DNA of 64,000 bases from Paraflavitalea sp. CAU 1676 (GTDB lineage: Bacteria > Bacteroidota > Bacteroidia > Chitinophagales > Chitinophagaceae), in NCBI RefSeq assembly GCF_029223285.1, contig NZ_JARHUJ010000005.1, positions 1 to 64,000 on the forward strand. The letters are read 5' to 3'. Positions 1 to 64,000 of this stretch are shown one piece after another. The notes beneath the pieces are model-generated. The model had not been told where the DNA came from and did not search any database. It saw only the letters and a program-made list of their open reading frames with translations. Numbering within the stretch: position 1 is the first letter of the stretch; every line of letters begins with the position of its first letter. A program made the position numbers and the translations under genes.

Positions 1-130
1 TTTTTTTCTGCGATTCTGAAAACCGGTAACTCTCACGGCTTTCGGATCCTGTTACCTTTTTGACCATATGCTCCATAAATGTCGTGTTTTATGGAAACTG
101 TATAGCTATTTTGGTAAAGGACACCCTGCC

Positions 131-190
131 AAAAAGTAACTAAATGGCACCGAAAGTCACTAAATGCCACGGAATGCCACGGGTTGCACC
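131..190. repeat. 10-bp periodic degenerate repeat upstream of the first gene
   Basis: Six consecutive decamers resemble one another, most ending in CAC: TAAATGGCAC, CGAAAGTCAC, TAAATGCCAC, GGAATGCCAC and neighbours. At the 20-bp scale positions 133-152 and 153-172 are near copies. The whole 1-245 stretch otherwise holds no convincing gene. The period is close to one helical turn. The function is unknown. Confidence 0.6.
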
Positions 191-245
191 CAATGGTGCT
201 CTTCATCGTAGGCCTTTGCAGTAACTTTAAGTAAAATCCAACGTT

Positions 246-800
246 ATGGCAAGACTTACCTCCATTCCGCCCTTTGTTGGCACCATCGGGCCTGTGACGG
301 TGTATATGATGTATGAAAGATATTTTATCCGCACACGCAGTTCTTTGACCGCAGAAAGAGTGAAAACTGATCCGGTGTTCGCGAAGACCATGCAATATGC
401 CGATCTGTTGGGAAAGGCTTCAACCATTGCCTCCGGGTTGTATACAATGGTTCCTCTACATCGTAAAAGCAAAGCACTCTTTAACGCCATCACCGGTGAG
501 GTAATGACCTGGATGAAATACCAGTGGACGAAGCATGAGATCGTTGAATACCTGACCGTCCGATATGCTGACTGTGGTGCTTTGGAAAAGCAGTATCCTG
601 TAACCAGTCTGCGGGCAAATGCCCGTTCGCAGTCTGCACGTTTACGGCATGGTGTAGCCGGCCATGTTAAGAAGAAGCCAGCAAAGCGCGGCTCGTTCGA
701 CCTGCGTGCCTGGCAGCTGCACGATAAAAAGTTCCGGCGGGAATACAACCGAACATTCCATGAATATACCTGGAATAAAGAAGCCATAGCCCCTGGCTGA
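246..800 (+). CDS. Conserved hypothetical protein, small basic Bacteroidota family
   Basis: A 184-residue basic protein starting MARLTSIPPFVGTIGPVTVY, with no signal peptide or membrane segment. Its layout (N-terminal MAR..G..G..TVY, then a 'SSLTAERVKTDPVFAKTM' stretch near residues 33-50) matches, from memory, a group of short Bacteroidota proteins often seen near mobile or phage-like DNA. That family link is recollection, not a search. A long reading frame lies antiparallel, but the plus-strand protein has the recognisable family pattern. It stands alone, convergent with the cysteine-metabolism gene and preceded by a 10-bp periodic repeat. I cannot assign a function. Confidence 0.7.
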   Translation: MARLTSIPPFVGTIGPVTVYMMYERYFIRTRSSLTAERVKTDPVFAKTMQYADLLGKASTIASGLYTMVPLHRKSKALFNAITGEVMTWMKYQWTKHEIVEYLTVRYADCGALEKQYPVTSLRANARSQSARLRHGVAGHVKKKPAKRGSFDLRAWQLHDKKFRREYNRTFHEYTWNKEAIAPG

Positions 801-841
801 TTGATCAGGTAAGGACTATGGCTGTATAAAGTTGTTGGAAA

Positions 842-2203
842 TTAGTTGCCGAGTGCCTGAATTACATCGTACTTGGTCACGATATGAAAGTGGCCTGCAT
901 CATCCTTGCTCAAAACCGCACCATTGTCTTTATTGATCAGCGTGCGCAATTTCTCGATCGGCGTATTGAATTCCACTACAGGGAAAGCTGGTTCCATTAC
1001 ACTCTCAACAGAGGCATTCTTGATGTCGGGATTCGAAAATACCTTTTGGAATAAACCACTTTCACTGATGGCGCCAATAGGGCCATTGCCGTTCACTACA
1101 GGAATGTGCTCGATATCATGTTTGCGCATCAGTTCTACCGCATCGGCTACGGTATGCTTCGGTTCAACGGTAACCAGCTTCTGTTTGGCCGGACGCCCAT
1201 TCACGATGTCCTTAAAGGTCTTCACATCGAGGAAGCCTCTTTCCATCATCCACTGGTCGTTGTAGATCTTACCTACATAACGGCTGCCATGGTCATGGAA
1301 GATGCAAACCACCAGGTCATCTTTCTTCAATTTGTCCTTCAGTTGCATAAGTCCCTGCAGGCAGCTGCCGGCGCTGTATCCGCAAAACAAACCTTCTTCT
1401 TTGGCAATGCGACGGGCCATTACAGCGCCATCTTTATCGGTTACCTGTTCAAAATAATCGATCACACTCATATCGTAGTTCTCCGGCACAAAGTCTTCCC
1501 CAAAACCTTCGGAAATATAGGGATGCACTTCGCCCATGTCGACCTCGCCGGTACGGAAGTACTTCGTGAGCAAGGAACCATACACGTCGATGGCCCATAT
1601 TTGAATATTGGGGTTCTTCTCTTTCAGGTACATGGCTGTGCCGGTAACCGTACCACCGGTGCCGGCGGTGCATACCAGGTGTGTGATCTTGCCATCGGTT
1701 TGTTCCCAAATCTCGGGGCCGGTGGTTTCATAATGCGCCAGGCGGTTGGCCAGGTTATCATACTGGTTGCAATGGAATGAGTTCGGGATCTCTTTGGCGA
1801 GCCGGCGGGCAATGGAATAATAGGAGCGCGGATCATCGGGCTCTACATTCGTGGGGCAAACGATCACCTCTGCGCCTACCGCCTTGAGGATATCCATCTT
1901 CTCTTTCGATTGCTTATCGGTTGTCGTAAAAATACATTTGTACCCCTTTACACAGGCGGCCAGTGCCAGGCCCATGCCGGTATTGCCGCTGGTGCACTCG
2001 ATAATAGTGCCGCCAGGCTTCAGTTTTCCTTCTTTTTCGGCTACTTCGATCATTTTCAAAGCCATGCGGTCTTTGATGGAGTTGCCGGGGTTAAAATAGT
2101 CCACTTTAGCGAGTACGGTAGCAGGCAGGTCTTTGGTGATCTTGTTCAGCTTGATCAATGGCGTATTGCCAATCGTTTCCAGTATGTTGTTCTTGATATC
2201 CAT
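842..2203 (-). CDS. Cystathionine beta-synthase-type PLP enzyme with C-terminal CBS pair
   Basis: This is a PLP-dependent beta-replacement enzyme, 453 residues. Lys44 in NSIKDR is the expected Schiff-base lysine. SGNTG (72-76) and GTGGT (181-185) are the substrate and phosphate loops. Residues about 335-453 form two CBS motifs (HTVADAVELMRKHDIEHIPV, then VESVMEPAFPVVEF), as in cystathionine beta-synthase. The likely reaction joins serine (or O-acetylserine) with homocysteine or sulfide in the cytoplasm; cysteine synthase activity cannot be excluded. The CBS pair suggests allosteric control. A good Bacteroidota promoter lies 19 bp upstream. It is monocistronic and convergent with the 246-800 gene. 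Confidence 0.9.
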   Translation of the reverse strand: MDIKNNILETIGNTPLIKLNKITKDLPATVLAKVDYFNPGNSIKDRMALKMIEVAEKEGKLKPGGTIIECTSGNTGMGLALAACVKGYKCIFTTTDKQSKEKMDILKAVGAEVIVCPTNVEPDDPRSYYSIARRLAKEIPNSFHCNQYDNLANRLAHYETTGPEIWEQTDGKITHLVCTAGTGGTVTGTAMYLKEKNPNIQIWAIDVYGSLLTKYFRTGEVDMGEVHPYISEGFGEDFVPENYDMSVIDYFEQVTDKDGAVMARRIAKEEGLFCGYSAGSCLQGLMQLKDKLKKDDLVVCIFHDHGSRYVGKIYNDQWMMERGFLDVKTFKDIVNGRPAKQKLVTVEPKHTVADAVELMRKHDIEHIPVVNGNGPIGAISESGLFQKVFSNPDIKNASVESVMEPAFPVVEFNTPIEKLRTLINKDNGAVLSKDDAGHFHIVTKYDVIQALGN

Positions 2204-2221
2204 TACTGTTGTTTATAATAG

Positions 2222-2254
2222 CAAAGGTACGGAATAGGGGCGAGGGGCAGCAAA
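2222..2254 (-). promoter_or_regulatory. Promoter of the cystathionine beta-synthase-type gene
   Basis: On the minus strand TTTG (2254-2251), a 21-bp spacer and TACCTTTG (2229-2222) match the Bacteroidota primary sigma consensus TTTG/TTG...TAnnTTTG. The start codon follows 18 bp further on. Confidence 0.65.
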
Positions 2255-2285
2255 CTGTCGCTGATTGTTAAAATTTGCCAGGTAC

Positions 2286-2316
2286 TTGCGCCTGCCTTTG
2301 TCACGCATTAAATTTG
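2286..2316 (+). promoter_or_regulatory. Promoter of the alpha/beta hydrolase
   Basis: TTG (2286-2288), a 20-bp spacer and TAAATTTG (2309-2316) fit the Bacteroidota consensus. The GTG start is at 2345. The divergent promoter at 2222-2254 lies back to back with it. Confidence 0.55.
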
Positions 2317-2344
2317 TATTATTCTTTAAGATTAAAAGACAAGC

Positions 2345-2986
2345 GTGAAAGCCTATTTTATCAGTGGTATGGCCGCCGACGAGCGGGTATTCAAATACGT
2401 TCGGTTGCCGGATGGATGTGAGATCGTTCACCTCACCTGGATCAAACCACAAAAGGATGAATCGCTAACCTCCTATGCGGAACGTATGACGGAACGGATC
2501 GATCAAAGCCAACCATTCGCATTGGTCGGGTTATCGTTCGGCGGCATGCTCGTTACCGAGATCGCCAAGCAAACCAATCCGCTTAAAACTATACTCATCT
2601 CCAGTATACCATTATCGGCACACCTACCCCGCTATTTCCGGGTAGCCGCTACGTTGCGCTTGCATAAAATAGTGCCTATAAGATTAGTCAAGATCGCTGC
2701 CCGTCTAAAGCGATTCATCACCAATGAAACTTCGGAAGATAAAAAGCTGCTTTGGGAGATCATTAACAGCAGTGATCCCGCCTTTATCCGCTGGAGCATG
2801 AACGCGGTGCTGAGCTGGAAGAACGAAGTGCTGCCGCCTTCTGTAGTACAAATTCACGGTACGCGCGATGAAGTGTTGCCGGTCAGGTACACGAAGCCCA
2901 CACATATAATCCCCCGGGGCGGACACCTGCTCGTCATGAGCCGTCCGCAGGAAGTGAATGCCCTGTTGCAACAGTGCCTGGCATAA
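2345..2986 (+). CDS. Small alpha/beta-hydrolase
   Basis: A 213-residue cytoplasmic hydrolase. GLSFGG (62-67) is the nucleophile elbow with Ser64. Asp175 in HGTRDEVLP and His194 in RGGHLLVM complete a plausible catalytic triad. The cap region (about 90-150) is short and helical. The start is GTG, which places the protein 28 bp after a TAAATTTG box; no ATG occurs earlier in frame. The substrate cannot be predicted. It is divergent from the cystathionine beta-synthase-type gene and appears monocistronic. Confidence 0.8.
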   Translation: MKAYFISGMAADERVFKYVRLPDGCEIVHLTWIKPQKDESLTSYAERMTERIDQSQPFALVGLSFGGMLVTEIAKQTNPLKTILISSIPLSAHLPRYFRVAATLRLHKIVPIRLVKIAARLKRFITNETSEDKKLLWEIINSSDPAFIRWSMNAVLSWKNEVLPPSVVQIHGTRDEVLPVRYTKPTHIIPRGGHLLVMSRPQEVNALLQQCLA

Positions 2987-3301
2987 GCTCGTAAATAATC
3001 ATAAAAACATTGGAAAAGCGGCCGCTTTGATGCGATGGTGCTATGCGATCAGGGTACAGCAAGTGCCTTGAATCACTGCTTTTTGTGATGTGTGCAGGAC
3101 TAATCGTTGCTGTTGATAAAACAAAATTTTTCCTTTCATTCCTTCACTTACATTTGCTGCCCGATTTTGGATGGGATCAGGCGAAGTAAACGCGTCAAAA
3201 ATGGGATGTAGAAGATATGGCAACCACCATGTCCAAAGCCCATAAATAATGACTTACTTTGTTCTCCCGGCACGGTTCGGAATAAACAACTGTATCAGAC
3301 C
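2987..3301. other. Intergenic region before tex
   Basis: No credible gene. TACATTTG at 3149-3156 fits the -7 box, and TACTTTG at 3255-3261 (one base short of consensus) lies 40 bp before the tex start. Either could start the tex transcript; the distal one would leave a leader of about 140 bases with no recognised riboswitch. Confidence 0.4.
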
Positions 3302-5593
3302 ATGGAATTAAAGTACACACAGAAGATCGCAGAAAAGCTAAGCCTTACACTGAAACAGATTACCAATATCCACGATCTGCAGGCAGAAGGCGCCACCATC
3401 CCCTTTATGGCACGTTACCGTAAAGAGGCCACCAACAACCTTGATGAGGTAGCCATTGGCAATGTGGTGGAGCAGATCACTTATTTCAATGAGCTCGATA
3501 AGCGCAAAGAAACCGTACTCAAGACCATCGACGGACTTGGCAAGCTGACGCCGGAACTGAAAGAGCGCATCGAGAATTGCTACGACGCTACCGAACTGGA
3601 AGATATTTACCTCCCCTATAAACCCAAACGTAAAACCAGGGCTACCCAGGCCATCGAAAAAGGATTGGAGCCACTCGCTAAGTTGCTCTTCGAACAAGGC
3701 GCCGAAGATCCGGGTACTGAAGCCAACAAATTCCTGAACGACCAGGTAAAAGACACCAAGGAAGCCCTGCAGGGCGCCCGCGATATCATCGCAGAGTGGG
3801 TATCAGAACATGAGCAGGCACGTAACAAAGTACGCCAGCTGTTCACCGAAACCGCTGTATTCACGGCGAAAGTGCTCTCCAGCAAAAAAGAAGAAGAGGA
3901 AGCGCAGAAATACCGTGATTATTTCGAGTTCAACGAGCCCCTTTCTCAAAGCCCCTCTCACCGGGTACTGGCCATTCGCCGCGGTGAAAAAGAAGGATAC
4001 CTGGTCATGGACATCAACATCGATAAGCAAACTGCTGTCGATGAGCTGGACAGGATCTTTATCAAGTCGTCCAATCCCAATAGTGCTGAAGTAAAGAAAG
4101 CGATCGATGACAGTTTCGATCGCCTCCTGAAATCTTCTATAGAAAACGAATTCCGCCTCGTCAGCAAGAACAAGGCCGATGAGGAAGCGATACATGTATT
4201 TACCGAAAACCTGCGTCAGTTGCTGTTGGCTTCGCCGCTCGGTTCGAAGAAAGTACTGGCCCTCGACCCCGGTTTCCGTACCGGTTGTAAGGTAGTATGC
4301 CTCGATGCACAGGGCAACCTGGTGTACAATGGCGTCATCTATCCGCATCCGCCGCAGAACGAATGGTCGAAGAGTGAAGCCGAAGTAAAGTTCCTGGTCG
4401 ACAAGTTTGGCATCGAAGCCATCGGCGTAGGTAACGGTACAGCCGGCCGCGAAACCGAACAACTGGTTCGTGGCATCGACTTCGGCCGGCCGGTAAGTGT
4501 GTTCCAGGTTAATGAAAGCGGCGCCTCTATCTATTCCGCCTCGGAAGTGGCCCGTGAAGAATTCCCCGATCAGGATGTAACCGTGCGTGGTGCCGTAAGC
4601 ATTGGCCGCCGCCTCCTCGATCCATTGAGCGAATTGGTAAAGATCGATCCCAAATCCATTGGTGTAGGTCAGTACCAGCACGATGTGAACCAGACCAAGC
4701 TGAAGGATGCCCTCGACAGGGTAGTGGAAAGCGCCGTGAACTTTGTGGGCGTGGACGTAAACACCGCCTCCAAGCACCTCCTGTTGTATGTATCGGGTCT
4801 CAGCAATACACTGGCAAAGAATATCGTGGAATACCGTGCCAAGAACGGAGCCTTCAAATCGCGCGAAGAGCTGAAGAAAGTGCCCATGATGGGACCAAAG
4901 ACTTTCGAACAGTGTGCGGGCTTCTTACGTATACCCGGTGCTTCCAATCCGCTCGATAACTCATCGGTACACCCGGAGAGTTACTTCGTGGTAGAGCAAA
5001 TGGCAAAAGACCTGCAGGCATCGCTTGAAGACCTCATCAAACAATCCGAACTGCGCAAGAAGATCAATAAGAAGCAATACATCAGCGAAACCATCGGTGA
5101 GTTCACCATCGGCGATATCCTCAAAGAACTGGAAAAGCCCGGTCGTGATCCCCGTGCTCCGATCGAGGAGTTCCGTTTCGACGATACCATCAAGACGATC
5201 GAAGATGTGAAACCCGGTATGACGGTGCCTGGCATCGTAACCAATATCACCAATTTCGGTGCGTTTGTCGATATCGGAGTAAAACAGGATGGATTGGTGC
5301 ATATCTCTCAATTGAGCAACACCTATGTGTCCGATCCTAATGAAGTGATCAAGCTGAACCAGAAGGTAACGGTCACTGTTACTGAAGTGGATGTGGCCCG
5401 CAAGCGTATCGCCCTCACCATGCGCGATCAACAAAAAAGTGGCGGTCAGCAACAGGGACGCCAGCAACAAGGTGGTGGCAACAGGCCCGGCGGCAACAAA
5501 CCAGATGCCAATAAGGGCCAGTCTAAGAAACAAGAGCCCCTCAATCCATTCCAGGCCAAATTGATGGAACTGAAGAAGAAGTTCAAAGACTAA
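3302..5593 (+). CDS. tex: Tex family S1 RNA-binding protein
   Basis: A 763-residue Tex/YqgF-type nucleic-acid-binding protein, associated in other bacteria with transcription and RNA metabolism. In order: an N-terminal helical part (1-300), a YqgF-like RNase-H fold starting near VLALDPGFRTG (about 318-445), helix-hairpin-helix elements (about 490-560, e.g. FKSREELKKVPMMGPKTF), and a C-terminal S1 domain (about 640-710; VTNITNFGAFVDIGV, DGLVHISQLS). It ends with a Gln/Gly-rich low-complexity tail and a basic end, common in Bacteroidota homologues. Length is normal for the family. It is monocistronic and followed by two strong hairpins. Confidence 0.95.
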   Translation: MELKYTQKIAEKLSLTLKQITNIHDLQAEGATIPFMARYRKEATNNLDEVAIGNVVEQITYFNELDKRKETVLKTIDGLGKLTPELKERIENCYDATELEDIYLPYKPKRKTRATQAIEKGLEPLAKLLFEQGAEDPGTEANKFLNDQVKDTKEALQGARDIIAEWVSEHEQARNKVRQLFTETAVFTAKVLSSKKEEEEAQKYRDYFEFNEPLSQSPSHRVLAIRRGEKEGYLVMDINIDKQTAVDELDRIFIKSSNPNSAEVKKAIDDSFDRLLKSSIENEFRLVSKNKADEEAIHVFTENLRQLLLASPLGSKKVLALDPGFRTGCKVVCLDAQGNLVYNGVIYPHPPQNEWSKSEAEVKFLVDKFGIEAIGVGNGTAGRETEQLVRGIDFGRPVSVFQVNESGASIYSASEVAREEFPDQDVTVRGAVSIGRRLLDPLSELVKIDPKSIGVGQYQHDVNQTKLKDALDRVVESAVNFVGVDVNTASKHLLLYVSGLSNTLAKNIVEYRAKNGAFKSREELKKVPMMGPKTFEQCAGFLRIPGASNPLDNSSVHPESYFVVEQMAKDLQASLEDLIKQSELRKKINKKQYISETIGEFTIGDILKELEKPGRDPRAPIEEFRFDDTIKTIEDVKPGMTVPGIVTNITNFGAFVDIGVKQDGLVHISQLSNTYVSDPNEVIKLNQKVTVTVTEVDVARKRIALTMRDQQKSGGQQQGRQQQGGGNRPGGNKPDANKGQSKKQEPLNPFQAKLMELKKKFKD

Positions 5594-5639
5594 GTAAGTT
5601 ATCTGGCAGTGCGGCTGAACACTGCTGATCACAATAGAT

Positions 5640-5705
5640 AAACGGCTGCCTCATCGATGAGGCGGCCGTTTGTATGTAAAAGCCCCTCCGAAGAATCGGA
5701 GGGGC
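5640..5705. terminator. Two consecutive terminator hairpins after tex
   Basis: Positions 5640-5671 form a long stem centred on TCATCGATGA with one G-T pair. Positions 5682-5705 form a perfect 10-bp stem, GCCCCTCCGA/TCGGAGGGGC with loop AGAA. T-tracts are short. They separate tex from the convergent anti-sigma gene and may work in both directions. Confidence 0.65.
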
Positions 5706-5851
5706 ATACCGGAACATAGTGATAAGTTGATCACCATGTAGCAGGGCAGGCCATAAGCATACCCTGCTGCATGAATAGGGTATCACGCAGTCCGCAGCGT
5801 TTGACTATAAAAGAAGATGTATTTACGTTAAGTGGTGTTGTTTCCCGAAGC

Positions 5852-6385
5852 CTATGTGTGGTTTTCGTGCAATTGCTTTTTCTTCTTACCGAGGTACATG
5901 TCGAGCAATACCAGCCCCACTACCGCATTGATCATAATAAAGACACTGGTGTAGGCATTGTTGAACACCTTGCTGAAATCAAAACTGCTTACACGGTCTA
6001 TGTTGAAGGGAACCGACTGACTACCGCTTCCACCGCCACTTGTCCAGTTGATATGTCCAAAACCATAGATCAGGAAACCTACGATCATTAAGATGAAGAA
6101 GGAGAAAATGCCCCAGATAATACGCTTGTTGATATAAGACTGGGTAGCAGGGGCTATATGCAGTTTGGCGATATCTTCCATCACGTTCTGGGTGAAGCGC
6201 ATGGAGGGTTCATCCAGCTCCAGGCTCTTGCTCATCAATTGATGAACGTCCAGCAGTTCGCGGTATTTATTACGCCACTCGATATTGCGCTCGATGAGCT
6301 GCTCGATGGCCGACTTCTCCTCCGGTAGGGAAAGCCCGTCAATATAATCCCACAAACGCTCTTCAATGGATGGTTGCGTATTCAT
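5852..6385 (-). CDS. Putative membrane anti-sigma factor
   Basis: A 177-residue protein with a charged N-terminal cytoplasmic part (1-85; 'ERLWDYIDGLSLPEEKSAIEQLI' resembles the zinc-less anti-sigma domain often found next to ECF sigma genes), then membrane segments at about 88-110 (IIWGIFSFFILMIVGFLIYG) and 145-165 (SVFIMINAVVGLVLLDMYLG), with a Lys-rich C-terminus. It starts 16 bp after the stop of the ECF sigma gene on the same strand, so the two are co-transcribed. The role as sigma regulator is inferred from topology and position. Confidence 0.65.
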   Translation of the reverse strand: MNTQPSIEERLWDYIDGLSLPEEKSAIEQLIERNIEWRNKYRELLDVHQLMSKSLELDEPSMRFTQNVMEDIAKLHIAPATQSYINKRIIWGIFSFFILMIVGFLIYGFGHINWTSGGGSGSQSVPFNIDRVSSFDFSKVFNNAYTSVFIMINAVVGLVLLDMYLGKKKKQLHENHT

Positions 6386-6401
6386 ACTACTGCATTTTAG
6401 A

Positions 6402-6986
6402 TCAGTTCATAATGTCTTTTACTTCCTGTACAAAATGGGTCTCCATTTTTTCCTTGAGTCTTTGCCGCGCCCGGTGCAGGCGCACCTTAACGGTATTGGA
6501 TTCAAGTCCCATGATCTGCCCTATTTCTTCCAGGCTTTGTTCCCCCTGATAGAACAAGGTGATCAATTTGGCGTCGTCGGCACTTAAAAGCCGAATGGCC
6601 TTATTGACCATCTGTATTTTCGACTTCTGTTCTACCTGGTTGGCCCTGAATCCCGAATCCACACTGTCGGCCACCTCAAATACCTGTTCATTATCCAGCG
6701 AATGGGTGTCTAACTTCTTTTTACGCAGGAAAGTGATACAAGTGGTGGTCACAATGGTGTAAAGCCAGGTGCTGAACCGTGATTCGCCCCTGAAATCGGC
6801 CAGGCTTCGATAGGCTTTGATAAATACGTCCTGGGCAATTTCTTCGGCATCCTCCCGGTTGTTGGTGTACCGTAGCGTAATGGTGAAAACGAAATTCTGG
6901 TATCGTTTCACCAGGTCGGCATACAGCGATTGTTCACCACGCAGCACTCTGCTAATGATCTCATTATCATTCGTTCCGGTATTCAT
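6402..6986 (-). CDS. ECF-type sigma-70 factor
   Basis: A 194-residue extracytoplasmic-function sigma factor with only regions 2 and 4. Region 2 covers about residues 20-95 (DLVKRYQNFVFTITLRYTNN, EDAEEIAQDVFIKAYRSL, FSTWLYTIV) and region 4 about 125-185 (SLEEIGQIMGLESNTVKVRL is the helix-turn-helix). An upstream start at 7073 would add 29 residues without family character and place the promoter inside the gene, so ATG at 6986 is chosen. It heads an operon with the membrane protein at 5852. Its own promoter carries the same TGTAACC-N16/17-GTC motif as the divergent gene, which suggests autoregulation. Confidence 0.92.
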   Translation of the reverse strand: MNTGTNDNEIISRVLRGEQSLYADLVKRYQNFVFTITLRYTNNREDAEEIAQDVFIKAYRSLADFRGESRFSTWLYTIVTTTCITFLRKKKLDTHSLDNEQVFEVADSVDSGFRANQVEQKSKIQMVNKAIRLLSADDAKLITLFYQGEQSLEEIGQIMGLESNTVKVRLHRARQRLKEKMETHFVQEVKDIMN

Positions 6987-6993
6987 TGCTGCT

Positions 6994-7025
6994 AATAAGA
7001 CTACGTTCGGGTGGTTTTGGTTACA
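6994..7025 (-). promoter_or_regulatory. ECF-type promoter of the sigma factor operon
   Basis: Minus strand: TGTAACCA (7025-7018), 16-bp spacer, GTCTTATT (7001-6994). The sequence differs from TAnnTTTG promoters and resembles classic ECF recognition (-35 GTAAC, -10 GTC). The start codon is 7 bp beyond the -10 box. Confidence 0.65.
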
Positions 7026-7139
7026 GGGGCAAGGTAAGAAATTTAAAAGCCTGCCGGATTGGACCACCTGCATATATATGGAGTGCAGGTAAGGCGATGG
7101 ACGGAGGGGCCTGCAGGTAGAAAAATTTATGGCCCGGCC

Positions 7140-7171
7140 TGTAACCTGCCGGGGCCGGCGGTGGTCCTAGT
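7140..7171 (+). promoter_or_regulatory. ECF-type promoter, distal, for the DUF6249 gene
   Basis: TGTAACCT (7140-7147), 16-bp spacer, GTCCTAGT (7164-7171). Same elements and spacing as the two other ECF-type sites in this intergenic region. The -10 half is the weakest of the three. Confidence 0.45.
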
Positions 7172-7209
7172 TTATGTAACAGGCACTGAGAAAAAAACTT
7201 TCAAAAAGC

Positions 7210-7241
7210 TGTAACCCGGGTTCGAAAGCAGTAGTCTGATA
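7210..7241 (+). promoter_or_regulatory. ECF-type promoter, proximal, for the DUF6249 gene
   Basis: TGTAACCC (7210-7217), 16-bp spacer, GTCTGATA (7234-7241), followed 47 bp later by the ATG at 7289. It closely mirrors the sigma gene's own promoter on the other strand. Confidence 0.65.
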
Positions 7242-7288
7242 CAGAAAGAAACAAAACAAACCTTTTAAAACAATAAAAACTTTAAGCC

Positions 7289-7678
7289 ATGGATGAAGGT
7301 CAATTAGCGATACTTTGGTTGTTACTCAGCAGTTTAGCGCTCTTTTTAATGATATTTGGAATACGCTACCTGCGCAGCCGGGAAAATATGGCGATGATCG
7401 AAAAAGGGATGGATCCCAAGCTCAACCGTGCCCGCCCCGCTCCATTCGTGAACCTGAAATGGGGATTGCTCCTGGTTGGCGCCGGTGCAGGACTCCTGGT
7501 AGCTTACATCCTTTCAGAATATGTACTCTACCGCACCGACAAATGGGGCCACCACGATGACAATCCTGCCGTCTACTTTGCCCTGATCGCCATCGGCGGT
7601 GGTTTAGGACTCATCTCCTCCTACAAGATCGAGAAGAAAGAGCTCCTCGACCGGCCCGAAGATTACAAAGCCGCCTAG
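7289..7678 (+). CDS. DUF6249-type membrane protein
   Basis: A 129-residue protein with three predicted membrane segments: about 6-26 (LAILWLLLSSLALFLMIFGI), 56-76 (WGLLLVGAGAGLLVAYILSE) and 95-113 (AVYFALIAIGGGLGLISSY). The loop 'RSRENMAMIEKGMDP' is typical of the DUF6249 family, whose function is unknown. It is transcribed divergently from the ECF sigma operon and is preceded by two ECF-type promoters, so it is the most likely direct target of that sigma factor (inference). Membrane location fits an envelope-stress or envelope-sensing unit. Confidence 0.8.
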   Translation: MDEGQLAILWLLLSSLALFLMIFGIRYLRSRENMAMIEKGMDPKLNRARPAPFVNLKWGLLLVGAGAGLLVAYILSEYVLYRTDKWGHHDDNPAVYFALIAIGGGLGLISSYKIEKKELLDRPEDYKAA

Positions 7679-7773
7679 GCGCCGGTATAGCCAACAGAAA
7701 AAAAGGATCACACCAGTATAAGCCAATCGAAGAACAATCAATCAAAGGATAGTATCAGCCATCAGAAAAACAA

Positions 7774-7805
7774 AAAAGCAGCACCTCTTCAGAAGTGCTG
7801 CTTTT
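7774..7805. terminator. Bidirectional terminator
   Basis: Perfect 11-bp stem AAAAGCAGCAC (7774-7784) / GTGCTGCTTTT (7795-7805). A run of A before and of T after lets it serve both the DUF6249 gene and the convergent protease. Confidence 0.85.
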
Positions 7806-7824
7806 GTATTTTTAGCGGGTTCTC

Positions 7825-9408
7825 TTATTTCTTCAATTCTTCCAGGGCTCTCTTCACCATCGTATCATTCCTGTTGTTGACCTCGAAGTAACCGGGCATA
7901 CGCCATATCTGGCGGGCCAGCCAGGTGGAGATGCGGCGCTCTACTTCCTGCTTATCACGGCTGTTAACACCAGCCAGTTGTACAGAGTCTTTTGCTGCAT
8001 AGGCAACCAGGCTATTCCAGGCCAGTTCCTGCTGGTCGAAGCGCTGCGCGAAATCGCCGGCATTCTTAAATTGGCTGAAGTAGTCACGATGCTGAATATA
8101 ATAAGAGTAGATGAAACGTCCGAAGGTTTGTTTACTGAACAGTTCATATACCGGGCGCGAATAGCCGGTAGTATCGAAAGGGATGAAGATATCGGGCGTA
8201 ATGCCGCCACCGCCATACACAGTTCTGCCTTTGGGCGTTTTGAACGAAGGGCCCGTGTGGTTGGTGCTGGTATCGCCTTTCAGCATCTCGCCATTATGAA
8301 AGCGTTCTGCTACTTCATCGTGGTAGGCATCCCTGCCTTTGTTGTAAGGTTTCTGGATATTGCGCCCCAGTGGCGAATAGTACCTGGCTACGGTAAGGCG
8401 CAGAGCGGCGCCATTGCTCAGGTCGTATTGTTCCTGCACAAGGCCTTTGCCAAATGTGCGGCGGCCGATCAGGGTGGCCCTGTCCCAATCCTGCAACGCA
8501 CCGGCAACCACTTCACTGGCTGAGGCAGAATTCTCATCCACCAGCAACACTACTTTGCCCTCTTCGAGTAAGCCGGGACGTTTGCAACGGAACTCCTGGC
8601 GTTGCTGCCTTTCGCCTTGGGTATAAACGATCAGTTTATTGTCATTGAGGAATTCGTCTACGATATCAACGGCTTCACCCAATATGCCGCCTCCGTTATC
8701 ACGTACGTCGAAGATGAGTTGCTTCATGCCTTTTTTCTGCAGGTTCTCGGTAGCCTGCATGAACTCTTCGTAAGTAGTGCCAGAGAATTTGTTGAGGTGA
8801 ATATAACCCGTGGTGGCATCGATCATATACGCAGCATCCACTGAATATAAAGGAATAGTACCGCGGGTGATGGTGGTGTTTACGGTCTGTTTGTTGCGCA
8901 ATACGGTAACCGGCACCTGGCTGCCACCTGGGCCTCGCAATAGCTTCTTGATCCTGTCGGCATCGATCTTGCCGGCAACGGTAGAGTCGCCAACTTTCAG
9001 GAACTGGTCGCCAACTTTAAGTCCGGCCTTATCGCTGGGTCCGTCTGCCAGTACATTCGTGATATTGACCGTATCGTTGATGATAAAGAATTCTACGCCG
9101 ATGCCCTCGAAGTTGCCCTGCAGGTCTTCGTTCACTTCGTCGAGGTATTTGGCTGGGATAAAAATAGAGTGGGGGTCCAGATGAGCCAGCATGGCTTCGA
9201 TGGCGTCTTCGGTCAGCGAATCGGAGTTTACCTTATCGACATAGCGATTGTTCACGAGGTCGATCACCTCCTGTACGGAAGACCGTTGGGCAGTTTCAAA
9301 GAGACCCCGGGAATTTGGGATGTTGTTGCGCAACTTAAAGCCGATCCACATACCTGCAATGAGTACCAAAGCAAATAAGAGGGGAAGCCAAACCTGTAAT
9401 TTCTTCAT
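7825..9408 (-). CDS. S41 family C-terminal processing protease
   Basis: A 527-residue periplasmic serine protease of the CtpA/Prc type. An N-terminal membrane anchor (about 6-26) is followed by a helical domain, a PDZ domain (about 95-180, GIGVEFFIINDTVNITNV...GLKVGDQFLKVG) and the S41 catalytic domain (about 195-390). Ser296 in ENSASASE is the expected nucleophile and Lys321 in TFGKGLVQ the base; their 25-residue spacing matches known C-terminal proteases. A roughly 150-residue C-terminal extension is usual in Bacteroidota members. It probably trims exported proteins. The gene is monocistronic. Confidence 0.93.
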   Translation of the reverse strand: MKKLQVWLPLLFALVLIAGMWIGFKLRNNIPNSRGLFETAQRSSVQEVIDLVNNRYVDKVNSDSLTEDAIEAMLAHLDPHSIFIPAKYLDEVNEDLQGNFEGIGVEFFIINDTVNITNVLADGPSDKAGLKVGDQFLKVGDSTVAGKIDADRIKKLLRGPGGSQVPVTVLRNKQTVNTTITRGTIPLYSVDAAYMIDATTGYIHLNKFSGTTYEEFMQATENLQKKGMKQLIFDVRDNGGGILGEAVDIVDEFLNDNKLIVYTQGERQQRQEFRCKRPGLLEEGKVVLLVDENSASASEVVAGALQDWDRATLIGRRTFGKGLVQEQYDLSNGAALRLTVARYYSPLGRNIQKPYNKGRDAYHDEVAERFHNGEMLKGDTSTNHTGPSFKTPKGRTVYGGGGITPDIFIPFDTTGYSRPVYELFSKQTFGRFIYSYYIQHRDYFSQFKNAGDFAQRFDQQELAWNSLVAYAAKDSVQLAGVNSRDKQEVERRISTWLARQIWRMPGYFEVNNRNDTMVKRALEELKK

Positions 9409-9645
9409 CGGGAATTAATATTTTTTAAAGGTCGGATGTCATAACCTGGTGCTTTTCTCCTAAAAAGTGGGCAGATATGCGTTTTTTTGCCGCTTTTTTA
9501 TAGAAACAGCGATCTGGCAGATTACTTCATGCGGGGTCGCTCAATTTTAAAATTTAGGGGCGAAGTTCATAATTAATTCTCAATTCCACGCTTTACCTTC
9601 GTTAAATGGTTGCTGCTGAGTATGAATGCTTAAACGGATATATCT

Positions 9646-10494
9646 ATGGCCATTTTGATTGCGGACAGCGGGGCTACCAAATGTGAATGGAGCCTGGCAG
9701 AATCAAGGAAGAAGAGCAAGACTGTATTTACTCAGGGTATCAGCCCTTATTTTCTGAACACCCCCCAGATTGAAGCTATAATCCGTAATGAGCTGTTGCC
9801 CGGATTGAAAAAAGCATCGGTCGACGCAGTGTATTACTATGGAACAGGTTGCAGCAACCCTGCTAATGCCAAGCTGGTAAAGAAAGCGATAGCGAATGTA
9901 TTTCCCGACGCCGAAGTAGAAGTAACGCACGACCTGTTTGGTGCGGCACGTGCCCTTTGCGGCCGGGAAAAAGGCATCGCCAGCATCCTGGGCACCGGCA
10001 GCAATTCCTGCTACTACAACGGCTCGAAGGTCGTTAAGAACAGTCCCGGACTGGGCTATGTGCTGGGCGACGAAGGCAGCGGCGCATACCTAGGCAAAAA
10101 GGTGATACAGTATTATCTCTACAATACCTACGATGAAGAGCTGCGTTATAAGTTCGAAGCTAAGTACAAGGGTATTAACGCTGTAGAGATACTGGAGAAC
10201 GTTTACAAGAAACCTTTCCCCAATCGGTACCTCGCCACCTACACCCTCTTCCTGGCAGAGAACCGCGGACATTTCATGATTGAAAATATCATTGAAGATG
10301 GCTTAAATGACTTTTTCTTTAACCATCTTTGCAAATATGGCGAAAGCTGGAAACTACCCATACACTTTACAGGAGGCGTGTCATATGCCTTCAGGGATAA
10401 AGTAACTGAATTGTGCCATTCCTATGAGTTTGAGCTGGGGCAGATCTTGAAAAACCCGATGGAGGGCCTGATCAAATACCACCTTGACAAGTAA
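9646..10494 (+). CDS. BadF/BadG-type N-acetyl amino sugar kinase
   Basis: A 282-residue sugar kinase of the acetate/sugar kinase/HSP70 fold. ADSGATKCEW (6-15) is the phosphate-1 loop, and 'ILGTGSNSCYYNG' and 'YVLGDEGSGAYLG' are signatures of N-acetylglucosamine kinase-like proteins. The probable reaction is ATP-dependent phosphorylation of GlcNAc or MurNAc in the cytoplasm. It is followed 123 bp later by murQ, which suggests that the pair handles cell-wall amino sugars: the kinase would make MurNAc-6-phosphate and MurQ would cleave it. Substrate choice is inferred from context. TACCTTCG at 9594-9601 may be a variant -7 box. Confidence 0.85.
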   Translation: MAILIADSGATKCEWSLAESRKKSKTVFTQGISPYFLNTPQIEAIIRNELLPGLKKASVDAVYYYGTGCSNPANAKLVKKAIANVFPDAEVEVTHDLFGAARALCGREKGIASILGTGSNSCYYNGSKVVKNSPGLGYVLGDEGSGAYLGKKVIQYYLYNTYDEELRYKFEAKYKGINAVEILENVYKKPFPNRYLATYTLFLAENRGHFMIENIIEDGLNDFFFNHLCKYGESWKLPIHFTGGVSYAFRDKVTELCHSYEFELGQILKNPMEGLIKYHLDK

Positions 10495-10617
10495 GGTTCC
10501 GGATGCAACACGGTCACTGCGGCCGGAAAGGTTATTAAAAATCAGCGGATTGTGCCTCTTGTGGCCAGGATCCGCTCGTGCAGGATATACGTATAACAAC
10601 AAGAAGAAATAGCATAC

Positions 10618-11430
10618 ATGTCATTCAACAAAGTAACAGAGCAGTCGAGTCATTACAGGCATTTGGAAAAGATGAGCATTCATGACTTGCTGACTCATAT
10701 CAACGAAGAAGACAAACTGGTACCGGTGGCAGTGGAGAAAGCAATACCGCAAATAGAAGCTTTGGTATCAGCCATTAGTGACAAGATGTTGGCCGGTGGC
10801 CGGTTGTTCTATATGGGTGCTGGCACCAGCGGCCGCCTGGGTATCCTCGATGCTTCCGAAATACCGCCTACCTATGGTATGCCCCATGGTTTGGTGATCG
10901 GCCTGATCGCCGGTGGGGAGATAGCCATTCAGCGTCCGGTGGAACAAGCCGAAGACAGCTGGGAACAGGGTTGGCTCGATCTGCAGCAGCACCAGGTATC
11001 GGACAATGACGTAGTGATCGGGATTGCTGCAAGCGGCACAACACCCTATGTGATCGGAGCGCTTAATGAAGCCCGTAAACAGGGCATCGTAACAGGGTGC
11101 ATCACCTGCAACCAGGGATCTCCGCTCGCTGCCGCTGCCGAGTTTCCCGTAGAAGTGGTAGTAGGGCCCGAGTTCGTGACCGGCAGCACACGCATGAAAA
11201 GCGGTACTGCCCAAAAGCTCGTATTGAATATGGTATCCACCTCCGTAATGATACAGATTGGCCGGGTAGAGGATAACAAGATGGTCAACATGCAGCTTAC
11301 CAACAGCAAACTGGTAGACCGTGGCACCAAGATGGTCATGGAAAAAACAGGTATTAACGATTACGATAAAGCGAAAGCGCTTCTCATCCAGTATGGCAGC
11401 GTGAAGAAAGCAGTCGATTCACTGGGATAA
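10618..11430 (+). CDS. murQ: N-acetylmuramic acid 6-phosphate etherase
   Basis: A 270-residue MurQ homologue that cleaves the lactyl ether of MurNAc-6-phosphate to give GlcNAc-6-phosphate and D-lactate during peptidoglycan recycling. The SIS sugar-phosphate domain fills residues 45-230. The diagnostic stretch MGAGTSGRLGILDASEIPPT is at about 63-82, and 'EFVTGSTRMKSGTAQKLVLN' is at about 181-200. It is shorter than the roughly 300-residue enterobacterial enzyme, mainly at the C-terminus, as in other Bacteroidota. It follows the amino-sugar kinase and ends at a strong hairpin. Confidence 0.95.
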   Translation: MSFNKVTEQSSHYRHLEKMSIHDLLTHINEEDKLVPVAVEKAIPQIEALVSAISDKMLAGGRLFYMGAGTSGRLGILDASEIPPTYGMPHGLVIGLIAGGEIAIQRPVEQAEDSWEQGWLDLQQHQVSDNDVVIGIAASGTTPYVIGALNEARKQGIVTGCITCNQGSPLAAAAEFPVEVVVGPEFVTGSTRMKSGTAQKLVLNMVSTSVMIQIGRVEDNKMVNMQLTNSKLVDRGTKMVMEKTGINDYDKAKALLIQYGSVKKAVDSLG

Positions 11431-11506
11431 TAATCCTGCGGACATCAACACCCGCCAGGTCAAGAATAGTTCGCACACACCCCGAACTACCTACACTTTG
11501 CTTATA

Positions 11507-11540
11507 AAAAGGTCGCCGGTCTCAAAGCTGGCGGCCTTTT
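11507..11540 (+). terminator. Terminator after murQ
   Basis: AAAAGGTCGCC pairs with GGCGGCCTTTT (one G-T pair), ending in a T-rich run. Confidence 0.8.
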
Positions 11541-11639
11541 GTGTTTCCGGGCAGATTCGTGAAAACTTAATTCGGATTGTCTACGAAATATTCGTACCTT
11601 TCTAGACAACCACACCAATAATCATTAATAAACCGGTCT

Positions 11640-12884
11640 ATGAAGCACAGAATTTTACTCACCACCATTACATTATTTTCATTGGTTGAGGCCCTGGCGC
11701 AACAGCCGGCCCGCCAGGCATATGCCATTACTGCCGCCACGAAAGGATCCTTTGTTTGGACGGAAGTGAAACTGATCGATCTCTCCAATGGCAATGTTGT
11801 ACGTTCCGTATACGAAAGCAAGCAAACCAATATCACGGTTACGCATGCAAGAACAGGAAAGCCCATTCAACTGAAGGACCCTACGGGCAATTTCATCGAT
11901 GCCAACCAGCAACCCTTCAGCACCTTCTCGGCGGCCTGTGCCTATGATAAGGCAGGCAATCAGCTGTTCTACACACCGATGGGTATACCCGAACTGCGGG
12001 TCATCAAACTGGACAAGCCAGAGGCGACAGTTTCCTATTTCGCCGGCGAAGCTTTTGGGGTAGCCAAGGACCTGAAAGACGAAGCCAACCATATTACGCG
12101 TATGGCCATTGCAGTAGACGGTCAGGGATATGCTTTAAGCAATGACGGTAACCACCTGCTGAAATTCACCACCGGCCGTAAACCGGTCATCACCGATCTG
12201 GGCGCACTCGAAGATGATAAGGCCAATGGCGATGTGTCGATACATACCCGCCCATCCAGCTGGGGAGGCGATATGATCGCCGATGCATTGGGCAACCTCT
12301 ATGTGATCTCTGCCAGTCATTATGTATTTAAAGTAGATATCAATACCCGCAAGGCTACCTTCGTAAGCAGGATCAATGGTCTTCCTGCATCATTTACGAC
12401 CAACGGGGCCGCCGTAGTGGCCGACGATAAACTTGTTGTGAGCAGTGCGAACTCGGTAGAAGGGTATTATGAAGTGGATATGAAAGACTGGAAGGCAATG
12501 ATAGTGCCCAATAACGGCAATGTATACAATGCTTCTGATCTGGCAAACGGTCTGCTGGCCTTTGAAAGCAAAAGAACGCTTACCATACCGGCCTTCATCG
12601 ACCGCCAGCGCATCACCAACGATAAGATCGCGCTTTACCCAAATCCTGTGACCAAAGGTGTATTCCGGGTCAGCTTCAATACGGAAGCAGGTAGTTATAA
12701 TGTTCAACTGGTCGATCTGTCGGGCAGATTGGTAGCACAAAAGGTGGTATCCGTCAGCAACGAAGGCCAGGTGGCAGAAATAACAGTGCCTGCTAAATTG
12801 TCGAAGGGGTCTTATTTGGTAAAGGTGCTCAACAACGCGAAGAAAGCGGTGTATGTTGATCAATTGTTAGTGACTACCGATTAA
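11640..12884 (+). CDS. Secreted protein with T9SS type A sorting domain
   Basis: A 414-residue exported protein. Residues 1-20 are a signal peptide (MKHRILLTTITLFSLVEALA, cleavage near AQQ). Residues 30-325 contain repeated strand-rich units such as 'ITDLGALEDD' and 'NLYVISASHYVFKVDINTRK', suggesting a beta-propeller-like fold. Residues about 335-414 form a T9SS C-terminal sorting domain (IALYPNPVTKGVFRVSF...YNVQLVDLSGRLV...GSYLVKVLNN). It should therefore cross the outer membrane by the type IX system and be anchored or released. The ligand is unknown. It is monocistronic with a terminator directly behind. Confidence 0.85.
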   Translation: MKHRILLTTITLFSLVEALAQQPARQAYAITAATKGSFVWTEVKLIDLSNGNVVRSVYESKQTNITVTHARTGKPIQLKDPTGNFIDANQQPFSTFSAACAYDKAGNQLFYTPMGIPELRVIKLDKPEATVSYFAGEAFGVAKDLKDEANHITRMAIAVDGQGYALSNDGNHLLKFTTGRKPVITDLGALEDDKANGDVSIHTRPSSWGGDMIADALGNLYVISASHYVFKVDINTRKATFVSRINGLPASFTTNGAAVVADDKLVVSSANSVEGYYEVDMKDWKAMIVPNNGNVYNASDLANGLLAFESKRTLTIPAFIDRQRITNDKIALYPNPVTKGVFRVSFNTEAGSYNVQLVDLSGRLVAQKVVSVSNEGQVAEITVPAKLSKGSYLVKVLNNAKKAVYVDQLLVTTD

Positions 12885-12910
12885 CTCTTGCTGAATAGGT
12901 AATATTACCC

Positions 12911-12938
12911 AGGCCATGCAATTGCGTGGCCTTTTTTT
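12911..12938 (+). terminator. Terminator after the T9SS cargo gene
   Basis: AGGCCATGC / GCGTGGCCT stem with loop AATT and a following run of seven T. Confidence 0.9.
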
Positions 12939-13245
12939 ATTGGCGCATCGTTAAAAGGCTGACCAGATTTCTGGCCTGCGCCCGGATTGTGTATTTATCC
13001 GATGCCAGTCTACGCTTCATCCGACAATATGCCGCTTGGGTGATCCAATTTTTCAATTCGGATCGAATTGGCTTGTGCGGCTGATTGAGCCGTATAGTTT
13101 TGTGCACGAATTACTCAATGCACATCCCAGTCCTGCACACACAGGTTTACTGGCCATCAACTCCACTTCCTGTATAAACCTCATTACCGGCAAATCATCG
13201 GATACTGCCGGCCGAAATTGTATTACCTAAAATCACACGTTACTT
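12939..13245. other. Intergenic region before the repeat-rich T9SS protein
   Basis: About 300 bp without a convincing gene; a 64-codon frame at 13036 has no family character. No clear TAnnTTTG box with a proper upstream element was found. Confidence 0.4.
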
Positions 13246-16200
13246 ATGAAACGGATTTTTACGCTATTACTCTTCTCCACCATTATTCAGCAGGCAGTGC
13301 TGGCCGCAGCGGCACCTACCGTGCCCGCCAGCAATTTGACGTTCAATACCATTGACGGTTCGCGCTTCTATGGCGCACTCACCGCCGGTAACGGCGCAGG
13401 CCGTATCGTTGTAGTAAAGGAAGGCAGTCCGGTTACGGGCGTGCCAGTGAACGGTGTAGACTATGCAGCCCATTTTAATTTCGGAACCGCCGGAACGGAG
13501 TTTTCTGCACCCGGAGAATATGTAGTAAGCCGGTCGGGCTGGGCTACCTTTTCTGCCGAAAAGCTGAAACCTGGTACTACTTACTACGTAGCCATCTTCG
13601 AATACAACGGATCAGGTGCCGGTATCACCTATCTTAATCTGCCACTTACTGGCAGCCAGTCTACCGTAGTGGCGCCCACTGCACCGGCCAGTGCAATAAC
13701 GGTTACTGCTTCAACAGGCAATACCCTCTCCCTCAGCTGGGCAAAAGGTAATGGAACGGGCCGCACCCTGATAGCCAGAAAAGGCGCTCCGGTAAATGGC
13801 CATCCTGTCGATGCAGGGAACTACAGTGCCAATGACGTATTTGGATCAGGCTCTAAACTTGGCACCGATAACTACATCATCTATGCAGGCACCGGCACCA
13901 GTGTAACCATGAAAGGTCTGGAGCCCAATACTACTTATTATTTTTCGCTGCTCGAATACAATGGTATATCATACCCGGTATACCTGACACCTGGCGCCGT
14001 AGCCAACGCTACCACCAATGCAGGCCCGGGTACGGCGCCATCGAATGTTACCTACTCCTATGTGGAAGGCAATAGCTACCGGGTGAATGTTACAATAGGC
14101 AACGGCACCCGCCGGCTGTTCATTGCTAAGAAAGGGGCGGCCGTTACGGCAACACCGGTAACGGGTACCACCTATACAGCCAACAGCACCTTCGGAGCGG
14201 GAACCGAAATTGCACCCGGCGAATTTGTGGTTGGCGCAACGGCCAATAACTGGACCGATATGAACAACCTGGAGCCGAACACGACTTATCACGTGCGTGT
14301 TTTTGAATATGATGTGAATGCAGCAGGTTATCCTTATTATTTTACGGGCGGATCAGCTGTAAAGAGTGGCAGCACCAGTACCACGCCGTCTACTATTTGT
14401 TCTGCTTTAAAGATCAACAGCCTCTCTGGCAGCACGGCCTCCATTGGCTTTACTGTCGGTAACGGCACTTACCGCATCGCGATCATGAAAGCCGGTAGTC
14501 CCGTAGATGCCGTGCCAGCCAACCTTACCCGGTATACCGGTAATGCCGACTTTGGTTCCGGTACGCAGGTGAGTCCTGGTAACTACTGTATCCAGGGTGG
14601 CATGAATGGTTCATCGTTTACGGTAAACAAGCTGTTGGCGGGTGTCACCTATTATGTTTCTATCTATGAGTTCAATGGTAATTCATATCCGGTATATTCT
14701 GCCACGGGGGCTACGTTCAGCTTTACGGTACCCGTAGAGCCAACAGCCAAATCAACAGCGCCTGCTATCTTCTGGCCCGAAGGAAAATCATTCCGCCTTC
14801 AGTGGACCAATGGCAATGGCGCTGCCCGCCTGGTGATCGCCAAAAAGGGAAGTGCGGTGACTGCCAGTCCGGTCGATCTCACAACCTATACAGGCAACGA
14901 TAATTTCGGCTTGGGACAGGAAATCGCTCCGGGAGAGTTTGTCGTATCGAATAATTCGAACAACTATGTCGACCTGAAAGGCATGGAGCTGAGTACTACT
15001 TATCATTTTGCCGTGTTCGAATACAATGTGGATGCGAGCGGCAAACCAGATTATCTTACTTCTTCGTTCCTGACACATAGTGGGTCTACCATCACCTGGC
15101 CCACCACACAGCCAACCATAACCAGCGTTAGTGGAATACAGGCAACGCAGGCTGTTGTTAATTTCACCGCCGGCAACGGAACTTCCCGACTGCTGGTAGC
15201 GAAGAAAGGTGCTCCTGTAAGCGTTACGCCAACGGATCTTACCAAGTACAGTTACAACGGGACCTTCGGTACTGCTGGTTCGCACTTGGGCGATGGTAAC
15301 TACGTATTTGCCATTGCAAGCAGTGGAGGTACAGCCAATATCTACGGACTGGAAGCGAATACTACCTATTATGTAAGTGCCTTTGAGTTCAATGGTTCCA
15401 ATGAACCGGCGTACCTGCGCACAGCACCTTCTACCACCAGCTTCACGACTACCGATGTGCCGGGAGCTACAACGCCCACGGTAGCCTCCACCGCTGCGAT
15501 TGTTTCAGCCATCGATGGCAATAAGTTTACCCTGAAGTGGACCAACGGTAATGGTGAAAAAAGACTGGTGGTGATGAAGCAGGGCAGCCCGGTCACCTTC
15601 GTACCGGCCGCAGCTACAACCTATACAGCCAATGCCTCATTTGCAAATGGTACTGATCTTGGCGGTGGACAATATACTGTAATGAACGGCACCGCGAATA
15701 CAGTAGATATAACAAACCTGCAACCTGCAAGTACTTACTATTATACCGTATTTGAATACAACGGAGCCGGTACCTTATTGCGTTATCTTACCACATCGGT
15801 ACTCACTGCATCCGCATCGACATTGTCGGCCCCTGTTTCGGCGCCTTCCTCCCCCGTAGTTACTGCAGGAGCGAGCAGCCTGTCCATTAGCTGGACCAAC
15901 GGAAGTGGTACTTCACGCCTGGTAGTAATGAAAGAAGGAACCGCAGTTACCAGCTCACCGGCAACCGGCAGTGCCTATCCGGCCAATGCCGTATTCAAAA
16001 TTGGCTCACAGGTAACCGCTGGAGAGTATGTAGTGTACGCAGGCACAGGCAATGCGGTTACGGTAACCGGCCTCGATGCCAACAAAACCTACCACTACAG
16101 CATCTTTGAATACAATGGAGTTGCTGCACCGGTTTATAACCTCACCGCATCATCGGGTTTTGCGATGGCAGCAGGAAGCCTGCCCATCCACCTGTTGTAT

Positions 16201-16710
16201 TTCAAAGCCCGTGAAGAAAATGGTGATGTGGTCCTTAACTGGGCAACAGCGCAGGAGTCGAACAACAAATTCTTTACGATCGAGAAGAGCACCAATGGCG
16301 GCAGCTTTGCAGTCGTAAAGGAACTGCCGGGAGCCATCAACAGCGACCGTAAGATCGAGTACAACTATACCGATGTGAAAGGCGCTACCGGTAAGGCCTG
16401 GTACAGGTTGAAACAAACCGACCTCGACGGCAGGTATACCTATTCCGATGCCGTACTGGTAAATCCGGCCACGGCTTCCGGAAAGATCAGCCTGTCGCCC
16501 AACCCGGCACAAAGCCTGGTAAGGATCGTATGGCCCGGCACTGCTAAGGAGGCAGTACTGGTGGCCTACACGGCCAGTGGTATCGCCGTAAAGCAGGAGA
16601 AACTGGTAGCTGGTCGCGCCATCGATTGCGCCGGCTGGAAACCAGGCACCTACTACCTTACCGTCTTTGTTGATGGCAAGCAATACCAAAGCACGTTGAT
16701 TAAACAGTAA
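13246..16710 (+). CDS. Giant secreted repeat protein with T9SS type A sorting domain
   Basis: A 1154-residue exported protein. A signal peptide (1-21) is followed by eight tandem fibronectin-III-like units of about 115-125 residues (about 25-980). Each unit carries 'NGNGT.R.L.V.KKG..V', 'Y.AN..FG.G' and 'GL..NTTYY...FEYNG'. Then comes a domain beginning LPIHLLYFKAREENGDVVLN (about 980-1080) and a type A sorting domain (ISLSPNPAQSLVRIVW...YYLTVFVDGK, about 1085-1154). The eight repeats are well diverged in DNA, so they are old duplications rather than recent expansion. The likely role is a surface or secreted adhesin or matrix protein. It is monocistronic, with a strong terminator. Confidence 0.88.
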   Translation: MKRIFTLLLFSTIIQQAVLAAAAPTVPASNLTFNTIDGSRFYGALTAGNGAGRIVVVKEGSPVTGVPVNGVDYAAHFNFGTAGTEFSAPGEYVVSRSGWATFSAEKLKPGTTYYVAIFEYNGSGAGITYLNLPLTGSQSTVVAPTAPASAITVTASTGNTLSLSWAKGNGTGRTLIARKGAPVNGHPVDAGNYSANDVFGSGSKLGTDNYIIYAGTGTSVTMKGLEPNTTYYFSLLEYNGISYPVYLTPGAVANATTNAGPGTAPSNVTYSYVEGNSYRVNVTIGNGTRRLFIAKKGAAVTATPVTGTTYTANSTFGAGTEIAPGEFVVGATANNWTDMNNLEPNTTYHVRVFEYDVNAAGYPYYFTGGSAVKSGSTSTTPSTICSALKINSLSGSTASIGFTVGNGTYRIAIMKAGSPVDAVPANLTRYTGNADFGSGTQVSPGNYCIQGGMNGSSFTVNKLLAGVTYYVSIYEFNGNSYPVYSATGATFSFTVPVEPTAKSTAPAIFWPEGKSFRLQWTNGNGAARLVIAKKGSAVTASPVDLTTYTGNDNFGLGQEIAPGEFVVSNNSNNYVDLKGMELSTTYHFAVFEYNVDASGKPDYLTSSFLTHSGSTITWPTTQPTITSVSGIQATQAVVNFTAGNGTSRLLVAKKGAPVSVTPTDLTKYSYNGTFGTAGSHLGDGNYVFAIASSGGTANIYGLEANTTYYVSAFEFNGSNEPAYLRTAPSTTSFTTTDVPGATTPTVASTAAIVSAIDGNKFTLKWTNGNGEKRLVVMKQGSPVTFVPAAATTYTANASFANGTDLGGGQYTVMNGTANTVDITNLQPASTYYYTVFEYNGAGTLLRYLTTSVLTASASTLSAPVSAPSSPVVTAGASSLSISWTNGSGTSRLVVMKEGTAVTSSPATGSAYPANAVFKIGSQVTAGEYVVYAGTGNAVTVTGLDANKTYHYSIFEYNGVAAPVYNLTASSGFAMAAGSLPIHLLYFKAREENGDVVLNWATAQESNNKFFTIEKSTNGGSFAVVKELPGAINSDRKIEYNYTDVKGATGKAWYRLKQTDLDGRYTYSDAVLVNPATASGKISLSPNPAQSLVRIVWPGTAKEAVLVAYTASGIAVKQEKLVAGRAIDCAGWKPGTYYLTVFVDGKQYQSTLIKQ

Positions 16711-16730
16711 GGAAACCTGATCATATTGAT

Positions 16731-16762
16731 AGGGCCGGCTCACCAAGCCGGCCCTTTTTTTT
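16731..16762 (+). terminator. Terminator after the giant repeat protein
   Basis: Perfect 10-bp stem AGGGCCGGCT / AGCCGGCCCT with a 5-base loop and a run of T. Confidence 0.92.
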
Positions 16763-16803
16763 ACATAGACTTTAACATTCGCCGGCTCCATACCATGGCT
16801 GGC

Positions 16804-16834
16804 TTGGCGGGTTCCGGCTGGCATATTAATTTTG
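16804..16834 (+). promoter_or_regulatory. Promoter upstream of the 187-residue conserved gene
   Basis: TTG (16804-16806), a 20-bp spacer and TAATTTTG (16827-16834). The ATG lies 99 bp downstream. Confidence 0.5.
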
Positions 16835-16933
16835 TATTCAGATATTTTAATCACCACCCGGCAGGGGGCCAAATAATCATGAAATCGGCTATAAATATTT
16901 GGAAACGGCCTGCCGGAACATGTAAATTGTATC

Positions 16934-17497
16934 ATGCACGATATAGAACCATTTTATAATTGGCGTCATATATATACCAGTGAGCAGGATGAGCGGTCAC
17001 CCTTTTATGGAAGGGTGTACTCGGAGTTTACCTTTTCCCAAACCATTTATAATTACTATATCCATCCGCAATGGGACGACTTCGGTTCACGTACCCTCTA
17101 CCTGAAAGTATTGATGGCCGACTACGACGAGCATTATGTGATCATTGAACTGATCGGCGAATGGAATGATGCGATCGAGAACGATATCATGGAGTTGAAG
17201 CGGGAAGTAGCAGACCCCTTCTTTAGTATGGGGATCACGAAATTCATCTTCATCGGCGAAAATGTACTCAACTTCCACAGCGGCGACAAAGACTATTACC
17301 AGGAGTGGTTCGATGAAGTGACCGATGAGAATGGTTGGGTCGTAATCCTCAATATGCCCGAACAAACACAATACGATTTCCGCCGGGCCAAACTGAACCG
17401 CTATATCGAGCTGATGCAGCTGGAAAACTGGCGCACCTACAAGCCATTTCACCTGTTTAAAAAGATTGACGGCGAGATACAAAAACGGCTGGAATAG
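16934..17497 (+). CDS. Conserved hypothetical cytoplasmic protein
   Basis: A 187-residue acidic, aromatic-rich protein without signal peptide or membrane segment (MHDIEPFYNWRHIYTSEQDE...). Its features include 'DDFGSRTLYLKVLMADYDE' near residue 51 and 'FIFIGENVLNFHSGDKDYYQ' near residue 102. I do not recognise a named domain; similar proteins are common in Bacteroidota. It lies just upstream of the aromatic amino-acid leader but has its own promoter. The 68 bp after its stop show no clear hairpin, so some read-through into the leader region is possible. Confidence 0.8.
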   Translation: MHDIEPFYNWRHIYTSEQDERSPFYGRVYSEFTFSQTIYNYYIHPQWDDFGSRTLYLKVLMADYDEHYVIIELIGEWNDAIENDIMELKREVADPFFSMGITKFIFIGENVLNFHSGDKDYYQEWFDEVTDENGWVVILNMPEQTQYDFRRAKLNRYIELMQLENWRTYKPFHLFKKIDGEIQKRLE

Positions 17498-17565
17498 TGG
17501 CTGGTAAAGAGTTTGTCTAAGAAAAGGGCGCTTTGGCCATCGTAAATGCCGGTTAAAAAAAGAAT

Positions 17566-17595
17566 TTTGTTTTTCCCGATTACTGATTATTTTTG
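17566..17595 (+). promoter_or_regulatory. Promoter of the aromatic amino-acid operon
   Basis: TTTG (17566-17569), an 18-bp spacer and TATTTTTG (17588-17595) match the Bacteroidota consensus exactly. The leader-peptide ATG begins only 4 bp after the box, so the transcript would start at or next to the start codon. Confidence 0.7.
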
Positions 17596-17599
17596 ATTC

Positions 17600-17692
17600 A
17601 TGTTAACGACAAGAGCATACGGTTTCTTTTACTTTTATTTTTACTTCTACTTTACAAGTAGGCCGGGAATGCTTTTGTTGAACTCAAAATAA
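17600..17692 (+). CDS. Phe/Tyr-rich leader peptide of the aromatic operon
   Basis: A 30-codon reading frame, too short for normal gene calling. Residues 7-18 read YGFFYFYFYFYF, giving six Phe and five Tyr among twelve residues. It then continues TSRPGMLLLNSK and stops at 17690-17692. It sits directly behind an excellent promoter and immediately ahead of a terminator hairpin and pheA. By analogy with enterobacterial pheL it should sense charged tRNA-Phe and tRNA-Tyr through ribosome stalling. The alternating Phe/Tyr codons fit an operon that makes both amino acids. The role is inferred; the codon content and position are directly visible. Confidence 0.85.
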   Translation: MLTTRAYGFFYFYFYFYFTSRPGMLLLNSK

Positions 17693-17742
17693 AAAAGATA
17701 AAATCAACATAAGGATCCCGGCCAAAAGGCCGGGATTTTTTT
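17661..17742 (+). promoter_or_regulatory. Transcription attenuator (antiterminator/terminator) before pheA
   Basis: The terminator is ATCCCGGCC (17715-17723), loop AAAA, GGCCGGGAT (17728-17736), then a T run to 17742. The 8-mer GGCCGGGA of its 3' arm is duplicated at 17661-17668 inside the leader-peptide frame, where it can pair with TCCCGGCC (17716-17723) and prevent terminator formation. The Phe/Tyr codons end at 17653, just upstream. A ribosome stalled early in that run leaves the first copy free to form the antiterminator; a moving ribosome masks it and termination follows. Confidence 0.85.
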
Positions 17743-17790
17743 GTGCCAATACTACTGTCTATCAGTATAGTAGGCTTTAAAAACAACCGG

Positions 17791-18675
17791 ATGGAACAAC
17801 AGCGACAAATGGACCCTTTGAACTCCAGTTCTTCACCCAGTCTGCAGGGAAAGGGAGTACGCGTATCGATTCAAGGCTATGAAGGCAGCTTTCACCAGGT
17901 AGCAGCACAGCAGTTTTTTGGCAAAGAAGTAGAGGTAATTCCCTGCGCCACCTTTCGCGAAGTGGTGAAGATAGCAGCCAATAAAAAGGAAAGCGAAGCT
18001 GGGTTAATGGCCATCGAGAACTCGATAGCCGGAAGCATCCTGCCCAACTATTCGCTGTTGCAAAAGAGCAACCTTACCATTGTAGGAGAGGTTTACCTGC
18101 CCATCAAGCAACAACTGTTGGTGAATCCCGGCGTAAAGCTCGAAGATATCCGGGAAGTCCATTCTCATCATATGGCTATCCAGCAATGCCTGGAATACCT
18201 CGATAAATACAACTGGAAGCTGGTAGAAACGGAAGACACCGCGCTTAGCGCCAAACACCTGCACCAGCATCGCAGCAAGCATATTGCCGCCATCGCCAGC
18301 AAGCTGGCGGCCGACCTCTTCGAACTCGAAGTGGCGGCTCCCAATATCCATACCATGAAAAGCAACTACACCCGTTTCCTGGTGCTGCAGCCCGAAGGGG
18401 TAGCCAGGCCGGTAGCGGAGGCCAACAAAGCGTCGGTCAACTTCCATACCGATCACTCCCGCGGAAGCCTGGCCCGTGTGCTGTCGCGCATTGCAGACGG
18501 AGGCATTAACCTTAGCAAACTGCAAAGTTTCCCCATTCCGGGAACCGATTTCCAATACAGCTTTCACGCAGATATGGAGTTCGATGCACTCGATCAGTTC
18601 AATAAGGTGATAGAACAGATCAGGCCCATCACGGCCGAGCTCAAGATCTATGGCGTGTACAAAAATGGTAAATAA
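17791..18675 (+). CDS. pheA: Prephenate dehydratase with ACT domain
   Basis: A 294-residue enzyme converting prephenate to phenylpyruvate for phenylalanine synthesis. The catalytic dehydratase domain spans about 20-205 (VSIQGYEGSFHQVAA, MAIENSIAGSILPNY, and SNYTRFLVL with the essential Thr-Arg-Phe). A C-terminal ACT domain follows (about 215-294, GSLARVLSRIADGGINLSKL). The phenylalanine-binding ESRP motif of well-studied ACT domains is QSFP here, so feedback control may differ. There is no fused chorismate mutase; that activity lies on the DAHP synthase gene. ATG 17791 is chosen because an earlier in-frame GTG overlaps the attenuator's T-run. First structural gene of the operon; the aminotransferase follows after 28 bp. 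Confidence 0.93.
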   Translation: MEQQRQMDPLNSSSSPSLQGKGVRVSIQGYEGSFHQVAAQQFFGKEVEVIPCATFREVVKIAANKKESEAGLMAIENSIAGSILPNYSLLQKSNLTIVGEVYLPIKQQLLVNPGVKLEDIREVHSHHMAIQQCLEYLDKYNWKLVETEDTALSAKHLHQHRSKHIAAIASKLAADLFELEVAAPNIHTMKSNYTRFLVLQPEGVARPVAEANKASVNFHTDHSRGSLARVLSRIADGGINLSKLQSFPIPGTDFQYSFHADMEFDALDQFNKVIEQIRPITAELKIYGVYKNGK

Positions 18676-18703
18676 GTAAATCAGGATTCAAAGCCGCAGC
18701 ACC

Positions 18704-19885
18704 ATGAATATAGCTACATCAAAAAGGTTAGAAGGTATCGGTGAATACTATTTCTCTCAAAAACTGAGAGAGATAGATGAGCTGAACAAACAGGGCAAAC
18801 AGGTCATCAACCTGGGTATAGGAAGTCCCGACCTGCCGCCGCATCCCGAGGTCATCAAAACCCTCCAGGACGAAAGCGCGAAGCACAACGTACATGCTTA
18901 CCAGAACTACAAAGGTTCGCCGGTGTTGCGTACTGCTGTGGCCGATTGGTACGGCAAGTGGTATGGCGTGTCCCTGAACCCCGATACCGAGATACTTCCC
19001 CTGATCGGTAGCAAGGAAGGCATCATGCACATCTGCATGACCTACCTCAATGAAGGTGATAAAGTACTGGTGCCCAATCCCGGGTATCCAACCTATAGAA
19101 GTGCGGTGAAGCTCGCCGGCGGTACCTGTGTAGATTATGAACTGAAGGAAGAGAATAACTGGTACCCCGACTTCGAAGCGCTCGATCAACTCGTTGGCCA
19201 GGGAGGCTTTAAGCTGATGTGGGTGAACTACCCGCAAATGCCCACCGGCAAATTGCCCGAAAAGGCATTGTTCGAAAAGCTGGTAGCCTTTGGTAAGAAG
19301 CATCAGTTGCTGATCTGCCACGATAATCCCTATAGCTTTATCCTGAACGAATCGCCCAGTAGCCTGCTCAGTGTAGAAGGCGCCAAAGAGGTGGCCATCG
19401 AACTGAACTCGCTCAGCAAGTCGCAGAACATGGCAGGCTGGCGTGTAGGTATGCTGGTAGGCAGTAAAGAACGTATCGACGAAGTGTTGCGCTTTAAAAG
19501 CAATATGGACAGCGGCATGTTCCTGCCCGTACAACTGGCGGCGGCCAAAGCATTGAGCCTCGGCAAGGATTGGTACGATAGCGTGAATGCAGTATATGCA
19601 GCCCGCCGCAGGAAGGTGTTTGAATTGCTCGACCTGTTGGACTGTGTGTACGACAAAACACAGGCAGGCATGTTCGTATGGGCGAAGATCCCGGCAGGGT
19701 ACAAGAATGGCTTTGCCCTCAGTGACGAGATACTGTACAACGCCAATGTGTTCATCACACCGGGCGGCATCTTTGGCAATGCAGGCGATCCTTATATACG
19801 GGTTAGTCTCTGCAGTCCCGAAGAGAAACTCACAGACAGCATTAAACGGGTAAAAGAACACCAGGCAGCCCAGGTTGCCAAATAG
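18704..19885 (+). CDS. Class I PLP aminotransferase, probably aromatic/aspartate type
   Basis: A 393-residue fold-type I aminotransferase. Lys239 in NSLSKSQNMAGWR is the expected PLP lysine, and NPGYPTY (125-131) and CHDNPYSF (205-212) are typical of the aspartate/LL-diaminopimelate aminotransferase branch. Sandwiched between pheA and tyrA, it most likely transaminates phenylpyruvate and 4-hydroxyphenylpyruvate, or prephenate; other substrates are possible. It is 28 bp behind pheA and 55 bp ahead of tyrA on the same strand, so it is under the same attenuator. Confidence 0.88.
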   Translation: MNIATSKRLEGIGEYYFSQKLREIDELNKQGKQVINLGIGSPDLPPHPEVIKTLQDESAKHNVHAYQNYKGSPVLRTAVADWYGKWYGVSLNPDTEILPLIGSKEGIMHICMTYLNEGDKVLVPNPGYPTYRSAVKLAGGTCVDYELKEENNWYPDFEALDQLVGQGGFKLMWVNYPQMPTGKLPEKALFEKLVAFGKKHQLLICHDNPYSFILNESPSSLLSVEGAKEVAIELNSLSKSQNMAGWRVGMLVGSKERIDEVLRFKSNMDSGMFLPVQLAAAKALSLGKDWYDSVNAVYAARRRKVFELLDLLDCVYDKTQAGMFVWAKIPAGYKNGFALSDEILYNANVFITPGGIFGNAGDPYIRVSLCSPEEKLTDSIKRVKEHQAAQVAK

Positions 19886-19940
19886 TTCACCTGGCAGCAG
19901 AAAGGAGTAAAACATTACAAAGGAAAAAGACAAGCTACAA

Positions 19941-20789
19941 ATGTTTAATACGGTTACGATAGTGGGGGTGGGGCTCATCAGCGGTTCATTCAGTATCGCG
20001 CTGAAAGAAAAAGGCCTCGCTAAAAAAGTGATCGGCGTTAGCCGCACACCCGCCAGCCAGCAAAAAGCATTGGACCTGGGATTGATCGATGAAGCCCTTC
20101 CGCTCGAAGAGGCAATACGCCAAAGCGACCTGATCTATGTGGCCATCCCGGTCGATGCCACCCTGCCGGTGATGAAGCAGGTAATGGACCTCGTAACCGA
20201 CAGGCAGATCGTTGCCGACGCCGGCTCTACCAAGCACGCCTTATGTGCGGCGTTGAACGATCATCCCATGCGCAGTCGCTTTGTGGCCACGCACCCCATG
20301 TGGGGAACCGAATACAGCGGCCCCGAAGCGGCCGTTAAGGATGCCTTCATCGGCCGGGCCTGTGTGATCTGTGAAAAGGAAAAAAGTGACCCCGAAGCGG
20401 TGAGGAAAATAGAAGACGTATACAAGCTGCTGGGCATGCACCTGACCTATATGGGCGCCGATGAGCATGACATGCACGCAGCGTATATTAGTCATATTTC
20501 GCATATAACCTCTTTTGCCCTGGCCAACACGGTTTTGGAGAAAGAAAGGGAAGAAGATACCATTTTTCAACTGGCAGGTGGTGGTTTCGAAAGTACGGTG
20601 CGACTCGCTAAAAGTAACCCGGCCATGTGGGTACCCATTTTTATGCAGAACCGGGAAAACGTGCTGGATGTGCTGAATGAGCATATCAGCCAGCTGAGAA
20701 AGTTTAAAAGCTGCCTGGAAAAGGAGAATTACGAGTATTTACAGGAACTGATCGAAAACGCCAATAAAATAAGACGCATTTTAAAATGA
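19941..20789 (+). CDS. tyrA: Prephenate dehydrogenase
   Basis: A 282-residue NAD(P)-dependent enzyme of tyrosine synthesis (prephenate to 4-hydroxyphenylpyruvate). An N-terminal Rossmann domain begins VTIVGVGLISGSFS (5-18), and 'VADAGSTKHAL' and 'ATHPMWGTEYSGP' (about 114-126) hold catalytic residues seen in TyrA. The C-terminal half is the helical dimerisation domain (HAAYISHISHITSFALAN). No ACT or chorismate mutase domain is fused. It overlaps the next small gene by 4 bp (ATGA), which indicates translational coupling. Confidence 0.93.
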   Translation: MFNTVTIVGVGLISGSFSIALKEKGLAKKVIGVSRTPASQQKALDLGLIDEALPLEEAIRQSDLIYVAIPVDATLPVMKQVMDLVTDRQIVADAGSTKHALCAALNDHPMRSRFVATHPMWGTEYSGPEAAVKDAFIGRACVICEKEKSDPEAVRKIEDVYKLLGMHLTYMGADEHDMHAAYISHISHITSFALANTVLEKEREEDTIFQLAGGGFESTVRLAKSNPAMWVPIFMQNRENVLDVLNEHISQLRKFKSCLEKENYEYLQELIENANKIRRILK

Positions 20790-20995
20790 ACTGGAATTTC
20801 GACTCCATATTTTTCCTGGCCTTTGGCCTGATTTGCCTATATCTCGGATTATCAGGCTCTAAGTGGCTTTTTTGGGGCAGTAAGGAGTCGGAAGTCATGA
20901 AGGATAAGCTGGGAATTCATTACAAAAAGATCGTGAATTTGAGCTGTGGATTGATCGCTGTGGCAATAGGGGCGTGGTTTCTGCTCCGCCGGTAG
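20786..20995 (+). CDS. Small two-segment membrane protein
   Basis: A 69-residue protein with membrane segments at about 8-28 (IFFLAFGLICLYLGLSGSKW) and 50-67 (IVNLSCGLIAVAIGAWFLL), separated by a charged loop. Size and layout recall the Imm17 family of small two-segment proteins, but this is a tentative resemblance. It overlaps tyrA by 4 bp and so is translated with it. I do not know its function; nothing in the sequence links it to aromatic synthesis apart from position. Confidence 0.7.
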   Translation: MNWNFDSIFFLAFGLICLYLGLSGSKWLFWGSKESEVMKDKLGIHYKKIVNLSCGLIAVAIGAWFLLRR

Positions 20996-21057
20996 CCCTT
21001 TTGAAGTGTATTTCAGGGGATTAAGAGGATTATTTAGGCCATAGGCGGCAAGAGCAG

Positions 21058-21065
21058 TACCTTTG
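21058..21065 (+). promoter_or_regulatory. Internal promoter before the DEAD-box gene
   Basis: TACCTTTG, 17 bp before the ATG at 21083. The upstream -33 element is weak. It suggests that the helicase, and perhaps the downstream aro genes, can be expressed independently of the attenuator. Confidence 0.55.
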
Positions 21066-21082
21066 CGCAAATTTTAATTGTT

Positions 21083-22771
21083 ATGATGACTTTCGCAGAG
21101 TTGGGTTTGGATGCGAAGCTGGTACAGGCTACCGACGCATTAGGCTTTAAAAACCCAACCCCCATACAGGAAAAGGCGATTCCTGTTCTTTTAAGTGGCA
21201 CTAAGGACCTGGTAGGCCTTGCGCAGACCGGTACCGGTAAAACAGCCGCATTCGGACTACCTCTGCTGCACCTGATCGATGAAGGACAGAAGTTTCCACA
21301 GGCTCTCGTGGTTTGCCCCACCCGGGAATTATGCCTGCAGATAGTGAATGAAGTGGATCTGTTTAAGAAGTTTCAGACAGGGATGAATGTGGTGGCTGTG
21401 TACGGTGGTACCTCCATTGGCCAGCAGATCCGCGACCTGAAACGAGGAGTGCAGATCGTAGTGGCAACCCCCGGCCGGTTGATTGATCTGATTGAGCGCA
21501 AAGCGATCAATTTAGAACAAATTAAATATGTGGTGCTGGACGAGGCGGATGAAATGCTGAACATGGGATTCAAGGATGATATCGAGTTCATCCTTCAGAA
21601 CACACCCAACAGAGAAAGCACCTGGTTATTCAGTGCAACGATGCCGCCGGAGATCCGCCGCATCAGCAAAAAGTACCTGAAAGAACCAATGGAGATCACC
21701 GTAGGTAAAACCAATACGGCCAACAAGAATATCGACCACCAGTATTTTGTGACCAGTGCCCAGCACAGGTACCAGACCCTGAAAAGGTTGATCGACTTTA
21801 ACCCGGGTATTTATGGCATCATTTTTACCCGTACCAAGGCCGATGCTCAGGAGATCGCCGAAAAGCTGACCCGTGAAGGTTACGATATCGATGCATTGCA
21901 CGGCGACCTTACCCAGCAGCAACGCGACAAGGTAATGGGTGAATTCAGGGAGAAAACCCTGCAGCTCTTAATAGCAACGGATGTAGCAGCACGTGGTATT
22001 GATGTACAGGGTATTACCCACGTAATCAACTACGAATTGCCCGATGATGTGGAAGTGTACACGCACCGCAGTGGTCGTACAGGACGCGCTGGTAATACCG
22101 GTGTTTGTATGTCGATCATCCACATTCGTGAAATGGGTAAAATGCGTCATATCCAGGGTATCGTACAGGTGCCTTTCCATAAATTGGATATCCCTGCCGG
22201 AAAGGATGTATGCCGCAAGCAGTTCTTCCACTTCATGGAAAAACTGTTGCAAACCGATATCAGCCATGGTGACTACGAAAGCTATGTACCCATGCTGGAA
22301 GAGAAGTTCGCCGATGTGAGCAAAGAAGAAGTGCTGAAGCGCGTAGCTGCGATGGAGTTCGACAGGTTCCTGAAGTATTATGAAAATGCGGAAGACCTGA
22401 ATATCTACGATCAGCGCAGAGAGCGTTTCGACAGAAGCACCGGTGATAGAAGAACAGCCGACCGTGGCGACCGCGGCGCGGCACGTGGCGATGCAAGAGC
22501 AAAACAATACGGTGCCGGCAATGGTGGAGACTATGCCCGCCTGTTTGTGAACCTCGGTACCAAAGACGGCTTCTATAAAGCCAGTTTCCTGCAGTTTATC
22601 CTCGACATGAGCGATTTGCGCAAAGAGGTGTTGGGAAGGATAGACATGAAGGAAATGAACAGCTGGATCGAGATCGATAAAAGAGCGGCCAAGCAAATGA
22701 TCGCTGCCATTGATGGTAAGAACTACAAAGGCAGAAGGATCAGGATGAACGACGCGGATAGCCGCCGATAG
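21083..22771 (+). CDS. DEAD-box ATP-dependent RNA helicase with DbpA-like C-terminal domain
   Basis: A 562-residue RNA helicase. Visible motifs are the Q motif (GFKNPTPIQEKAIP), motif I (AQTGTGKTAAFG, about 47-58), PTRELC, motif II VLDEADEML, motif III FSATMP, motif V (ATDVAARGID) and motif VI (HRSGRTGRAG). An Arg-rich linker at about 455-480 precedes a C-terminal DbpA-type RNA-binding domain (ARLFVNLGTKDGFYKASFLQ...KNYKGRRIRM), pointing to ribosome assembly or RNA remodelling. It sits inside the aromatic operon but has its own TACCTTTG box. The following gene is 106 bp away. Confidence 0.92.
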   Translation: MMTFAELGLDAKLVQATDALGFKNPTPIQEKAIPVLLSGTKDLVGLAQTGTGKTAAFGLPLLHLIDEGQKFPQALVVCPTRELCLQIVNEVDLFKKFQTGMNVVAVYGGTSIGQQIRDLKRGVQIVVATPGRLIDLIERKAINLEQIKYVVLDEADEMLNMGFKDDIEFILQNTPNRESTWLFSATMPPEIRRISKKYLKEPMEITVGKTNTANKNIDHQYFVTSAQHRYQTLKRLIDFNPGIYGIIFTRTKADAQEIAEKLTREGYDIDALHGDLTQQQRDKVMGEFREKTLQLLIATDVAARGIDVQGITHVINYELPDDVEVYTHRSGRTGRAGNTGVCMSIIHIREMGKMRHIQGIVQVPFHKLDIPAGKDVCRKQFFHFMEKLLQTDISHGDYESYVPMLEEKFADVSKEEVLKRVAAMEFDRFLKYYENAEDLNIYDQRRERFDRSTGDRRTADRGDRGAARGDARAKQYGAGNGGDYARLFVNLGTKDGFYKASFLQFILDMSDLRKEVLGRIDMKEMNSWIEIDKRAAKQMIAAIDGKNYKGRRIRMNDADSRR

Positions 22772-22860
22772 TTGACAAGTTGAATGTTGCCAGGAGGGAG
22801 GAGACATACCACCTGTAATTCAAACAACTGTCAACACCAGCAATGGAACAACTTGTTAAC
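22771..22860 (+). other. Alternative stem structures upstream of DAHP synthase
   Basis: GTTGACAAGTTG (22771-22782) can pair either with CAACTGTCAAC (22825-22835, one bulge) or with CAACTTGTTAAC (22849-22860, one mismatch). The pairings exclude each other, and the second lies 17 bp before the start codon. No T-tract is present, so if it is regulatory it would act on translation. No aromatic-rich leader peptide was found here. Confidence 0.35.
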
Positions 22861-22877
22861 ATATCAATCACTATATT

Positions 22878-23969
22878 ATGCAAGCGATCGACACCAACAA
22901 TTTGAAGGAACTTGTTCAAAGCAAGTGGAATAAACGTCCCCTGATCATTTCAGGTCCCTGCTCCGCAGAAACAGAAGAACAGGTATTGGAAACAGCACAA
23001 AGGCTGGCCAATACCGGTAAGGTAGACCTGTTACGTGCAGGCATCTGGAAACCCCGTACACGTCCCGGTAGCTTTGAAGGCATCGGAACCAAGGGATTGC
23101 CCTGGATGCAGAAAGCCCGTCAACTCACCGGCCTACCCGTAACTGTAGAAGTTGCCACCGGAAAGCAGGTAGAAGATGCCCTTCACTTCGATGTAGACGT
23201 ACTGTGGATTGGTGCACGTACAACCGTAAACCCATTCAGTGTACAGGAAGTGGCCGACGCGCTGCGTGGTGTAGATGTGCCTGTATTGATCAAGAACCCC
23301 ATCAACCCTGATCTCGAACTCTGGATCGGTGCAGTAGAAAGGGTTGCCAAAGCAGGTATCAAGAACATTGGCCTCATCCATCGTGGCTTCAGTGCATACG
23401 GCAACACCGAATACCGCAATGCACCCATGTGGCACCTCGCTATCGAAATGAAGCGTCGTAACCCCGGCATGCTGATGATCAACGATCCTTCCCACATCTG
23501 TGGCCGTCGTGACATCCTGCAGGAAGTTGCGCAAAAAGCCATCGACCTCGATATGGACGGTCTGATCATCGAAAGCCATATCGATCCCGATAATGCCTGG
23601 AGCGATGCCAAGCAACAGATCACTCCCGAAAAGCTGGCCGAAATGCTGGATTCTATCACCTGGCGTAAAGAAGACAGCCCATCGGAAGAGTTTCACGTTG
23701 CATTGGAAAAACTGCGTCAGCAGATCAATCACCTCGATGATGAACTGATGCAGATCCTCGGCCAGCGTATGAAGATCGCCGAAAAGATCGGTGAGTACAA
23801 GAAGAACAACGATATCACGATCCTGCAAACCAACCGCTGGAACGAGATACTCGATCGCGCTTTCAAGAAAGGCGACAAACTGGGACTTTCCAAAGAATTC
23901 ATCACCAAGTATTTCGACGCGGTGCACATGGAAAGTATCAACCACCAGAACAAGATCATGAATTCCTAA
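22878..23969 (+). CDS. Bifunctional DAHP synthase / chorismate mutase
   Basis: A 363-residue fusion. Residues 1-260 are a DAHP synthase of the short type related to KDO-8-phosphate synthase (LIISGPCSAETEEQVLETA, RAGIWKPRTRPGSFEGIG, INDPSHICGRRD), joining phosphoenolpyruvate and erythrose-4-phosphate. Residues about 275-363 are an AroQ-type chorismate mutase (LRQQINHLDDELMQILGQRM, AEKIGEYKK) making prephenate. The fusion places the first step of the shikimate route and the branch-point step on one chain. It supplies the mutase missing from PheA and TyrA here. Bacteroidota commonly carry this fusion. Confidence 0.95.
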   Translation: MQAIDTNNLKELVQSKWNKRPLIISGPCSAETEEQVLETAQRLANTGKVDLLRAGIWKPRTRPGSFEGIGTKGLPWMQKARQLTGLPVTVEVATGKQVEDALHFDVDVLWIGARTTVNPFSVQEVADALRGVDVPVLIKNPINPDLELWIGAVERVAKAGIKNIGLIHRGFSAYGNTEYRNAPMWHLAIEMKRRNPGMLMINDPSHICGRRDILQEVAQKAIDLDMDGLIIESHIDPDNAWSDAKQQITPEKLAEMLDSITWRKEDSPSEEFHVALEKLRQQINHLDDELMQILGQRMKIAEKIGEYKKNNDITILQTNRWNEILDRAFKKGDKLGLSKEFITKYFDAVHMESINHQNKIMNS

Positions 23970-23982
23970 ATATTCAGCCATA

Positions 23983-24029
23983 GGCCTGCCGCTTCCAGCG
24001 ATCGCGTGCGAAAACGATAGCGGCAGGCC
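23983..24029. repeat. Strong stem-loop between DAHP synthase and the Y1 transposase-like gene
   Basis: GGCCTGCCGCT (23983-23993) and AGCGGCAGGCC (24019-24029) are perfect 11-bp inverted repeats around a 25-base loop. No T-tract follows. It resembles the subterminal hairpins or REP-like palindromes recognised by Y1 transposases. It could instead be an mRNA processing or stability element. Confidence 0.55.
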
Positions 24030-24130
24030 CATACTGGCTACCAGGTAGACACCTTGAAATACTTCCTGGATGATCTGTCAATCAGTGTATTCCCAAGCGA
24101 TACCTGCCACCGCTCAGCAATAATATACGC

Positions 24131-24559
24131 ATGATAAATACCCAGAATAAAGTTTATCTGTTTGTCCATATTATCTGGAGCGTACACAACCGTGAGCCCT
24201 TGCTCACCAAGCCCATCCGTACAATCTTGTTTTCCCATATCCAGAAACGGGGAAGTGAAAAAGGCATCAACGTCCTGGCGGTAAACGGGGTGGAAGATCA
24301 CGTGCACGCGTTGATACAACTGCACCCGGCACAAAACCTGTTGCAGGTGGTGAAGAGCATTCGAACTGACGCGATGGAATGGGTGAACGAAACCAAGCTC
24401 ATCAATGCCCCATTTGAATGGGAAGAACATTATGCCGCACTCTCTGTAAATCCCAGTACCATCAAACAGGTGGTCGATTACATAGGCCGGCAGGAAGAAT
24501 ATCATAAGACGAAGACGCTGGAGAGTGAATTGGAGGTGTTTGATAAAATACAGCTGTAG
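24131..24559 (+). CDS. Y1 (IS200/RAYT-type) transposase-like protein
   Basis: A 142-residue single-domain Y1 transposase. The HUH metal-binding motif is visible as EDHVHALI (about 56-63), and the candidate catalytic tyrosine lies in VVDYIGRQEEYHK (about 116-128). Length and motifs fit intact IS200/IS605 TnpA or REP-associated transposases. It stops only 3 bp before aroB on the same strand, leaving no room for a right-end element, so it is probably a non-mobile, domesticated gene or the relic of an old insertion. A strong hairpin lies upstream. Confidence 0.9.
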   Translation: MINTQNKVYLFVHIIWSVHNREPLLTKPIRTILFSHIQKRGSEKGINVLAVNGVEDHVHALIQLHPAQNLLQVVKSIRTDAMEWVNETKLINAPFEWEEHYAALSVNPSTIKQVVDYIGRQEEYHKTKTLESELEVFDKIQL

Positions 24560-24562
24560 CGC

Positions 24563-25582
24563 ATGCAAAAGAAAACGTATCAGTTCACTGCTAAGAAAGT
24601 AGATTATTACTTCGATGCAGACTTTACTTATCTCGCTAAACTCATAGATAAGGACCATACCATATTGGTGACCGACGAAAATATCTTTCGGGCACAACCC
24701 AAAAAGTTCAAAGGCTGGAAGACGATCGTATTGAAAGCCGGCGAAGAGCACAAAGTGCAGGCTACCGCCAACTCCGTGATCGAACAATTGATCGGAATGG
24801 GTGCCGACCGCAAGACGGTATTGGTAGGAGTAGGGGGCGGTGTAATAACCGACCTCACTGGTTATGTGGCCGCCGTATACATGCGGGGCTTGAAAGTAGG
24901 GTTTGTACCCACTACCGTACTGGCCATGGTCGATGCATCGATCGGTGGTAAGAACGGGGTAGACGTAGGCATCTATAAGAACCTGGTAGGCACCATCCGC
25001 CAGCCCGATTTCCTGCTCTACGACTATAGCTTCCTGAAATCATTACCCGAAAGCGAATGGATCAACGGCTTTGCCGAGATCATCAAGCACAGCTGTATAA
25101 AAGATGCAGCCCTGTTCCGGGAACTGGAAGCCAACAAACTGAAAAAATACCAGAAAGATAAAGCGGCCCTGGGCAAGCTCATCCGCCGCAATGCCGTGAT
25201 CAAGTCGACCGTCGTGGAAAAGGATGAGTTCGAGACGGGCGAAAGGCGCCTGCTGAATTTCGGCCATACACTGGGGCACGCCATCGAGAATATGTATGCG
25301 CTGTCGCACGGACAAGCCATTTCCATAGGGATGGTCGTTGCCTGCAGCATCTCTGCACAGCTGGCGAAGTTCAAAGACAGTGAGCGCGTCATTAAAGTGC
25401 TGGCGCAATACGGATTGCCGGTGCATACCGACTACGACCGGAAGAAGGCATTCGATATATTGAAGATGGATAAAAAGCGGGAGCGAAAAGACATGAACTA
25501 TGTATTGCTCGACAAGATCGGCAAGGGAATTGTGAAGTCGATCCCGATGGTGCAACTGGAACAAATAATCTTACAAAGCTAA
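24563..25582 (+). CDS. aroB: 3-dehydroquinate synthase
   Basis: A 339-residue enzyme for the second step of the shikimate pathway (DAHP to 3-dehydroquinate), using NAD and a divalent metal. GVGGGVITDLTGYVAAVYMR (about 91-110) is the NAD-binding stretch, 'DASIGGKNGVDVG' follows, and the metal-ligand histidines lie in 'LLNFGHTLGHAIE' (about 229-241). Length is slightly under the usual 350-360. It starts 3 bp after the transposase-like gene and ends 3 bp before aroA, so the three are tightly coupled. Confidence 0.95.
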   Translation: MQKKTYQFTAKKVDYYFDADFTYLAKLIDKDHTILVTDENIFRAQPKKFKGWKTIVLKAGEEHKVQATANSVIEQLIGMGADRKTVLVGVGGGVITDLTGYVAAVYMRGLKVGFVPTTVLAMVDASIGGKNGVDVGIYKNLVGTIRQPDFLLYDYSFLKSLPESEWINGFAEIIKHSCIKDAALFRELEANKLKKYQKDKAALGKLIRRNAVIKSTVVEKDEFETGERRLLNFGHTLGHAIENMYALSHGQAISIGMVVACSISAQLAKFKDSERVIKVLAQYGLPVHTDYDRKKAFDILKMDKKRERKDMNYVLLDKIGKGIVKSIPMVQLEQIILQS

Positions 25583-25585
25583 TTT

Positions 25586-26881
25586 ATGATCGCAACGATA
25601 CAACCCTCCGCCATAAAAGGCAGTATACAGGCGCCCACTTCCAAAAGCTCCATGCAAAGAGCTTGTGCGGCAGCCCTGCTGACCAATGGTGTTACTATCA
25701 TTAAAAACCCCGGCAGCTCCAACGACGACAAAGCGGCGCTGGGTGTTATCCGTGGTTTGGGAGCTTATGCGGAACAACTGCCCGATGGTTCCATCAAGAT
25801 CACCAGCAAAGGCGTAAATCCCGATGCAGGCGAAGTGAATTGCGGCGAAAGCGGCCTGGGTATCCGTATGTTTACCCCCCTCGTAGCCCTCAGCAATAAA
25901 TCTATCACCATCAATGGCGAAGGCAGCCTGCTTACCCGCCCGATGGATTTCTTCGATACTGTACTGCCCCAATTGGGTGTGGAGATCATCTCCAACGATG
26001 GCAAACTGCCCCTGAAAGTAAAGGGACCGCTTAAGCCCGCGCCTATCGAGGTAGATGGATCCTTGAGCTCTCAGTTCCTGACCGGATTGCTGTTCGCTTA
26101 TGCCGCTTCAGGTGCCAGCGATGTTGCCCTCAGCGTAAAAGACCTGAAGAGCAAACCTTATATCGACCTCACCCTGCAAGTGATGAAACACTTTGGCTGG
26201 GATGTGGAGAACAGGAACTACGAATCATTCTATTTCGGGGAAGCGGTCACCAAACAAACAACTGCAGAACCCATTCAATATACGGTAGAAGGCGACTGGA
26301 GCGGGGGAGCTTTCCTGCTCGTGGCAGGCGCTGTAGCCGGCGATATCACCGTAAAGGGGCTCGATGTATATTCTACCCAGGCCGATAAGGCGATACTGCA
26401 GGCCCTCATCAGCAGCGGCGCTAAGATATCCGTACAGGCAGAACAAATTGAGATCGGACCAGCGCCTTTAAAGGCCTTCCATTTCAATGCCACCGAATGC
26501 CCCGATCTGTTTCCGCCGCTGGTAGCCCTGGCATCTTATTGCGAAGGCAAAACAGTGATTGAAGGCGCCAACCGTCTTACCCATAAAGAGAGCAACCGTG
26601 CGCTCACGCTACAGGAAGAGTTTGGTAAAATGGGCATCAAGATCGATCTGCAGGATGATCTCATGATCATTCATGGAGGAACCGGCGTACATGGTGCTGC
26701 TACGCATTCGCACCACGATCACCGCATCGCGATGGCTTGCGCGGTTGCTGGATTGAAAGCAACGGGCACTACCACCATCGAAGAGGCACAGGCGATCAAT
26801 AAATCGTATCCCGACTTTTACAGTCACATACAACAGTTAGGTGCAGCGGTAGAAGTGACAGGTGAAAAAGCGCACCACTAA
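25586..26881 (+). CDS. aroA: 3-phosphoshikimate 1-carboxyvinyltransferase (EPSP synthase)
   Basis: A 431-residue EPSP synthase joining phosphoenolpyruvate and shikimate-3-phosphate. It shows the N-terminal 'GSIQAPTSKSSMQRACAAAL' with the substrate-binding Lys and Ser, 'CGESGLGIRMFTPL' (the EPSP loop), 'SLSSQFLTGLLFA' and 'HHDHRIAMACAVA' near the C-terminus. It starts 3 bp after aroB. Full length and apparently intact. Confidence 0.95.
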   Translation: MIATIQPSAIKGSIQAPTSKSSMQRACAAALLTNGVTIIKNPGSSNDDKAALGVIRGLGAYAEQLPDGSIKITSKGVNPDAGEVNCGESGLGIRMFTPLVALSNKSITINGEGSLLTRPMDFFDTVLPQLGVEIISNDGKLPLKVKGPLKPAPIEVDGSLSSQFLTGLLFAYAASGASDVALSVKDLKSKPYIDLTLQVMKHFGWDVENRNYESFYFGEAVTKQTTAEPIQYTVEGDWSGGAFLLVAGAVAGDITVKGLDVYSTQADKAILQALISSGAKISVQAEQIEIGPAPLKAFHFNATECPDLFPPLVALASYCEGKTVIEGANRLTHKESNRALTLQEEFGKMGIKIDLQDDLMIIHGGTGVHGAATHSHHDHRIAMACAVAGLKATGTTTIEEAQAINKSYPDFYSHIQQLGAAVEVTGEKAHH

Positions 26882-26939
26882 AAGGATCAACAAACACTAC
26901 ACGGGGCCCTTGGCCCGGTAAACGTTACAAACAACAGGA

Positions 26940-27938
26940 ATGAACAGTTTTGGCAGAATATTCAGGGTCTCCATCTTTGGTGAATCGCATGGCGAAAGCG
27001 TAGGTATTAACATCGATGGTTGTCCGGCCGGACTTCCCCTCACTGTGGAAGACTTTATGCCCGATATAGAGCGTCGTAAAGGTGGACAGCAAAAGGGTAC
27101 AACACCCCGCAAGGAAGATGATATTCCCATCTTTAAGGCCGGCGTATTCAACAACAAGACAACCGGTGCACCCATCACCATCCTGTTCGAGAACAAGAAC
27201 ACCCGTTCGGGCGATTATGAAAAGCAACGTTCGGTACCCAGGCCCGGCCATGCCGATTTTGTAGCGCACCAGAAATTCGGCGGCCATGAAGATTTCCGGG
27301 GCGGTGGCCATTTCAGCGGCCGCCTTACGGTATGCCTGGTAGCCGCCGGCGTCATTGCCAAAAAACTGCTGGCTACCCAACAAAGCGATGTCAAGGCAGC
27401 TATCCTCGAAATAGGCGGCGAAAGCGACCTGGATAAAGGCCTGCAAAAAGCCATCGATGCCAAAGACACCATCGGAGGTATCGTGGAGTGTCGTGTAAAT
27501 GGATTGCCACTGGGATTGGGTGAACCCTTCTTCGATTCAGTAGAATCTGTATTGAGCCACGCCGTATTTGCCATACCGGCCGTAAGGGGCGTCGAGTTTG
27601 GTACAGGATTCGCGGCAGCGCGTATGTTCGGTGCCGATCACAATGATGCCATTGAAGATAATACCGGTAAAACGCGTACCAACCATGCGGGTGGGGTAGT
27701 GGGCGGCATCACCAACAACAACGAGTTGGTATTCCGTATCGCGATAAAGCCAACCTCATCAACCCCGAAAGAACAGATCACCCTGAACTGGGAAACTGGT
27801 GAACAGGAAACCTTTTCCGTGAAAGGACGCCACGATCTTTGTATAGCGTTGCGCGTGCCTGTGGTATTGGAAGCAGTAACGGCGATGGTGATGGCCGACT
27901 TCTACATGCTGGAGCAACACATCAAAAGAACCATATAA
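26940..27938 (+). CDS. aroC: Chorismate synthase
   Basis: A 332-residue FMN-dependent enzyme making chorismate from EPSP, the last common step. Signatures are FGESHGESVGINIDGCPAG (about 14-32), 'RPGHADFVAHQKFG', 'EDFRGGGHFSGR' and 'TNHAGGVVGGITNN'. It is somewhat shorter than the 350-365 residues of many homologues but reads without interruption. It is 58 bp behind aroA and 4 bp ahead of the DUF952 gene. Confidence 0.95.
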   Translation: MNSFGRIFRVSIFGESHGESVGINIDGCPAGLPLTVEDFMPDIERRKGGQQKGTTPRKEDDIPIFKAGVFNNKTTGAPITILFENKNTRSGDYEKQRSVPRPGHADFVAHQKFGGHEDFRGGGHFSGRLTVCLVAAGVIAKKLLATQQSDVKAAILEIGGESDLDKGLQKAIDAKDTIGGIVECRVNGLPLGLGEPFFDSVESVLSHAVFAIPAVRGVEFGTGFAAARMFGADHNDAIEDNTGKTRTNHAGGVVGGITNNNELVFRIAIKPTSSTPKEQITLNWETGEQETFSVKGRHDLCIALRVPVVLEAVTAMVMADFYMLEQHIKRTI

Positions 27939-27942
27939 GATC

Positions 27943-28263
27943 ATGGCGACCATTTACCACATCACCACCCAGGCCGAATGGGATGCGGCCTCCGCGAAAG
28001 GCGCGTACGAGGCAGCTTCCCTCAAAGAAGAAGGATTTATCCATTGTTCGCAGGAATCGCAGATCCCCGGCGTGCTGCAGCGTTATTTCAATGGGAAGGA
28101 AAACCTCGTAAAGCTGGTCATCGACACCGAAAAGCTTACCAGCCGCTTCATCTACGAGTGGTCGCCATCAACCGCCGATACATTTCCGCATATATACGGC
28201 CCCCTCAATACGAATGCCGTAACCGCAGTAGAAAAGATCACTACGGCAGGTACTGCTCTTTGA
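27943..28263 (+). CDS. DUF952 domain protein
   Basis: A 106-residue cytoplasmic protein of the DUF952 family, function unknown. It shows 'YHITTQAEWDAASAKGAYEA', 'EEGFIHCSQESQIPGVLQRY' and 'FPHIYGPLN', typical of the family. It is the last gene of the aromatic operon, 4 bp after aroC. No role in aromatic synthesis is evident. It converges with the M15 peptidase only 14 bp away, with no clear terminator between them. Confidence 0.88.
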   Translation: MATIYHITTQAEWDAASAKGAYEAASLKEEGFIHCSQESQIPGVLQRYFNGKENLVKLVIDTEKLTSRFIYEWSPSTADTFPHIYGPLNTNAVTAVEKITTAGTAL

Positions 28264-28277
28264 TAGTAGTGCGGTTA

Positions 28278-29009
28278 TTATCTTTTACCAGCACTTAACA
28301 CCGAAAAGGGGATATTCAGTACTTCATATTGCCGGTCATTGGGCCAGTAAAAATGCCACCATTCCGTCTCAATGGCTGTAAAGCCATGTTTCCGCATCAC
28401 GTTGGTCAGGGTTTCACGATGTTGTAATACTTGTGCAGGAAGTGCCTTAAAGTCCTGGTGCGCCGTATCGGTGAAATTATCGAACCCGGTGCCCATATCC
28501 AGCTCTTTGCCCGTGCTCAGGTCAACGATCGTGAGGTCAACGGCCAGGCCGCGGTTATGACCCGAACCCTTGGCGGGGTTAGCAACGTACCGCTCGTCTT
28601 TTACGAGCTCCCAGAAGGCCACGGTGACCGAATAGGGCCGGTAAGCATCAAATATCTTCAAGCCATAACCCTGGGGTCCTAATTCGGCCTGTACGCGCGC
28701 CAGGGCGCGGGCAGCAGGAGCGCGTAAGAAAGTAACGCGGGGTGGGGGATTGTACATGCGGCGGTGCATGAAGTTGTTGGTGGTTGCATAGCGCAAATCA
28801 TACACCAGATCAGGCATTAACGACTTCAGTTCAACCATTTTTTTTGACGAATCACCCTGTACTTGCGCCTGATAAGTGTCAAGGTCGCCAATAACCGGCA
28901 CACCGTAGCGTTTAATGTCGATATCCTGAGCCTGTACCCCATGCTGGTGGAAAAAAAATAACATGAAGCATACGAAAATATTACGCTGAAGTGCTATTTT
29001 GTATATCAT
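28278..29009 (-). CDS. Periplasmic D-Ala-D-Ala dipeptidase-like M15 metallopeptidase (VanX/DdpX type)
   Basis: A 243-residue exported zinc peptidase. With the start at 29009 it has a clean signal peptide (MIYKIALQRNIFVCFMLFFF...VQAQ); a longer frame to 29084 would add 25 unrelated residues. The zinc site is GSGHNRGLAVDL and TEWWHFYW holds the catalytic glutamate. 'DLRYATTNNFMHRRMY' is characteristic of D-alanyl-D-alanine dipeptidases. Here it more likely serves wall turnover than vancomycin resistance, because no VanHA genes are nearby. It is divergent from the L,D-transpeptidase. Confidence 0.9.
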   Translation of the reverse strand: MIYKIALQRNIFVCFMLFFFHQHGVQAQDIDIKRYGVPVIGDLDTYQAQVQGDSSKKMVELKSLMPDLVYDLRYATTNNFMHRRMYNPPPRVTFLRAPAARALARVQAELGPQGYGLKIFDAYRPYSVTVAFWELVKDERYVANPAKGSGHNRGLAVDLTIVDLSTGKELDMGTGFDNFTDTAHQDFKALPAQVLQHRETLTNVMRKHGFTAIETEWWHFYWPNDRQYEVLNIPFSVLSAGKR

Positions 29010-29083
29010 TGCAACTGATTGATGCTTAAATCCATCTCTGTTGAAAGATACGAAACTTTTGCCCTGATCAATTAAGTCAAACA

Positions 29084-30772
29084 ATGAATAAGAGTACGCA
29101 TGCAGGCACGATGGGTGGTGTTCTATTAATCTGCATTTTTTTTGTTCTGTCCTGCGGTATGCCTACTGTTAAGCCTCCCGAAAAGGATATCGTGGAAGTG
29201 CCTGAGAAATTTGAGGTGCGGGTAAGCGATAACCTGAAAAAAGCGCTTTCTTTCATTGTCGATAACAAAGGCCGTCTCAACGATACAGTACTCCTGGCCA
29301 ATGATTCCCTGGTTTACGGTTTATACGAGAAGGAAAACTTTCAACCCCTCTGGTGTGCACAGGAAAACTGGTCACCCCTGGGCGATTCATTGTACGCGTT
29401 CATTGAGCAATCGAAAGAATATGGATTGTTCCCTTCCGATTACCATTTCAGGGCACTGGCTGGTATCCGTAACAAAATGAATGGTGATTCGATCGCTCGC
29501 AAAGACGCCGCCCTCTGGTCGCGCGCCGATCTGATGCTCACCGACGCTTTCTTCCTCGCCACCCGTCACTTAAAGCTCGGCCGCCTGGACAGAGATAGCC
29601 TCACCATGCGCAACGACTCGGCCGTCAACAACGAGTTCTTCACTGAAGTGTTTCACCTTGTGCGACACACCGGAAACGTCAAAACAACCCTGCACGACCT
29701 CGAACCTAAACATACCGGATACGATTCGCTCAAAATAGGATTGAAGTTTTTCCTCGACTCCATACAATCCTTCAAGCGCTATACCTACATCAACTATCCC
29801 AACAAGGATTCTGCCTCCCTGCGCCATGCCTTACAGCGCCGCTTGTTCGAAGACGATATCGTACCATCGGCCACCGAACCCATCGATACCGCCGTGTGGC
29901 GCCAGGCCCTGATGGGGTATCAGCAGGCAAAAGGACTTAAGCCTACCGGTAAGGTCAATGAAAATACAGTCAACAGCCTCAACAATACCGATTGGGAAAA
30001 ATTCAAGCGCGTGGCCATCAACCTCGACCGGTATAAGCTGCTGCCCGATACATTGCCGCTCACCTATATCTGGGTAAACATACCTGCCTTCTACATGCGG
30101 GTAGTGAACATGGATACCATGGTCATGGAATCGAGAGTGATCGTAGGGCAGCCCAAAACAAGGACCCCGTTGCTCACCTCCAATGTATCCAACTTCATCA
30201 TCTATCCGCAGTGGACGGTACCCTACAGCATCATCTTCAAGGAAATGCTGCCTAAGATCCAAAAGAATGTGGAATACCTCAATAAGGAAAACCTGATGGT
30301 GGTAGATAAGAACGATAGCATTATCGATCCTTATACCATCGATTGGAGCAAGCTCAGCAAGAATCATTTCCCCTACCTGCTGAAACAGCGCCAGGGCGAC
30401 GATAACTCCCTGGGGGTATTGAAGTTCAATTTTGCCAACAAATACAGCGTATACCTGCACGATACCAATGCCCGCTGGTTATTCAGCCGGGGCAACCGGG
30501 CGCTGAGCCATGGTTGTGTACGGGTAAAGGAATTTCTTAAGCTGGCCGATTTTCTTGTGCGGGCAGACACACTCAAATACCACCCCGATACGTTAAGGAC
30601 CTGGATAACGCGGCAGGAGAAACATACCGTTTGGGGTTTTCCGAAGGTTCCTATCTATATCCGCTATTTTACCTGTGAGGGAAAAAGCGGAAAACTCAAG
30701 ATATACGAAGACGTCTATGCCGAAGATAAGGTGCTGAGAGAGCGGTATTTCGCCGATAAGTCCATCCTGTGA
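29084..30772 (+). CDS. L,D-transpeptidase (YkuD) lipoprotein with scaffold domain
   Basis: A 562-residue envelope enzyme. Residues 1-24 are a lipoprotein signal (VLICIFFVLSC, Cys24). An N-terminal scaffold (about 45-260) and a putative peptidoglycan-binding stretch (VWRQALMGYQQAKGLKPTGK, about 269-288) precede the YkuD catalytic domain (about 320-500). The active site SHGCVRV contains His476 and Cys478. It should form L,D cross-links or attach proteins to peptidoglycan, like the YcbB group. It is followed 18 bp later by the RlpA gene, probably the same transcript, and is divergent from the M15 peptidase. Confidence 0.93.
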   Translation: MNKSTHAGTMGGVLLICIFFVLSCGMPTVKPPEKDIVEVPEKFEVRVSDNLKKALSFIVDNKGRLNDTVLLANDSLVYGLYEKENFQPLWCAQENWSPLGDSLYAFIEQSKEYGLFPSDYHFRALAGIRNKMNGDSIARKDAALWSRADLMLTDAFFLATRHLKLGRLDRDSLTMRNDSAVNNEFFTEVFHLVRHTGNVKTTLHDLEPKHTGYDSLKIGLKFFLDSIQSFKRYTYINYPNKDSASLRHALQRRLFEDDIVPSATEPIDTAVWRQALMGYQQAKGLKPTGKVNENTVNSLNNTDWEKFKRVAINLDRYKLLPDTLPLTYIWVNIPAFYMRVVNMDTMVMESRVIVGQPKTRTPLLTSNVSNFIIYPQWTVPYSIIFKEMLPKIQKNVEYLNKENLMVVDKNDSIIDPYTIDWSKLSKNHFPYLLKQRQGDDNSLGVLKFNFANKYSVYLHDTNARWLFSRGNRALSHGCVRVKEFLKLADFLVRADTLKYHPDTLRTWITRQEKHTVWGFPKVPIYIRYFTCEGKSGKLKIYEDVYAEDKVLRERYFADKSIL

Positions 30773-30790
30773 TAATCCATTTGTTATTCT

Positions 30791-31234
30791 ATGAAGAAAC
30801 GTGTTCTGTATGCACTGATAATGCTTGCCGGAATGCCGGTGGTCGCTGCTGCCCAGGAGCATAAGGATAGTATTGTGCTGACTAAACAGAAGAATGTTGG
30901 CCGCATCCAATATGGGGTGGCAAGTTTTTACCACAACAAGTTCGAAGGCCGCAAAACCGCCAATGGCGAAATATTCAGCCAAAAGAATATGACTGCGGCC
31001 AGCAATACCCATCCGCTCAATTGCTGGGTAAGGGTTACCAATAGCCGCAATAAGAAAAGCGTGATCGTGCGCATTACGGATCGCATGCACCCCAAAAATC
31101 CAAGATTGATCGATCTTAGCCGTACGGCAGCCGGCAAGTTAGGCTATACCGGTAGAGGCCTTACACGTGTAAAAGTAGAGTACCTGGGCAGGCAAAAACC
31201 GGCGCCAGACGAGGCTGCAGCAGAGGATAAATAA
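30791..31234 (+). CDS. RlpA-like double-psi beta-barrel protein
   Basis: A 147-residue exported protein: signal peptide (1-21, ending AAAQE), then an RlpA-type double-psi beta-barrel (about 40-135; GVASFYHNKFEGRKTANGE, NCWVRVTN, VIVRITDRMHP, LIDLSRTAAGKLG). Family members bind or cleave peptidoglycan in septal regions. The usual 'NDRGPF' is 'TDRMHP' here, but the Asp is kept. There is no SPOR domain, so any septal targeting would be indirect. Probably co-transcribed with the L,D-transpeptidase. Confidence 0.87.
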   Translation: MKKRVLYALIMLAGMPVVAAAQEHKDSIVLTKQKNVGRIQYGVASFYHNKFEGRKTANGEIFSQKNMTAASNTHPLNCWVRVTNSRNKKSVIVRITDRMHPKNPRLIDLSRTAAGKLGYTGRGLTRVKVEYLGRQKPAPDEAAAEDK

Positions 31235-31259
31235 TTTTCTGCATATAGCTGCTACCTGT

Positions 31260-31267
31260 TACATTTG
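31260..31267 (+). promoter_or_regulatory. Promoter -7 box of the small outer-membrane protein gene
   Basis: TACATTTG, 29 bp before the ATG at 31297. A clear -33 element is not seen. Confidence 0.45.
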
Positions 31268-31296
31268 CTTCATTACCGAACCAAACTGCTTGGTTT

Positions 31297-31917
31297 ATGA
31301 AGAAAATCTACGGCCTGTCAATGGGCTTGCTATTCCTGAACACAATTGCATTTTGTCAGGAAGGAGACTATATACAGAACCCCACATTCGGTGTACACTT
31401 TATCTTCGATGATTTTAAATCGGCCCAGGCCATCCGCTCCACATCACTAGGTGCCGCAATACGCAATAAACAATTTGGTAAGATCAAGGAAATGTCACCC
31501 GGACTGGCATTGAACTACATCCAGGGCCTTAGCCCCAGTTTCGACTTTACGTCTACCCTTACCGGTTCGTTCCTCGATTATGCTTTTGAGGATGGAACGA
31601 AATCGGGTAAAGACAACCTGCTCCTCGAAGCCGACGCTTCTATCCGCGGCAAGATGTTTTCCAATAAGTATGTTGTATCTCCTTATTTCCAGGTCGGCAT
31701 CGGCGCTTCCAAGTACCAGGGGTATTATGGCGCAATTATTCCCGTCGGCCTTGGCCTGCAGGTGAACATCTTCGATGAAGCATTCCTGTTGCTCAATGCA
31801 CAATACCGTCTCGGAATAACGCCCACTACCAGCAATCATTTTCTGTTCAGTATTGGTCTGGCAGGGGTGGTAGACAAACGTAAAACGGCCGCATCTGCGG
31901 CACCGTCGGTGCGATAA
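31297..31917 (+). CDS. Putative outer-membrane beta-barrel protein
   Basis: A 206-residue exported protein with signal peptide (1-20, cut near FCQE) and alternating hydrophobic/polar strands typical of small barrels (YVVSPYFQVGIGASKYQGYY, FLLLNAQYRLGITPTTSNHF, LFSIGLAGVV). I recognise no specific family. It likely resides in the outer membrane. It has its own -7 box and is followed by a strong bidirectional terminator shared with pdxJ. Confidence 0.75.
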   Translation: MKKIYGLSMGLLFLNTIAFCQEGDYIQNPTFGVHFIFDDFKSAQAIRSTSLGAAIRNKQFGKIKEMSPGLALNYIQGLSPSFDFTSTLTGSFLDYAFEDGTKSGKDNLLLEADASIRGKMFSNKYVVSPYFQVGIGASKYQGYYGAIIPVGLGLQVNIFDEAFLLLNAQYRLGITPTTSNHFLFSIGLAGVVDKRKTAASAAPSVR

Positions 31918-31944
31918 GTATTATACAAGGAGGAAATGATAACT

Positions 31945-31981
31945 GAATGGCCCGGCTTCGCCATCGCGAGCCGGGCCATTC
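31945..31981. terminator. Bidirectional terminator
   Basis: Perfect 13-bp stem GAATGGCCCGGCT (31945-31957) / AGCCGGGCCATTC (31969-31981) between two convergent genes. The T-tract is poor on both sides. Confidence 0.75.
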
Positions 31982-31985
31982 GTAT

Positions 31986-32702
31986 TTATCCAAGCTGCCG
32001 CTTGTAAAGCTGTATGGTATTCTCGTAGCCGAGGTAGAGGGCATCGGCAATCAAAGCATGGCCGATCGAAACTTCCAGTAAGCCGGGGGTTTGCCGGGCA
32101 AAGAATGCCAGGTTCTTCAGGTCAAGGTCATGGCCGGCATTGATGCCCAGGCCCAGTTCATTGGCCCTGATGGCCGCAGCCCGGTAAGGAGCGATGGCCT
32201 TTTCCTGATCGATCAGGAATTCACGCGCATATCCTTCTGTATACAGTTCGATGCGGTCGGTGCCTGTTGCAGCAGCGCCGTTCACCATCTCGATGACCGG
32301 GTCTACAAAGATGGATACCCGTATACCGGCCGATTTAAAGATCGCGATCGTTTCACGCAGGTAATCCGCATGGGCAATTGTGTCCCATCCGTGGTCGGAA
32401 GTAAGCTGCCCCTCGGCGTCTGGCACCAGTGTTACCTGGTCAGGCTTTACCTCGAGCACCAGGTCGATAAACTTCTGCTCGCGGCAATTGCCTTCAATAT
32501 TGAATTCTGTGGTGATGATCTTTTTGATGTCGCGCGCATCCTGGTAGCGGATATGGCGTTCGTCGGGCCTCGGATGCACCGTTACACCATCTGCCCCAAA
32601 GAGCTGTGCGTCGATCGCTGCCTTCACAACATCAGGATTGTTGCCGCCCCGGCTGTTGCGCAGGGTGGCAAACTTGTTAATGTTTACGCTTAATTTGGTC
32701 AT
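31986..32702 (-). CDS. pdxJ: Pyridoxine 5'-phosphate synthase
   Basis: A 238-residue TIM-barrel enzyme condensing 1-deoxyxylulose-5-phosphate with 3-amino-2-oxopropyl phosphate in vitamin B6 synthesis. Signatures are KLSVNINKFATLRNSRGG, 'GVTVHPRPDERHI', 'FNIEGNC' and 'GLGINAGHDLDLKNL'. ATG 32702 is chosen because it begins the conserved sequence; the longer frame adds 20 unrelated residues. A TACTTTTG box ends 3 bp before this ATG, pointing to a leaderless or nearly leaderless mRNA. It is relevant to the many PLP enzymes, including those in this window. Confidence 0.95.
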   Translation of the reverse strand: MTKLSVNINKFATLRNSRGGNNPDVVKAAIDAQLFGADGVTVHPRPDERHIRYQDARDIKKIITTEFNIEGNCREQKFIDLVLEVKPDQVTLVPDAEGQLTSDHGWDTIAHADYLRETIAIFKSAGIRVSIFVDPVIEMVNGAAATGTDRIELYTEGYAREFLIDQEKAIAPYRAAAIRANELGLGINAGHDLDLKNLAFFARQTPGLLEVSIGHALIADALYLGYENTIQLYKRQLG

Positions 32703-32705
32703 ACC

Positions 32706-32713
32706 CAAAAGTA
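32706..32713 (-). promoter_or_regulatory. Promoter -7 box abutting pdxJ
   Basis: TACTTTTG on the minus strand, only 3 bp before the start codon. Confidence 0.45.
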
Positions 32714-32764
32714 GAAAGAATTGAGAATACGTAGCGTAGTTACCAGCACCGTCCAAAAACAAAA

Positions 32765-32797
32765 GGGGCCATCCCTTAGAAAAAGGACGGCCGCTTT
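32765..32797 (-). terminator. Terminator after the sorting-domain-like protein
   Basis: Read on the minus strand, AAAGCGGCCGTCCTT pairs with AAGGGATGGCCCCTTT (bulge and mismatch), followed by TTGTTTTTGG. Confidence 0.6.
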
Positions 32798-32817
32798 ATT
32801 TCTTGAGCGCAAAGATC

Positions 32818-33258
32818 CTAGAGCGCTAAGTTTTCCTTGGTTACGTTCGTACTGTATAATAATTTTCCTTCGTTATCGATCATGTCTAAGTGATAAGTCC
32901 CTTCCATCAGCAGGTTCACCTCCTGTATACTGGTTACATTGGTGCCACGCACCAGGAACCAGCTGAACATCTTTACGATGTGTCCCTCCCGGTCATACAT
33001 CCGCACAATCGTGTGTCTGCTTTGCTCACTCGTTACATCCAGGGTGATGGCGGTGAAAAATGGGTTGGGGCGAACCTGTACTTTCGTGATCACAATATTA
33101 TTTTTTTCTACGTTGTTGGATGCTTCGGGTACAATGTCTGCGTTAGCCTGGATCAGCCTGCTCAATTGGCGCTGTATCGCTGATTGTTGTGCTGCTTTTT
33201 CTGAACTACCGCTGTTGTTAATATTGTGCTTCACTGGAAAAGGATTTGTGCCATACAT
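32818..33258 (-). CDS. Hypothetical protein resembling a free-standing T9SS sorting domain
   Basis: A 146-residue protein. The N-terminal 55 residues are polar (PVKHNINNSGSSEKAAQQSA). Residues about 60-146 resemble a T9SS type A C-terminal sorting domain: 'VQVRPNPFFTAITLDVTSEQ', 'TIVRMYDREGHIVKMF' and 'EGTYHLDMIDNEGKLLYS'. No signal peptide is visible, so it would not be exported by the usual route unless the start is wrong or the gene is a fragment. It has its own terminator. Confidence 0.65.
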   Translation of the reverse strand: MYGTNPFPVKHNINNSGSSEKAAQQSAIQRQLSRLIQANADIVPEASNNVEKNNIVITKVQVRPNPFFTAITLDVTSEQSRHTIVRMYDREGHIVKMFSWFLVRGTNVTSIQEVNLLMEGTYHLDMIDNEGKLLYSTNVTKENLAL

Positions 33259-33444
33259 TGCTAATCCGATGCCGGAATTGTGAATGCTTGAAAGGCAGTG
33301 AGTTATGAAATTGGCACAGACCGTATCTCTCCCACAGCGGGAATTAAAATTGTCCTTTTGGGAAAAATATAGACCCCGGGGTTACAATAAGAGACCCTGG
33401 GCAGGCCCCGGCGGGCAATTATACGGGGCTGATAACCAGTGTGG

Positions 33445-35928
33445 TTAAAACCGGGCAACCAGCTTCAGGTTCAGCAAACGGGGGGTGAGCCGGTTGGGCA
33501 TGGCAAACGTACTGTTCGAGAAGTCCTTGATCAGCAGGTAAGAGATCGTATTCGCCCGATCGATCAGGTTGAATACTTCCAGCGTAGCCCAGATGTTTTC
33601 AAAGTTGCGGAAAGGATTATGGCTGCGCCGGTTACTTTTTTCACTGTCGAGCAACAGGGCGCTGAAGCCGATGTCGATCCGCATGTAAGGCTCAATCACC
33701 AGGGCATTGCGGTACTTCACGCTGTTGGGGATATTGTATGGCAGGTTGCTGCCATAGAGGAAGTTCAGGTATACTTTGAAGTTCTTATTGGTCGAAAGGT
33801 AGTCCTGCAGGAACATGCCAAAGGTCAGCAACCGGTCGGTAGGTCTGCGCAGCCAGCCGCCTTCGGTCAGGGTGCTGTCGATCGGCTGGTTCAGCGAATC
33901 GAGCTTGTAGTTGTAATACGTGTCTTTGTCGAGGTCTTCGCGCGAGCGCATAAAGCCGATACTGATCCAGCTTTCCGCATCTTTCACCAGCTCGCCAAAC
34001 AAACGCATTTCCAACCCTGCTGCGTAGGCTTTGGCCCTGTTCTCGCCAAAATAACGCAGCCGCACATTGTCCACATCGTACGGCACCACATCCCACATAT
34101 TCTTGTAATAAGCTTCCGTAGCCAGGCGCCAGGGGCGGCCCACCCATTTGAAGTTATAGTCCAGACCGGCCGACAGCTGCCAGCTCTTTTGTGCCTTGAG
34201 GTCTTTATTGATCGTGCCGTCATAGCGGCGTAGCTCACGGTAGAAAGGAGGTTGGTGATAAAGGCCCGCAGCCCCCCGGAACACCATATCGCGTTTCCAA
34301 TGGCCAGGCTTCCACGAGAAACCGACGCGGGGCGAAACCAGGAATTCCTTGTTCAGGGTATTGTAGTTGTACCGTACGCCCGCCTGCAGGGTAAAACCAG
34401 TAGAGTCGTTGAAAACAATATTGTCCTGGAAATAACCCGTTAGCCGCGTAATGTCAAGGTCTGCCTTCGATTTGATCACCTTGCTCAACTCAAACAGGTT
34501 GGGATTGTATGGGAGGTTATAACCAGCAGAATCGCGGTATTCCCATTCATGCAGCTTGTCGTCGATCGATTGCTGCTCGATCGTTTGTCCCCATTGCAGG
34601 TAGTGCTTACCTAAATCGAGGGTACCCTTATGCGAAGCATTCCACACACCGATATTGAGTTGGTTACGGGCAAAGGTTTGGTACAGCCCCGCACCAAGCG
34701 GATTCACGATCAGGCCAAAATCAGGTTTACCCTTATCAAAAGAGCGTTCGCCAAACAGGTAAGCGCCCGTAATATCCAGTGATTCGCGTTCGTCGTTGCC
34801 GAAATGGCTCACCATCCACTTCAGCCGCAGGTTTCTCCGCAACTGTTGGTTCCACGAAAGACCCAGCATATTCGTACGGTAGCTGTCCTCTTCCCGGCCA
34901 TCGAAGTAAATATCGAGGCCCAGGTTGGCGCTGAAGAAAGGAGAGAATACGGAAGTGGTGAGCTGGCTGAATTCAGGCACCAGCGTAAACTTGGTTTGCG
35001 ACAGGTTACCCAACAGTTCTACCGAGTTGCGGCTATTGATCTGGTAGGTCAGCAAAGCCTGGATGTCGGCCGAAGAAGGCACGTAGTTGCCCTTGGTTTC
35101 CTGGCTGCTCAATAAGTTACGGTTGCTGCGGTTACGCACGCCTACCAGGAAGCTGAACCGGTTGTTGCGGCTGGTGCCTTCCAGGTGCAGCCCTTGTTCC
35201 AGCAAACCGATATACGCCGAACCGCCAAACTGCTTGGGTTTCTTATATTGAATGTCCAGTACCGACGACATCTTATCGCCATACCGGGCCTGGAAACCGC
35301 CATTGTAAAAGCTAACGTTGCGGGCCATCTCGGGGTTGATGAAACTGAGCCCTTCCTGCTGGCCGCTGCGCACGAGATAAGGACGAAACACCTCGAAGTC
35401 GTTGACATAAATGAGGTTTTCGTCGTAGTTGCCACCCCTTACGGAATATTGAGAGGTAAGCTCGTTGTTAGAGCCTACGAATACTTTGATAAGGCTTTCA
35501 ATGCCACCGGTGGGAGAGGGGATATTGATGGCGTTTTTGGGATTCAGCACGATCAGGCCGGCCTCGCGGCGCTGGCGCTGGTCTGTAACGACCACCGAGT
35601 CCAGCTGGCGGGCGCCTTTTTCAAGACGCACCACGATGTATTCTTCCTCTTTTTCGTTGAGGAGAAAGTTACGCTGTTCGGTTTTATAACCTGCTGAAGA
35701 GAAAACGATAGCGAAGGCTTTATCAACCGGGGCCTGCAGTCGGAAAGTGCCCGAATCGGAGGTGGCCGCACCGGCACGCCGGCCAAGTATCATGACCGAA
35801 ACCCTGGCAATGGGTTGCTCATTCTCATCTACTACCTTGCCACTCACATAGGCCGGCTTCTTTTGGGCAACGGCAGTAAGGGTAAAACACGCGAGGAAGC
35901 AGCCAATTAGTAAGGGTATAAATCTCAA
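33445..35928 (-). CDS. TonB-dependent outer-membrane receptor
   Basis: An 827-residue receptor with signal peptide (1-21, TAVAQ), a carboxypeptidase-like regulatory domain (about 28-102, VSGKVVDENEQPIARVSVMI), a plug domain (about 125-235; SQYSVRGGNYDENLIYVNDF, NGGFQARYGDKMSSVLDI) and a C-terminal beta-barrel ending NLKLVARF, with the terminal Phe typical of barrels. No SusD partner is adjacent, so this is not a canonical polysaccharide-utilisation locus; the ligand could be a siderophore, peptide or other large solute. It appears monocistronic. Confidence 0.93.
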   Translation of the reverse strand: MRFIPLLIGCFLACFTLTAVAQKKPAYVSGKVVDENEQPIARVSVMILGRRAGAATSDSGTFRLQAPVDKAFAIVFSSAGYKTEQRNFLLNEKEEEYIVVRLEKGARQLDSVVVTDQRQRREAGLIVLNPKNAINIPSPTGGIESLIKVFVGSNNELTSQYSVRGGNYDENLIYVNDFEVFRPYLVRSGQQEGLSFINPEMARNVSFYNGGFQARYGDKMSSVLDIQYKKPKQFGGSAYIGLLEQGLHLEGTSRNNRFSFLVGVRNRSNRNLLSSQETKGNYVPSSADIQALLTYQINSRNSVELLGNLSQTKFTLVPEFSQLTTSVFSPFFSANLGLDIYFDGREEDSYRTNMLGLSWNQQLRRNLRLKWMVSHFGNDERESLDITGAYLFGERSFDKGKPDFGLIVNPLGAGLYQTFARNQLNIGVWNASHKGTLDLGKHYLQWGQTIEQQSIDDKLHEWEYRDSAGYNLPYNPNLFELSKVIKSKADLDITRLTGYFQDNIVFNDSTGFTLQAGVRYNYNTLNKEFLVSPRVGFSWKPGHWKRDMVFRGAAGLYHQPPFYRELRRYDGTINKDLKAQKSWQLSAGLDYNFKWVGRPWRLATEAYYKNMWDVVPYDVDNVRLRYFGENRAKAYAAGLEMRLFGELVKDAESWISIGFMRSREDLDKDTYYNYKLDSLNQPIDSTLTEGGWLRRPTDRLLTFGMFLQDYLSTNKNFKVYLNFLYGSNLPYNIPNSVKYRNALVIEPYMRIDIGFSALLLDSEKSNRRSHNPFRNFENIWATLEVFNLIDRANTISYLLIKDFSNSTFAMPNRLTPRLLNLKLVARF

Positions 35929-36061
35929 CCGGTCAGATTTTAATGCTGTCGAAATTAATTGAATTTGTGCTCACACTAAAACAGAATAATCCATTATTTA
36001 TTTTATTTTGGCCGCCAAATCCAGCCTGTATGGGCTGGCTATAACCCCCGGGAAGACCTAT

Positions 36062-36982
36062 ATGTTATTTTCTAAGATATCTCCACTGTTGTTGATCGCA
36101 TTCATGAGTACACTCACCCGTTGCGGTGATAGTGCCGCCACTGTCAAGGACAAAACGGGATCAAGCGCCCATGTACTGAAGGAAACCATTGCCAGTGGCC
36201 CCGATACGTTGATGACTCGCCTGGCAGGCATCAAGAAAGTGAATGAGCTCGACATACTTTGCCAGCACTGGGAAACGGGCGAATCGGAAGGCGCCACCTC
36301 GCGTGCCCTATTGCGCGACGAGAACGGACGCCCCACCATACCCGGCCTCGATATCTTTACCGATAGTACCTACCTCGCCAACCCAAGGGGCCAGGTAAGC
36401 ATCGGCACCTGGCGGGTAAGGAAGTCGGGCAAAGAACTTACCCTGATACTCACCGGTACCGACAAGAAAGAGACCGTGTGGGATATTCAGGAACTGAATT
36501 CTCTCAACCTCCGCCTCGTCAGGGCTGGGGAAGATGGAAAGCCTTTGTACCTCAACCTGTCGTCGGATGGCATGGTGCATCAAAATCACCTGAACGATCC
36601 CTTCCATCCCGTCAACAACTTATGGCGCATCCGGCCGGCTCAGCCCGAAACAGACAGCGCCATCGCTGCCAGGGCCAAAGCCTGTGTGAAGTTCTTCGCA
36701 TTATTCTACCGCGATAATATCAAACGTCAGAAAGATAAGATCAACTTCGAAGGCTTACCCGATATCCTGGAGTGGTATAGCCGGGGCATCGGTATGCCCG
36801 ATTGGGAAGACATCAAAAACTCCTGGCTGCATTGTTTTTACGATGATGCACAAGCGGAAAAGGGATACCAGGTATTGCGGCAGTTGATCATCAACTACGA
36901 ATTCACCTGGCCCAAAGGCGCGCCCGATTGGAGAATGGAAACACACAGTGTGCTGGAACAGATGTACCACAAGATGAAATGA
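36062..36982 (+). CDS. Hypothetical lipoprotein
   Basis: A 306-residue protein starting MLFSKISPLLLIAFMSTLTR, with a lipobox Cys at residue 21 (LTRC). An earlier in-frame start at 36008 would bury the signal peptide. Residues 45-180 look strand-rich (RGQVSIGTWRVRKSGKELTL). The C-terminal part is helical (ARAKACVKFFALFYRDNIKR) and resembles nothing I can name. It converges with the Gfo/Idh gene with a 3-bp gap and no visible terminator. Confidence 0.75.
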   Translation: MLFSKISPLLLIAFMSTLTRCGDSAATVKDKTGSSAHVLKETIASGPDTLMTRLAGIKKVNELDILCQHWETGESEGATSRALLRDENGRPTIPGLDIFTDSTYLANPRGQVSIGTWRVRKSGKELTLILTGTDKKETVWDIQELNSLNLRLVRAGEDGKPLYLNLSSDGMVHQNHLNDPFHPVNNLWRIRPAQPETDSAIAARAKACVKFFALFYRDNIKRQKDKINFEGLPDILEWYSRGIGMPDWEDIKNSWLHCFYDDAQAEKGYQVLRQLIINYEFTWPKGAPDWRMETHSVLEQMYHKMK

Positions 36983-36985
36983 TCA

Positions 36986-38068
36986 CTACAACGGCCACTT
37001 CACCGGCATACGCTCCTTGGAAGAGCGGTAAATTGCGTTGAACAATTCGACCGTTCGCCGGCCATCGCTGCCGGTTACCAGGGGGCGGCGGTTCTCTTGA
37101 ATAGCTTTGAAGAAATCCTCGTGTTGCAGTCGAACGAAATACTCCACGGCATTGACCGAGTTAAATAATGCTTTGTCTGCTTCCTGCCATTGCGGCAACA
37201 TCGCTTCTTCACCGGGAATGGTCCAGAGGTCATTCAAAGGCGGCTCCTGGATGGTGGAGCGTCCGGGTAAAAACATACTGCCGCCATCGGTTTGAACGCC
37301 GGCCGTAGCGCCATTGGAACCATGTACATGCACCTTGCCGTAGATGCCGGGTTTCTGTGCATTGCTCACCATGATATTGGCGATAGCGCCATTCTTAAAA
37401 CGTACCACCGCAACGGCTGTATCATCTACTTCAATATAGGGGTGATTGATATTACTCCACACGCCATAGAGCTCGTCGAACTCGCTGCCCATATACCATT
37501 GCAACAGGTCCAGCTGGTGAGGGGCCTGGTTTACCAGCACACCGCCGCCTTCTGCGGCCCAGCTGCCACGCCAGGGATCGCTTTGATAGTAAGTTTCATC
37601 GCGCCAGCCATACATCACCACAAAGCCCAGCATAGGCGTACCCAGCTTGCCGGCGTCGATCGCTTGTTTGATGCGGTAGGCTGCTGGAATAAAGCGGCGC
37701 TGACTGATCATACCCAATTGACGGCCGGCGGCTTTGCCGGCAGCGATCATGGCGTCACTATCATCGAGGCTGATGGCCAGTGGTTTTTCAACCAGCACAT
37801 GGGCGCCGTTTTCGAAAGCTACAACGGTAGCTTCCCGGTGGGCCGGATGCGGCGTGCAGATAACGACCACGTCAACGCGCTCCTGCTGTATCATGGTGGC
37901 GATATCGGTATAGGGTGCAGCGTTGAACGATTCGCCAAAAGCTTTGGCTTTATCGAGGCTGCGGCTTTGCACCGCCACCAGCTCGGTATCACCAATATTC
38001 ATTAAAGCCTGCGCATGTACCCGCGCCATTTTACCACAGCCAATGATGGCAGAGCGAAGTTTGGTCAT
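36986..38068 (-). CDS. Gfo/Idh/MocA family oxidoreductase
   Basis: A 360-residue NAD(P)-dependent oxidoreductase. The Rossmann fold starts RSAIIGCGKMARVHAQAL (5-22), with 'VVICTPHPAHREATVVAFEN' and 'HVLVEKPLAISLDD' containing the conserved EKP lysine. The C-terminal alpha/beta domain includes 'GGGVLVNQAPHQLDLLQWYM' with the catalytic-type His. The substrate is probably a sugar, inositol or modified sugar, and cannot be narrowed. A TAGCTTTG box lies 7 bp ahead of the start, implying a very short leader. Confidence 0.92.
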   Translation of the reverse strand: MTKLRSAIIGCGKMARVHAQALMNIGDTELVAVQSRSLDKAKAFGESFNAAPYTDIATMIQQERVDVVVICTPHPAHREATVVAFENGAHVLVEKPLAISLDDSDAMIAAGKAAGRQLGMISQRRFIPAAYRIKQAIDAGKLGTPMLGFVVMYGWRDETYYQSDPWRGSWAAEGGGVLVNQAPHQLDLLQWYMGSEFDELYGVWSNINHPYIEVDDTAVAVVRFKNGAIANIMVSNAQKPGIYGKVHVHGSNGATAGVQTDGGSMFLPGRSTIQEPPLNDLWTIPGEEAMLPQWQEADKALFNSVNAVEYFVRLQHEDFFKAIQENRRPLVTGSDGRRTVELFNAIYRSSKERMPVKWPL

Positions 38069-38075
38069 AGTGGGC

Positions 38076-38083
38076 CAAAGCTA
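38076..38083 (-). promoter_or_regulatory. Promoter -7 box close to the Gfo/Idh gene
   Basis: TAGCTTTG on the minus strand, 7 bp before the ATG. No clear -33 element. Confidence 0.4.
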
Positions 38084-38211
38084 TATTTTTTTGCCATTGC
38101 TCCCAGCGGCACGCCAAAATATGTCAATAGCTGGCTTATTGTTATCTTACAAATGCTGACACGAACCTGGTCAGCGGTGATTGAGGAAAATGGAACTTCT
38201 AAACCTGATAG

Positions 38212-38871
38212 ATGTTAAGAATAAAGGTCATATTGGGCATTGCTTTCGCAGCTATTCTTTTGGCTTGTAAAGACAAACGGCCGGAGCAACAAAAAAGGAG
38301 CTATGGGACTGGCTATGTAACAGCGCGTGAACCGCTCGATAGCGCCAGCTATAAACACGTTAAATACGATTTTTATACTGATAAAGGCGGGCGCCTGTTT
38401 CTTCGAAAGCTGCTAATGGGCAGGGATAGGGATAGCGCTTGCCGGTGTGCATTCGTTGTAGTGTATGATCCTCTTTTTACGCACGGATTTGGTGATAAAG
38501 GACTGGAAAAGCGGTTGGACGAGGTGATAGATATCGGTTCGTTTCAGGCTATCGATTCTTCCGATTTTGCGAAGGATAACAAGCATGTATACTATCACTA
38601 TGGCAATTCGGATGGCGGTAACCTGTCGATTGTAGCTGGCGCAGATCCTGCTACGTTCCGCCGGCTGGCCGATTACCGTTGGGGTATCGATAAGGAACAT
38701 GTCTACTTTCAATTCAGTTTGCTGGATAGCCTTGACCCGGCTTCCACACAGGTCCTCAGATCTCCCGACACGTCAGACCACTTCATAAGTTACGTTAGGG
38801 ACAACCGCTTTGTGTACCATGAAAATTATATGGTCCAGGGAGCAGATGCAAAATCCTTCAAAGCTAAATAA
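38212..38871 (+). CDS. DKNYY-family lipoprotein
   Basis: A 219-residue lipoprotein (Cys19 in AAILLACKD). Residues about 115-205 carry repeated 'AKDNKHVYY', 'GADPATFRRLADYRWGIDKE' and 'VRDNRFVYHENY' units, the pattern of the DKNYY repeat family, whose role is unknown; such proteins often sit near polymorphic toxin or immunity genes. It is followed 6 bp later by another unknown gene, so the two are probably one transcript. Confidence 0.75.
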   Translation: MLRIKVILGIAFAAILLACKDKRPEQQKRSYGTGYVTAREPLDSASYKHVKYDFYTDKGGRLFLRKLLMGRDRDSACRCAFVVVYDPLFTHGFGDKGLEKRLDEVIDIGSFQAIDSSDFAKDNKHVYYHYGNSDGGNLSIVAGADPATFRRLADYRWGIDKEHVYFQFSLLDSLDPASTQVLRSPDTSDHFISYVRDNRFVYHENYMVQGADAKSFKAK

Positions 38872-38877
38872 GAACTC

Positions 38878-39351
38878 ATGTGGCGTTTGATCAGGAAATA
38901 TTGGTTATCAATTAAAAGGACGCGACCTGATGTTGGCTACTTGACGCCACCTTCTTTGCTGTATTCTGATAATTTATCACGGAAGAAAGAAGATGATGAC
39001 ACCTTTCACTGGTGTTTGGTGGGCAATATAGTCGAAGAACATACTTGGGGAGAAAAGAAGGAGCTGAAGCGGGGAACAAAAGTATTTGTGGCAGGTGCCA
39101 AAGTATACTGCTATCCGGTGGCCTGGGGCGATGGATACGAAAAGATCCGGGTAACCGGGATGCACCGGAAAAGAAAGAAATACATAACGATTATTATCGC
39201 TTCTAAATTGATAACGAACTGGAGGTTACAACAGGCATATAAACCTGCGGTATTAAAAGAACTAAAAGAGTGGGGAGGGTGGTCATCCAGCGACTACGAT
39301 AAAGGCAGAATTCTCTCTATGCTACCCCACCTGCGTAAAAGACGTAATTGA
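38878..39351 (+). CDS. Conserved hypothetical protein
   Basis: A 157-residue basic cytoplasmic protein (MWRLIRKYWLSIKRTRPDVG). Its central part 'HWCLVGNIVEEHTWGEKKEL', 'GTKVFVAGAKVYCYP' and 'WGDGYEKIRVTGMHRKRKKY' looks like a conserved strand-rich domain that I recall from Bacteroidota hypothetical proteins but cannot name. It lies 6 bp behind the DKNYY lipoprotein. The pair could be an immunity-type module without a nearby toxin; this is speculation. Confidence 0.7.
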   Translation: MWRLIRKYWLSIKRTRPDVGYLTPPSLLYSDNLSRKKEDDDTFHWCLVGNIVEEHTWGEKKELKRGTKVFVAGAKVYCYPVAWGDGYEKIRVTGMHRKRKKYITIIIASKLITNWRLQQAYKPAVLKELKEWGGWSSSDYDKGRILSMLPHLRKRRN

Positions 39352-39387
39352 AATAACTATAGCGGGCAATAAGCCGCCCGAAAAACA

Positions 39388-39410
39388 AAAGAGGAGCATC
39401 GCTCCTCTTT
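39388..39410. terminator. Bidirectional terminator
   Basis: Perfect 10-bp stem AAAGAGGAGC / GCTCCTCTTT with loop ATC between two convergent genes. Confidence 0.88.
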
Positions 39411-39414
39411 ACAA

Positions 39415-40065
39415 TTAGTGTATTTGTTTCAGTTGTCTGATCGTTGCTTTCGGGTCCGGCGACTTGAAGACCGTGCTGCCCGCCACCAGTACATCGGCGC
39501 CGGCACGCACCACACTGGCAGCATTCTCCAATGTAATACCGCCATCCACTTCAATGCGTGTTTCGAGCGCCCGCTCGTCAATCATCTTACGCAGTTGCTT
39601 GATCTTTTGCAGCGAATGCAAAATGAACGACTGTCCGCCAAAACCGGGGTTCACGCTCATGATCAGCACCAGGTCGATATCGTCTAAAACATCCTTCAGC
39701 ACATCTACCGGCGTATGCGGGTTCAGCGAAACGCCCGCCTGCATGCCCAGCGATTTGATCTGCTGAATGTTCCGGTGCAAATGCGTGCACGCTTCATAGT
39801 GAACGGTGAGGATATCCGCACCCGCTTTCTTGAAAGCCTCGGCATAGCGCTCCGGTTGCACGATCATCAGGTGCACATCGCATACCTTTTTGGTGGCTGT
39901 ACGGATCTGTTCGATCACCGGCAATCCAAAACTGATATTGGGTACAAAAACACCGTCCATGACATCGAGGTGAAACCAGTCGGCCTCACTTTCATTGAGC
40001 ATATTGCATTCGTCCTGCAGTTTCAGAAAATTAGAGGCTAGGAGAGAAGGCGCAACTATCGGCAT
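39415..40065 (-). CDS. rpe: Ribulose-phosphate 3-epimerase
   Basis: A 216-residue TIM-barrel enzyme interconverting ribulose- and xylulose-5-phosphate in the pentose phosphate pathway. VAPSLLASNFLKLQDE (4-19), 'HLDVMDGVFVPNISFG', 'DVHLMI', 'MSVNPGFGGQSF' and 'EVDGGI' are all present, including the metal-ligand His and Asp residues. ATG 40065 is chosen; the longer frame adds 21 unrelated residues. It lies 62 bp after the TPR lipoprotein on the same strand and is likely co-transcribed. It indirectly supplies erythrose-4-phosphate for aromatic synthesis. Confidence 0.95.
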   Translation of the reverse strand: MPIVAPSLLASNFLKLQDECNMLNESEADWFHLDVMDGVFVPNISFGLPVIEQIRTATKKVCDVHLMIVQPERYAEAFKKAGADILTVHYEACTHLHRNIQQIKSLGMQAGVSLNPHTPVDVLKDVLDDIDLVLIMSVNPGFGGQSFILHSLQKIKQLRKMIDERALETRIEVDGGITLENAASVVRAGADVLVAGSTVFKSPDPKATIRQLKQIH

Positions 40066-40127
40066 GTAAAATGTATTTGGACTTAAAGATAATGGGTTCA
40101 GCAATAGTAAAAGAAACCAGGATACCA

Positions 40128-41126
40128 CTATCCCTTCAGTCTCTTGATCCCTGCTTTGGCTTCTTCGAAGTTTTTGTCCAGCGAAACCGCCCGCAGGTAA
40201 TTTTCCAGTGCTTTCTCTTGCTGGTGGGTGGCCTCAAAACTGCGGCCCAGCCAGTAGTAGGCGTCGGCACTGGTATTGGAAACCGTGGCAGCCATGGCAA
40301 AAGTCTCCAAAGCCTTGTCATACTGCTTCAGGTCATATTGTACGATGCCCTTTTCGATGTAGGCGTCGGTAAACTTCCAGTTGCGTTTGATGCAGGCTTC
40401 AAATTGTTCCAGCGCAGCGGCATATTGTTTCGTATCGGAATAATAAGCCCCTTTCAGAAAAGTGGCATCATTGGCCAGCGTGGAGTCGCGGGCAATGAGT
40501 GCATCGCAAAGAGCGATGGTCTTCGGGTTTTTAGTGGCCGCATACAGGTTGGCGAGGGGCAGACCGGTAAAATTGATCGGCTGCAGTTCGTAAGAACGCT
40601 CCATCGCTTTGATACCCGCCGCAGTATCCCGCATCAGTACCAGCACATTGCCTTTTTCGTACCAGCTTTCAAAATCGAGTGAGTCCTTCGCCAGCAGCTC
40701 ATTGTACTGCGCCAACGCTTCCTCTCCGGCGCCCACCTGGGTATATACCTCGCTCAGGCGACGACGGAACGTGGGGTTTTCGGGATACTTTTCAATACAG
40801 GATTTCAACAGTTTAACCGCCTCTCCTGGCTGATCAACCAGCATCAGGTTCGAAATGTACTGCAGCGCAGTACCTTCAGCAGGAGCCAACGTCCAGGCCT
40901 TTTCGTAATCGGCCGTCGCCAACTCATGCTGGTTGTTTTGCGAAAGCCGGATGCCCCTTGTCAGGTACAGCTCCGCGTTTTGAGGAGCAGCCTTGATACT
41001 GTCGGTAATACTTTCGTAGGGCGGCTTCTTCAGGAGGTCAGCCATCTTATCAGTCCCGGTCTCTTTGCATCCGGCAGCCATCAGGGCCAGGAAGCAAAAG
41101 CCGAGCATTTTCGATCTATAAATCAT
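40128..41126 (-). CDS. TPR-repeat lipoprotein
   Basis: A 332-residue lipoprotein (lipobox LMAAGC, Cys20) with about seven tetratricopeptide repeats over residues 50-330 (e.g. 'NAELYLTRGIRLSQNNQHEL', 'DAYIEKGIVQYDLKQYDKAL', 'DAYYWLGRSFEATHQQEKAL'). It probably acts as a periplasmic or outer-membrane scaffold. A TAGTTTTG box ends 4 bp before the ATG, implying a leaderless transcript; using the ATG at 41108 instead would remove the charged N-region of the signal. It is upstream of rpe on the same strand. Confidence 0.88.
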   Translation of the reverse strand: MIYRSKMLGFCFLALMAAGCKETGTDKMADLLKKPPYESITDSIKAAPQNAELYLTRGIRLSQNNQHELATADYEKAWTLAPAEGTALQYISNLMLVDQPGEAVKLLKSCIEKYPENPTFRRRLSEVYTQVGAGEEALAQYNELLAKDSLDFESWYEKGNVLVLMRDTAAGIKAMERSYELQPINFTGLPLANLYAATKNPKTIALCDALIARDSTLANDATFLKGAYYSDTKQYAAALEQFEACIKRNWKFTDAYIEKGIVQYDLKQYDKALETFAMAATVSNTSADAYYWLGRSFEATHQQEKALENYLRAVSLDKNFEEAKAGIKRLKG

Positions 41127-41130
41127 ATGT

Positions 41131-41138
41131 CAAAACTA
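41131..41138 (-). promoter_or_regulatory. Promoter -7 box abutting the TPR lipoprotein gene
   Basis: TAGTTTTG on the minus strand, 4 bp before the start codon. The -33 position is not convincing. Confidence 0.35.
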
Positions 41139-41197
41139 ACCGATTTTGGTCATGTTGGTTATGACAATATTCTGACAAAAAAGGAAAGCCTCCAAAA

Positions 41198-41205
41198 TAC
41201 CTTTG
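41198..41205 (+). promoter_or_regulatory. Promoter -7 box of the beta-propeller gene
   Basis: TACCTTTG, 28 bp before the ATG at 41234. Confidence 0.55.
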
Positions 41206-41233
41206 TGCCCGCTGTTACAGCCTTGTTAAAAAA

Positions 41234-42349
41234 ATGAACAACATGAGAAGATCCCTTGCCTTAGTACTGCTCAGTGCAGGAACCCTTGCTGCTATCACTG
41301 CATTCAAACCCAATACGCAGCCCGCGCCGTTGGCGCCCCATGCCGGAGATACCCTGCAGTATCCGGAAGAGACACACTTCAAAAATATTCAGCAGCTGAC
41401 CTTCGGCGGTGACAATGCCGAAGCCTATTTCAGCTACGATGGTAAGTACCTCATATTCCAGCGCACCAGTGCCAAAGACGGGATACCCTGCGATCAAATG
41501 TATATCGGAAAGGTACCCGCCGCCGGTGAAAAGTTCGAGTACAAACAAGTAAGTACCGGTAAAGGACGTACAACCTGCGGCTTCTTTACCAAAGATGGCA
41601 AACACGTGATCTATGCATCCACCCACCTGGGTGGTGATGAGTGTCCACCGGTGCCAGACCGTTCCAAGTACGGCAACAAATACATCTGGCCACTCTACGC
41701 CAGCTTCGATATATTCATGGCCGACCTCAACGGCAAGATCGTCAAACAGCTGACCAAATCGTCCGGATACGATGCTGAAGCGACACTTTCGCCCGACGGA
41801 ACGAAAATGATCTACACCAGCGTCAAGGATGGCGACATCGAACTGTACATCATGGACCTGAAGAGCGGAAAAGAAAAACGAATCACCAATACCCTTGGTT
41901 ATGATGGCGGAGCCTGGTTTAGCCCCGATGGTAAAAAGATCATCTGGCGCGCATCCCGCCCGCAAACCGAAGCCGCTATCAAGGAGTACAAAGACCTGCT
42001 GGCCGAAAACCTCGTAGCGCCTACCAATATGGAAGTATGGGTGGCCAATGCCGACGGCTCCAATGCCCACCAGGTAACTTCTTACGGACAGGCCAACTGG
42101 GCGCCCGCATTCATGCCCGATAGCAAAAGGATCATCTTTGCGTCTAATCACGAATACAAAAGAGGGTTTCCCTTCAACCTGTACACCATCAACGAAGATG
42201 GCAGCAACCTGCAAAAGATCAGCCGCGACAAGGGTTTCGACGCATTCCCGATGTTCAGCCCCAATGGAAAGAAGATCGTGTTCTGCAGCAACCGCAACAA
42301 CGGCGGCACCCGCGATACCAACATATTTCTGGCCGACTGGGTGGAGTAG
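41234..42349 (+). CDS. TolB-like PD40 beta-propeller exported protein
   Basis: A 371-residue protein with a signal peptide (about 1-22) and repeated PD40/WD40-like blades: 'AYFSYDGKYLIFQRTSAKDG', 'TLSPDGTKMIYTSVKDGD', 'WFSPDGKKIIWRASRPQTE', 'AFMPDSKRIIFASNHEYK' and 'MFSPNGKKIVFCSNRNNGG'. The propeller fills residues about 50-371. The family includes TolB and peptidase-associated propellers, but no peptidase domain is present. It likely binds ligand or partner proteins in the periplasm. It is preceded by a TACCTTTG box. Confidence 0.88.
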   Translation: MNNMRRSLALVLLSAGTLAAITAFKPNTQPAPLAPHAGDTLQYPEETHFKNIQQLTFGGDNAEAYFSYDGKYLIFQRTSAKDGIPCDQMYIGKVPAAGEKFEYKQVSTGKGRTTCGFFTKDGKHVIYASTHLGGDECPPVPDRSKYGNKYIWPLYASFDIFMADLNGKIVKQLTKSSGYDAEATLSPDGTKMIYTSVKDGDIELYIMDLKSGKEKRITNTLGYDGGAWFSPDGKKIIWRASRPQTEAAIKEYKDLLAENLVAPTNMEVWVANADGSNAHQVTSYGQANWAPAFMPDSKRIIFASNHEYKRGFPFNLYTINEDGSNLQKISRDKGFDAFPMFSPNGKKIVFCSNRNNGGTRDTNIFLADWVE

Positions 42350-42371
42350 GGGAAAATTGGGTTTTGCGTTG

Positions 42372-42379
42372 TAGCTTTG
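42372..42379 (+). promoter_or_regulatory. Promoter -7 box of the cytochrome b-like membrane gene
   Basis: TAGCTTTG, 42 bp before the ATG at 42422. No clear -33 element. Confidence 0.4.
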
Positions 42380-42421
42380 GCCCGATTTTGAAATTATCAC
42401 ACCTTCAAAAGCTGAAACATT

Positions 42422-42892
42422 ATGTATACAGGTTTACTGCATCTGCACAACACGCTTCGCTGGGTCATCCTCATTTTATTGCTGGTAGCATTGTTCCGTC
42501 ACCTCGGCGGCATGAATAAGAAGAGACTGGTGAATGCCGGCGACCAAAAGGTAGACCTGTTCCTGATGATAGCAGCCCATACAACCTTCCTGGTTGGTTT
42601 GTATCAGTGGATCGTTGGTCCCTGGGGCCTTAAGCTCATCCAGTCGAGCGGCATGGGCGAAGTGATGAAGAACAGCGCTTACCGCTTCTTCGCCATCGAG
42701 CACCTGACCGGCATGCTCATCGCCATCGTATTGATCACCATCGGCCGTGGAAAGGTAAAAAGAGCAGTAGACGCATCAGCCCACAAAAAGGCCTTCTGGT
42801 TCTTTTTGATAGCACTCCTCATCATCCTGGTATCTGTACCCTGGCCTTTCAGGGAAGGAATCGCAAGACCTTTGTTCCCAGGCATGCACTAA
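42422..42892 (+). CDS. Four-helix membrane protein, cytochrome b-like
   Basis: A 156-residue integral membrane protein with segments at about 10-28, 47-66, 87-107 and 122-142. Conserved-looking histidines at residues 7 and 9 (LLHLHNTLRW) and in AAHTTF and AIEHLTG could bind haem, as in cytochrome b-like proteins; this is suggested by pattern only. Homologues are common in Bacteroidota. It follows the propeller gene by 72 bp but has its own -7 box. Confidence 0.75.
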   Translation: MYTGLLHLHNTLRWVILILLLVALFRHLGGMNKKRLVNAGDQKVDLFLMIAAHTTFLVGLYQWIVGPWGLKLIQSSGMGEVMKNSAYRFFAIEHLTGMLIAIVLITIGRGKVKRAVDASAHKKAFWFFLIALLIILVSVPWPFREGIARPLFPGMH

Positions 42893-42934
42893 AAAAAAAT
42901 CAGGCGGTACTAACCCGCCTTCCGAAGAAAATAG

Positions 42935-42964
42935 AAAAAGCCGCTTTCGATAAGCGGCTTTTTT
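42935..42964. terminator. Bidirectional terminator
   Basis: 12-bp stem AAAAAGCCGCTT (42935-42946) / AAGCGGCTTTTT (42952-42963) followed by T; it serves the convergent genes on both sides. Confidence 0.92.
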
Positions 42965-42969
42965 CATGG

Positions 42970-43695
42970 CTATACTTTCGTGATCACATAATACATCTTC
43001 CCCATCGGTATCACCCGCTTCACGACTTTGCCGGTAGCTTTCTCGATCCAGGCCATCGCATCCGGCGCCACGCCGGCATTGCCCGTGCGGGCTACATAGC
43101 ACTGAACGGTACCGCCCCCGGCCAGGCCCAGCATATCTTCTCCCACATACTCCACCTGCCAGGGGTCCATGCCATTGCGCTCGAAGGTGTAAACATTCAG
43201 CCGGGCATTGAAACCCTTTTTATAAGGCAGCAGGCCGATCAGGTACTCGAGCAGGTTCGAGTCGAAATAACCCTCCTCCATACGGTGCAGCGTATCTATG
43301 AGATGGCCGCCCTTGTCGGCAACGGCATATACTTCCCGGGCGGCAAAGCGAAGGTCCATCTTCATGAAATGAGGGGTTGTCACCATCCGCATCCGCACCG
43401 GCGCCAGCGTCTTCAAATCCGCGATCGTCGAGTCGAGCAGGGTACGCCCATCGGGCAAGTGGAACTGCTGGGTTACAATCACCCAGCCCTTGTCGGGGTT
43501 CACCGACACCGTATTGCGGCAGGTAAACTCGGTCAATACCTTGCCGGTTGAATCGGTAGTCGCTATCTTGTAGAGGGTAACAGTGGGCTTGATGAGCTCG
43601 TACCGGATCGTAGGGTCACCGGCTTTCAGCAGCGATTGGCAATGGCTGATATGCGTAAGCAATAAGGTCATCGCGAGTAAAAGGAACCTGTCCAT
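42970..43695 (-). CDS. Secreted hypothetical protein, DUF3108-like
   Basis: A 241-residue exported protein; ATG 43695 gives a good signal peptide (MDRFLLLAMTLLLTHISHCQ), whereas the longer frame adds 12 residues in front. The mature part is strand-rich (VNPDKGWVIVTQQFHLPDGR, LNVYTFERNGMDPWQVEYVG, 'GTVQCYVAR...AWIEKATGKVVK'). The layout is similar to DUF3108-type periplasmic proteins, a tentative match. It is monocistronic. Confidence 0.7.
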   Translation of the reverse strand: MDRFLLLAMTLLLTHISHCQSLLKAGDPTIRYELIKPTVTLYKIATTDSTGKVLTEFTCRNTVSVNPDKGWVIVTQQFHLPDGRTLLDSTIADLKTLAPVRMRMVTTPHFMKMDLRFAAREVYAVADKGGHLIDTLHRMEEGYFDSNLLEYLIGLLPYKKGFNARLNVYTFERNGMDPWQVEYVGEDMLGLAGGGTVQCYVARTGNAGVAPDAMAWIEKATGKVVKRVIPMGKMYYVITKV

Positions 43696-43863
43696 GTGGA
43701 ATGTTTTAGAACCCAAAATTGGCGCCCGCAAAAACGTCCGGCAAACACATTCAATTAATAAGGGCGGAAATTCAACGGCCCGGCCGATTGATTAAACCGA
43801 TCCATCCGTTGAACAAAACAGTACAATGATTGAATCCATTCGTAAGCATCCGGCCGGGGCCGC

Positions 43864-43871
43864 TAAATTTG
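43864..43871 (+). promoter_or_regulatory. Promoter -7 box of the first LytS/LytTR pair
   Basis: TAAATTTG, 7 bp before the ATG at 43879, implying a very short leader. No -33 element at the right distance. Confidence 0.4.
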
Positions 43872-43878
43872 ACATCGT

Positions 43879-44910
43879 ATGAAACCAGTCAGCCACAAGG
43901 CCAATATGATAAGGATGCAGGTGATCATCTGGACCTGCTTTGCCGTGATCATCTTCGCCATGTATTACCACGAAAAACAGGAGATACTGCAGGGCGTCAT
44001 CCGGGCAGTATGTTACACCGTCTATTTTGCATCGATCATGTATGCGAATTCGCTTTGGCTGGTACCAGTGTTCTACCGCCGCCGGCGGAAACTATTATAT
44101 GTACTGCTGGTCATTTTGCTGCTGGCTGGCGTTACCATGGCCGAGATCTTTACGGAGCTGTTCGCACAGCAGTATATTTATGGCGCAGCGGAGGAAAAGC
44201 TCAGCGATGTAAAGCCCCGGGTGTATATGGGCCTCTTCTTTCTCAACCTGCTGATATTCCTGTTCAGTCTGCCCCTGCGCCTGGCCTTCGATTACTTCAC
44301 CATGCGCAAACAGCAGGAGCAATTACAACGCCGTACGGCCGAGGCCGAGCTCAACCTGCTCAAAGCACAGGTGCAGCCCCACTTCCTGTTCAATACCCTC
44401 AACAATATCTACTTCGTGGCGCAGCGCGAATCGCCCTCCACCGCCATCCTGCTCGAAAGGCTCTCCAACATCATGCGTTATTTTGTCGATGAAGGCCCGA
44501 AGGAAAAGATCGGGCTCGACCGGGAGATCGATTTTATCCGCGACTATATACACCTCGAAAAAATGCGCATGCGGCATCCGCTGGAGACCAGGTTTCACGT
44601 TGCCGGTGAGGTGGAGGGTATTAGCATTCCTCCCATGTTATTGATACCTTTGGTAGAGAATGTGTTCAAGCACGGTATCAATAAACGGAGTGAAGAAAAT
44701 ATCCTGGCCATCAAAATAACGGTCGATGCAAAGCGGCTTGATCTGTTGGTGGTCAACCGCCTCCTCGAAGAAATGGAAGCATCGCAGCCTGGTGGTAACG
44801 GACTACCCAACCTTCGCTCCCGCCTGCATTTATTGTTTGGCAATGATTATACGCTCGAAACCGAAAAGAAAGATGGCATGTTTATGGCCCACTTAAATAT
44901 TCCCCTGTGA
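43879..44910 (+). CDS. LytS/YehU-type sensor histidine kinase (copy 1)
   Basis: A 343-residue membrane kinase. Four membrane segments lie in residues 10-135, followed by a short coiled region and the His_kinase domain. His168 in QVQPHFLFNTLNNIYFVA is the phospho-acceptor. 'IPPMLLIPLVENVFKHGINK' is the N box, and 'GGNGLPNLRSRLHLLFGNDY' the G region. It overlaps the response regulator by 4 bp. The protein has exactly the same length and the same His position as the kinase at 46302, so the two pairs are paralogues. The signal is unknown. Confidence 0.93.
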   Translation: MKPVSHKANMIRMQVIIWTCFAVIIFAMYYHEKQEILQGVIRAVCYTVYFASIMYANSLWLVPVFYRRRRKLLYVLLVILLLAGVTMAEIFTELFAQQYIYGAAEEKLSDVKPRVYMGLFFLNLLIFLFSLPLRLAFDYFTMRKQQEQLQRRTAEAELNLLKAQVQPHFLFNTLNNIYFVAQRESPSTAILLERLSNIMRYFVDEGPKEKIGLDREIDFIRDYIHLEKMRMRHPLETRFHVAGEVEGISIPPMLLIPLVENVFKHGINKRSEENILAIKITVDAKRLDLLVVNRLLEEMEASQPGGNGLPNLRSRLHLLFGNDYTLETEKKDGMFMAHLNIPL

Positions 44911-45623
44911 GTAATATAACCTGTCTCATAGTAGATGATGAGCCCAATGCGGTACAGTTGCTGGAAGACCACATCCGCAAAGTGCCCTTCCTGCAATTGA
45001 AGGCAAAATGCTTCGATGCCTTTGAGGTGTTGGAGTTTCTCAAAACCGATAGCGTGCACCTCATCTTTATGGATATCAACATGCCCCAGTTATCGGGCAT
45101 GGACCTCGCCGCCATGCTGCCCAAAGAACAGCACATCATCTTCAGCACTGCTTATGCCAATTACGCCCTGGAAGGGTATGAATACAACGCGGTAGATTAC
45201 CTGCTGAAACCCATCACCTTCAAACGCTTCATGCAGGCCGTCGCTAAAGCTCAGTCACTGCTGCAGCCTGTGAAGTCCGATCCGCTTCCGCCATCGGCCA
45301 CACCAGCTGCCGCTTATATCTTCGTCAAGTCGGGCAAGCAACTCGTTAAAGTAGAATACGAGAAGATACTCTACCTCGAGGCACTCAAAGAGTACGTGAA
45401 CGTGGTAACGGCCGGCAGCAAGATGCTGATCTATAAACGGATGAAAGAACTGGAAGAACAACTGCCCGCCAATTTTATCCGCATCCACAATTCCTACATC
45501 GTCAACATCGACCATATACAACACATAGCCGATAATCAGGTGGTGATCGACAAGGTGAAACTCCCTGTAAGCGCTTCCTACCGGGAAGCATTTCTCCACC
45601 TGGTTAATAAAAGATTATTATAA
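44907..45623 (+). CDS. LytTR response regulator (copy 1)
   Basis: A 238-residue regulator with an N-terminal receiver domain (phospho-acceptor Asp56 in FMDINMP, acidic pair Asp10/Asp11, Lys in LLKPI) and a C-terminal LytTR DNA-binding domain (about 135-238; 'FVKSGKQLVKVEYEKILYLE', 'IRIHNSYIVNIDHI'). It starts at GTG within the last codons of the kinase, so translation is coupled. Targets are unknown; this class often autoregulates or controls adjacent membrane genes. Confidence 0.93.
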   Translation: MSNITCLIVDDEPNAVQLLEDHIRKVPFLQLKAKCFDAFEVLEFLKTDSVHLIFMDINMPQLSGMDLAAMLPKEQHIIFSTAYANYALEGYEYNAVDYLLKPITFKRFMQAVAKAQSLLQPVKSDPLPPSATPAAAYIFVKSGKQLVKVEYEKILYLEALKEYVNVVTAGSKMLIYKRMKELEEQLPANFIRIHNSYIVNIDHIQHIADNQVVIDKVKLPVSASYREAFLHLVNKRLL

Positions 45624-45624
45624 A

Positions 45625-45658
45625 ACCCGCCAGGCCTTCCCAAGGCACACTGGCGGGT
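45625..45658. terminator. Hairpin after the first LytTR gene
   Basis: ACCCGCCAG (45625-45633) / CTGGCGGGT (45650-45658), 9-bp stem with a 16-base interior. Weak T-tract; it may serve the convergent NTF2 gene too. Confidence 0.55.
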
Positions 45659-45682
45659 ATACTGTTTCATGGCTATCCTTTC

Positions 45683-46102
45683 CTATTTCTGGCGGGAAAA
45701 TATCTTACTCACGATCTTCCATTCGCCCCCGATCTTCAGCAGGTTCATATAATCATACATGATCGCCTGGCCGGTCTCTAATTTGATCTTGGCCTGTGCC
45801 GCTGTGCCTTCGATGTTCAGACTCAGGAGCTCGACCTTTCTGTCGGGTTTGCTCGTGTTGGCTTTAATGCGTGCCAGGAAATCGGCAATGGGCACATCCT
45901 TGTATTCGCCGGTCTGGAAGTCGACGTATTTCATACTGGCCGATGGGTGGAAGGCCTTCTCCATCCGGTTGCCATCGCCGCTCATATAGTTCTCCAGGCA
46001 GGCTTTAACACCGGCTTCTTCCGGATTTGTTTGTGCCAGCGAATGGATCGGGTTGATAAAAATGGCTGCCATCAGCAGCAAGGTTGATAAAATGCATTTC
46101 AT
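45683..46102 (-). CDS. Secreted NTF2-like (lumazine-binding-type) protein
   Basis: A 139-residue protein with a signal peptide (1-23, SLAQT) and an NTF2-like fold: 'CLENYMSGDGNRMEKAFHPS', 'MKYVDFQTGEYKDVPIADFL' and 'YDYMNLLKIGGEWKIVSKIF', as in the putative lumazine-binding group often found in Bacteroidota. It lies between the two LytS/LytTR pairs on the opposite strand. The substrate is unknown. Confidence 0.82.
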   Translation of the reverse strand: MKCILSTLLLMAAIFINPIHSLAQTNPEEAGVKACLENYMSGDGNRMEKAFHPSASMKYVDFQTGEYKDVPIADFLARIKANTSKPDRKVELLSLNIEGTAAQAKIKLETGQAIMYDYMNLLKIGGEWKIVSKIFSRQK

Positions 46103-46301
46103 AATTGGAAGTATTAAGCATTAACAGATTTTGGTAAAACAATATTACCACACCCTGCTACTGGCAAAAAAGACGTTCGCTGCACACTGCCATTTTTTCG
46201 ACCATTCGCGCCAGCCGGAAAACGTCGAAAAACAACGGCCACCCGTCGAAGGCCGTCCCGGATAATAGTCCGTTTGCCGCAATTTGCGTACTTTGATACA
46301 T

Positions 46302-47333
46302 ATGACCGTGCCGGCAATAGATAAAGCATTAAGGAGAAGACTGCTGCGCGTACAGGCAGCCGTGTGGGTATTGTTCTATATATTCCTCATCCTATACTCC
46401 ATTCAGAAATGGGAGCAGCCGATATTCGGTGTATTATCGGTATCCATTGCCACCATCACTTATCTGCTGGCAGTATACGGCAATGCAGCCTGGCTGATAC
46501 CCCGGTACTACAAAACCGATCGTAAACCCCTTTATTTCCTCATCAGTACCCTATTCGTTGGTGCATTGGTAGTCGCGCGCATGTATGCGGAGCAACAGGC
46601 ATTGAAGCCGATTCATTCCACATTTTACGATTGGCGCTTGCCCCACTTCTCCTTTGTATTCATCACCAACTTCCTTGCATTCCTGTTTGGCGCTCTACTG
46701 AGCATCACCATCGATTACCTGCACCTGTTGCGCAAACAGGAGGAGATGAAGCACCAGCAGCTGGCATCCGAGCTCAATTTGCTGAAGGCACAGGTGCAGC
46801 CCCATTTCCTGTTCAATACGCTGAATAATATTTACTACCTGGCTTATACCAAAAATGAAAAGACGGCCGAAGTGGTGGCGCGCCTTTCCGATATCATGCG
46901 GTATTTTGTAGATGAGGCACCTATGGAACGCGTACCACTCCGTAACGAGATCGGGTTTCTGAAGAACTATATCGAGCTGGAACAGATACGCATGCTGCAC
47001 AAAGCCACACTTACCTTCGATCCCGACGGCGTCAATGATTCCCTGCTGATACCGCCCATGCTCCTGATTCCGCTGGTGGAAAATATCTTTAAGCACGGCA
47101 TCGATAAGGCGGTAACGCAGAACGAGGTATCGATCACCCTGGAGCAGCACGATGGATACCTGCACTTTATAACCGGCAACAGTCACCACCAGCAGGAACA
47201 CAATGGCAAGGGTGGGGTAGGGCTCACCAACCTGCGCAAACGGCTCACCATCTTATTTGGAAATGACTTTACTTTGAGTACCGAAAAAACAGATCATTGC
47301 TATAAAGCCATCCTTAAATTTCCGGTAGCATGA
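46302..47333 (+). CDS. LytS/YehU-type sensor histidine kinase (copy 2)
   Basis: A 343-residue paralogue of the kinase at 43879. ATG 46302 (MTVPAIDKALRRRLLRV) is chosen over an upstream TTG at 46284: it gives the same length as copy 1 and puts the phospho-acceptor at His168 (QVQPHFLFNTLNNIYYLA) in both. Four membrane segments (about 15-140) differ clearly from copy 1, while the kinase core is close ('IPPMLLIPLVENIFKHGIDK'). TACTTTG (46289-46295) is a one-base-short -7 box 6 bp before the start. It overlaps its regulator by 4 bp. Confidence 0.93.
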   Translation: MTVPAIDKALRRRLLRVQAAVWVLFYIFLILYSIQKWEQPIFGVLSVSIATITYLLAVYGNAAWLIPRYYKTDRKPLYFLISTLFVGALVVARMYAEQQALKPIHSTFYDWRLPHFSFVFITNFLAFLFGALLSITIDYLHLLRKQEEMKHQQLASELNLLKAQVQPHFLFNTLNNIYYLAYTKNEKTAEVVARLSDIMRYFVDEAPMERVPLRNEIGFLKNYIELEQIRMLHKATLTFDPDGVNDSLLIPPMLLIPLVENIFKHGIDKAVTQNEVSITLEQHDGYLHFITGNSHHQQEHNGKGGVGLTNLRKRLTILFGNDFTLSTEKTDHCYKAILKFPVA

Positions 47334-48034
47334 CGATCAACTGCCTGGTCATAGACGATGAACCCTTTGCGGTGAACTTGCTGGAAGAATACATCAGCCA
47401 GGTGCCTTACCTCCATTTGCAGCACAAATGCTACAATGCACTGGAGGCATTGAGTTACCTAAAGGAGGCGAAACCCGATCTCATCTTCCTCGATATCAAT
47501 ATGCCGCACCTGTCGGGCATGCAGCTGGTATCGCTGCTGCCGCCCGATCAGCCATTTATCTTCACAACTGCCTACTCCGAATTTGCCGTCGACAGCTACG
47601 AAAAGAATGCGGTCGATTACCTGCTAAAGCCCATCACCTTCGAGCGTTTTCTGTTGGCCATCAATAAGGTCGTGAAGTCGGGGGCAACGCCTGCCGCGGC
47701 TGCAGATCCGGCCAACAGCTCCCGGAAATTGTTCCTGAAAACCGGCAAGGCCATCGTGCAAGTGGAATACGACGATGTGTTGTTGATAGAAGGACTTAAA
47801 GATTATGTGATCTTTCACACGAAGGAAGCAAAGCATGTGGTGTACAAACGGATGAAGGAATTGGAAGAAACACTACCGGCGCATTTTTCGAGGGTGCACC
47901 TATCCTATATCGTTAACCGGCATCATATACGCCGCATAGAAGACAATCATGTGTTCGTAGGTACGGAGCGGATACCGGTCAGCGAAAAATACCGGGATGC
48001 ATTTTTATCGTGTATCAATAAGGGTCTTTTGTAG
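47330..48034 (+). CDS. LytTR response regulator (copy 2)
   Basis: A 234-residue regulator: receiver domain with Asp55 in FLDINMP, acidic Asp9/Asp10 and Lys in LLKPI, then a LytTR domain (about 130-234; 'FLKTGKAIVQVEYDDVLLIE', 'SRVHLSYIVNRHHI'). Start ATG overlaps the kinase stop. It is clearly paralogous to the regulator at 44907; divergence in the DNA-binding part suggests different target sites. Confidence 0.93.
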   Translation: MTINCLVIDDEPFAVNLLEEYISQVPYLHLQHKCYNALEALSYLKEAKPDLIFLDINMPHLSGMQLVSLLPPDQPFIFTTAYSEFAVDSYEKNAVDYLLKPITFERFLLAINKVVKSGATPAAAADPANSSRKLFLKTGKAIVQVEYDDVLLIEGLKDYVIFHTKEAKHVVYKRMKELEETLPAHFSRVHLSYIVNRHHIRRIEDNHVFVGTERIPVSEKYRDAFLSCINKGLL

Positions 48035-48151
48035 GTAAGAGTAATGCATTGATACGCAGTATACAGTTGTCCGCAGTCAATACAGCTCCTGCACGGCCGC
48101 ACCAGCGCCGCTTACACCGTTTTACGTTAAATTCATAGTAAATCGATCAGT

Positions 48152-48628
48152 ATGAAAGCATGGACCATCCTGTACATGGTACTGCTGGCTGCCTGCAGTC
48201 AGTTACCGCCTTCCGATGCCACACCAAATGCCGTCAGCCTTACCCGGGAAGAAGTGGCCGCCTTCGTTGGTCATTACGATAGCTCCTGGAATACGAAGAA
48301 TGTGGCGGCCATGGAGAGTATCTATGGCAAGTCCTTTGTGTACTTCACATCGGTGGGCGGAACCAGCACCAGGGCCCAGAACCTCGAAGTGCTGGGGGCG
48401 GACTATTACAAAGTGCTGAAGGCCGACCGGTCCGAGCTGGAGATCATCATCGATGGCAATACGGCCATCGTCAGCTCGCGTTGGCGCGGCAACGGTATCT
48501 GGAAAGACACGACCTTCAACGACAACCAGCGCTGTGGGCTGGTGATCCAGAAGCAAAATGGTCAGCTGAAGTTGTTGTCCGAGCACTGTGTCGAGATCCA
48601 GGGCGATACAGCCCGGGCGGCCGATTAA
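48152..48628 (+). CDS. SnoaL/DUF4440-like lipoprotein
   Basis: A 158-residue lipoprotein (MVLLAACSQ, Cys15) with an NTF2/SnoaL-like fold ('VGHYDSSWNTKNVAAMESIY', 'VYFTSVGG', 'AIVSSRWRGNGIWKDTTFND'). The family includes small-molecule binding proteins and rare enzymes. It is monocistronic, downstream of the second LytTR gene but 117 bp away. Confidence 0.8.
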   Translation: MKAWTILYMVLLAACSQLPPSDATPNAVSLTREEVAAFVGHYDSSWNTKNVAAMESIYGKSFVYFTSVGGTSTRAQNLEVLGADYYKVLKADRSELEIIIDGNTAIVSSRWRGNGIWKDTTFNDNQRCGLVIQKQNGQLKLLSEHCVEIQGDTARAAD

Positions 48629-48656
48629 ACCGAAGGCCCCTGCTGAAATGCTTAGA

Positions 48657-48697
48657 ATCACACTGAAGGTCTCGCCTGAGAACATACGTATCCTACC
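48657..48697 (-). pseudogene. Decayed duplicate of the 3' end of the monooxygenase gene
   Basis: This stretch is about 70% identical to positions 48725-48765, the 3' end of the neighbouring gene. Read on the minus strand it encodes GYVCSQARPSV and a stop, mirroring TYVFQAGPSV and stop in the intact gene. No 5' part remains beyond possible weak similarity, so it is a remnant of a partial tandem duplication. Confidence 0.5.
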
Positions 48698-48724
48698 GAA
48701 ACCCGGCGCTGAAAGACTTTTGCA

Positions 48725-49045
48725 TCACACCGAGGGACCGGCCTGAAAAACATAGGTATCACAGTGTATAACCTGCGGTTCAAATTCCAGCAGGTATTTT
48801 TTGTCTTCCTCATAGTAGCGCGCTTTTTCCAGCTCATCACCGGCAAAAGCACGGATGCTGTCGTAGCTGTCCCACCACGAAACGGTCCAGATATGAGTAA
48901 TGTCGCCTTCTGTTCTTTGCCAGATATGAGCGCCCCGGTTGCCGGGCGTAGATAAATAGTCGGGGATTCCGGTGTCGATAACGTATTGGCGATAAACGTC
49001 GGCGTCGGCGGTGCGGGTGCGGCCGTGCCAGATGCGGGTGATCAT
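48725..49045 (-). CDS. Antibiotic-biosynthesis-monooxygenase-like (ABM) protein
   Basis: A 106-residue single ferredoxin-like domain: 'MITRIWHGRTRTADADVYRQ', 'GNRGAHIWQRTEGDITHIWT' and 'SWWDSYDSIRAFAG'. This fits the ABM/dimeric alpha-beta barrel group; members oxidise quinones or bind haem, but many have no known activity. No signal peptide. Its 3' end is duplicated downstream. Confidence 0.8.
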   Translation of the reverse strand: MITRIWHGRTRTADADVYRQYVIDTGIPDYLSTPGNRGAHIWQRTEGDITHIWTVSWWDSYDSIRAFAGDELEKARYYEEDKKYLLEFEPQVIHCDTYVFQAGPSV

Positions 49046-49180
49046 AGTTAGTTATTTGTTTTTAATGGCTGATAGCCCCTTAACACGGCGCCGGACGGCC
49101 GGGTTCGATCAAGTGCCGGCTTTTTTATGAAAAGCCTTTTACGCCGCCCGGATGCAGCTTTCCAGCGCTCTTACGTTCTC

Positions 49181-49313
49181 TCCGCCTGCCTCCCAATGCC
49201 CATTTCCTGTATTCCCTCGGTGCCTCAGTTGTCCCGACGCATGTCGGGAATGTCTCGCTGCCTCGCTGCCTTTCTTCCCTCGTTGCCTGGTTGCCTCAGT
49301 TGCCTGGATGCCT
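49181..49313. repeat. 8-10 bp degenerate TGCCT repeat with embedded palindrome
   Basis: The gap between the monooxygenase gene and the 49381 gene (about 335 bp) holds a chain of units such as CCTCGCTG, CCTTTCTT, CCCTCGTT, GCCTGGTT and GCCTGGAT at about 8-bp spacing. Within it TCCCGAC-GCAT-GTCGGGA (49232-49249) is a perfect 7-bp inverted repeat. A weak terminator-like hairpin (GCCGG/CCGGC plus TTTTTT) is at 49098-49126. No gene is evident. Confidence 0.7.
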
Positions 49314-49380
49314 TTTCTTAACATTTATCAATGAAACGGCTTCCCCGATCAGGTACCTTTAGGTATTAAAAACCTGCTAT

Positions 49381-49791
49381 ATGTCAGAAATGTCAAGGCT
49401 TCTCTGCGGCATCATCTTCATCACGGTACCCTCCATCGAATTCGGTGGTGCCTTCCTGTTGCGCGTACTGTCGGGGAGGATGGATGGCCTCGGCCTTACC
49501 CCCTTTCAAAAGTCGATGTTCCGGGCAGGCCATGCGCACGCCGGCGTCATCGTGATCCTGTCGCTCATCGGAGAAGTGTTGTGCGATTATGCCACGCTGC
49601 CCATCAACTGGCTGTGGCTGGTGCGCATCGGCATGCCGCTGTCGGCCATCCTGATCAGTGGAGGATTTTTCGCCGCGGCAGCCGGTAAGGGAAGAACAAC
49701 ACCCAACGCATGGATCCGTATGCTCTACATAGGTGCCTTGCTGCTGGCTGTTTCGATGATAACGTTGGGGGTGGGGTTGATCAACAGCTAA
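49381..49791 (+). CDS. Hypothetical four-helix membrane protein
   Basis: A 136-residue membrane protein with segments at about 8-28, 56-74, 80-100 and 112-132. The conserved-looking 'MFRAGHAHAGVIVILSL' (about 46-62) holds two histidines in a membrane helix and occurs, from memory, in proteins of several phyla without a known function. TACCTTTA (49354-49361) may be a variant -7 box. It converges with the T9SS giant 1 bp away. Confidence 0.72.
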   Translation: MSEMSRLLCGIIFITVPSIEFGGAFLLRVLSGRMDGLGLTPFQKSMFRAGHAHAGVIVILSLIGEVLCDYATLPINWLWLVRIGMPLSAILISGGFFAAAAGKGRTTPNAWIRMLYIGALLLAVSMITLGVGLINS

Positions 49792-49792
49792 C

Positions 49793-52405
49793 CTACCGCA
49801 CCAGCGTTACGGTGCCTTTTTGCGTATAAATAGCGCCGGTATAGTCGACGGCTTTCACGGACCACACGTACATGCCCGGCGATTGGGGTTTGCCGCCCAG
49901 CGTGCCATCCCAGCCGGTTTCACCCGAAGTAGTGCTGTACACCATCTGCCCCCATCGGTTGAATACCTGGAAGAACTCGATGCGTTCCATACCGGCAGCG
50001 ATAAACCGGAACACGTCATTGTTCCGGTCGCCGTTGGGCGAAAAAGCCGATGGTACAAAGATGGATGGACGTGTTTTGAACACCCTCACCATCACAAAGG
50101 CCGAGTCTACACAATTCGCTTCATTATACACCAGCACTTTGTATTTAATACCGGGCGAAGGATAAAAATGGGTTACAACAGGGTTCGCAATATCGGAAGC
50201 CGATAGCCCTTCGGCAGGTATCCAGGTATATTTGATGCCGCCGCTAGCTTGTAAATGCATCGGTTGCCCAACGATAGCCGCCGTATCCCTTCCGGCAAAA
50301 GCAATGATATCCGGCAGCACCGTTACTTTCACCGTATCCCGGCCGGCCTTGGTACATCCCTTGTCATCATAAGCGGCAAGCACATAGTCGGTTGTTCCTT
50401 TGGGTTTGGCCACCGGATTCAGGATCTTCGGATTGCTAAGCGTCGAAGCGGGCGTCCAGTCCACCGACTTCCCATCTGTACTGCCATTCAATTGAACCAT
50501 CGCGTCGTGACAGATCATGATATCCGGGCCGGCATTGGCAACCGGGTAGGGTACTGCTTTTACTTCCACATCTCCTGTAGCCCGGCAGTTACTGATAAAG
50601 GCCGTGACTTTGTACAGGGTAGTGATGGGGGTAGTGGCAGTAGGAATGGCCATATAGGGATTTATCAACTGTTGAGGCGGTGTCCATTCGTACCGCAGCG
50701 CATCAGAAGTAAGTCGCAGTTGAATGGCATCGCTCTGGCAAATAATGGTATCATCCATCACCTCCAGTGTTACATGGTCCACCACCCGCACCTGTACCGA
50801 ATCGCGGTTGATGCAGCCATTGTCATTCAGCGTAACATAATATTTGGAGTTCACAACAGGCGATACTGTTGGGGTGGGGGTATTGCCATCCGTCAGGGTA
50901 GGCGCAGGGTCCCAGCTAAAGATGCCGCCGCCATTGGCTTTCAGCCGCAGCGCGTCGGGCGGACAGATCAGCGTATCGCGGAAAGCCAGTAAGATAGGCG
51001 GTTTGTCGACGATCGATATAGGTTTAAACAAAGTATCGATACAACCCTTTGAATCGTTCACGATGAGCCGCACGTTCTTAACGCCCAGCGACGAATAAGT
51101 ATAGATGGGATGCTGTGCTATCGACAGGGCAGCAGGATCACCCGGTTGGGCAAAATCCCACGACCATTTATTCACGATGCCATACACGGAAGTAGTAGCA
51201 TCGTGGAATTGGGTGGGTTTATTGACGCAGATGCCGGCCACCGTAAAGGCGGGTTCAAAACCCGGGTACACGCGCGCAATGGCGGTGGACGAGTCGGCAC
51301 ATTGTCCATTGCGGTTGATGACGAGTCTAACGGAATAAGTACCGGTATCCGTGAAATTAAAGGAAGCCGTAGGTGTGGTAGCCGAAAAAAGCTTCGAACC
51401 GGCTTCGTTGAAGATCTCCCAGTTATGGCTGTTGATGAGCGGACTGGTCGACAGGTTCACCAAGTTGATGGTTTGCGTGTTGCCACAAAGCATATAGGCA
51501 GGAGGAATAGAAGCCGCAGCCACATTACAGGAGGTGATCTTGATCTGCAGGTCTTTTCGTTGGGTGGCGATCACCTTGCTGTCACGGATCTCCTGCACGC
51601 ATACGGTTACGACATAGGTACCCTCCGAAGGCGCAATGCCCGTGATCATGCCGGTATTGGGATTGATCTTTACATCGATGCCCAACGGAACGCTGCCATT
51701 AAAACCATTACCATACGGAACGGGAAAATAAGGAGGCGGGTTGGGAGGAGTAGCATTACCGCCGCCACCGATAGAACCGCCTACATAGGCTTCGCAGAAA
51801 GAATAAGACAGTACATCTTTGGTGTCGTTGTCTACCGCACCAAAATCGTACGTGAACGAATTATTGGCGCATACGATGACCATATCATCACCGGTAAACC
51901 GGGCGCTGTTGTTATTGGGGCCATCGGGGTGTGAGTTGGTGCCCGGGATCTCCCCGCAATAGGTGGCGCCTACATTACTGTAGCCACTGGTCAGGTTGCT
52001 GATGCCATTTACCCGGTAGTTGACCTGCGTAGCCAGCACGTAGCCATCGGCTGAACCTGGCAGCGTAACGTCGAAAATATAATAAGCTACTTTATAACAA
52101 ACGGCCGGCGGGTTGGTGATGCAGGGACCGGCATCGGTAAGGTTGAGTGTTTCCTGGTTGGCCAGCGAAACAGTAACGTCCGTAACACGGGCATTGGTGC
52201 CTTTATTGAAGATCCCGATCACGCCTGGGTTGCTGAATTGCCGGTTGCTGAAACAATCCATGAAGAGTTTTACGGTAACATGGTAGCGGTATTGGCCGTT
52301 GGTGATGCTGAGGAGGGTATAGTGAGTTTCACCGCCGGTGATATGGTCTGCGCTGGCGGGCAAAAAAGCCATGAGGAAAACAAGGACGAAGCCACCTGTC
52401 CTCAT
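49793..52405 (-). CDS. T9SS type B exported protein with PKD-like domains
   Basis: An 870-residue secreted protein. Signal peptide 1-19 (FLPASA/DHITGG). N-terminal part (20-290) is strand-rich ('YSFCEAYVGGSIGGGGN'). One or more PKD-like domains follow at about 310-480 (FNFTDTGTYSVRLVINRNGQ, PIYTYSSLGVKNVRLIVND), then Ig-like repeats. The C-terminal 85 residues are a gliding-motility-type (type B) sorting domain: 'PSAFSPNGDRNNDVFRF', 'FQVFNRWGQMVYSTTSGETG' and 'GMYVWSVKAVDYTG'. It is likely a large surface or secreted adhesin-like protein. Monocistronic. Confidence 0.92.
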   Translation of the reverse strand: MRTGGFVLVFLMAFLPASADHITGGETHYTLLSITNGQYRYHVTVKLFMDCFSNRQFSNPGVIGIFNKGTNARVTDVTVSLANQETLNLTDAGPCITNPPAVCYKVAYYIFDVTLPGSADGYVLATQVNYRVNGISNLTSGYSNVGATYCGEIPGTNSHPDGPNNNSARFTGDDMVIVCANNSFTYDFGAVDNDTKDVLSYSFCEAYVGGSIGGGGNATPPNPPPYFPVPYGNGFNGSVPLGIDVKINPNTGMITGIAPSEGTYVVTVCVQEIRDSKVIATQRKDLQIKITSCNVAAASIPPAYMLCGNTQTINLVNLSTSPLINSHNWEIFNEAGSKLFSATTPTASFNFTDTGTYSVRLVINRNGQCADSSTAIARVYPGFEPAFTVAGICVNKPTQFHDATTSVYGIVNKWSWDFAQPGDPAALSIAQHPIYTYSSLGVKNVRLIVNDSKGCIDTLFKPISIVDKPPILLAFRDTLICPPDALRLKANGGGIFSWDPAPTLTDGNTPTPTVSPVVNSKYYVTLNDNGCINRDSVQVRVVDHVTLEVMDDTIICQSDAIQLRLTSDALRYEWTPPQQLINPYMAIPTATTPITTLYKVTAFISNCRATGDVEVKAVPYPVANAGPDIMICHDAMVQLNGSTDGKSVDWTPASTLSNPKILNPVAKPKGTTDYVLAAYDDKGCTKAGRDTVKVTVLPDIIAFAGRDTAAIVGQPMHLQASGGIKYTWIPAEGLSASDIANPVVTHFYPSPGIKYKVLVYNEANCVDSAFVMVRVFKTRPSIFVPSAFSPNGDRNNDVFRFIAAGMERIEFFQVFNRWGQMVYSTTSGETGWDGTLGGKPQSPGMYVWSVKAVDYTGAIYTQKGTVTLVR

Positions 52406-52605
52406 GCGACTGTTTCCATTGGTATGTACAATGGCAGCAATGACTGTATGATTTGGTGGGTGAAATTCCTAAAAGGTCTCTTCTACCTTTAATATACGAA
52501 ATTTTAGGCAGAAGGTTGGCCCATCAGGGTTAAACTTTCGGGCAGATCAGGCATAGTGCGAAAGCAGTAAGCAGCAGAGAGGGTAAGTTACGAAAAAAGC
52601 CGGGC

Positions 52606-53100
52606 TTAGCGGTTGCCCAGTTCGATCACATTACAGTCGCGCATGGTTTTGCCGTCGATCACGAACGTGATAAGGGTACGCACTTTGTGCCAGCCTTCCC
52701 TGCCGGCAGCACCGGGGTTCATGTGCAGGCATTGCAGTTGGTCGTCGAACATCACTTTCAGGATATGCGAATGGCCGTCGATGAACAGCTGCGGCGGATT
52801 GGCCGTCAGCTCCTTCTTCACTGCCGGCGTATACCGGGGTGGGTATCCTCCGATATGCGTCATATAGACCTCTACGCCCTCACACGTCCAACGCAGCTTT
52901 TCAGGAAACACGCGCCGGATATCGTTGCCATCGATATTGCCGTAAACACCTTTCAGTGGTTTGAAATCTTTCAGTTGATCGGCGAGCGCCAGGGTGCCGA
53001 AATCGCCGGCATGCCAGATCTCGTCGCAATTGTCAAAATGCTTGAAAACTGCCGGGTCGAGGTAGCTATGCGTATCCGAGATCAATCCAATTCGTGTCAT
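52606..53100 (-). CDS. YfcE/MJ0936-type metallophosphoesterase
   Basis: A 164-residue phosphodiesterase-like enzyme. Metal-binding motifs are GLISDTHSY (4-12), 'WHAGDFG', 'GVYGNIDGND', 'MTHIGGYP' and 'IDGHSHI'. ATG 53100 begins the conserved fold; a frame from 53178 adds 26 unrelated residues. Length fits the YfcE family. The natural substrate is unknown. Monocistronic. Confidence 0.92.
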   Translation of the reverse strand: MTRIGLISDTHSYLDPAVFKHFDNCDEIWHAGDFGTLALADQLKDFKPLKGVYGNIDGNDIRRVFPEKLRWTCEGVEVYMTHIGGYPPRYTPAVKKELTANPPQLFIDGHSHILKVMFDDQLQCLHMNPGAAGREGWHKVRTLITFVIDGKTMRDCNVIELGNR

Positions 53101-53293
53101 GCAGGAAACAATAAGGCAGCGAAGATAACAAGAGAACAGGTGAACAGGATGATTGAAGTGATGTTGATCCGCTTGCACAAATATTGTCTATTCCCGCAAA
53201 GAGGCCAAAAGCAAGATGCCCGCAAATCTAAATGTAAGGGTGTGATTGACACTGTTACCCAATTTGACTATTTTGCTGGGCCAAACCCCGACC

Positions 53294-53509
53294 ATGAGCA
53301 ATGTTGACCTGAAATTTATTGAAGATACTTATCGCAGAAAATCTGATGAAGAATTGGTAGCGATCCTTACGCAGCGGATGGAAGGACTTACACCGGAGGC
53401 TACAGCCGTTGTTAAGAGCGAGATCGAAAGGAGAGGCCTTTCTGCACAGTTTTCAAATGCAGTCGATGCGCAGCAGAAAGAGTATACCGTAGCGGAGATC
53501 GATGCGTAA
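53294..53509 (+). CDS. Small hypothetical cytoplasmic protein
   Basis: A 71-residue acidic helical protein (MSNVDLKFIEDTYRRKSDEE...PEATAVVKSEIERRGLSAQF). TATTTTG (53269-53275) is a one-base-short -7 box 18 bp before ATG 53294; the longer frame from 53246 runs through the box and is rejected. The next gene starts 15 bp later, suggesting a two-gene unit. Function unknown. Confidence 0.7.
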   Translation: MSNVDLKFIEDTYRRKSDEELVAILTQRMEGLTPEATAVVKSEIERRGLSAQFSNAVDAQQKEYTVAEIDA

Positions 53510-53524
53510 AACGGCGCTTCCGAT

Positions 53525-53860
53525 ATGGATTTGAATGCTAATATGATCGTAACGGTGAAGAGTTATGTGTTTTTTACCCAGTATCGGCCACAGATTGTAG
53601 TGGGCAGTCCCGAAGCATTGAGAAAGACCTGGAATAAGGCGATGACCACCACCTTATTTGCCGGCTGGTGGGGAATTCCCTGGGGGATCGTCTATACGAT
53701 CAAAGGAGTAGGTTTTAACCTGGTCAATAAGAAGTTGTCCCACGCAACAGCACCTACCGATTATTTGAGAACGTTTGTGCGAACAAAGATTGGTGAAATA
53801 GAGGCCTATAAGAACGATCCCGAAAAACTGCGGTCGATTATTGCCAGAAGGCTGGGATAG
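53525..53860 (+). CDS. Hypothetical protein, partner of the upstream small gene
   Basis: A 111-residue protein with one hydrophobic stretch (about 42-62, TTTLFAGWWGIPWGIVYTIK) followed by a basic helical tail. The pattern 'FFTQYRPQIVVGSPEALRKT' is not one I can assign. The hydrophobic segment may be peripheral or membrane-inserted. Probably co-transcribed with the 71-residue gene. Confidence 0.65.
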   Translation: MDLNANMIVTVKSYVFFTQYRPQIVVGSPEALRKTWNKAMTTTLFAGWWGIPWGIVYTIKGVGFNLVNKKLSHATAPTDYLRTFVRTKIGEIEAYKNDPEKLRSIIARRLG

Positions 53861-53911
53861 GCTGATTTTTGTTGGTCCTGCACGAAAGCAAAACAGCAGC
53901 CTTTGCCTGCC

Positions 53912-54337
53912 TCAATCTATAAACCCATCCTGTTTCAATTGCTCCAGGACCATAACTGCACCGGGTGCACGATTTTCTTCCAGCAGGTAGGTATCGATCG
54001 TGAAGTAAGCGATCTTCCCGATCTCCGCCGAGGCAACCGGTTCCACCGGCCGGTTCACGAAATAGCAATCCTGCTCCATAATAATTCCCGTTCGTTCGCC
54101 GTAGGCGGGGGCCGTCGTATGGGTGTAGAAGACCAGGTCAGCAGGAGTTAGTTGAATGTTCAGTTCTTCGGCAATTTCCCGGCATAGCGCCTGCTGGGGC
54201 GTTTCACCGGCATCGACCTTACCGCCCGGTAAATAAAAGCATTGTTTGTTGTTGCTGAAAGCCAGCAAAAGCTGCCGGTTCCGGATAATGAGTAAGCCAA
54301 CGGTCTGGAGTTGCGTGGTAGTAATTGGTTGTGCCAT
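53912..54337 (-). CDS. NUDIX hydrolase
   Basis: A 141-residue NUDIX protein hydrolysing a nucleoside diphosphate derivative. The Nudix box spans about 40-62: GGKVDAGETPQQALCREIAE followed by ELNI, with the canonical REIAEE core. ATG 54337 (MAQPITTTQL) is chosen over a longer frame from 54391. The substrate is not predictable. Monocistronic. Confidence 0.9.
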   Translation of the reverse strand: MAQPITTTQLQTVGLLIIRNRQLLLAFSNNKQCFYLPGGKVDAGETPQQALCREIAEELNIQLTPADLVFYTHTTAPAYGERTGIIMEQDCYFVNRPVEPVASAEIGKIAYFTIDTYLLEENRAPGAVMVLEQLKQDGFID

Positions 54338-54379
54338 GGTAATCGGGTATTTCCTATCTTTATAGCAACGATTGAAATT

Positions 54380-54475
54380 ATGCCATTTCACCGCAATTTC
54401 ACCTATTGGATCGATAAGCGCCGCTGGAAATACTATTTCCTGATGGTGTCTCTCGAAAGCAGCCCAACTGTTTGA
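54380..54475 (+). CDS. Possible 31-residue aromatic-rich small ORF
   Basis: ATG 54380 to TGA 54475 encodes a basic peptide with eight aromatic residues (RNFTYWID, RRWKYYFLM). TATCTTTA (54355-54362) is a near-consensus -7 box 17 bp upstream. It lies 142 bp before homogentisate dioxygenase on the same strand. No terminator-like hairpin with a T-tract follows, so a leader-attenuator role is not supported; it may be chance. Confidence 0.25.
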   Translation: MPFHRNFTYWIDKRRWKYYFLMVSLESSPTV

Positions 54476-54617
54476 CCGCTCAATCCGCCACTTGCCGTCG
54501 CCGGCAGGTAATGCCCGACTTATATCGCTGTTTTTGTCTGTCGATCAGCAACCTGCCTGCTCATAGGGCCGGCGCTGAGATTGGTTCAATTTACAAACCT
54601 CAAATCAAACAGTTGTA

Positions 54618-55775
54618 ATGCCTTACTATCATAAACTGGGGAAAGTACCCCATAAACGCCATACGCAATTCCGCAAATCAGACGGAACCCTGTATTCCGA
54701 ACAGTTGTTTTCCACCGAAGGATTCTCCAACGACTATTCCCTGCTTTATCATTGTCATCCACCTACGCAGATCATCAGCACCGACGAACCAATAAACGTA
54801 GCGCCGGTGGTGGCTGAGGAGAAAATGCTGAAACACCGGAGCTTTGAAGGGTTTAAGATCAAGCCCGAAGAAGACTATCTGCAAAGCCGCCGGGCGATAT
54901 TGGTCAACAATGATTGCCATGTAGTGCTGGCAGCGCCCTCGGAGAGCATGAACGGCTATTTTTTCAAGAATGCCGATGCCGATGAAATGATCTTTGTGCA
55001 CGAAGGCAAGGGCGTATTGCGTACCATGTATGGTGAATTGCCTTTTGACTATGGAGATTACCTGGTGATACCCCGTGGCACCATTTATCAGATCCAGTTT
55101 GCCGATAACCACAATCGCCTGTTCATAGTAGAATCATTCAGCCCCATTCGTTTCCCCAAAAGATACCTAAGCAAGTACGGTCAGTTGCTCGAACATGCGC
55201 CTTATTGCGAACGTGACATCCGGGCACCGCAAAACCTGCCTTCTTTTGATGAGAAGGGCGATTTCCTGATCAAAACGAAAAAGAAGGGCATGTTGTATGG
55301 CATTCACTATGGTCATCATCCGTTTGATGTAGTAGGGTGGGATGGATGCTGTTATCCCTTTGCCTTTAGTATACATGACTTCGAACCCATCACCGGCCGG
55401 GTGCACCAGCCGCCGCCAGTACACCAAACCTTCGAGGGTAACAATTATGTGGTTTGTTCATTCTGCCCGCGTCTGTTCGATTATCATCCCCAGGCAGTCC
55501 CGGCACCTTACAACCACAGCAATATCGACAGCGATGAGCTGTTGTATTATGTGGATGGAGACTTCATGAGCCGCAAAAATGTGACCCGCGGAATGATCAC
55601 CCTGCACCCCGGCGGCATACCCCACGGACCTCATCCCGGAGCTGTTGAAAAGAGCATCGGGGCGAAGGAAACCAAAGAATTGGCGGTCATGGTCGATACA
55701 TTCCATCCCCTGCAATTAACCATGGAGGCAGTAATGATTGAAAATCCGGACTATACGATGAGCTGGGCCGAATAA
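54618..55775 (+). CDS. hmgA: Homogentisate 1,2-dioxygenase
   Basis: A 385-residue cupin enzyme that opens homogentisate to maleylacetoacetate in tyrosine catabolism, using Fe(II). The C-terminal cupin is recognisable by 'RGMITLHPGGIPHGPHPGAV' and 'DTFHPLQLT' with the iron-ligand residues; the N-terminal half has 'MIFVHEGKGVLRTMYGELPF'. It is shorter than the roughly 440-residue animal and pseudomonad enzymes, as in many bacteria. No other tyrosine-degradation genes are adjacent. It sits 27 kb from the aromatic biosynthesis operon and is unrelated in control as far as the sequence shows. Confidence 0.9.
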   Translation: MPYYHKLGKVPHKRHTQFRKSDGTLYSEQLFSTEGFSNDYSLLYHCHPPTQIISTDEPINVAPVVAEEKMLKHRSFEGFKIKPEEDYLQSRRAILVNNDCHVVLAAPSESMNGYFFKNADADEMIFVHEGKGVLRTMYGELPFDYGDYLVIPRGTIYQIQFADNHNRLFIVESFSPIRFPKRYLSKYGQLLEHAPYCERDIRAPQNLPSFDEKGDFLIKTKKKGMLYGIHYGHHPFDVVGWDGCCYPFAFSIHDFEPITGRVHQPPPVHQTFEGNNYVVCSFCPRLFDYHPQAVPAPYNHSNIDSDELLYYVDGDFMSRKNVTRGMITLHPGGIPHGPHPGAVEKSIGAKETKELAVMVDTFHPLQLTMEAVMIENPDYTMSWAE

Positions 55776-55832
55776 AACTTTGCCAGAACCAATGAAGGAA
55801 GGCGGAGAGGGGCAAATTAACCTCCTCTCCGT

Positions 55833-56371
55833 TGCCACTTCACTGCCACTTGTCTGGAACTTGCCTGCCACTTGCCTGGAACTTGCCTGAAACGTCAATC
55901 TATAGATCCTATGTTTGGGCAATCTGGCTACAATGTGTAGTGCTTAAGTTGGCGGTTTTCGGCGTATTCAGGCCAACGTGGAGGCTTCCGGGCCACCCGG
56001 GATGCGCCGGAAGCACGCGGGTTGTACACTAATAGTTCACTGGGGGTTCACTGGGAGTGGTCTGAGGGTGCTCTAAAAACCAGCGTGGAGTAGGACTCCT
56101 GTAGAACCTGCAGACAACCCTTTGAGCACCCTTAGGCGACCTGGTGCGCATTCGCCGCGGATGTCGCTACCACTTCGGTGCCGGGCCGGCGCCATTCCCC
56201 CGCGAAAGGCAGGTTGTAATCGTTGCCTGATGTTGGGGTGATCGCTGTCTGATCGCTGCCCGGTCACTCTCCGTTCAAGTCCAGAGTACTCCCTGGGTAA
56301 GCCGATGGGAAGGGCAAAGGAAGTCTGAGGGAGGTCCAAGGGAACTCCGAGGGAATAGTGAGGTAACAGGG
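55833..56371. repeat. 11-bp periodic degenerate repeat region
   Basis: The roughly 890-bp gap after hmgA has no credible gene. It shows 11-bp periodicity: TGCCACTTCAC, TGCCACTTGTC, TGGAACTTGCC, TGCCACTTGCC, TGGAACTTGCC at 55833-55887; GGGGGTTCACT, GGGAGTGGTCT, GAGGGTGCTCT at 56042-56074; and AGGGAGGTCCA, AGGGAACTCCG, AGGGAATAGTG, AGGTAACAGGG at 56328-56371. Neighbouring units share typically 7-9 of 11 bases in these blocks, while distant units do not resemble one another. The function is unknown. Confidence 0.75.
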
Positions 56372-56667
56372 CTCAAATGCAGGCTGAATGCGGATTTTTT
56401 GCCAAGTGAATTGGCGGATGCAGTCCCATGGCGGGTTTGCTCGAAATAGGGAAATTTAAAAGTAGAGAGAAGTTCATAAAAAGAAGGAACCAGCGATCCT
56501 TTCAGAAAGATACAAAAAAGCGGCCGATTGGGCCCTGAAAACCCTTGTAATTTGGACCTGCGTTAAGTTTATCAACTTTGAAGTTTTACGGCCGAAAAAT
56601 GGCGGCTTATTCGTTATAGGGAGGTCGTTAATTTGTTACATTAGTGGCGCCCATGCCGTTAGCTTAA

Positions 56668-57411
56668 ATGATCCCTGGAAAGATGACTCCCCGTTTACTG
56701 ACAGCCATATTGGAACTCTATGAGGTATTCAGCGTTTATCCCGCCAACCGGCAAATGCATGCAAGTCCGTTACTGGCTGATAGGATAGAGTCGTGGACAA
56801 GCGACCTCTTTGCAGCGCCGCTAAGAGACCTTACCGCCAATCAATTAGCCACTTTTTCAGGAAAGGCAATGACTACCTGGGGCGATGTGGACGATTTTAA
56901 ACATTTCCTGCCGCGCATACTGGAATTGGTAGCAGCATTAGACCCGCCTTATTGGGTAGTGGTTATTTTTGAAAAACTGGAATATGGTAACTGGCGATCC
57001 TGGGAAAAGCGGGAGCAGGAAGCAATTGAGTTATTCATGTATGAGCTATGGAAATGTCTTTTGCTGGATGATTCAGAAAATGCAGCTGATGAATTCGAAA
57101 GTTATTTTACTGCCATTTTCAATGAGTATCCCGGAACCGAAAAGTTGCTGACGGTTTGGGAAAGTGAAAGGGGAAAGGCGGCTACAAAACACCTGGCCAA
57201 CTATGTCTATGCACAACAACACCTGTTATTCGATAGGGGCCAAAGGAAAGGGGGCCCCGCAACACAGTTGTTGATCAATTGGTTGTTGAGCGACGCCATG
57301 ATCGCCCGGTTGGAAACTGCTTTCTATGAATATGAAAACGAAGAATTGGCCAGCACCATCTCCTGGGCCGAACAAATATTACGCTCCCAAAGAAACCGGC
57401 AAACATTGTAA
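56668..57411 (+). CDS. Conserved hypothetical protein
   Basis: A 247-residue helical cytoplasmic protein (TPRLLTAILELYEVFSVYPA; 'TTWGDVDDFKHFLPRILELV' near residue 70; 'WRSWEKREQEAIELFMYELW'). I recall similar proteins, with the 'TWGD..DFKHFLPR' core, in several phyla but cannot name a function. It is followed 10 bp later by a lipoprotein gene. Upstream lies the 11-bp repeat region. Confidence 0.75.
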   Translation: MIPGKMTPRLLTAILELYEVFSVYPANRQMHASPLLADRIESWTSDLFAAPLRDLTANQLATFSGKAMTTWGDVDDFKHFLPRILELVAALDPPYWVVVIFEKLEYGNWRSWEKREQEAIELFMYELWKCLLLDDSENAADEFESYFTAIFNEYPGTEKLLTVWESERGKAATKHLANYVYAQQHLLFDRGQRKGGPATQLLINWLLSDAMIARLETAFYEYENEELASTISWAEQILRSQRNRQTL

Positions 57412-57421
57412 TTATTGGTGA

Positions 57422-58300
57422 ATGAAATACATCAGCATTTTAATAGCGGTATTGGTAGTTTCATGCGGACAAGCGCGTCATAAAGACTCGCAGCCATCCA
57501 CGAGTGTTGCTGATGCTTTGGCCGATACATCCCCAGAAAACAATGCATCCATCAGCTTTACTCATGACGACCTGCTTCGTCACGATAGCTTGCAGATCGA
57601 CTCGCTGACCCCGGTAATGCTGGCTGCTGTTAGCAATACGTTGAATAAGGATTCGGCGCATGGTTTGATAAAGGGATCGCCCGACAAATCAGGTCAGGGT
57701 ATCTATGCCACCTGGGACTATGGAACTCTGTTTTCGGCAGACAAAAAACACCTGCTCGTAAGATGGCGCCGCGGCGACTACCCGGAGGGTTATCTTGTCT
57801 ATTCAGATATTTATCTTTCAAAGAACGATCGCCTGAGTAAATTGGTGATGGATACCGCCTTTCTGGAAACAACCGGAGATACCCTGCAGGACGTTAACGG
57901 CGATGGATACAAGGACTATGTTGTCAGTTCTTACAGTGGAGTGGGATGCTGTCCACGTGACGCACAGGTTGGGTATTTGTATGACAACGCAACCGGTGAT
58001 TTTAAAGTGGAGTCCTTCTTTAATCCAACATACATTCCCAGCCAGCGTCTTGTATATGAATCGAACTATGGGCAAACCGGCCTGTTCGCTTTTTATAAGT
58101 CTAAGTGGGTGGGACTGGAAAAAGTGTTAGTGGAATCGATTCATCCTACACCGGGAAAAACACCCATTGAACCGGCTTTTCCATATACCTTTATGTTGTT
58201 CCGCTATCCGGGAGAAAGAACTTCAATTATTAAGGCTGTACCCGAAGAGTACAAAAGATTGGGGTTGTACGAATATTTTATTTTATACCAGGAACAGTAG
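57422..58300 (+). CDS. Hypothetical lipoprotein
   Basis: A 292-residue lipoprotein (lipobox VVSC, Cys15). The central part contains 'GDTLQDVNGDGYKDYVVSSY', resembling a single FG-GAP/calcium-binding-like repeat, followed by 'GVGCCPRDAQVGYLYDNATG' with a vicinal cysteine pair. The family is not one I recognise. Its start is 10 bp after the previous gene, so both are probably in one transcript. Confidence 0.75.
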   Translation: MKYISILIAVLVVSCGQARHKDSQPSTSVADALADTSPENNASISFTHDDLLRHDSLQIDSLTPVMLAAVSNTLNKDSAHGLIKGSPDKSGQGIYATWDYGTLFSADKKHLLVRWRRGDYPEGYLVYSDIYLSKNDRLSKLVMDTAFLETTGDTLQDVNGDGYKDYVVSSYSGVGCCPRDAQVGYLYDNATGDFKVESFFNPTYIPSQRLVYESNYGQTGLFAFYKSKWVGLEKVLVESIHPTPGKTPIEPAFPYTFMLFRYPGERTSIIKAVPEEYKRLGLYEYFILYQEQ

Positions 58301-58355
58301 GCTGCAGCGAGTCCTGGTGTTACAAAATGAGTCGAACATCTTAAACTTGACGACA

Positions 58356-59090
58356 ATGGAGATCCTCGCCACCCAATCCTCCCTGCACGAAATAGAACCC
58401 TTGCGCGTACTGTTTCTGCACGAAGCCAGTTTCCAGTATGTCCACAACAAATGCCACCTCTATGGTTGGGCCGACGCCTATGTCTTTACCCTCGATGGGC
58501 AGACCATCGGTTATGGTTCCGTATGGGGTAAAGAGAACCGGGCCGACAGGGACTCTATCTTCGAGTTTTACGTACTGCCGGGCTTTCGCCGCTGGGCCCG
58601 CGAATGTTTTACCGCCCTGCGCAACGCAGCCAAAACACCTTTTATCGAGTGCCAGTCGAATGATGCACTCATCACTTCGATGTTGTTCGAACAGGCCACC
58701 CATATTTATGCCGAAGCCATCCTGTTTGAAGACGACTTCCCCACCAACTTCCCCATGGGCAACCGGATATTCCAGCAGGGCGAAACCGTCGAAAGCGGCC
58801 ACCCCGACGACCGGCCCTTTGTCATGATGGAAGAGGGGGTAGTGGTGGCTACCGGCGGCATGTTCCTCAATTACAATATGCCCTATGCCGATATTTATTA
58901 CGATGTGCACGAAGCCTATCGGCGCATTGGGTTGGGTACGCTCATGGTTCAGGAGCTCAAAAAAGCCGCCTATTCCATGAACCGGATACCTTCCGCCCGC
59001 TGCAATATCAAAAACATGATCTCCAAAGCCACCCTGCTCAAAGGTGGCTTCCGCGTTTGCGGACACATCCTGCAGGGTGAACTGCATTGA
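58356..59090 (+). CDS. GNAT family N-acetyltransferase
   Basis: A 244-residue protein. ATG 58356 is chosen because the 63 residues of the longer frame overlap the previous gene and carry no family pattern. The C-terminal half (about 150-240) is a GNAT domain: 'VVVATGGMFLNYNMPYADIY', 'DVHEAYRRIGLGTLMVQELK' is the acetyl-CoA loop (R.GLGT), and 'IKNMISKATLLKGGFRVCGH' is the C-terminal strand. The N-terminal half may be a second, degenerate GNAT domain. Substrate unknown. Confidence 0.87.
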   Translation: MEILATQSSLHEIEPLRVLFLHEASFQYVHNKCHLYGWADAYVFTLDGQTIGYGSVWGKENRADRDSIFEFYVLPGFRRWARECFTALRNAAKTPFIECQSNDALITSMLFEQATHIYAEAILFEDDFPTNFPMGNRIFQQGETVESGHPDDRPFVMMEEGVVVATGGMFLNYNMPYADIYYDVHEAYRRIGLGTLMVQELKKAAYSMNRIPSARCNIKNMISKATLLKGGFRVCGHILQGELH

Positions 59091-59135
59091 TTTCTAAAGA
59101 CATAGCTGTCCGCCAAAATTTTCCTGCCGAATTGC

Positions 59136-59167
59136 TTGGCAGTGTAGCGATCCTGTATTTACCTTTG
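59136..59167 (+). promoter_or_regulatory. Promoter of the TetR gene
   Basis: TTG (59136-59138), 21-bp spacer, TACCTTTG (59160-59167). The operator starts at the next base. Confidence 0.65.
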
Positions 59168-59199
59168 GTTTAACTATTTGGTTAAACTGTATGGTTGAA
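59168..59199 (+). promoter_or_regulatory. TetR operator upstream of its own gene
   Basis: GTTTAAC (59168-59174) and GTTAAAC (59181-59187) are a perfect inverted repeat. A further direct half-site TGGTTGAA (59192-59199) overlaps the start codon, 13 bp from TGGTTAAA (59179-59186). The operator covers the transcription start and the ATG, so binding would block initiation. Confidence 0.7.
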
Positions 59200-59808
59200 G
59201 AGTTGAATAAGGATCAAACGACGGAACAGAAGATACTGGCGGCAGCCAGGGCCGTATTTATTGAGCAGGGGCTTGCCGGCGCCCGCATGCAAGACATAGC
59301 CGACCGGGCCGGTATTAACAAAGCACTCCTGCATTATTATTTCCGCAGCAAGGAAAAGCTGTTCGACATGGTATTTGAAGAGGCTGCCATGAAATTCTTG
59401 CCCCGCATCAGCATCCTCTTCGAAGCCGATATACCCATCTTCGATAAGATCAGAACCTTCGTAGAGCATTACATCAACCTCATGATGGAAAATCCCTTCA
59501 TTCCCATATTCGTGTTGAATGAAGTGCATAAGAACCCTGCCGAATTCATCACCAGGATCTGGGGCGGGCGTATGCCCCCTGTGCGGGAATTTGCCGCACA
59601 GATACAGCGCGAAATCGAGGCGGGGAACATCAAACCGATACATCCCTTTCACCTCATGATCAACATGATCTCGATGTGCATATTCCCTTTCGTGGGCAGG
59701 CCCATCGCCACCAGCGTATTCGAGCTGAGTAATGAACAATTCATGGTATTAATGGAACAGCGTAAAAAACTGGTGGCAGAGTTTGTCATTGACGCAATCA
59801 AAGCATAG
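59191..59808 (+). CDS. TetR family transcriptional regulator
   Basis: A 205-residue repressor. Helix-turn-helix at about 27-57 (MQDIADRAGINKALLHYYFR); the ligand-binding domain follows with a hydrophobic cavity. It heads a drug-export operon and is preceded by an inverted repeat containing the half-site TGGTTAAA, repeated before tolC, so it most likely represses both itself and the pump until an inducer binds. The operator match is visible; the regulation is inferred. Confidence 0.92.
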   Translation: MVEELNKDQTTEQKILAAARAVFIEQGLAGARMQDIADRAGINKALLHYYFRSKEKLFDMVFEEAAMKFLPRISILFEADIPIFDKIRTFVEHYINLMMENPFIPIFVLNEVHKNPAEFITRIWGGRMPPVREFAAQIQREIEAGNIKPIHPFHLMINMISMCIFPFVGRPIATSVFELSNEQFMVLMEQRKKLVAEFVIDAIKA

Positions 59809-59825
59809 CTATTTTTTTTATGTAC

Positions 59826-59856
59826 ACTGACCAAATGGTTAAATATTATGGTTAAA
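59826..59856 (+). promoter_or_regulatory. Second TetR operator before tolC
   Basis: ACTGACCA (59826-59833), 2 bp, TGGTTAAA (59836-59843), 5 bp, TGGTTAAA (59849-59856). Spacing of the half-sites equals that of the tetR operator, and the last half-site again overlaps the ATG. Confidence 0.65.
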
Positions 59857-61119
59857 CATTGGATTACTGCCCTTGCGCTGTTCGTGTCAGCGCCGGTATG
59901 GGCGCAGGATAGTACCCTTCTCACGCTTGAGCAGGCATACGATCTCTCCAGAGAGAACTATCCGCTCATCAAACAAAAGAACCTGGTAAAGCAAACAGCC
60001 GACCTTACCATCGACAACCTCAACAAGAACTACCTGCCACAGGTAACCGTTTCAGGGCAGGCTTCTTACCAGTCGCAGGTTACGAGCATTCCCTTACGGG
60101 TGCCGGGATTTGAGATTCCCACCATGTCGAAAGATCAATACCGCGTACAGGCAGAAGCTACGCAGTTGCTGTATGATGGAGGCACAGTGGGCGCTCAAAA
60201 GAACCTGCAACAGGTAAATGCCCTGGTAGAAGACCAGCGGGCAGAAGTCGATCTGTACAAAGTGAAGGAACGCATCAACCAGTTTTACCTCGGCATTCTC
60301 CTGCTCGATGAACAATTGAAACAAACCGAGCTCGTGAAGAAAGATATACAGCTCGGCATTAAACGCGTTACCGCACAGGTCAACAACGGAACAGCATTCC
60401 GGTCCAATCAACTGGTACTCGAAGCCGAATTGCTCAAGGCCGAACAACGTACCATCGAGCTCCGCGCCACCCGCAAAGGCTGGCTCGAAGTACTCTCGCT
60501 CTTCCTCAACAAACCCTTGCCGGAAACAACCGCCTTGCAGATGCCCGTTACCCGCACCTATATCATGGCGCCCGGTATCAATCGGCCGGAGTTGAAACTA
60601 TTCACCTACCAGGACAGCCTCTTCAAAACGCAGAACCAGGTGATCACTGCGAGAAACAGGCCCAAGACCAGCCTCTTTGTACAGGGCGGTTACGCCCGGC
60701 CGGCACTCGATATGCTGAAGAACGATTTCAGCTGGTATTATATCGCAGGGCTAAGACTGAACTGGTCGCTGGGTAATCTCTATACCACCAAAAAAGAACG
60801 GCAATTGCTCAACGTCAATCAACGTATGGTGGATGTGCAGAAAGACCTGTTCCTGCTCAACACGAATACGCAGTTGAAGCAGCAGCAATCGGAGTTGAAC
60901 AAACTGCAGCAGCTCATGGAGTCCGATGAGCAGATCATCGATATCCGCTCAAAAGTAAAAGAGGCCGCCAATGCGCAGCTGGAAAATGGTGTCATCACGG
61001 CCAACGATTACCTGCGCGAAGTAAATGCCGAAGACCAGTCCAGGCTGTCCCTCATCGCACACCGGCTGCAATGGCTGCAGGCAAAGATCAATTACGAAAC
61101 CATATCAGGTAACCAATAA
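59848..61119 (+). CDS. TolC-family outer-membrane efflux protein
   Basis: A 423-residue outer-membrane channel with signal peptide (1-20, PVWAQD) and the repeated coiled-coil/hairpin pattern of TolC (QAYDLSRENYPLIKQKNLVK, LVEDQRAEVDLYKVKERINQ, VNAEDQSRLSLIAHRLQWLQ). It works with the downstream HlyD and ABC components to export drugs or other molecules across both membranes. It follows the TetR gene by 39 bp, with an operator at its start. Confidence 0.92.
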   Translation: MVKHWITALALFVSAPVWAQDSTLLTLEQAYDLSRENYPLIKQKNLVKQTADLTIDNLNKNYLPQVTVSGQASYQSQVTSIPLRVPGFEIPTMSKDQYRVQAEATQLLYDGGTVGAQKNLQQVNALVEDQRAEVDLYKVKERINQFYLGILLLDEQLKQTELVKKDIQLGIKRVTAQVNNGTAFRSNQLVLEAELLKAEQRTIELRATRKGWLEVLSLFLNKPLPETTALQMPVTRTYIMAPGINRPELKLFTYQDSLFKTQNQVITARNRPKTSLFVQGGYARPALDMLKNDFSWYYIAGLRLNWSLGNLYTTKKERQLLNVNQRMVDVQKDLFLLNTNTQLKQQQSELNKLQQLMESDEQIIDIRSKVKEAANAQLENGVITANDYLREVNAEDQSRLSLIAHRLQWLQAKINYETISGNQ

Positions 61120-61201
61120 TGAACGAACGCCGGGCCGCTTGATCAACACCAGCGCCCGGTCTCCCACAATCAAATAATAGCAACAGGTAAAATATATAAG
61201 T

Positions 61202-62137
61202 ATGAAAAAATTGATGACAGGTATGCTTGTAGCGGCTATTGCGCTCTTGGCCTGCAACCGCAACAAAGTCACGTACGATGCTTCCGGTTCCTTCGAGGTC
61301 GATGAAGTGATCGTATCGGCAGAGCTCACCGGCAAGCTGCTCAGCTTCGACGTTATGGAAGGCGATTCCATTAGTAAGGGGAAGGTGATCGGCACCATCG
61401 ATGCGGAAAACCTCTCCCTCCAGAAAGACCAGGTGCAAGCCAGCATCGAGGCGCTCCGCGAAAAAACGGCCGACCTCACACCGCAGATAAAGTTGCTCCA
61501 GGATCAGCTCATCGTACAGCAATCGCAGCTCGACCGCCTGCAGCGCGAAAAGCAACGTACCGAAAACCTGTTGAAGCAGGATGCCGCCACCGGCAAACAG
61601 CTCGACGACCTCAATGCCGAGATCGATGTAGTGAAAAAGCAAATGGATGTAACGCGCCAGCAGATCAATGTACAACGCAGTAATATCGGTACGCAGAACC
61701 GCAGCATCCTCAGCGAAGGAAAGCCCATGGAGAAAAGAGTGGCCCAGCTCGACGATCAGTTGAAACGCGCAGGCATCACGAATCCTGTCAACGGAACCGT
61801 GATCACCAAATACGCAGAAGCAGGGGAGATGACCTCCACCGGTAAAGCCCTGTACAAGATCGCCGACCTGTCGACCATGACGCTGCGCGCTTATATCACC
61901 GGTACGCAATTATCGCAGGTGAAACTGAATCAGCCGGTAAAGGTGTTGATCGATAACGGGGCCGAAGCTTACCGGGAATATTCCGGAACGATCACCTGGA
62001 TATCCGATAAGGCCGAGTTTACGCCCAAAACCATCCAAACGAAAGAAGAACGGGCCAACCTGGTGTACGCCATCAAGGTCAAAGTAAAGAACGACGGCTT
62101 TATCAAGATCGGCATGTACGGAGAAGTAAAGTTTTGA
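61202..62137 (+). CDS. HlyD/YbhG-type membrane-fusion lipoprotein
   Basis: A 311-residue periplasmic adaptor. The lipoprotein Cys18 (AIALLACNR) anchors it. A biotinyl-lipoyl-like half (about 27-65, VDEVIVSAELTGKLLSFDVM) is followed by a long alpha-helical hairpin (about 78-175; LQDQLIVQQSQLDRLQREKQ) and the second lipoyl and beta-barrel part (GTVITKYAEAGEMTSTGKAL). It links the ABC pump to TolC. It sits 82 bp after tolC and 20 bp before the first ATPase. Confidence 0.92.
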   Translation: MKKLMTGMLVAAIALLACNRNKVTYDASGSFEVDEVIVSAELTGKLLSFDVMEGDSISKGKVIGTIDAENLSLQKDQVQASIEALREKTADLTPQIKLLQDQLIVQQSQLDRLQREKQRTENLLKQDAATGKQLDDLNAEIDVVKKQMDVTRQQINVQRSNIGTQNRSILSEGKPMEKRVAQLDDQLKRAGITNPVNGTVITKYAEAGEMTSTGKALYKIADLSTMTLRAYITGTQLSQVKLNQPVKVLIDNGAEAYREYSGTITWISDKAEFTPKTIQTKEERANLVYAIKVKVKNDGFIKIGMYGEVKF

Positions 62138-62157
62138 TTACGCTACAACTATGAATT

Positions 62158-63075
62158 ATGCCAGCAGTAGTCGCTGAAAATATTGTAAAACGTTACGGCA
62201 AGAAAAAGGACATCGTGGAAGCCCTGCATGGAATATCCTTCCAGGCAGAACAAGGCGAGCTGTTCGGGATCATTGGTCCCGATGGTGCCGGCAAAACATC
62301 CCTCTTTCGCATCCTCACCACCTTGCTGTTGCCCGATGGGGGCCATGCCACCGTCGACGGGCTCGATGTGGTGAAGGATTTTAAGCAGATCCGCAACCGG
62401 GTAGGATACATGCCGGGTAAGTTCTCCCTGTACCAGGACCTCACCGTTGCCGAGAACATGGAGTTCTTTGCCACGATCTTCAATACCTCCATCGATGAGA
62501 ACTACGACCTGGTGAAGGATATCTATTCGCAGATAGAGCCCTTTAAAGACCGCCGTGCAGGAAAACTGTCGGGAGGTATGAAGCAGAAGCTGGCACTTAG
62601 TTGCGCCCTCATCCATCGCCCATCCATCCTCTTTCTCGACGAGCCCACCACCGGTGTCGATTCTGTATCGCGCAAAGAGTTCTGGGAAATGCTGCGCAAG
62701 CTGAAGCAACAGGGAATCACCATCCTTGTGTCCACACCCTATATGGATGAAGCCAGTCTCTGCGACCGGGTAGCCCTGGTGCAAAGCGGAAAACTGCTTT
62801 CGGTAGATACGCCCGCCGGCGTGCGCGCTGCCTTTGGCAAACCGCTGCTGGCGGTGCGGGCAGAGAAGATGCTCCCGTTGCTCAATGATCTTAAAGGGTC
62901 CGGCGCCGTAGCCGATGCCTATCCCTTTGGCGAATATCATCATGCGGTGATGCGTGGCAACCACGACATAACGGAGCTTCGTCAATACCTCGAACAGAAA
63001 GGTCATCAACAGGTAGAGATCAAAGCCGTAGAGCCCGATATTGAAGATTGTTTCATGGACCTGATGAAAAACTAA
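62158..63075 (+). CDS. ABC transporter ATPase (YbhF N-terminal-half type)
   Basis: A 305-residue ATP-binding subunit. Walker A is GPDGAGKTS (about 41-49), signature LSGGMKQKLALSCAL, Walker B ILFLDEPTTGVDSVSR, and the switch histidine appears replaced (VSTPYMDEASLCDR), unlike the usual VSTHYMDEA. Together with the next gene it corresponds to the two halves of E. coli YbhF, here split into two genes. It ends 5 bp before the second ATPase start. Confidence 0.92.
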   Translation: MPAVVAENIVKRYGKKKDIVEALHGISFQAEQGELFGIIGPDGAGKTSLFRILTTLLLPDGGHATVDGLDVVKDFKQIRNRVGYMPGKFSLYQDLTVAENMEFFATIFNTSIDENYDLVKDIYSQIEPFKDRRAGKLSGGMKQKLALSCALIHRPSILFLDEPTTGVDSVSRKEFWEMLRKLKQQGITILVSTPYMDEASLCDRVALVQSGKLLSVDTPAGVRAAFGKPLLAVRAEKMLPLLNDLKGSGAVADAYPFGEYHHAVMRGNHDITELRQYLEQKGHQQVEIKAVEPDIEDCFMDLMKN

Positions 63076-63080
63076 ATAAG

Positions 63081-63827
63081 ATGTCTCAAAACATAGCTAT
63101 CCAAGCAGAAGGACTCACCAAACGTTTCGGCGATTTTACCGCCGTAGACGGCATCTCCTTCGAGGTGCAGAAAGGCGAGATCTTCGGATTCCTCGGGGCC
63201 AACGGCGCCGGTAAAACGACCGCCATGCGTATGCTGTGCGGATTGTCGATCCCCACCGGTGGCAAAGCCACCGTGGCAGGCTTCGATGTATACCGGCAAA
63301 CGGAACAGATCAAAAGGAATATCGGCTACATGAGCCAGAAGTTCTCGCTCTACGAAGACCTCACGGTAAAAGAGAACATCCGCTTTTATGCCGGCATTTA
63401 CGGCAAAAGCGATGCCTTCATCAAAGAGAAAACAGCCTTCCTGCTCAAAGAGCTGCACATGGAGAGCGAAGGCAGCAAGCTGGTGAAATCCCTGCCACTG
63501 GGGTGGAAACAGAAGTTGGCCTTTTCCGTGGCAATCTTCCACGAACCCGGCATCGTGTTCCTTGATGAACCCACTGGTGGCGTAGATCCGGTAACCAGGC
63601 GCGAGTTCTGGAATATGATCTATCAGGCTGCCGCCAATGGAATTACCGTATTTGTGACCACGCATTATATGGATGAAGCAGAGTACTGCAACCGGGTATC
63701 CATCATGGTCGACGGACGTATCGATGCCCTCGATACGCCCCGCGAACTGAAACGCTCCTTACAGGCAGCTTCGATGGATGAAGTATTCCTGAAACTGGCC
63801 AGAAAGGCCACCAGGAACGCTGATTAA
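63081..63827 (+). CDS. ABC transporter ATPase (YbhF C-terminal-half type)
   Basis: A 248-residue ATP-binding subunit. ATG 63081 (MSQNIAIQAEGLTKRFGDF) is chosen over 63048, which would overlap the previous gene. Walker A GANGAGKTT, Walker B IVFLDEPTGGVDPVTR and the H-loop VTTHYMDEAEYCNR are intact. The signature is degenerate (SLPLGWKQKLAFSVAI instead of LSGGQ), the same change as in the second half of fused YbhF proteins, so the two ATPases should form a heterodimer with one weak site. Confidence 0.92.
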   Translation: MSQNIAIQAEGLTKRFGDFTAVDGISFEVQKGEIFGFLGANGAGKTTAMRMLCGLSIPTGGKATVAGFDVYRQTEQIKRNIGYMSQKFSLYEDLTVKENIRFYAGIYGKSDAFIKEKTAFLLKELHMESEGSKLVKSLPLGWKQKLAFSVAIFHEPGIVFLDEPTGGVDPVTRREFWNMIYQAAANGITVFVTTHYMDEAEYCNRVSIMVDGRIDALDTPRELKRSLQAASMDEVFLKLARKATRNAD

Positions 63828-63867
63828 TCAGGCCAGCAGTGGCCCATCATTAAAGAGATCAACAGAC

Positions 63868-64000
63868 ATGAAACAGTTTCTATCGTTTGTTAAAAAGGAA
63901 TTTCACCACATCGCGCGCGACAGGCGTACCCTTTTCATATTGCTGGGTATGCCCATCATGCAGATCATCATATTCGGGTTTGCCCTCACCAATGAGGTCA
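63868..64000 (+). CDS. ABC-2 type permease, partial (cut by window end)
   Basis: The first 44 codons of a permease of the YbhS/YbhR class: a basic N-terminus (KKEFHHIARDRRTLFI) then a hydrophobic segment ('LLGMPIMQIIIFGFAL') and 'TNEV', typical of the family. The gene runs off the window. It lies 40 bp after the second ATPase and completes the export system; a second permease is expected downstream. Confidence 0.9.
   Translation, partial: MKQFLSFVKKEFHHIARDRRTLFILLGMPIMQIIIFGFALTNEV

Follow-up and report, generated by a model that had tools for sequence, protein, structure and literature searches.

A probable attenuator with mixed Phe and Tyr codons, apparently leaderless, upstream of pheA in Chitinophagaceae

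It was found that a short ORF rich in phenylalanine and tyrosine codons lies upstream of the pheA gene in the window (the whole 64-kb stretch of DNA that was analysed), followed by competing RNA pairings and an intrinsic terminator (Table 1). Judged from sequence comparison, this element is very probably a ribosome-mediated transcription attenuator of the trp/pheL type. The coding run, the pairing, the terminator, and the spacing are all conserved in relatives. The attenuator would sense phenylalanyl- and tyrosyl-tRNA together. An earlier note on this DNA had already read the element as an attenuator, and the conserved leader frame, the pairing, and the geometry of the switch now support that interpretation.

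Table 1. Features of the pheA leader and of the genes downstream in the window
Feature	Position	Strand	Basis or remark
-33 box TTTG	17566..17569	+	Sequence
-7 box TATTTTTG (TAnnTTTG)	17588..17595	+	Sequence; 18-nt spacer from TTTG
Leader peptide frame MLTTRAYGFFYFYFYFYFTSRPGMLLLNSK, 30 codons	17600..17692	+	ATG 17600-17602, stop TAA 17690-17692
Regulatory codon run YGFFYFYFYFYF (6 Phe, 5 Tyr, 1 Gly)	17618..17653	+	Three-periodic composition in the family
Segment 1	17607..17618	+	Fold; pairs with 17669-17680; 5′ hairpin competing with the inner antiterminator
Segment 2, antiterminator 5′ arm	17661..17681	+	Fold, conserved complement; contains GGCCGGGA (17661-17668)
Segment 3, antiterminator 3′ arm	17704..17723	+	Last nine bases are the terminator 5′ arm
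Intrinsic terminator	17715..17742	+	Perfect 9-bp stem 17715-17723/17728-17736; T-run to 17742
pheA, prephenate dehydratase	17791..18675	+	Best NCBIfam match 188.8 bits, below the cut-off of 219
aat, class I aminotransferase	18704..19885	+	NCBIfam models below cut-offs
tyrA, prephenate dehydrogenase	19941..20789	+	NF006307, 361.9 bits (cut-off 295)
DEAD-box helicase gene	within 20790-22771		NCBIfam below cut-off; TACCTTTG box in the 293-nt gap before the gene
DAHP synthase with chorismate mutase domain	22878..23969	+	Below cut-offs: 179.7 of 335 and 49.6 of 71.2 bits
aroB, aroA, aroC	24563..27938	+	All three above NCBIfam cut-offs

The Phe/Tyr leader frame upstream of pheA

The earlier note had described a 30-codon frame with six Phe and five Tyr codons within twelve, and this frame was found as described. 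The twelve codons of the run, from Y7 to F18, read Y-G-F-F-Y-F-Y-F-Y-F-Y-F. With 11 Phe/Tyr codons in 14, the leader frame has the highest density in the window, while the runner-up has 7; the scan took in frames of 8-70 codons from start to stop, 1526 on one strand and 1976 on the other, nested starts being counted apart. No near copy of the element was found elsewhere in its own genome (next best 28.9 bits vs. 148.6 bits).

Is this leader common in the family? I searched 195 genomes of the window's family, 133 of which have a PheA match, at 134 matching places. Upstream DNA was fetched for 130 of the 134 places; those in G131, G041, and G075 and a fragment in G151 were left out. A short frame with at least 6 Phe/Tyr codons in 14 was found upstream of pheA in 128 of the 130 regions. 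The same threshold was reached on the opposite strand in 26 of the 130 and in 35 of 650 mononucleotide shuffles. With at least 9 Phe/Tyr codons in 14, the counts were 89 of 130 regions, 1 of 130 on the opposite strand, and 0 of 650 shuffles. The leader frame is absent in two of the 130 regions, L103 and L108. The genome G149 has two pheA copies, one with a Phe/Tyr leader (L104, G149:C114) and one without (L103, G149:C75). A scan of named genomes, whose loci overlap with the set of 130 regions, covered the best 80 of 208 loci. The leader was found in 78 of the 79 evaluable loci, the sole miss having just 89 bases upstream; one further locus with 45 upstream bases gave no frame. Among these best 80 of 208 loci, the nearest PheA sequences are those of Niastella/Paraflavitalea; the six best are 82-88% identical, and other records are titled Chitinophagaceae.

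Beyond the family, 40 regions upstream of pheA were also analysed, a non-random sample hand-picked from the matches listed for other families of the phylum. A Phe/Tyr leader was found in 36 of these 40 chosen regions: in all 5 from the same order, in 28 of the 31 from elsewhere in the class, and in 3 of the 4 from elsewhere in the phylum. The four regions without a leader are L177, L192, L193, and L182. Thus, the Phe/Tyr leader of pheA looks like an old element in the phylum.

In the 128 runs of the family, which comprise 1255 codons, 704 codons are for Phe and 430 for Tyr, and at least two Tyr codons are present in 125 runs. The start codon is ATG in 127 of the 128 leaders (ATG was preferred only among frames of equal Phe/Tyr count). 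By codon position, T occupies the first base in 1153 codons, T or A the second in 1153, and a pyrimidine (C or T) the third in 1233. Such three-base periodicity would not be expected of a tract that is simply rich in U. The sequence behind the run differs in this respect. There, GCCGGGAATGCTTTTGTTGA is read as PGMLLL (RPGMLLL) in some genomes and as (R)ECFC followed by a stop codon in others, while another class reads RVVFAK. Since this segment is conserved across several reading frames, it seems to be kept as RNA and not as peptide.

Competing pairings and the position of the ribosome

In the window, three pairings compete with one another: segment 1 with segment 2 (1:2), the antiterminator formed by segments 2 and 3 (2:3), and the terminator. 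The antiterminator has an energy of -25.8 kcal/mol (folding of 17660-17725). A perfect terminator at 17715-17736 followed by a T-run is present just where the earlier note had placed it. The note had also taken the 8-mer GGCCGGGA for the antiterminator. The pairing of this 8-mer with the terminator 5′ arm holds, but the antiterminator is longer (17661-17681 with 17704-17723). There is also a further 5′ pairing, of 17607-17618 with 17669-17680, which has to be added to the note's description.

Terminators in relatives were recognized with a simple purpose-written scanner. An intrinsic terminator was found between the frame and pheA in 125 of the 128 family leaders. The scanner missed L040, L041, and L109; on visual inspection, a hairpin and an interrupted T-run are visible in the former two. 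These three were left out of the structure tests, which thus comprise 125 leaders. A mutually exclusive antiterminator that uses the terminator 5′ arm was found in the window fold and across the 125 leaders. For the 2:3 pairing, the mean energy was -20.7 kcal/mol with the leaders' own segments, -16.5 with segments swapped between genomes (sd 0.24, 20 permutations), and -8.2 with segment 2 shuffled; for the 1:2 pairing, the corresponding values were -15.3, -12.0 (sd 0.27), and -9.1 kcal/mol, and in both cases the swap and shuffle controls remove relatedness only partly. The 2:3 pairing is better than its own shuffles at the 5% level in 121 of the 125 leaders, and the 1:2 pairing in only 86. In 92 of the 125 leaders, segment 2 is perfectly complementary to the terminator 5′ arm over 6 nt or more; with segment 2 shuffled, this holds for 2 of the 125. 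These complements have 34 distinct core sequences. In L029 and L092, for example, the core is CGGGGG or AGCGGGG, and both arms of the terminator have changed along with the core.

A column-wise alignment of 124 rows, with one duplicate dropped, was also made, together with a separate alignment (A1) of 23 chosen close sequences. The column-wise pair counts for the three pairings exceeded those of shuffles modestly (0.61 vs. 0.55, 0.73 vs. 0.70, and 0.83 vs. 0.78), probably because the lineages align badly. Thus, I relied on the alignment-free tests. Conservation of the peptide frame and of the pairing in relatives had been set beforehand by the earlier note as a point on which its reading could fall; the leader is present in 128 of 130 regions, and the pairing is kept.

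Where would the ribosome stand when the antiterminator forms? The 125 leader RNAs were folded as they are before the 3′ arm of the terminator exists, with a ribosome footprint masked. The footprint was assumed to extend from 15 nt before to 14 nt after the first base of the A-site codon. In this model, the probability of the antiterminator is above 0.5 in 94-98% of leaders (n = 93-125) when the A-site is on one of codons 3-9 as counted back from the run's end. The share would be 90% with the A-site on the second-last codon of the run, 30% on the last codon, and 5% on the first codon past the run. In leaders long enough, the antiterminator would stay blocked through about the tenth codon past the run and would be open again further on. 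Run end and antiterminator arm are 7-11 nt apart (10th-90th percentile, n = 123); in the window, the spacing between the run and GGCCGGGA is 7 nt. From the blocking pattern and this distance, the end of the run seems to sit about where the front edge of the ribosome meets the antiterminator. The modelled geometry is held to be the strongest single argument for ribosome-mediated control.

In the equilibrium fold without a ribosome, the antiterminator is still favoured; its probability is below 0.5 in only 13 of the 125 leaders and is 0.98 in the window. With the ribosome placed at the stop codon, the predicted probability is again 0.98 in the window and falls below 0.5 in 48 of the 125. Thus, the off state would have to rest on the timing of the ribosome, on steric exclusion, or on kinetic trapping by the 1:2 hairpin. 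At least six pairs of this hairpin are expected before segment 3 is made in 123 of the 125 leaders. A four-segment model in which termination takes place on the ribosome-free RNA was considered as well, and it is unsupported at equilibrium, as the same 13 of 125 leaders indicate.

From these observations, I infer the transcript start, the stalling, and the read-through as parts of the following model. Transcription would begin at or next to the AUG; with no 5′ leader in front of the frame, the ribosome would load directly at the 5′ end of the nascent transcript. When Phe or Tyr is short, the ribosome would stall in the run (17618-17653) and cover segment 1. Segment 2 (17661-17681) would then be free to pair with 17704-17723, by which the 5′ arm of the terminator is taken away, and RNA polymerase would read into pheA-aat-tyrA. 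When both Phe and Tyr are plentiful, the ribosome would pass the run and sit on segment 2 while segment 3 is made. With segment 2 occupied, the terminator (17715-17736) would form.

Two other explanations of the element have to be weighed against an attenuator. One is that the ORF is incidental, while the U/A-rich tract serves either as a spacer or to bind an sRNA or an RNA-binding protein. The tract is indeed pyrimidine-rich, Phe and Tyr codons are T-rich anyway, the frame is known from the sequence alone, and, as mentioned above, 26 of 130 regions reach 6 Phe/Tyr codons in 14 on their opposite strand too. However, the strict three-base periodicity (T at 1153 of 1255 first bases and a pyrimidine at 1233 of 1255 third bases), the ATG in 127 of 128 leaders, and a distance between run and antiterminator that fits the edge of the ribosome make an incidental frame highly improbable. 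His- or Trp-run frames, moreover, precede hisG (30 of 30, one probably accidental) and trpE (30 of 30) in the same family. The other explanation is that the leader acts chiefly on the translation of pheA, or in trans through a stable regulatory peptide or sRNA, while the terminator is merely constitutive. In Sinorhizobium meliloti, both the attenuated RNA of trpL and its peptide are reported to act in trans (text of PMC7298713). Against such a chief role in the present case, the C-terminal part of the peptide is conserved as RNA in several frames and not as peptide, and the complementarity of the terminator arm to segment 2 is preserved. This explanation is therefore very hard to uphold, while an additional second role of the leader in trans is conceivable beside attenuation.

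Known RNA families were also considered. The window has no Rfam match at the gathering threshold, and a riboswitch or another known RNA family was rejected on this ground. The weak matches apart from Phe_leader were judged to be due to chance. The match to Leu_leader (26.6 bits, gathering 50) was judged to reflect a likeness of U-rich codons plus a terminator. A sub-threshold match to BTnc231, a Bacteroides sRNA family, covers 17589-17741 of the window (22.4 bits, gathering 80.4).

Promoter and regulated genes

The earlier note had claimed a promoter of the form TTTG-N18-TATTTTTG, and its two boxes are present at 17566-17569 and 17588-17595. The pattern TTTG-N17-20-TAnnTTTG occurs only once in the 64-kb window on both strands. 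In Flavobacterium psychrophilum, the -7 box TAnnTTTG sits at -12 to -5 according to the text of PMC9723704. If this rule is applied to the window, position +1 is 17600, the A of the ATG. Thus, transcription probably starts at or next to the AUG, and the leader peptide would then be leaderless. A strict TAnnTTTG box was found 4-13 nt before the ATG in 97 of the 128 family leaders, compared with 12 of 2360 other ATGs in the same regions. With one mismatch allowed, the box was found in 111 of the 128 leaders (14 more), compared with 169 of the 2360 other ATGs (157 more). A TTG or TTTG at a spacing of 17-21 is present in 83 of these 111 leaders, compared with 272 of 2600 random positions. From the box, the transcript start is predicted to be 0-9 nt from the AUG in 111 of 128 leaders and 0 nt in the window; for 84 of the 111, a 5′ leader of 0-3 nt is predicted. 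In the named loci, a strict box lies within 15 nt before the ATG in 64 of 78.

I also used the promoter pattern followed by N2-9-ATG as a genome-wide finder of attenuators. It gave 28 matches, one of which is the hisG leader, and the reversed control pattern gave 27. Thus, promoter plus ATG alone is weak evidence, and conservation carries the case. This finder was dropped owing to the lack of an excess over the reversed pattern.

Outside the family, a strict -7 box was found within 60 nt in 18 of the 36 leaders. In 15 of the 18, the box lies 17-50 nt before the ATG; in the other three (L160, L161, and L163), which belong to the same order as the window, it lies 7-10 nt before the ATG. Since most of these outside boxes lie well upstream, the attenuation mechanism seems to be independent of leaderlessness. 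The box distances inside and outside the order suggest that the leaderless start is a feature of the order put on an older attenuator. One may also ask whether the same attenuator is transcribed from well upstream in the family, so that its peptide is not leaderless. The 15 distant boxes outside the family are in line with such a start, as are the 17 of 128 family leaders without a box at 4-13 nt even with one mismatch and the 13 of 78 named loci without a strict box within 40 nt. Nevertheless, the box at 4-13 nt in 111 of 128 leaders (97 of them strict), the fitting -33 TTG in 83 of these 111, and the 64 of 78 named loci whose strict box is no more than 15 nt away make an upstream start unlikely, and a start at or next to the AUG is preferred here.

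Which genes would be regulated? The earlier note had spoken of a whole aromatic operon. The tight pheA-aat-tyrA group bears this out in part, but beyond tyrA the gaps are larger and there is a helicase gene with its own TACCTTTG box. In the named loci, the median gaps within pheA-aat-tyrA are 40 and 5 nt (n = 74), while those from tyrA to aroB are mostly larger. Of 74 named loci, 38 have a helicase gene at this place, after tyrA and before the DAHP synthase gene. The order pheA-aat-tyrA-...-aroG/CM-aroB-aroA was found in 67 of 67 named loci with more than 9.5 kb downstream, and aroC follows in 66 of the 67. In the gaps from pheA to aroC in the window, the simple scanner found no terminator on the + strand. 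A gene resembling an IS200/REP-type transposase gene lies between the DAHP synthase gene and aroB (24131-24559; 52.1 bits, cut-off 55). In summary, pheA-aat-tyrA is taken as the regulated unit; the DAHP synthase gene, aroB, aroA, and aroC possibly belong to it as well, although this is uncertain. The product of the second gene (18704..19885) probably carries out the aromatic aminotransferase step, a role deduced from its neighbours. The enzymes of the pheA-aat-tyrA unit would synthesize Phe as well as Tyr, in keeping with one sensor for the two.

Sister leaders and known systems

The upstream regions of hisG and trpE were read in the same family. Of 45 genomes searched for each gene, 36 have a match for hisG and 35 for trpE, and 30 loci each were read. 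A frame with at least 3 His in ten codons was found upstream of hisG in 30 of 30 loci (that of L359 is probably accidental), compared with 4 of 30 on the opposite strand. A WWW frame was found upstream of trpE in 30 of 30 loci, while the threshold used, 2 Trp in ten codons, was reached on the opposite strand in 8 of 30. As with pheA, these leaders have a run of cognate codons, and a hairpin-like sequence with a T-run is seen downstream by eye; they differ from the pheA leader in peptide and RNA sequence. The window's own genome has both of them, a hisG leader MNIFTHIHHHHHTYPSR (L282, G000:C19, ~242.58 kb) and a trpE leader MVLNKQNNQWWWHTNSIRGL (L297, G000:C19, ~250.6 kb). A strict -7 box lies 4-10 nt before the ATG in 20 of 30 hisG leaders. 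In trpE leaders, it lies 4-8 nt before the ATG in 7 of 30, and many others have a CATATTTG-like box there by eye. Upstream of ilvD, clear runs of branched-chain (Ile/Val) codons were found in 2 of 21 loci (L304 and L305; MLNRIINNITNNSVIIIVVVIIISVTGGGV in L305).

There is about an even chance that the Phe/Tyr, His, and Trp attenuators of Chitinophagaceae form a class of leaderless switches, of which the pheA member reads two amino acids in one interleaved run (OR logic). In such a class, promoter and start codon would be fused. Ribosomes would bind the very beginning of the nascent RNA with no Shine-Dalgarno sequence involved, and ribosome-polymerase coupling would be timed from the 5′ end. With the pheA member, one sensor would serve both branches of the regulated pathway. 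The case is weakest for Trp, since only 7 of 30 trpE leaders have the strict box near the ATG. Shine-Dalgarno sequences are little used in Bacteroidota. The text of PMC9723704, for its part, speaks of an absence of Shine-Dalgarno sequences.

If the model is true, a large family of Bacteroidota would rely on classical ribosome-mediated attenuation as a main means of controlling aromatic, His, and Trp synthesis. The family would offer a natural set of leaderless attenuators, whose regulatory codons begin just a few codons from the 5′ end, and a two-amino-acid sensor with natural sequence classes suited to mutational tests. According to the texts of two studies, leaderless mRNAs account for 5.5% in F. 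psychrophilum (PMC9723704), and 5′ UTRs shorter than 10 nt for ~3.7% in Bacteroides thetaiotaomicron (PMC7366714). Since leaderless mRNAs are so rare and yet would be concentrated in attenuators, a timing advantage of leaderless initiation becomes testable.

How does the element compare with known systems? In enterobacteria, pheL-pheA and trpL have a short frame of cognate codons and competing hairpins, with an intrinsic terminator before pheA. Compared with the enterobacterial pheL, the window has mixed Phe/Tyr codons, a putative lack of the 5′ leader, and an aminotransferase gene and tyrA after pheA. The window matches Rfam RF01859 (Phe_leader) below threshold, although across the full model, with 35.1 bits where the gathering threshold is 55. 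Thus, it is not a member of Phe_leader by the family's own test, though it would work like the Phe_leader attenuators. Among 20 relatives scanned, 3 matched Phe_leader at E values up to 0.05, the best with 42.4 bits. Lyubetsky and colleagues reportedly carried out comparative work on attenuators, PMC4833913 among it. Leader peptides were known only from Proteobacteria and Actinobacteria, with Firmicutes added, according to the text of PMC2965389 (2010). As a precedent for a leaderless attenuator, the text of PMC7298713 describes a trpL RNA of S. meliloti that starts with the ATG of the leader frame; this case concerns another phylum, the trp operon, and a peptide of 14 residues.

The earlier note knew of no description in this lineage, a statement that has to be softened. 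In the same phylum as the window, the text of PMC9723704 reports leader-peptide clues before amino-acid operons of F. psychrophilum, with 5′ elements of pheA and hisG, and the pheA element is present in other Flavobacteriaceae. In the text compared here, no peptide, Phe/Tyr codons, or geometry are given for the two elements. Short frames reminiscent of leader peptides are mentioned in the text of PMC7366714. In the full-text literature searched, with subscription papers mostly outside the search, neither a Phe/Tyr leader nor leaderless attenuators in Bacteroidota were found as the subject of a paper. Since clues of attenuation and a pheA 5′ element have already been noted in Flavobacterium, the kind of element is known. 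The principle is classical, and the apparent start at the first base of the RNA together with the putative joint sensing of two amino acids is an unusual, widely conserved version of it.
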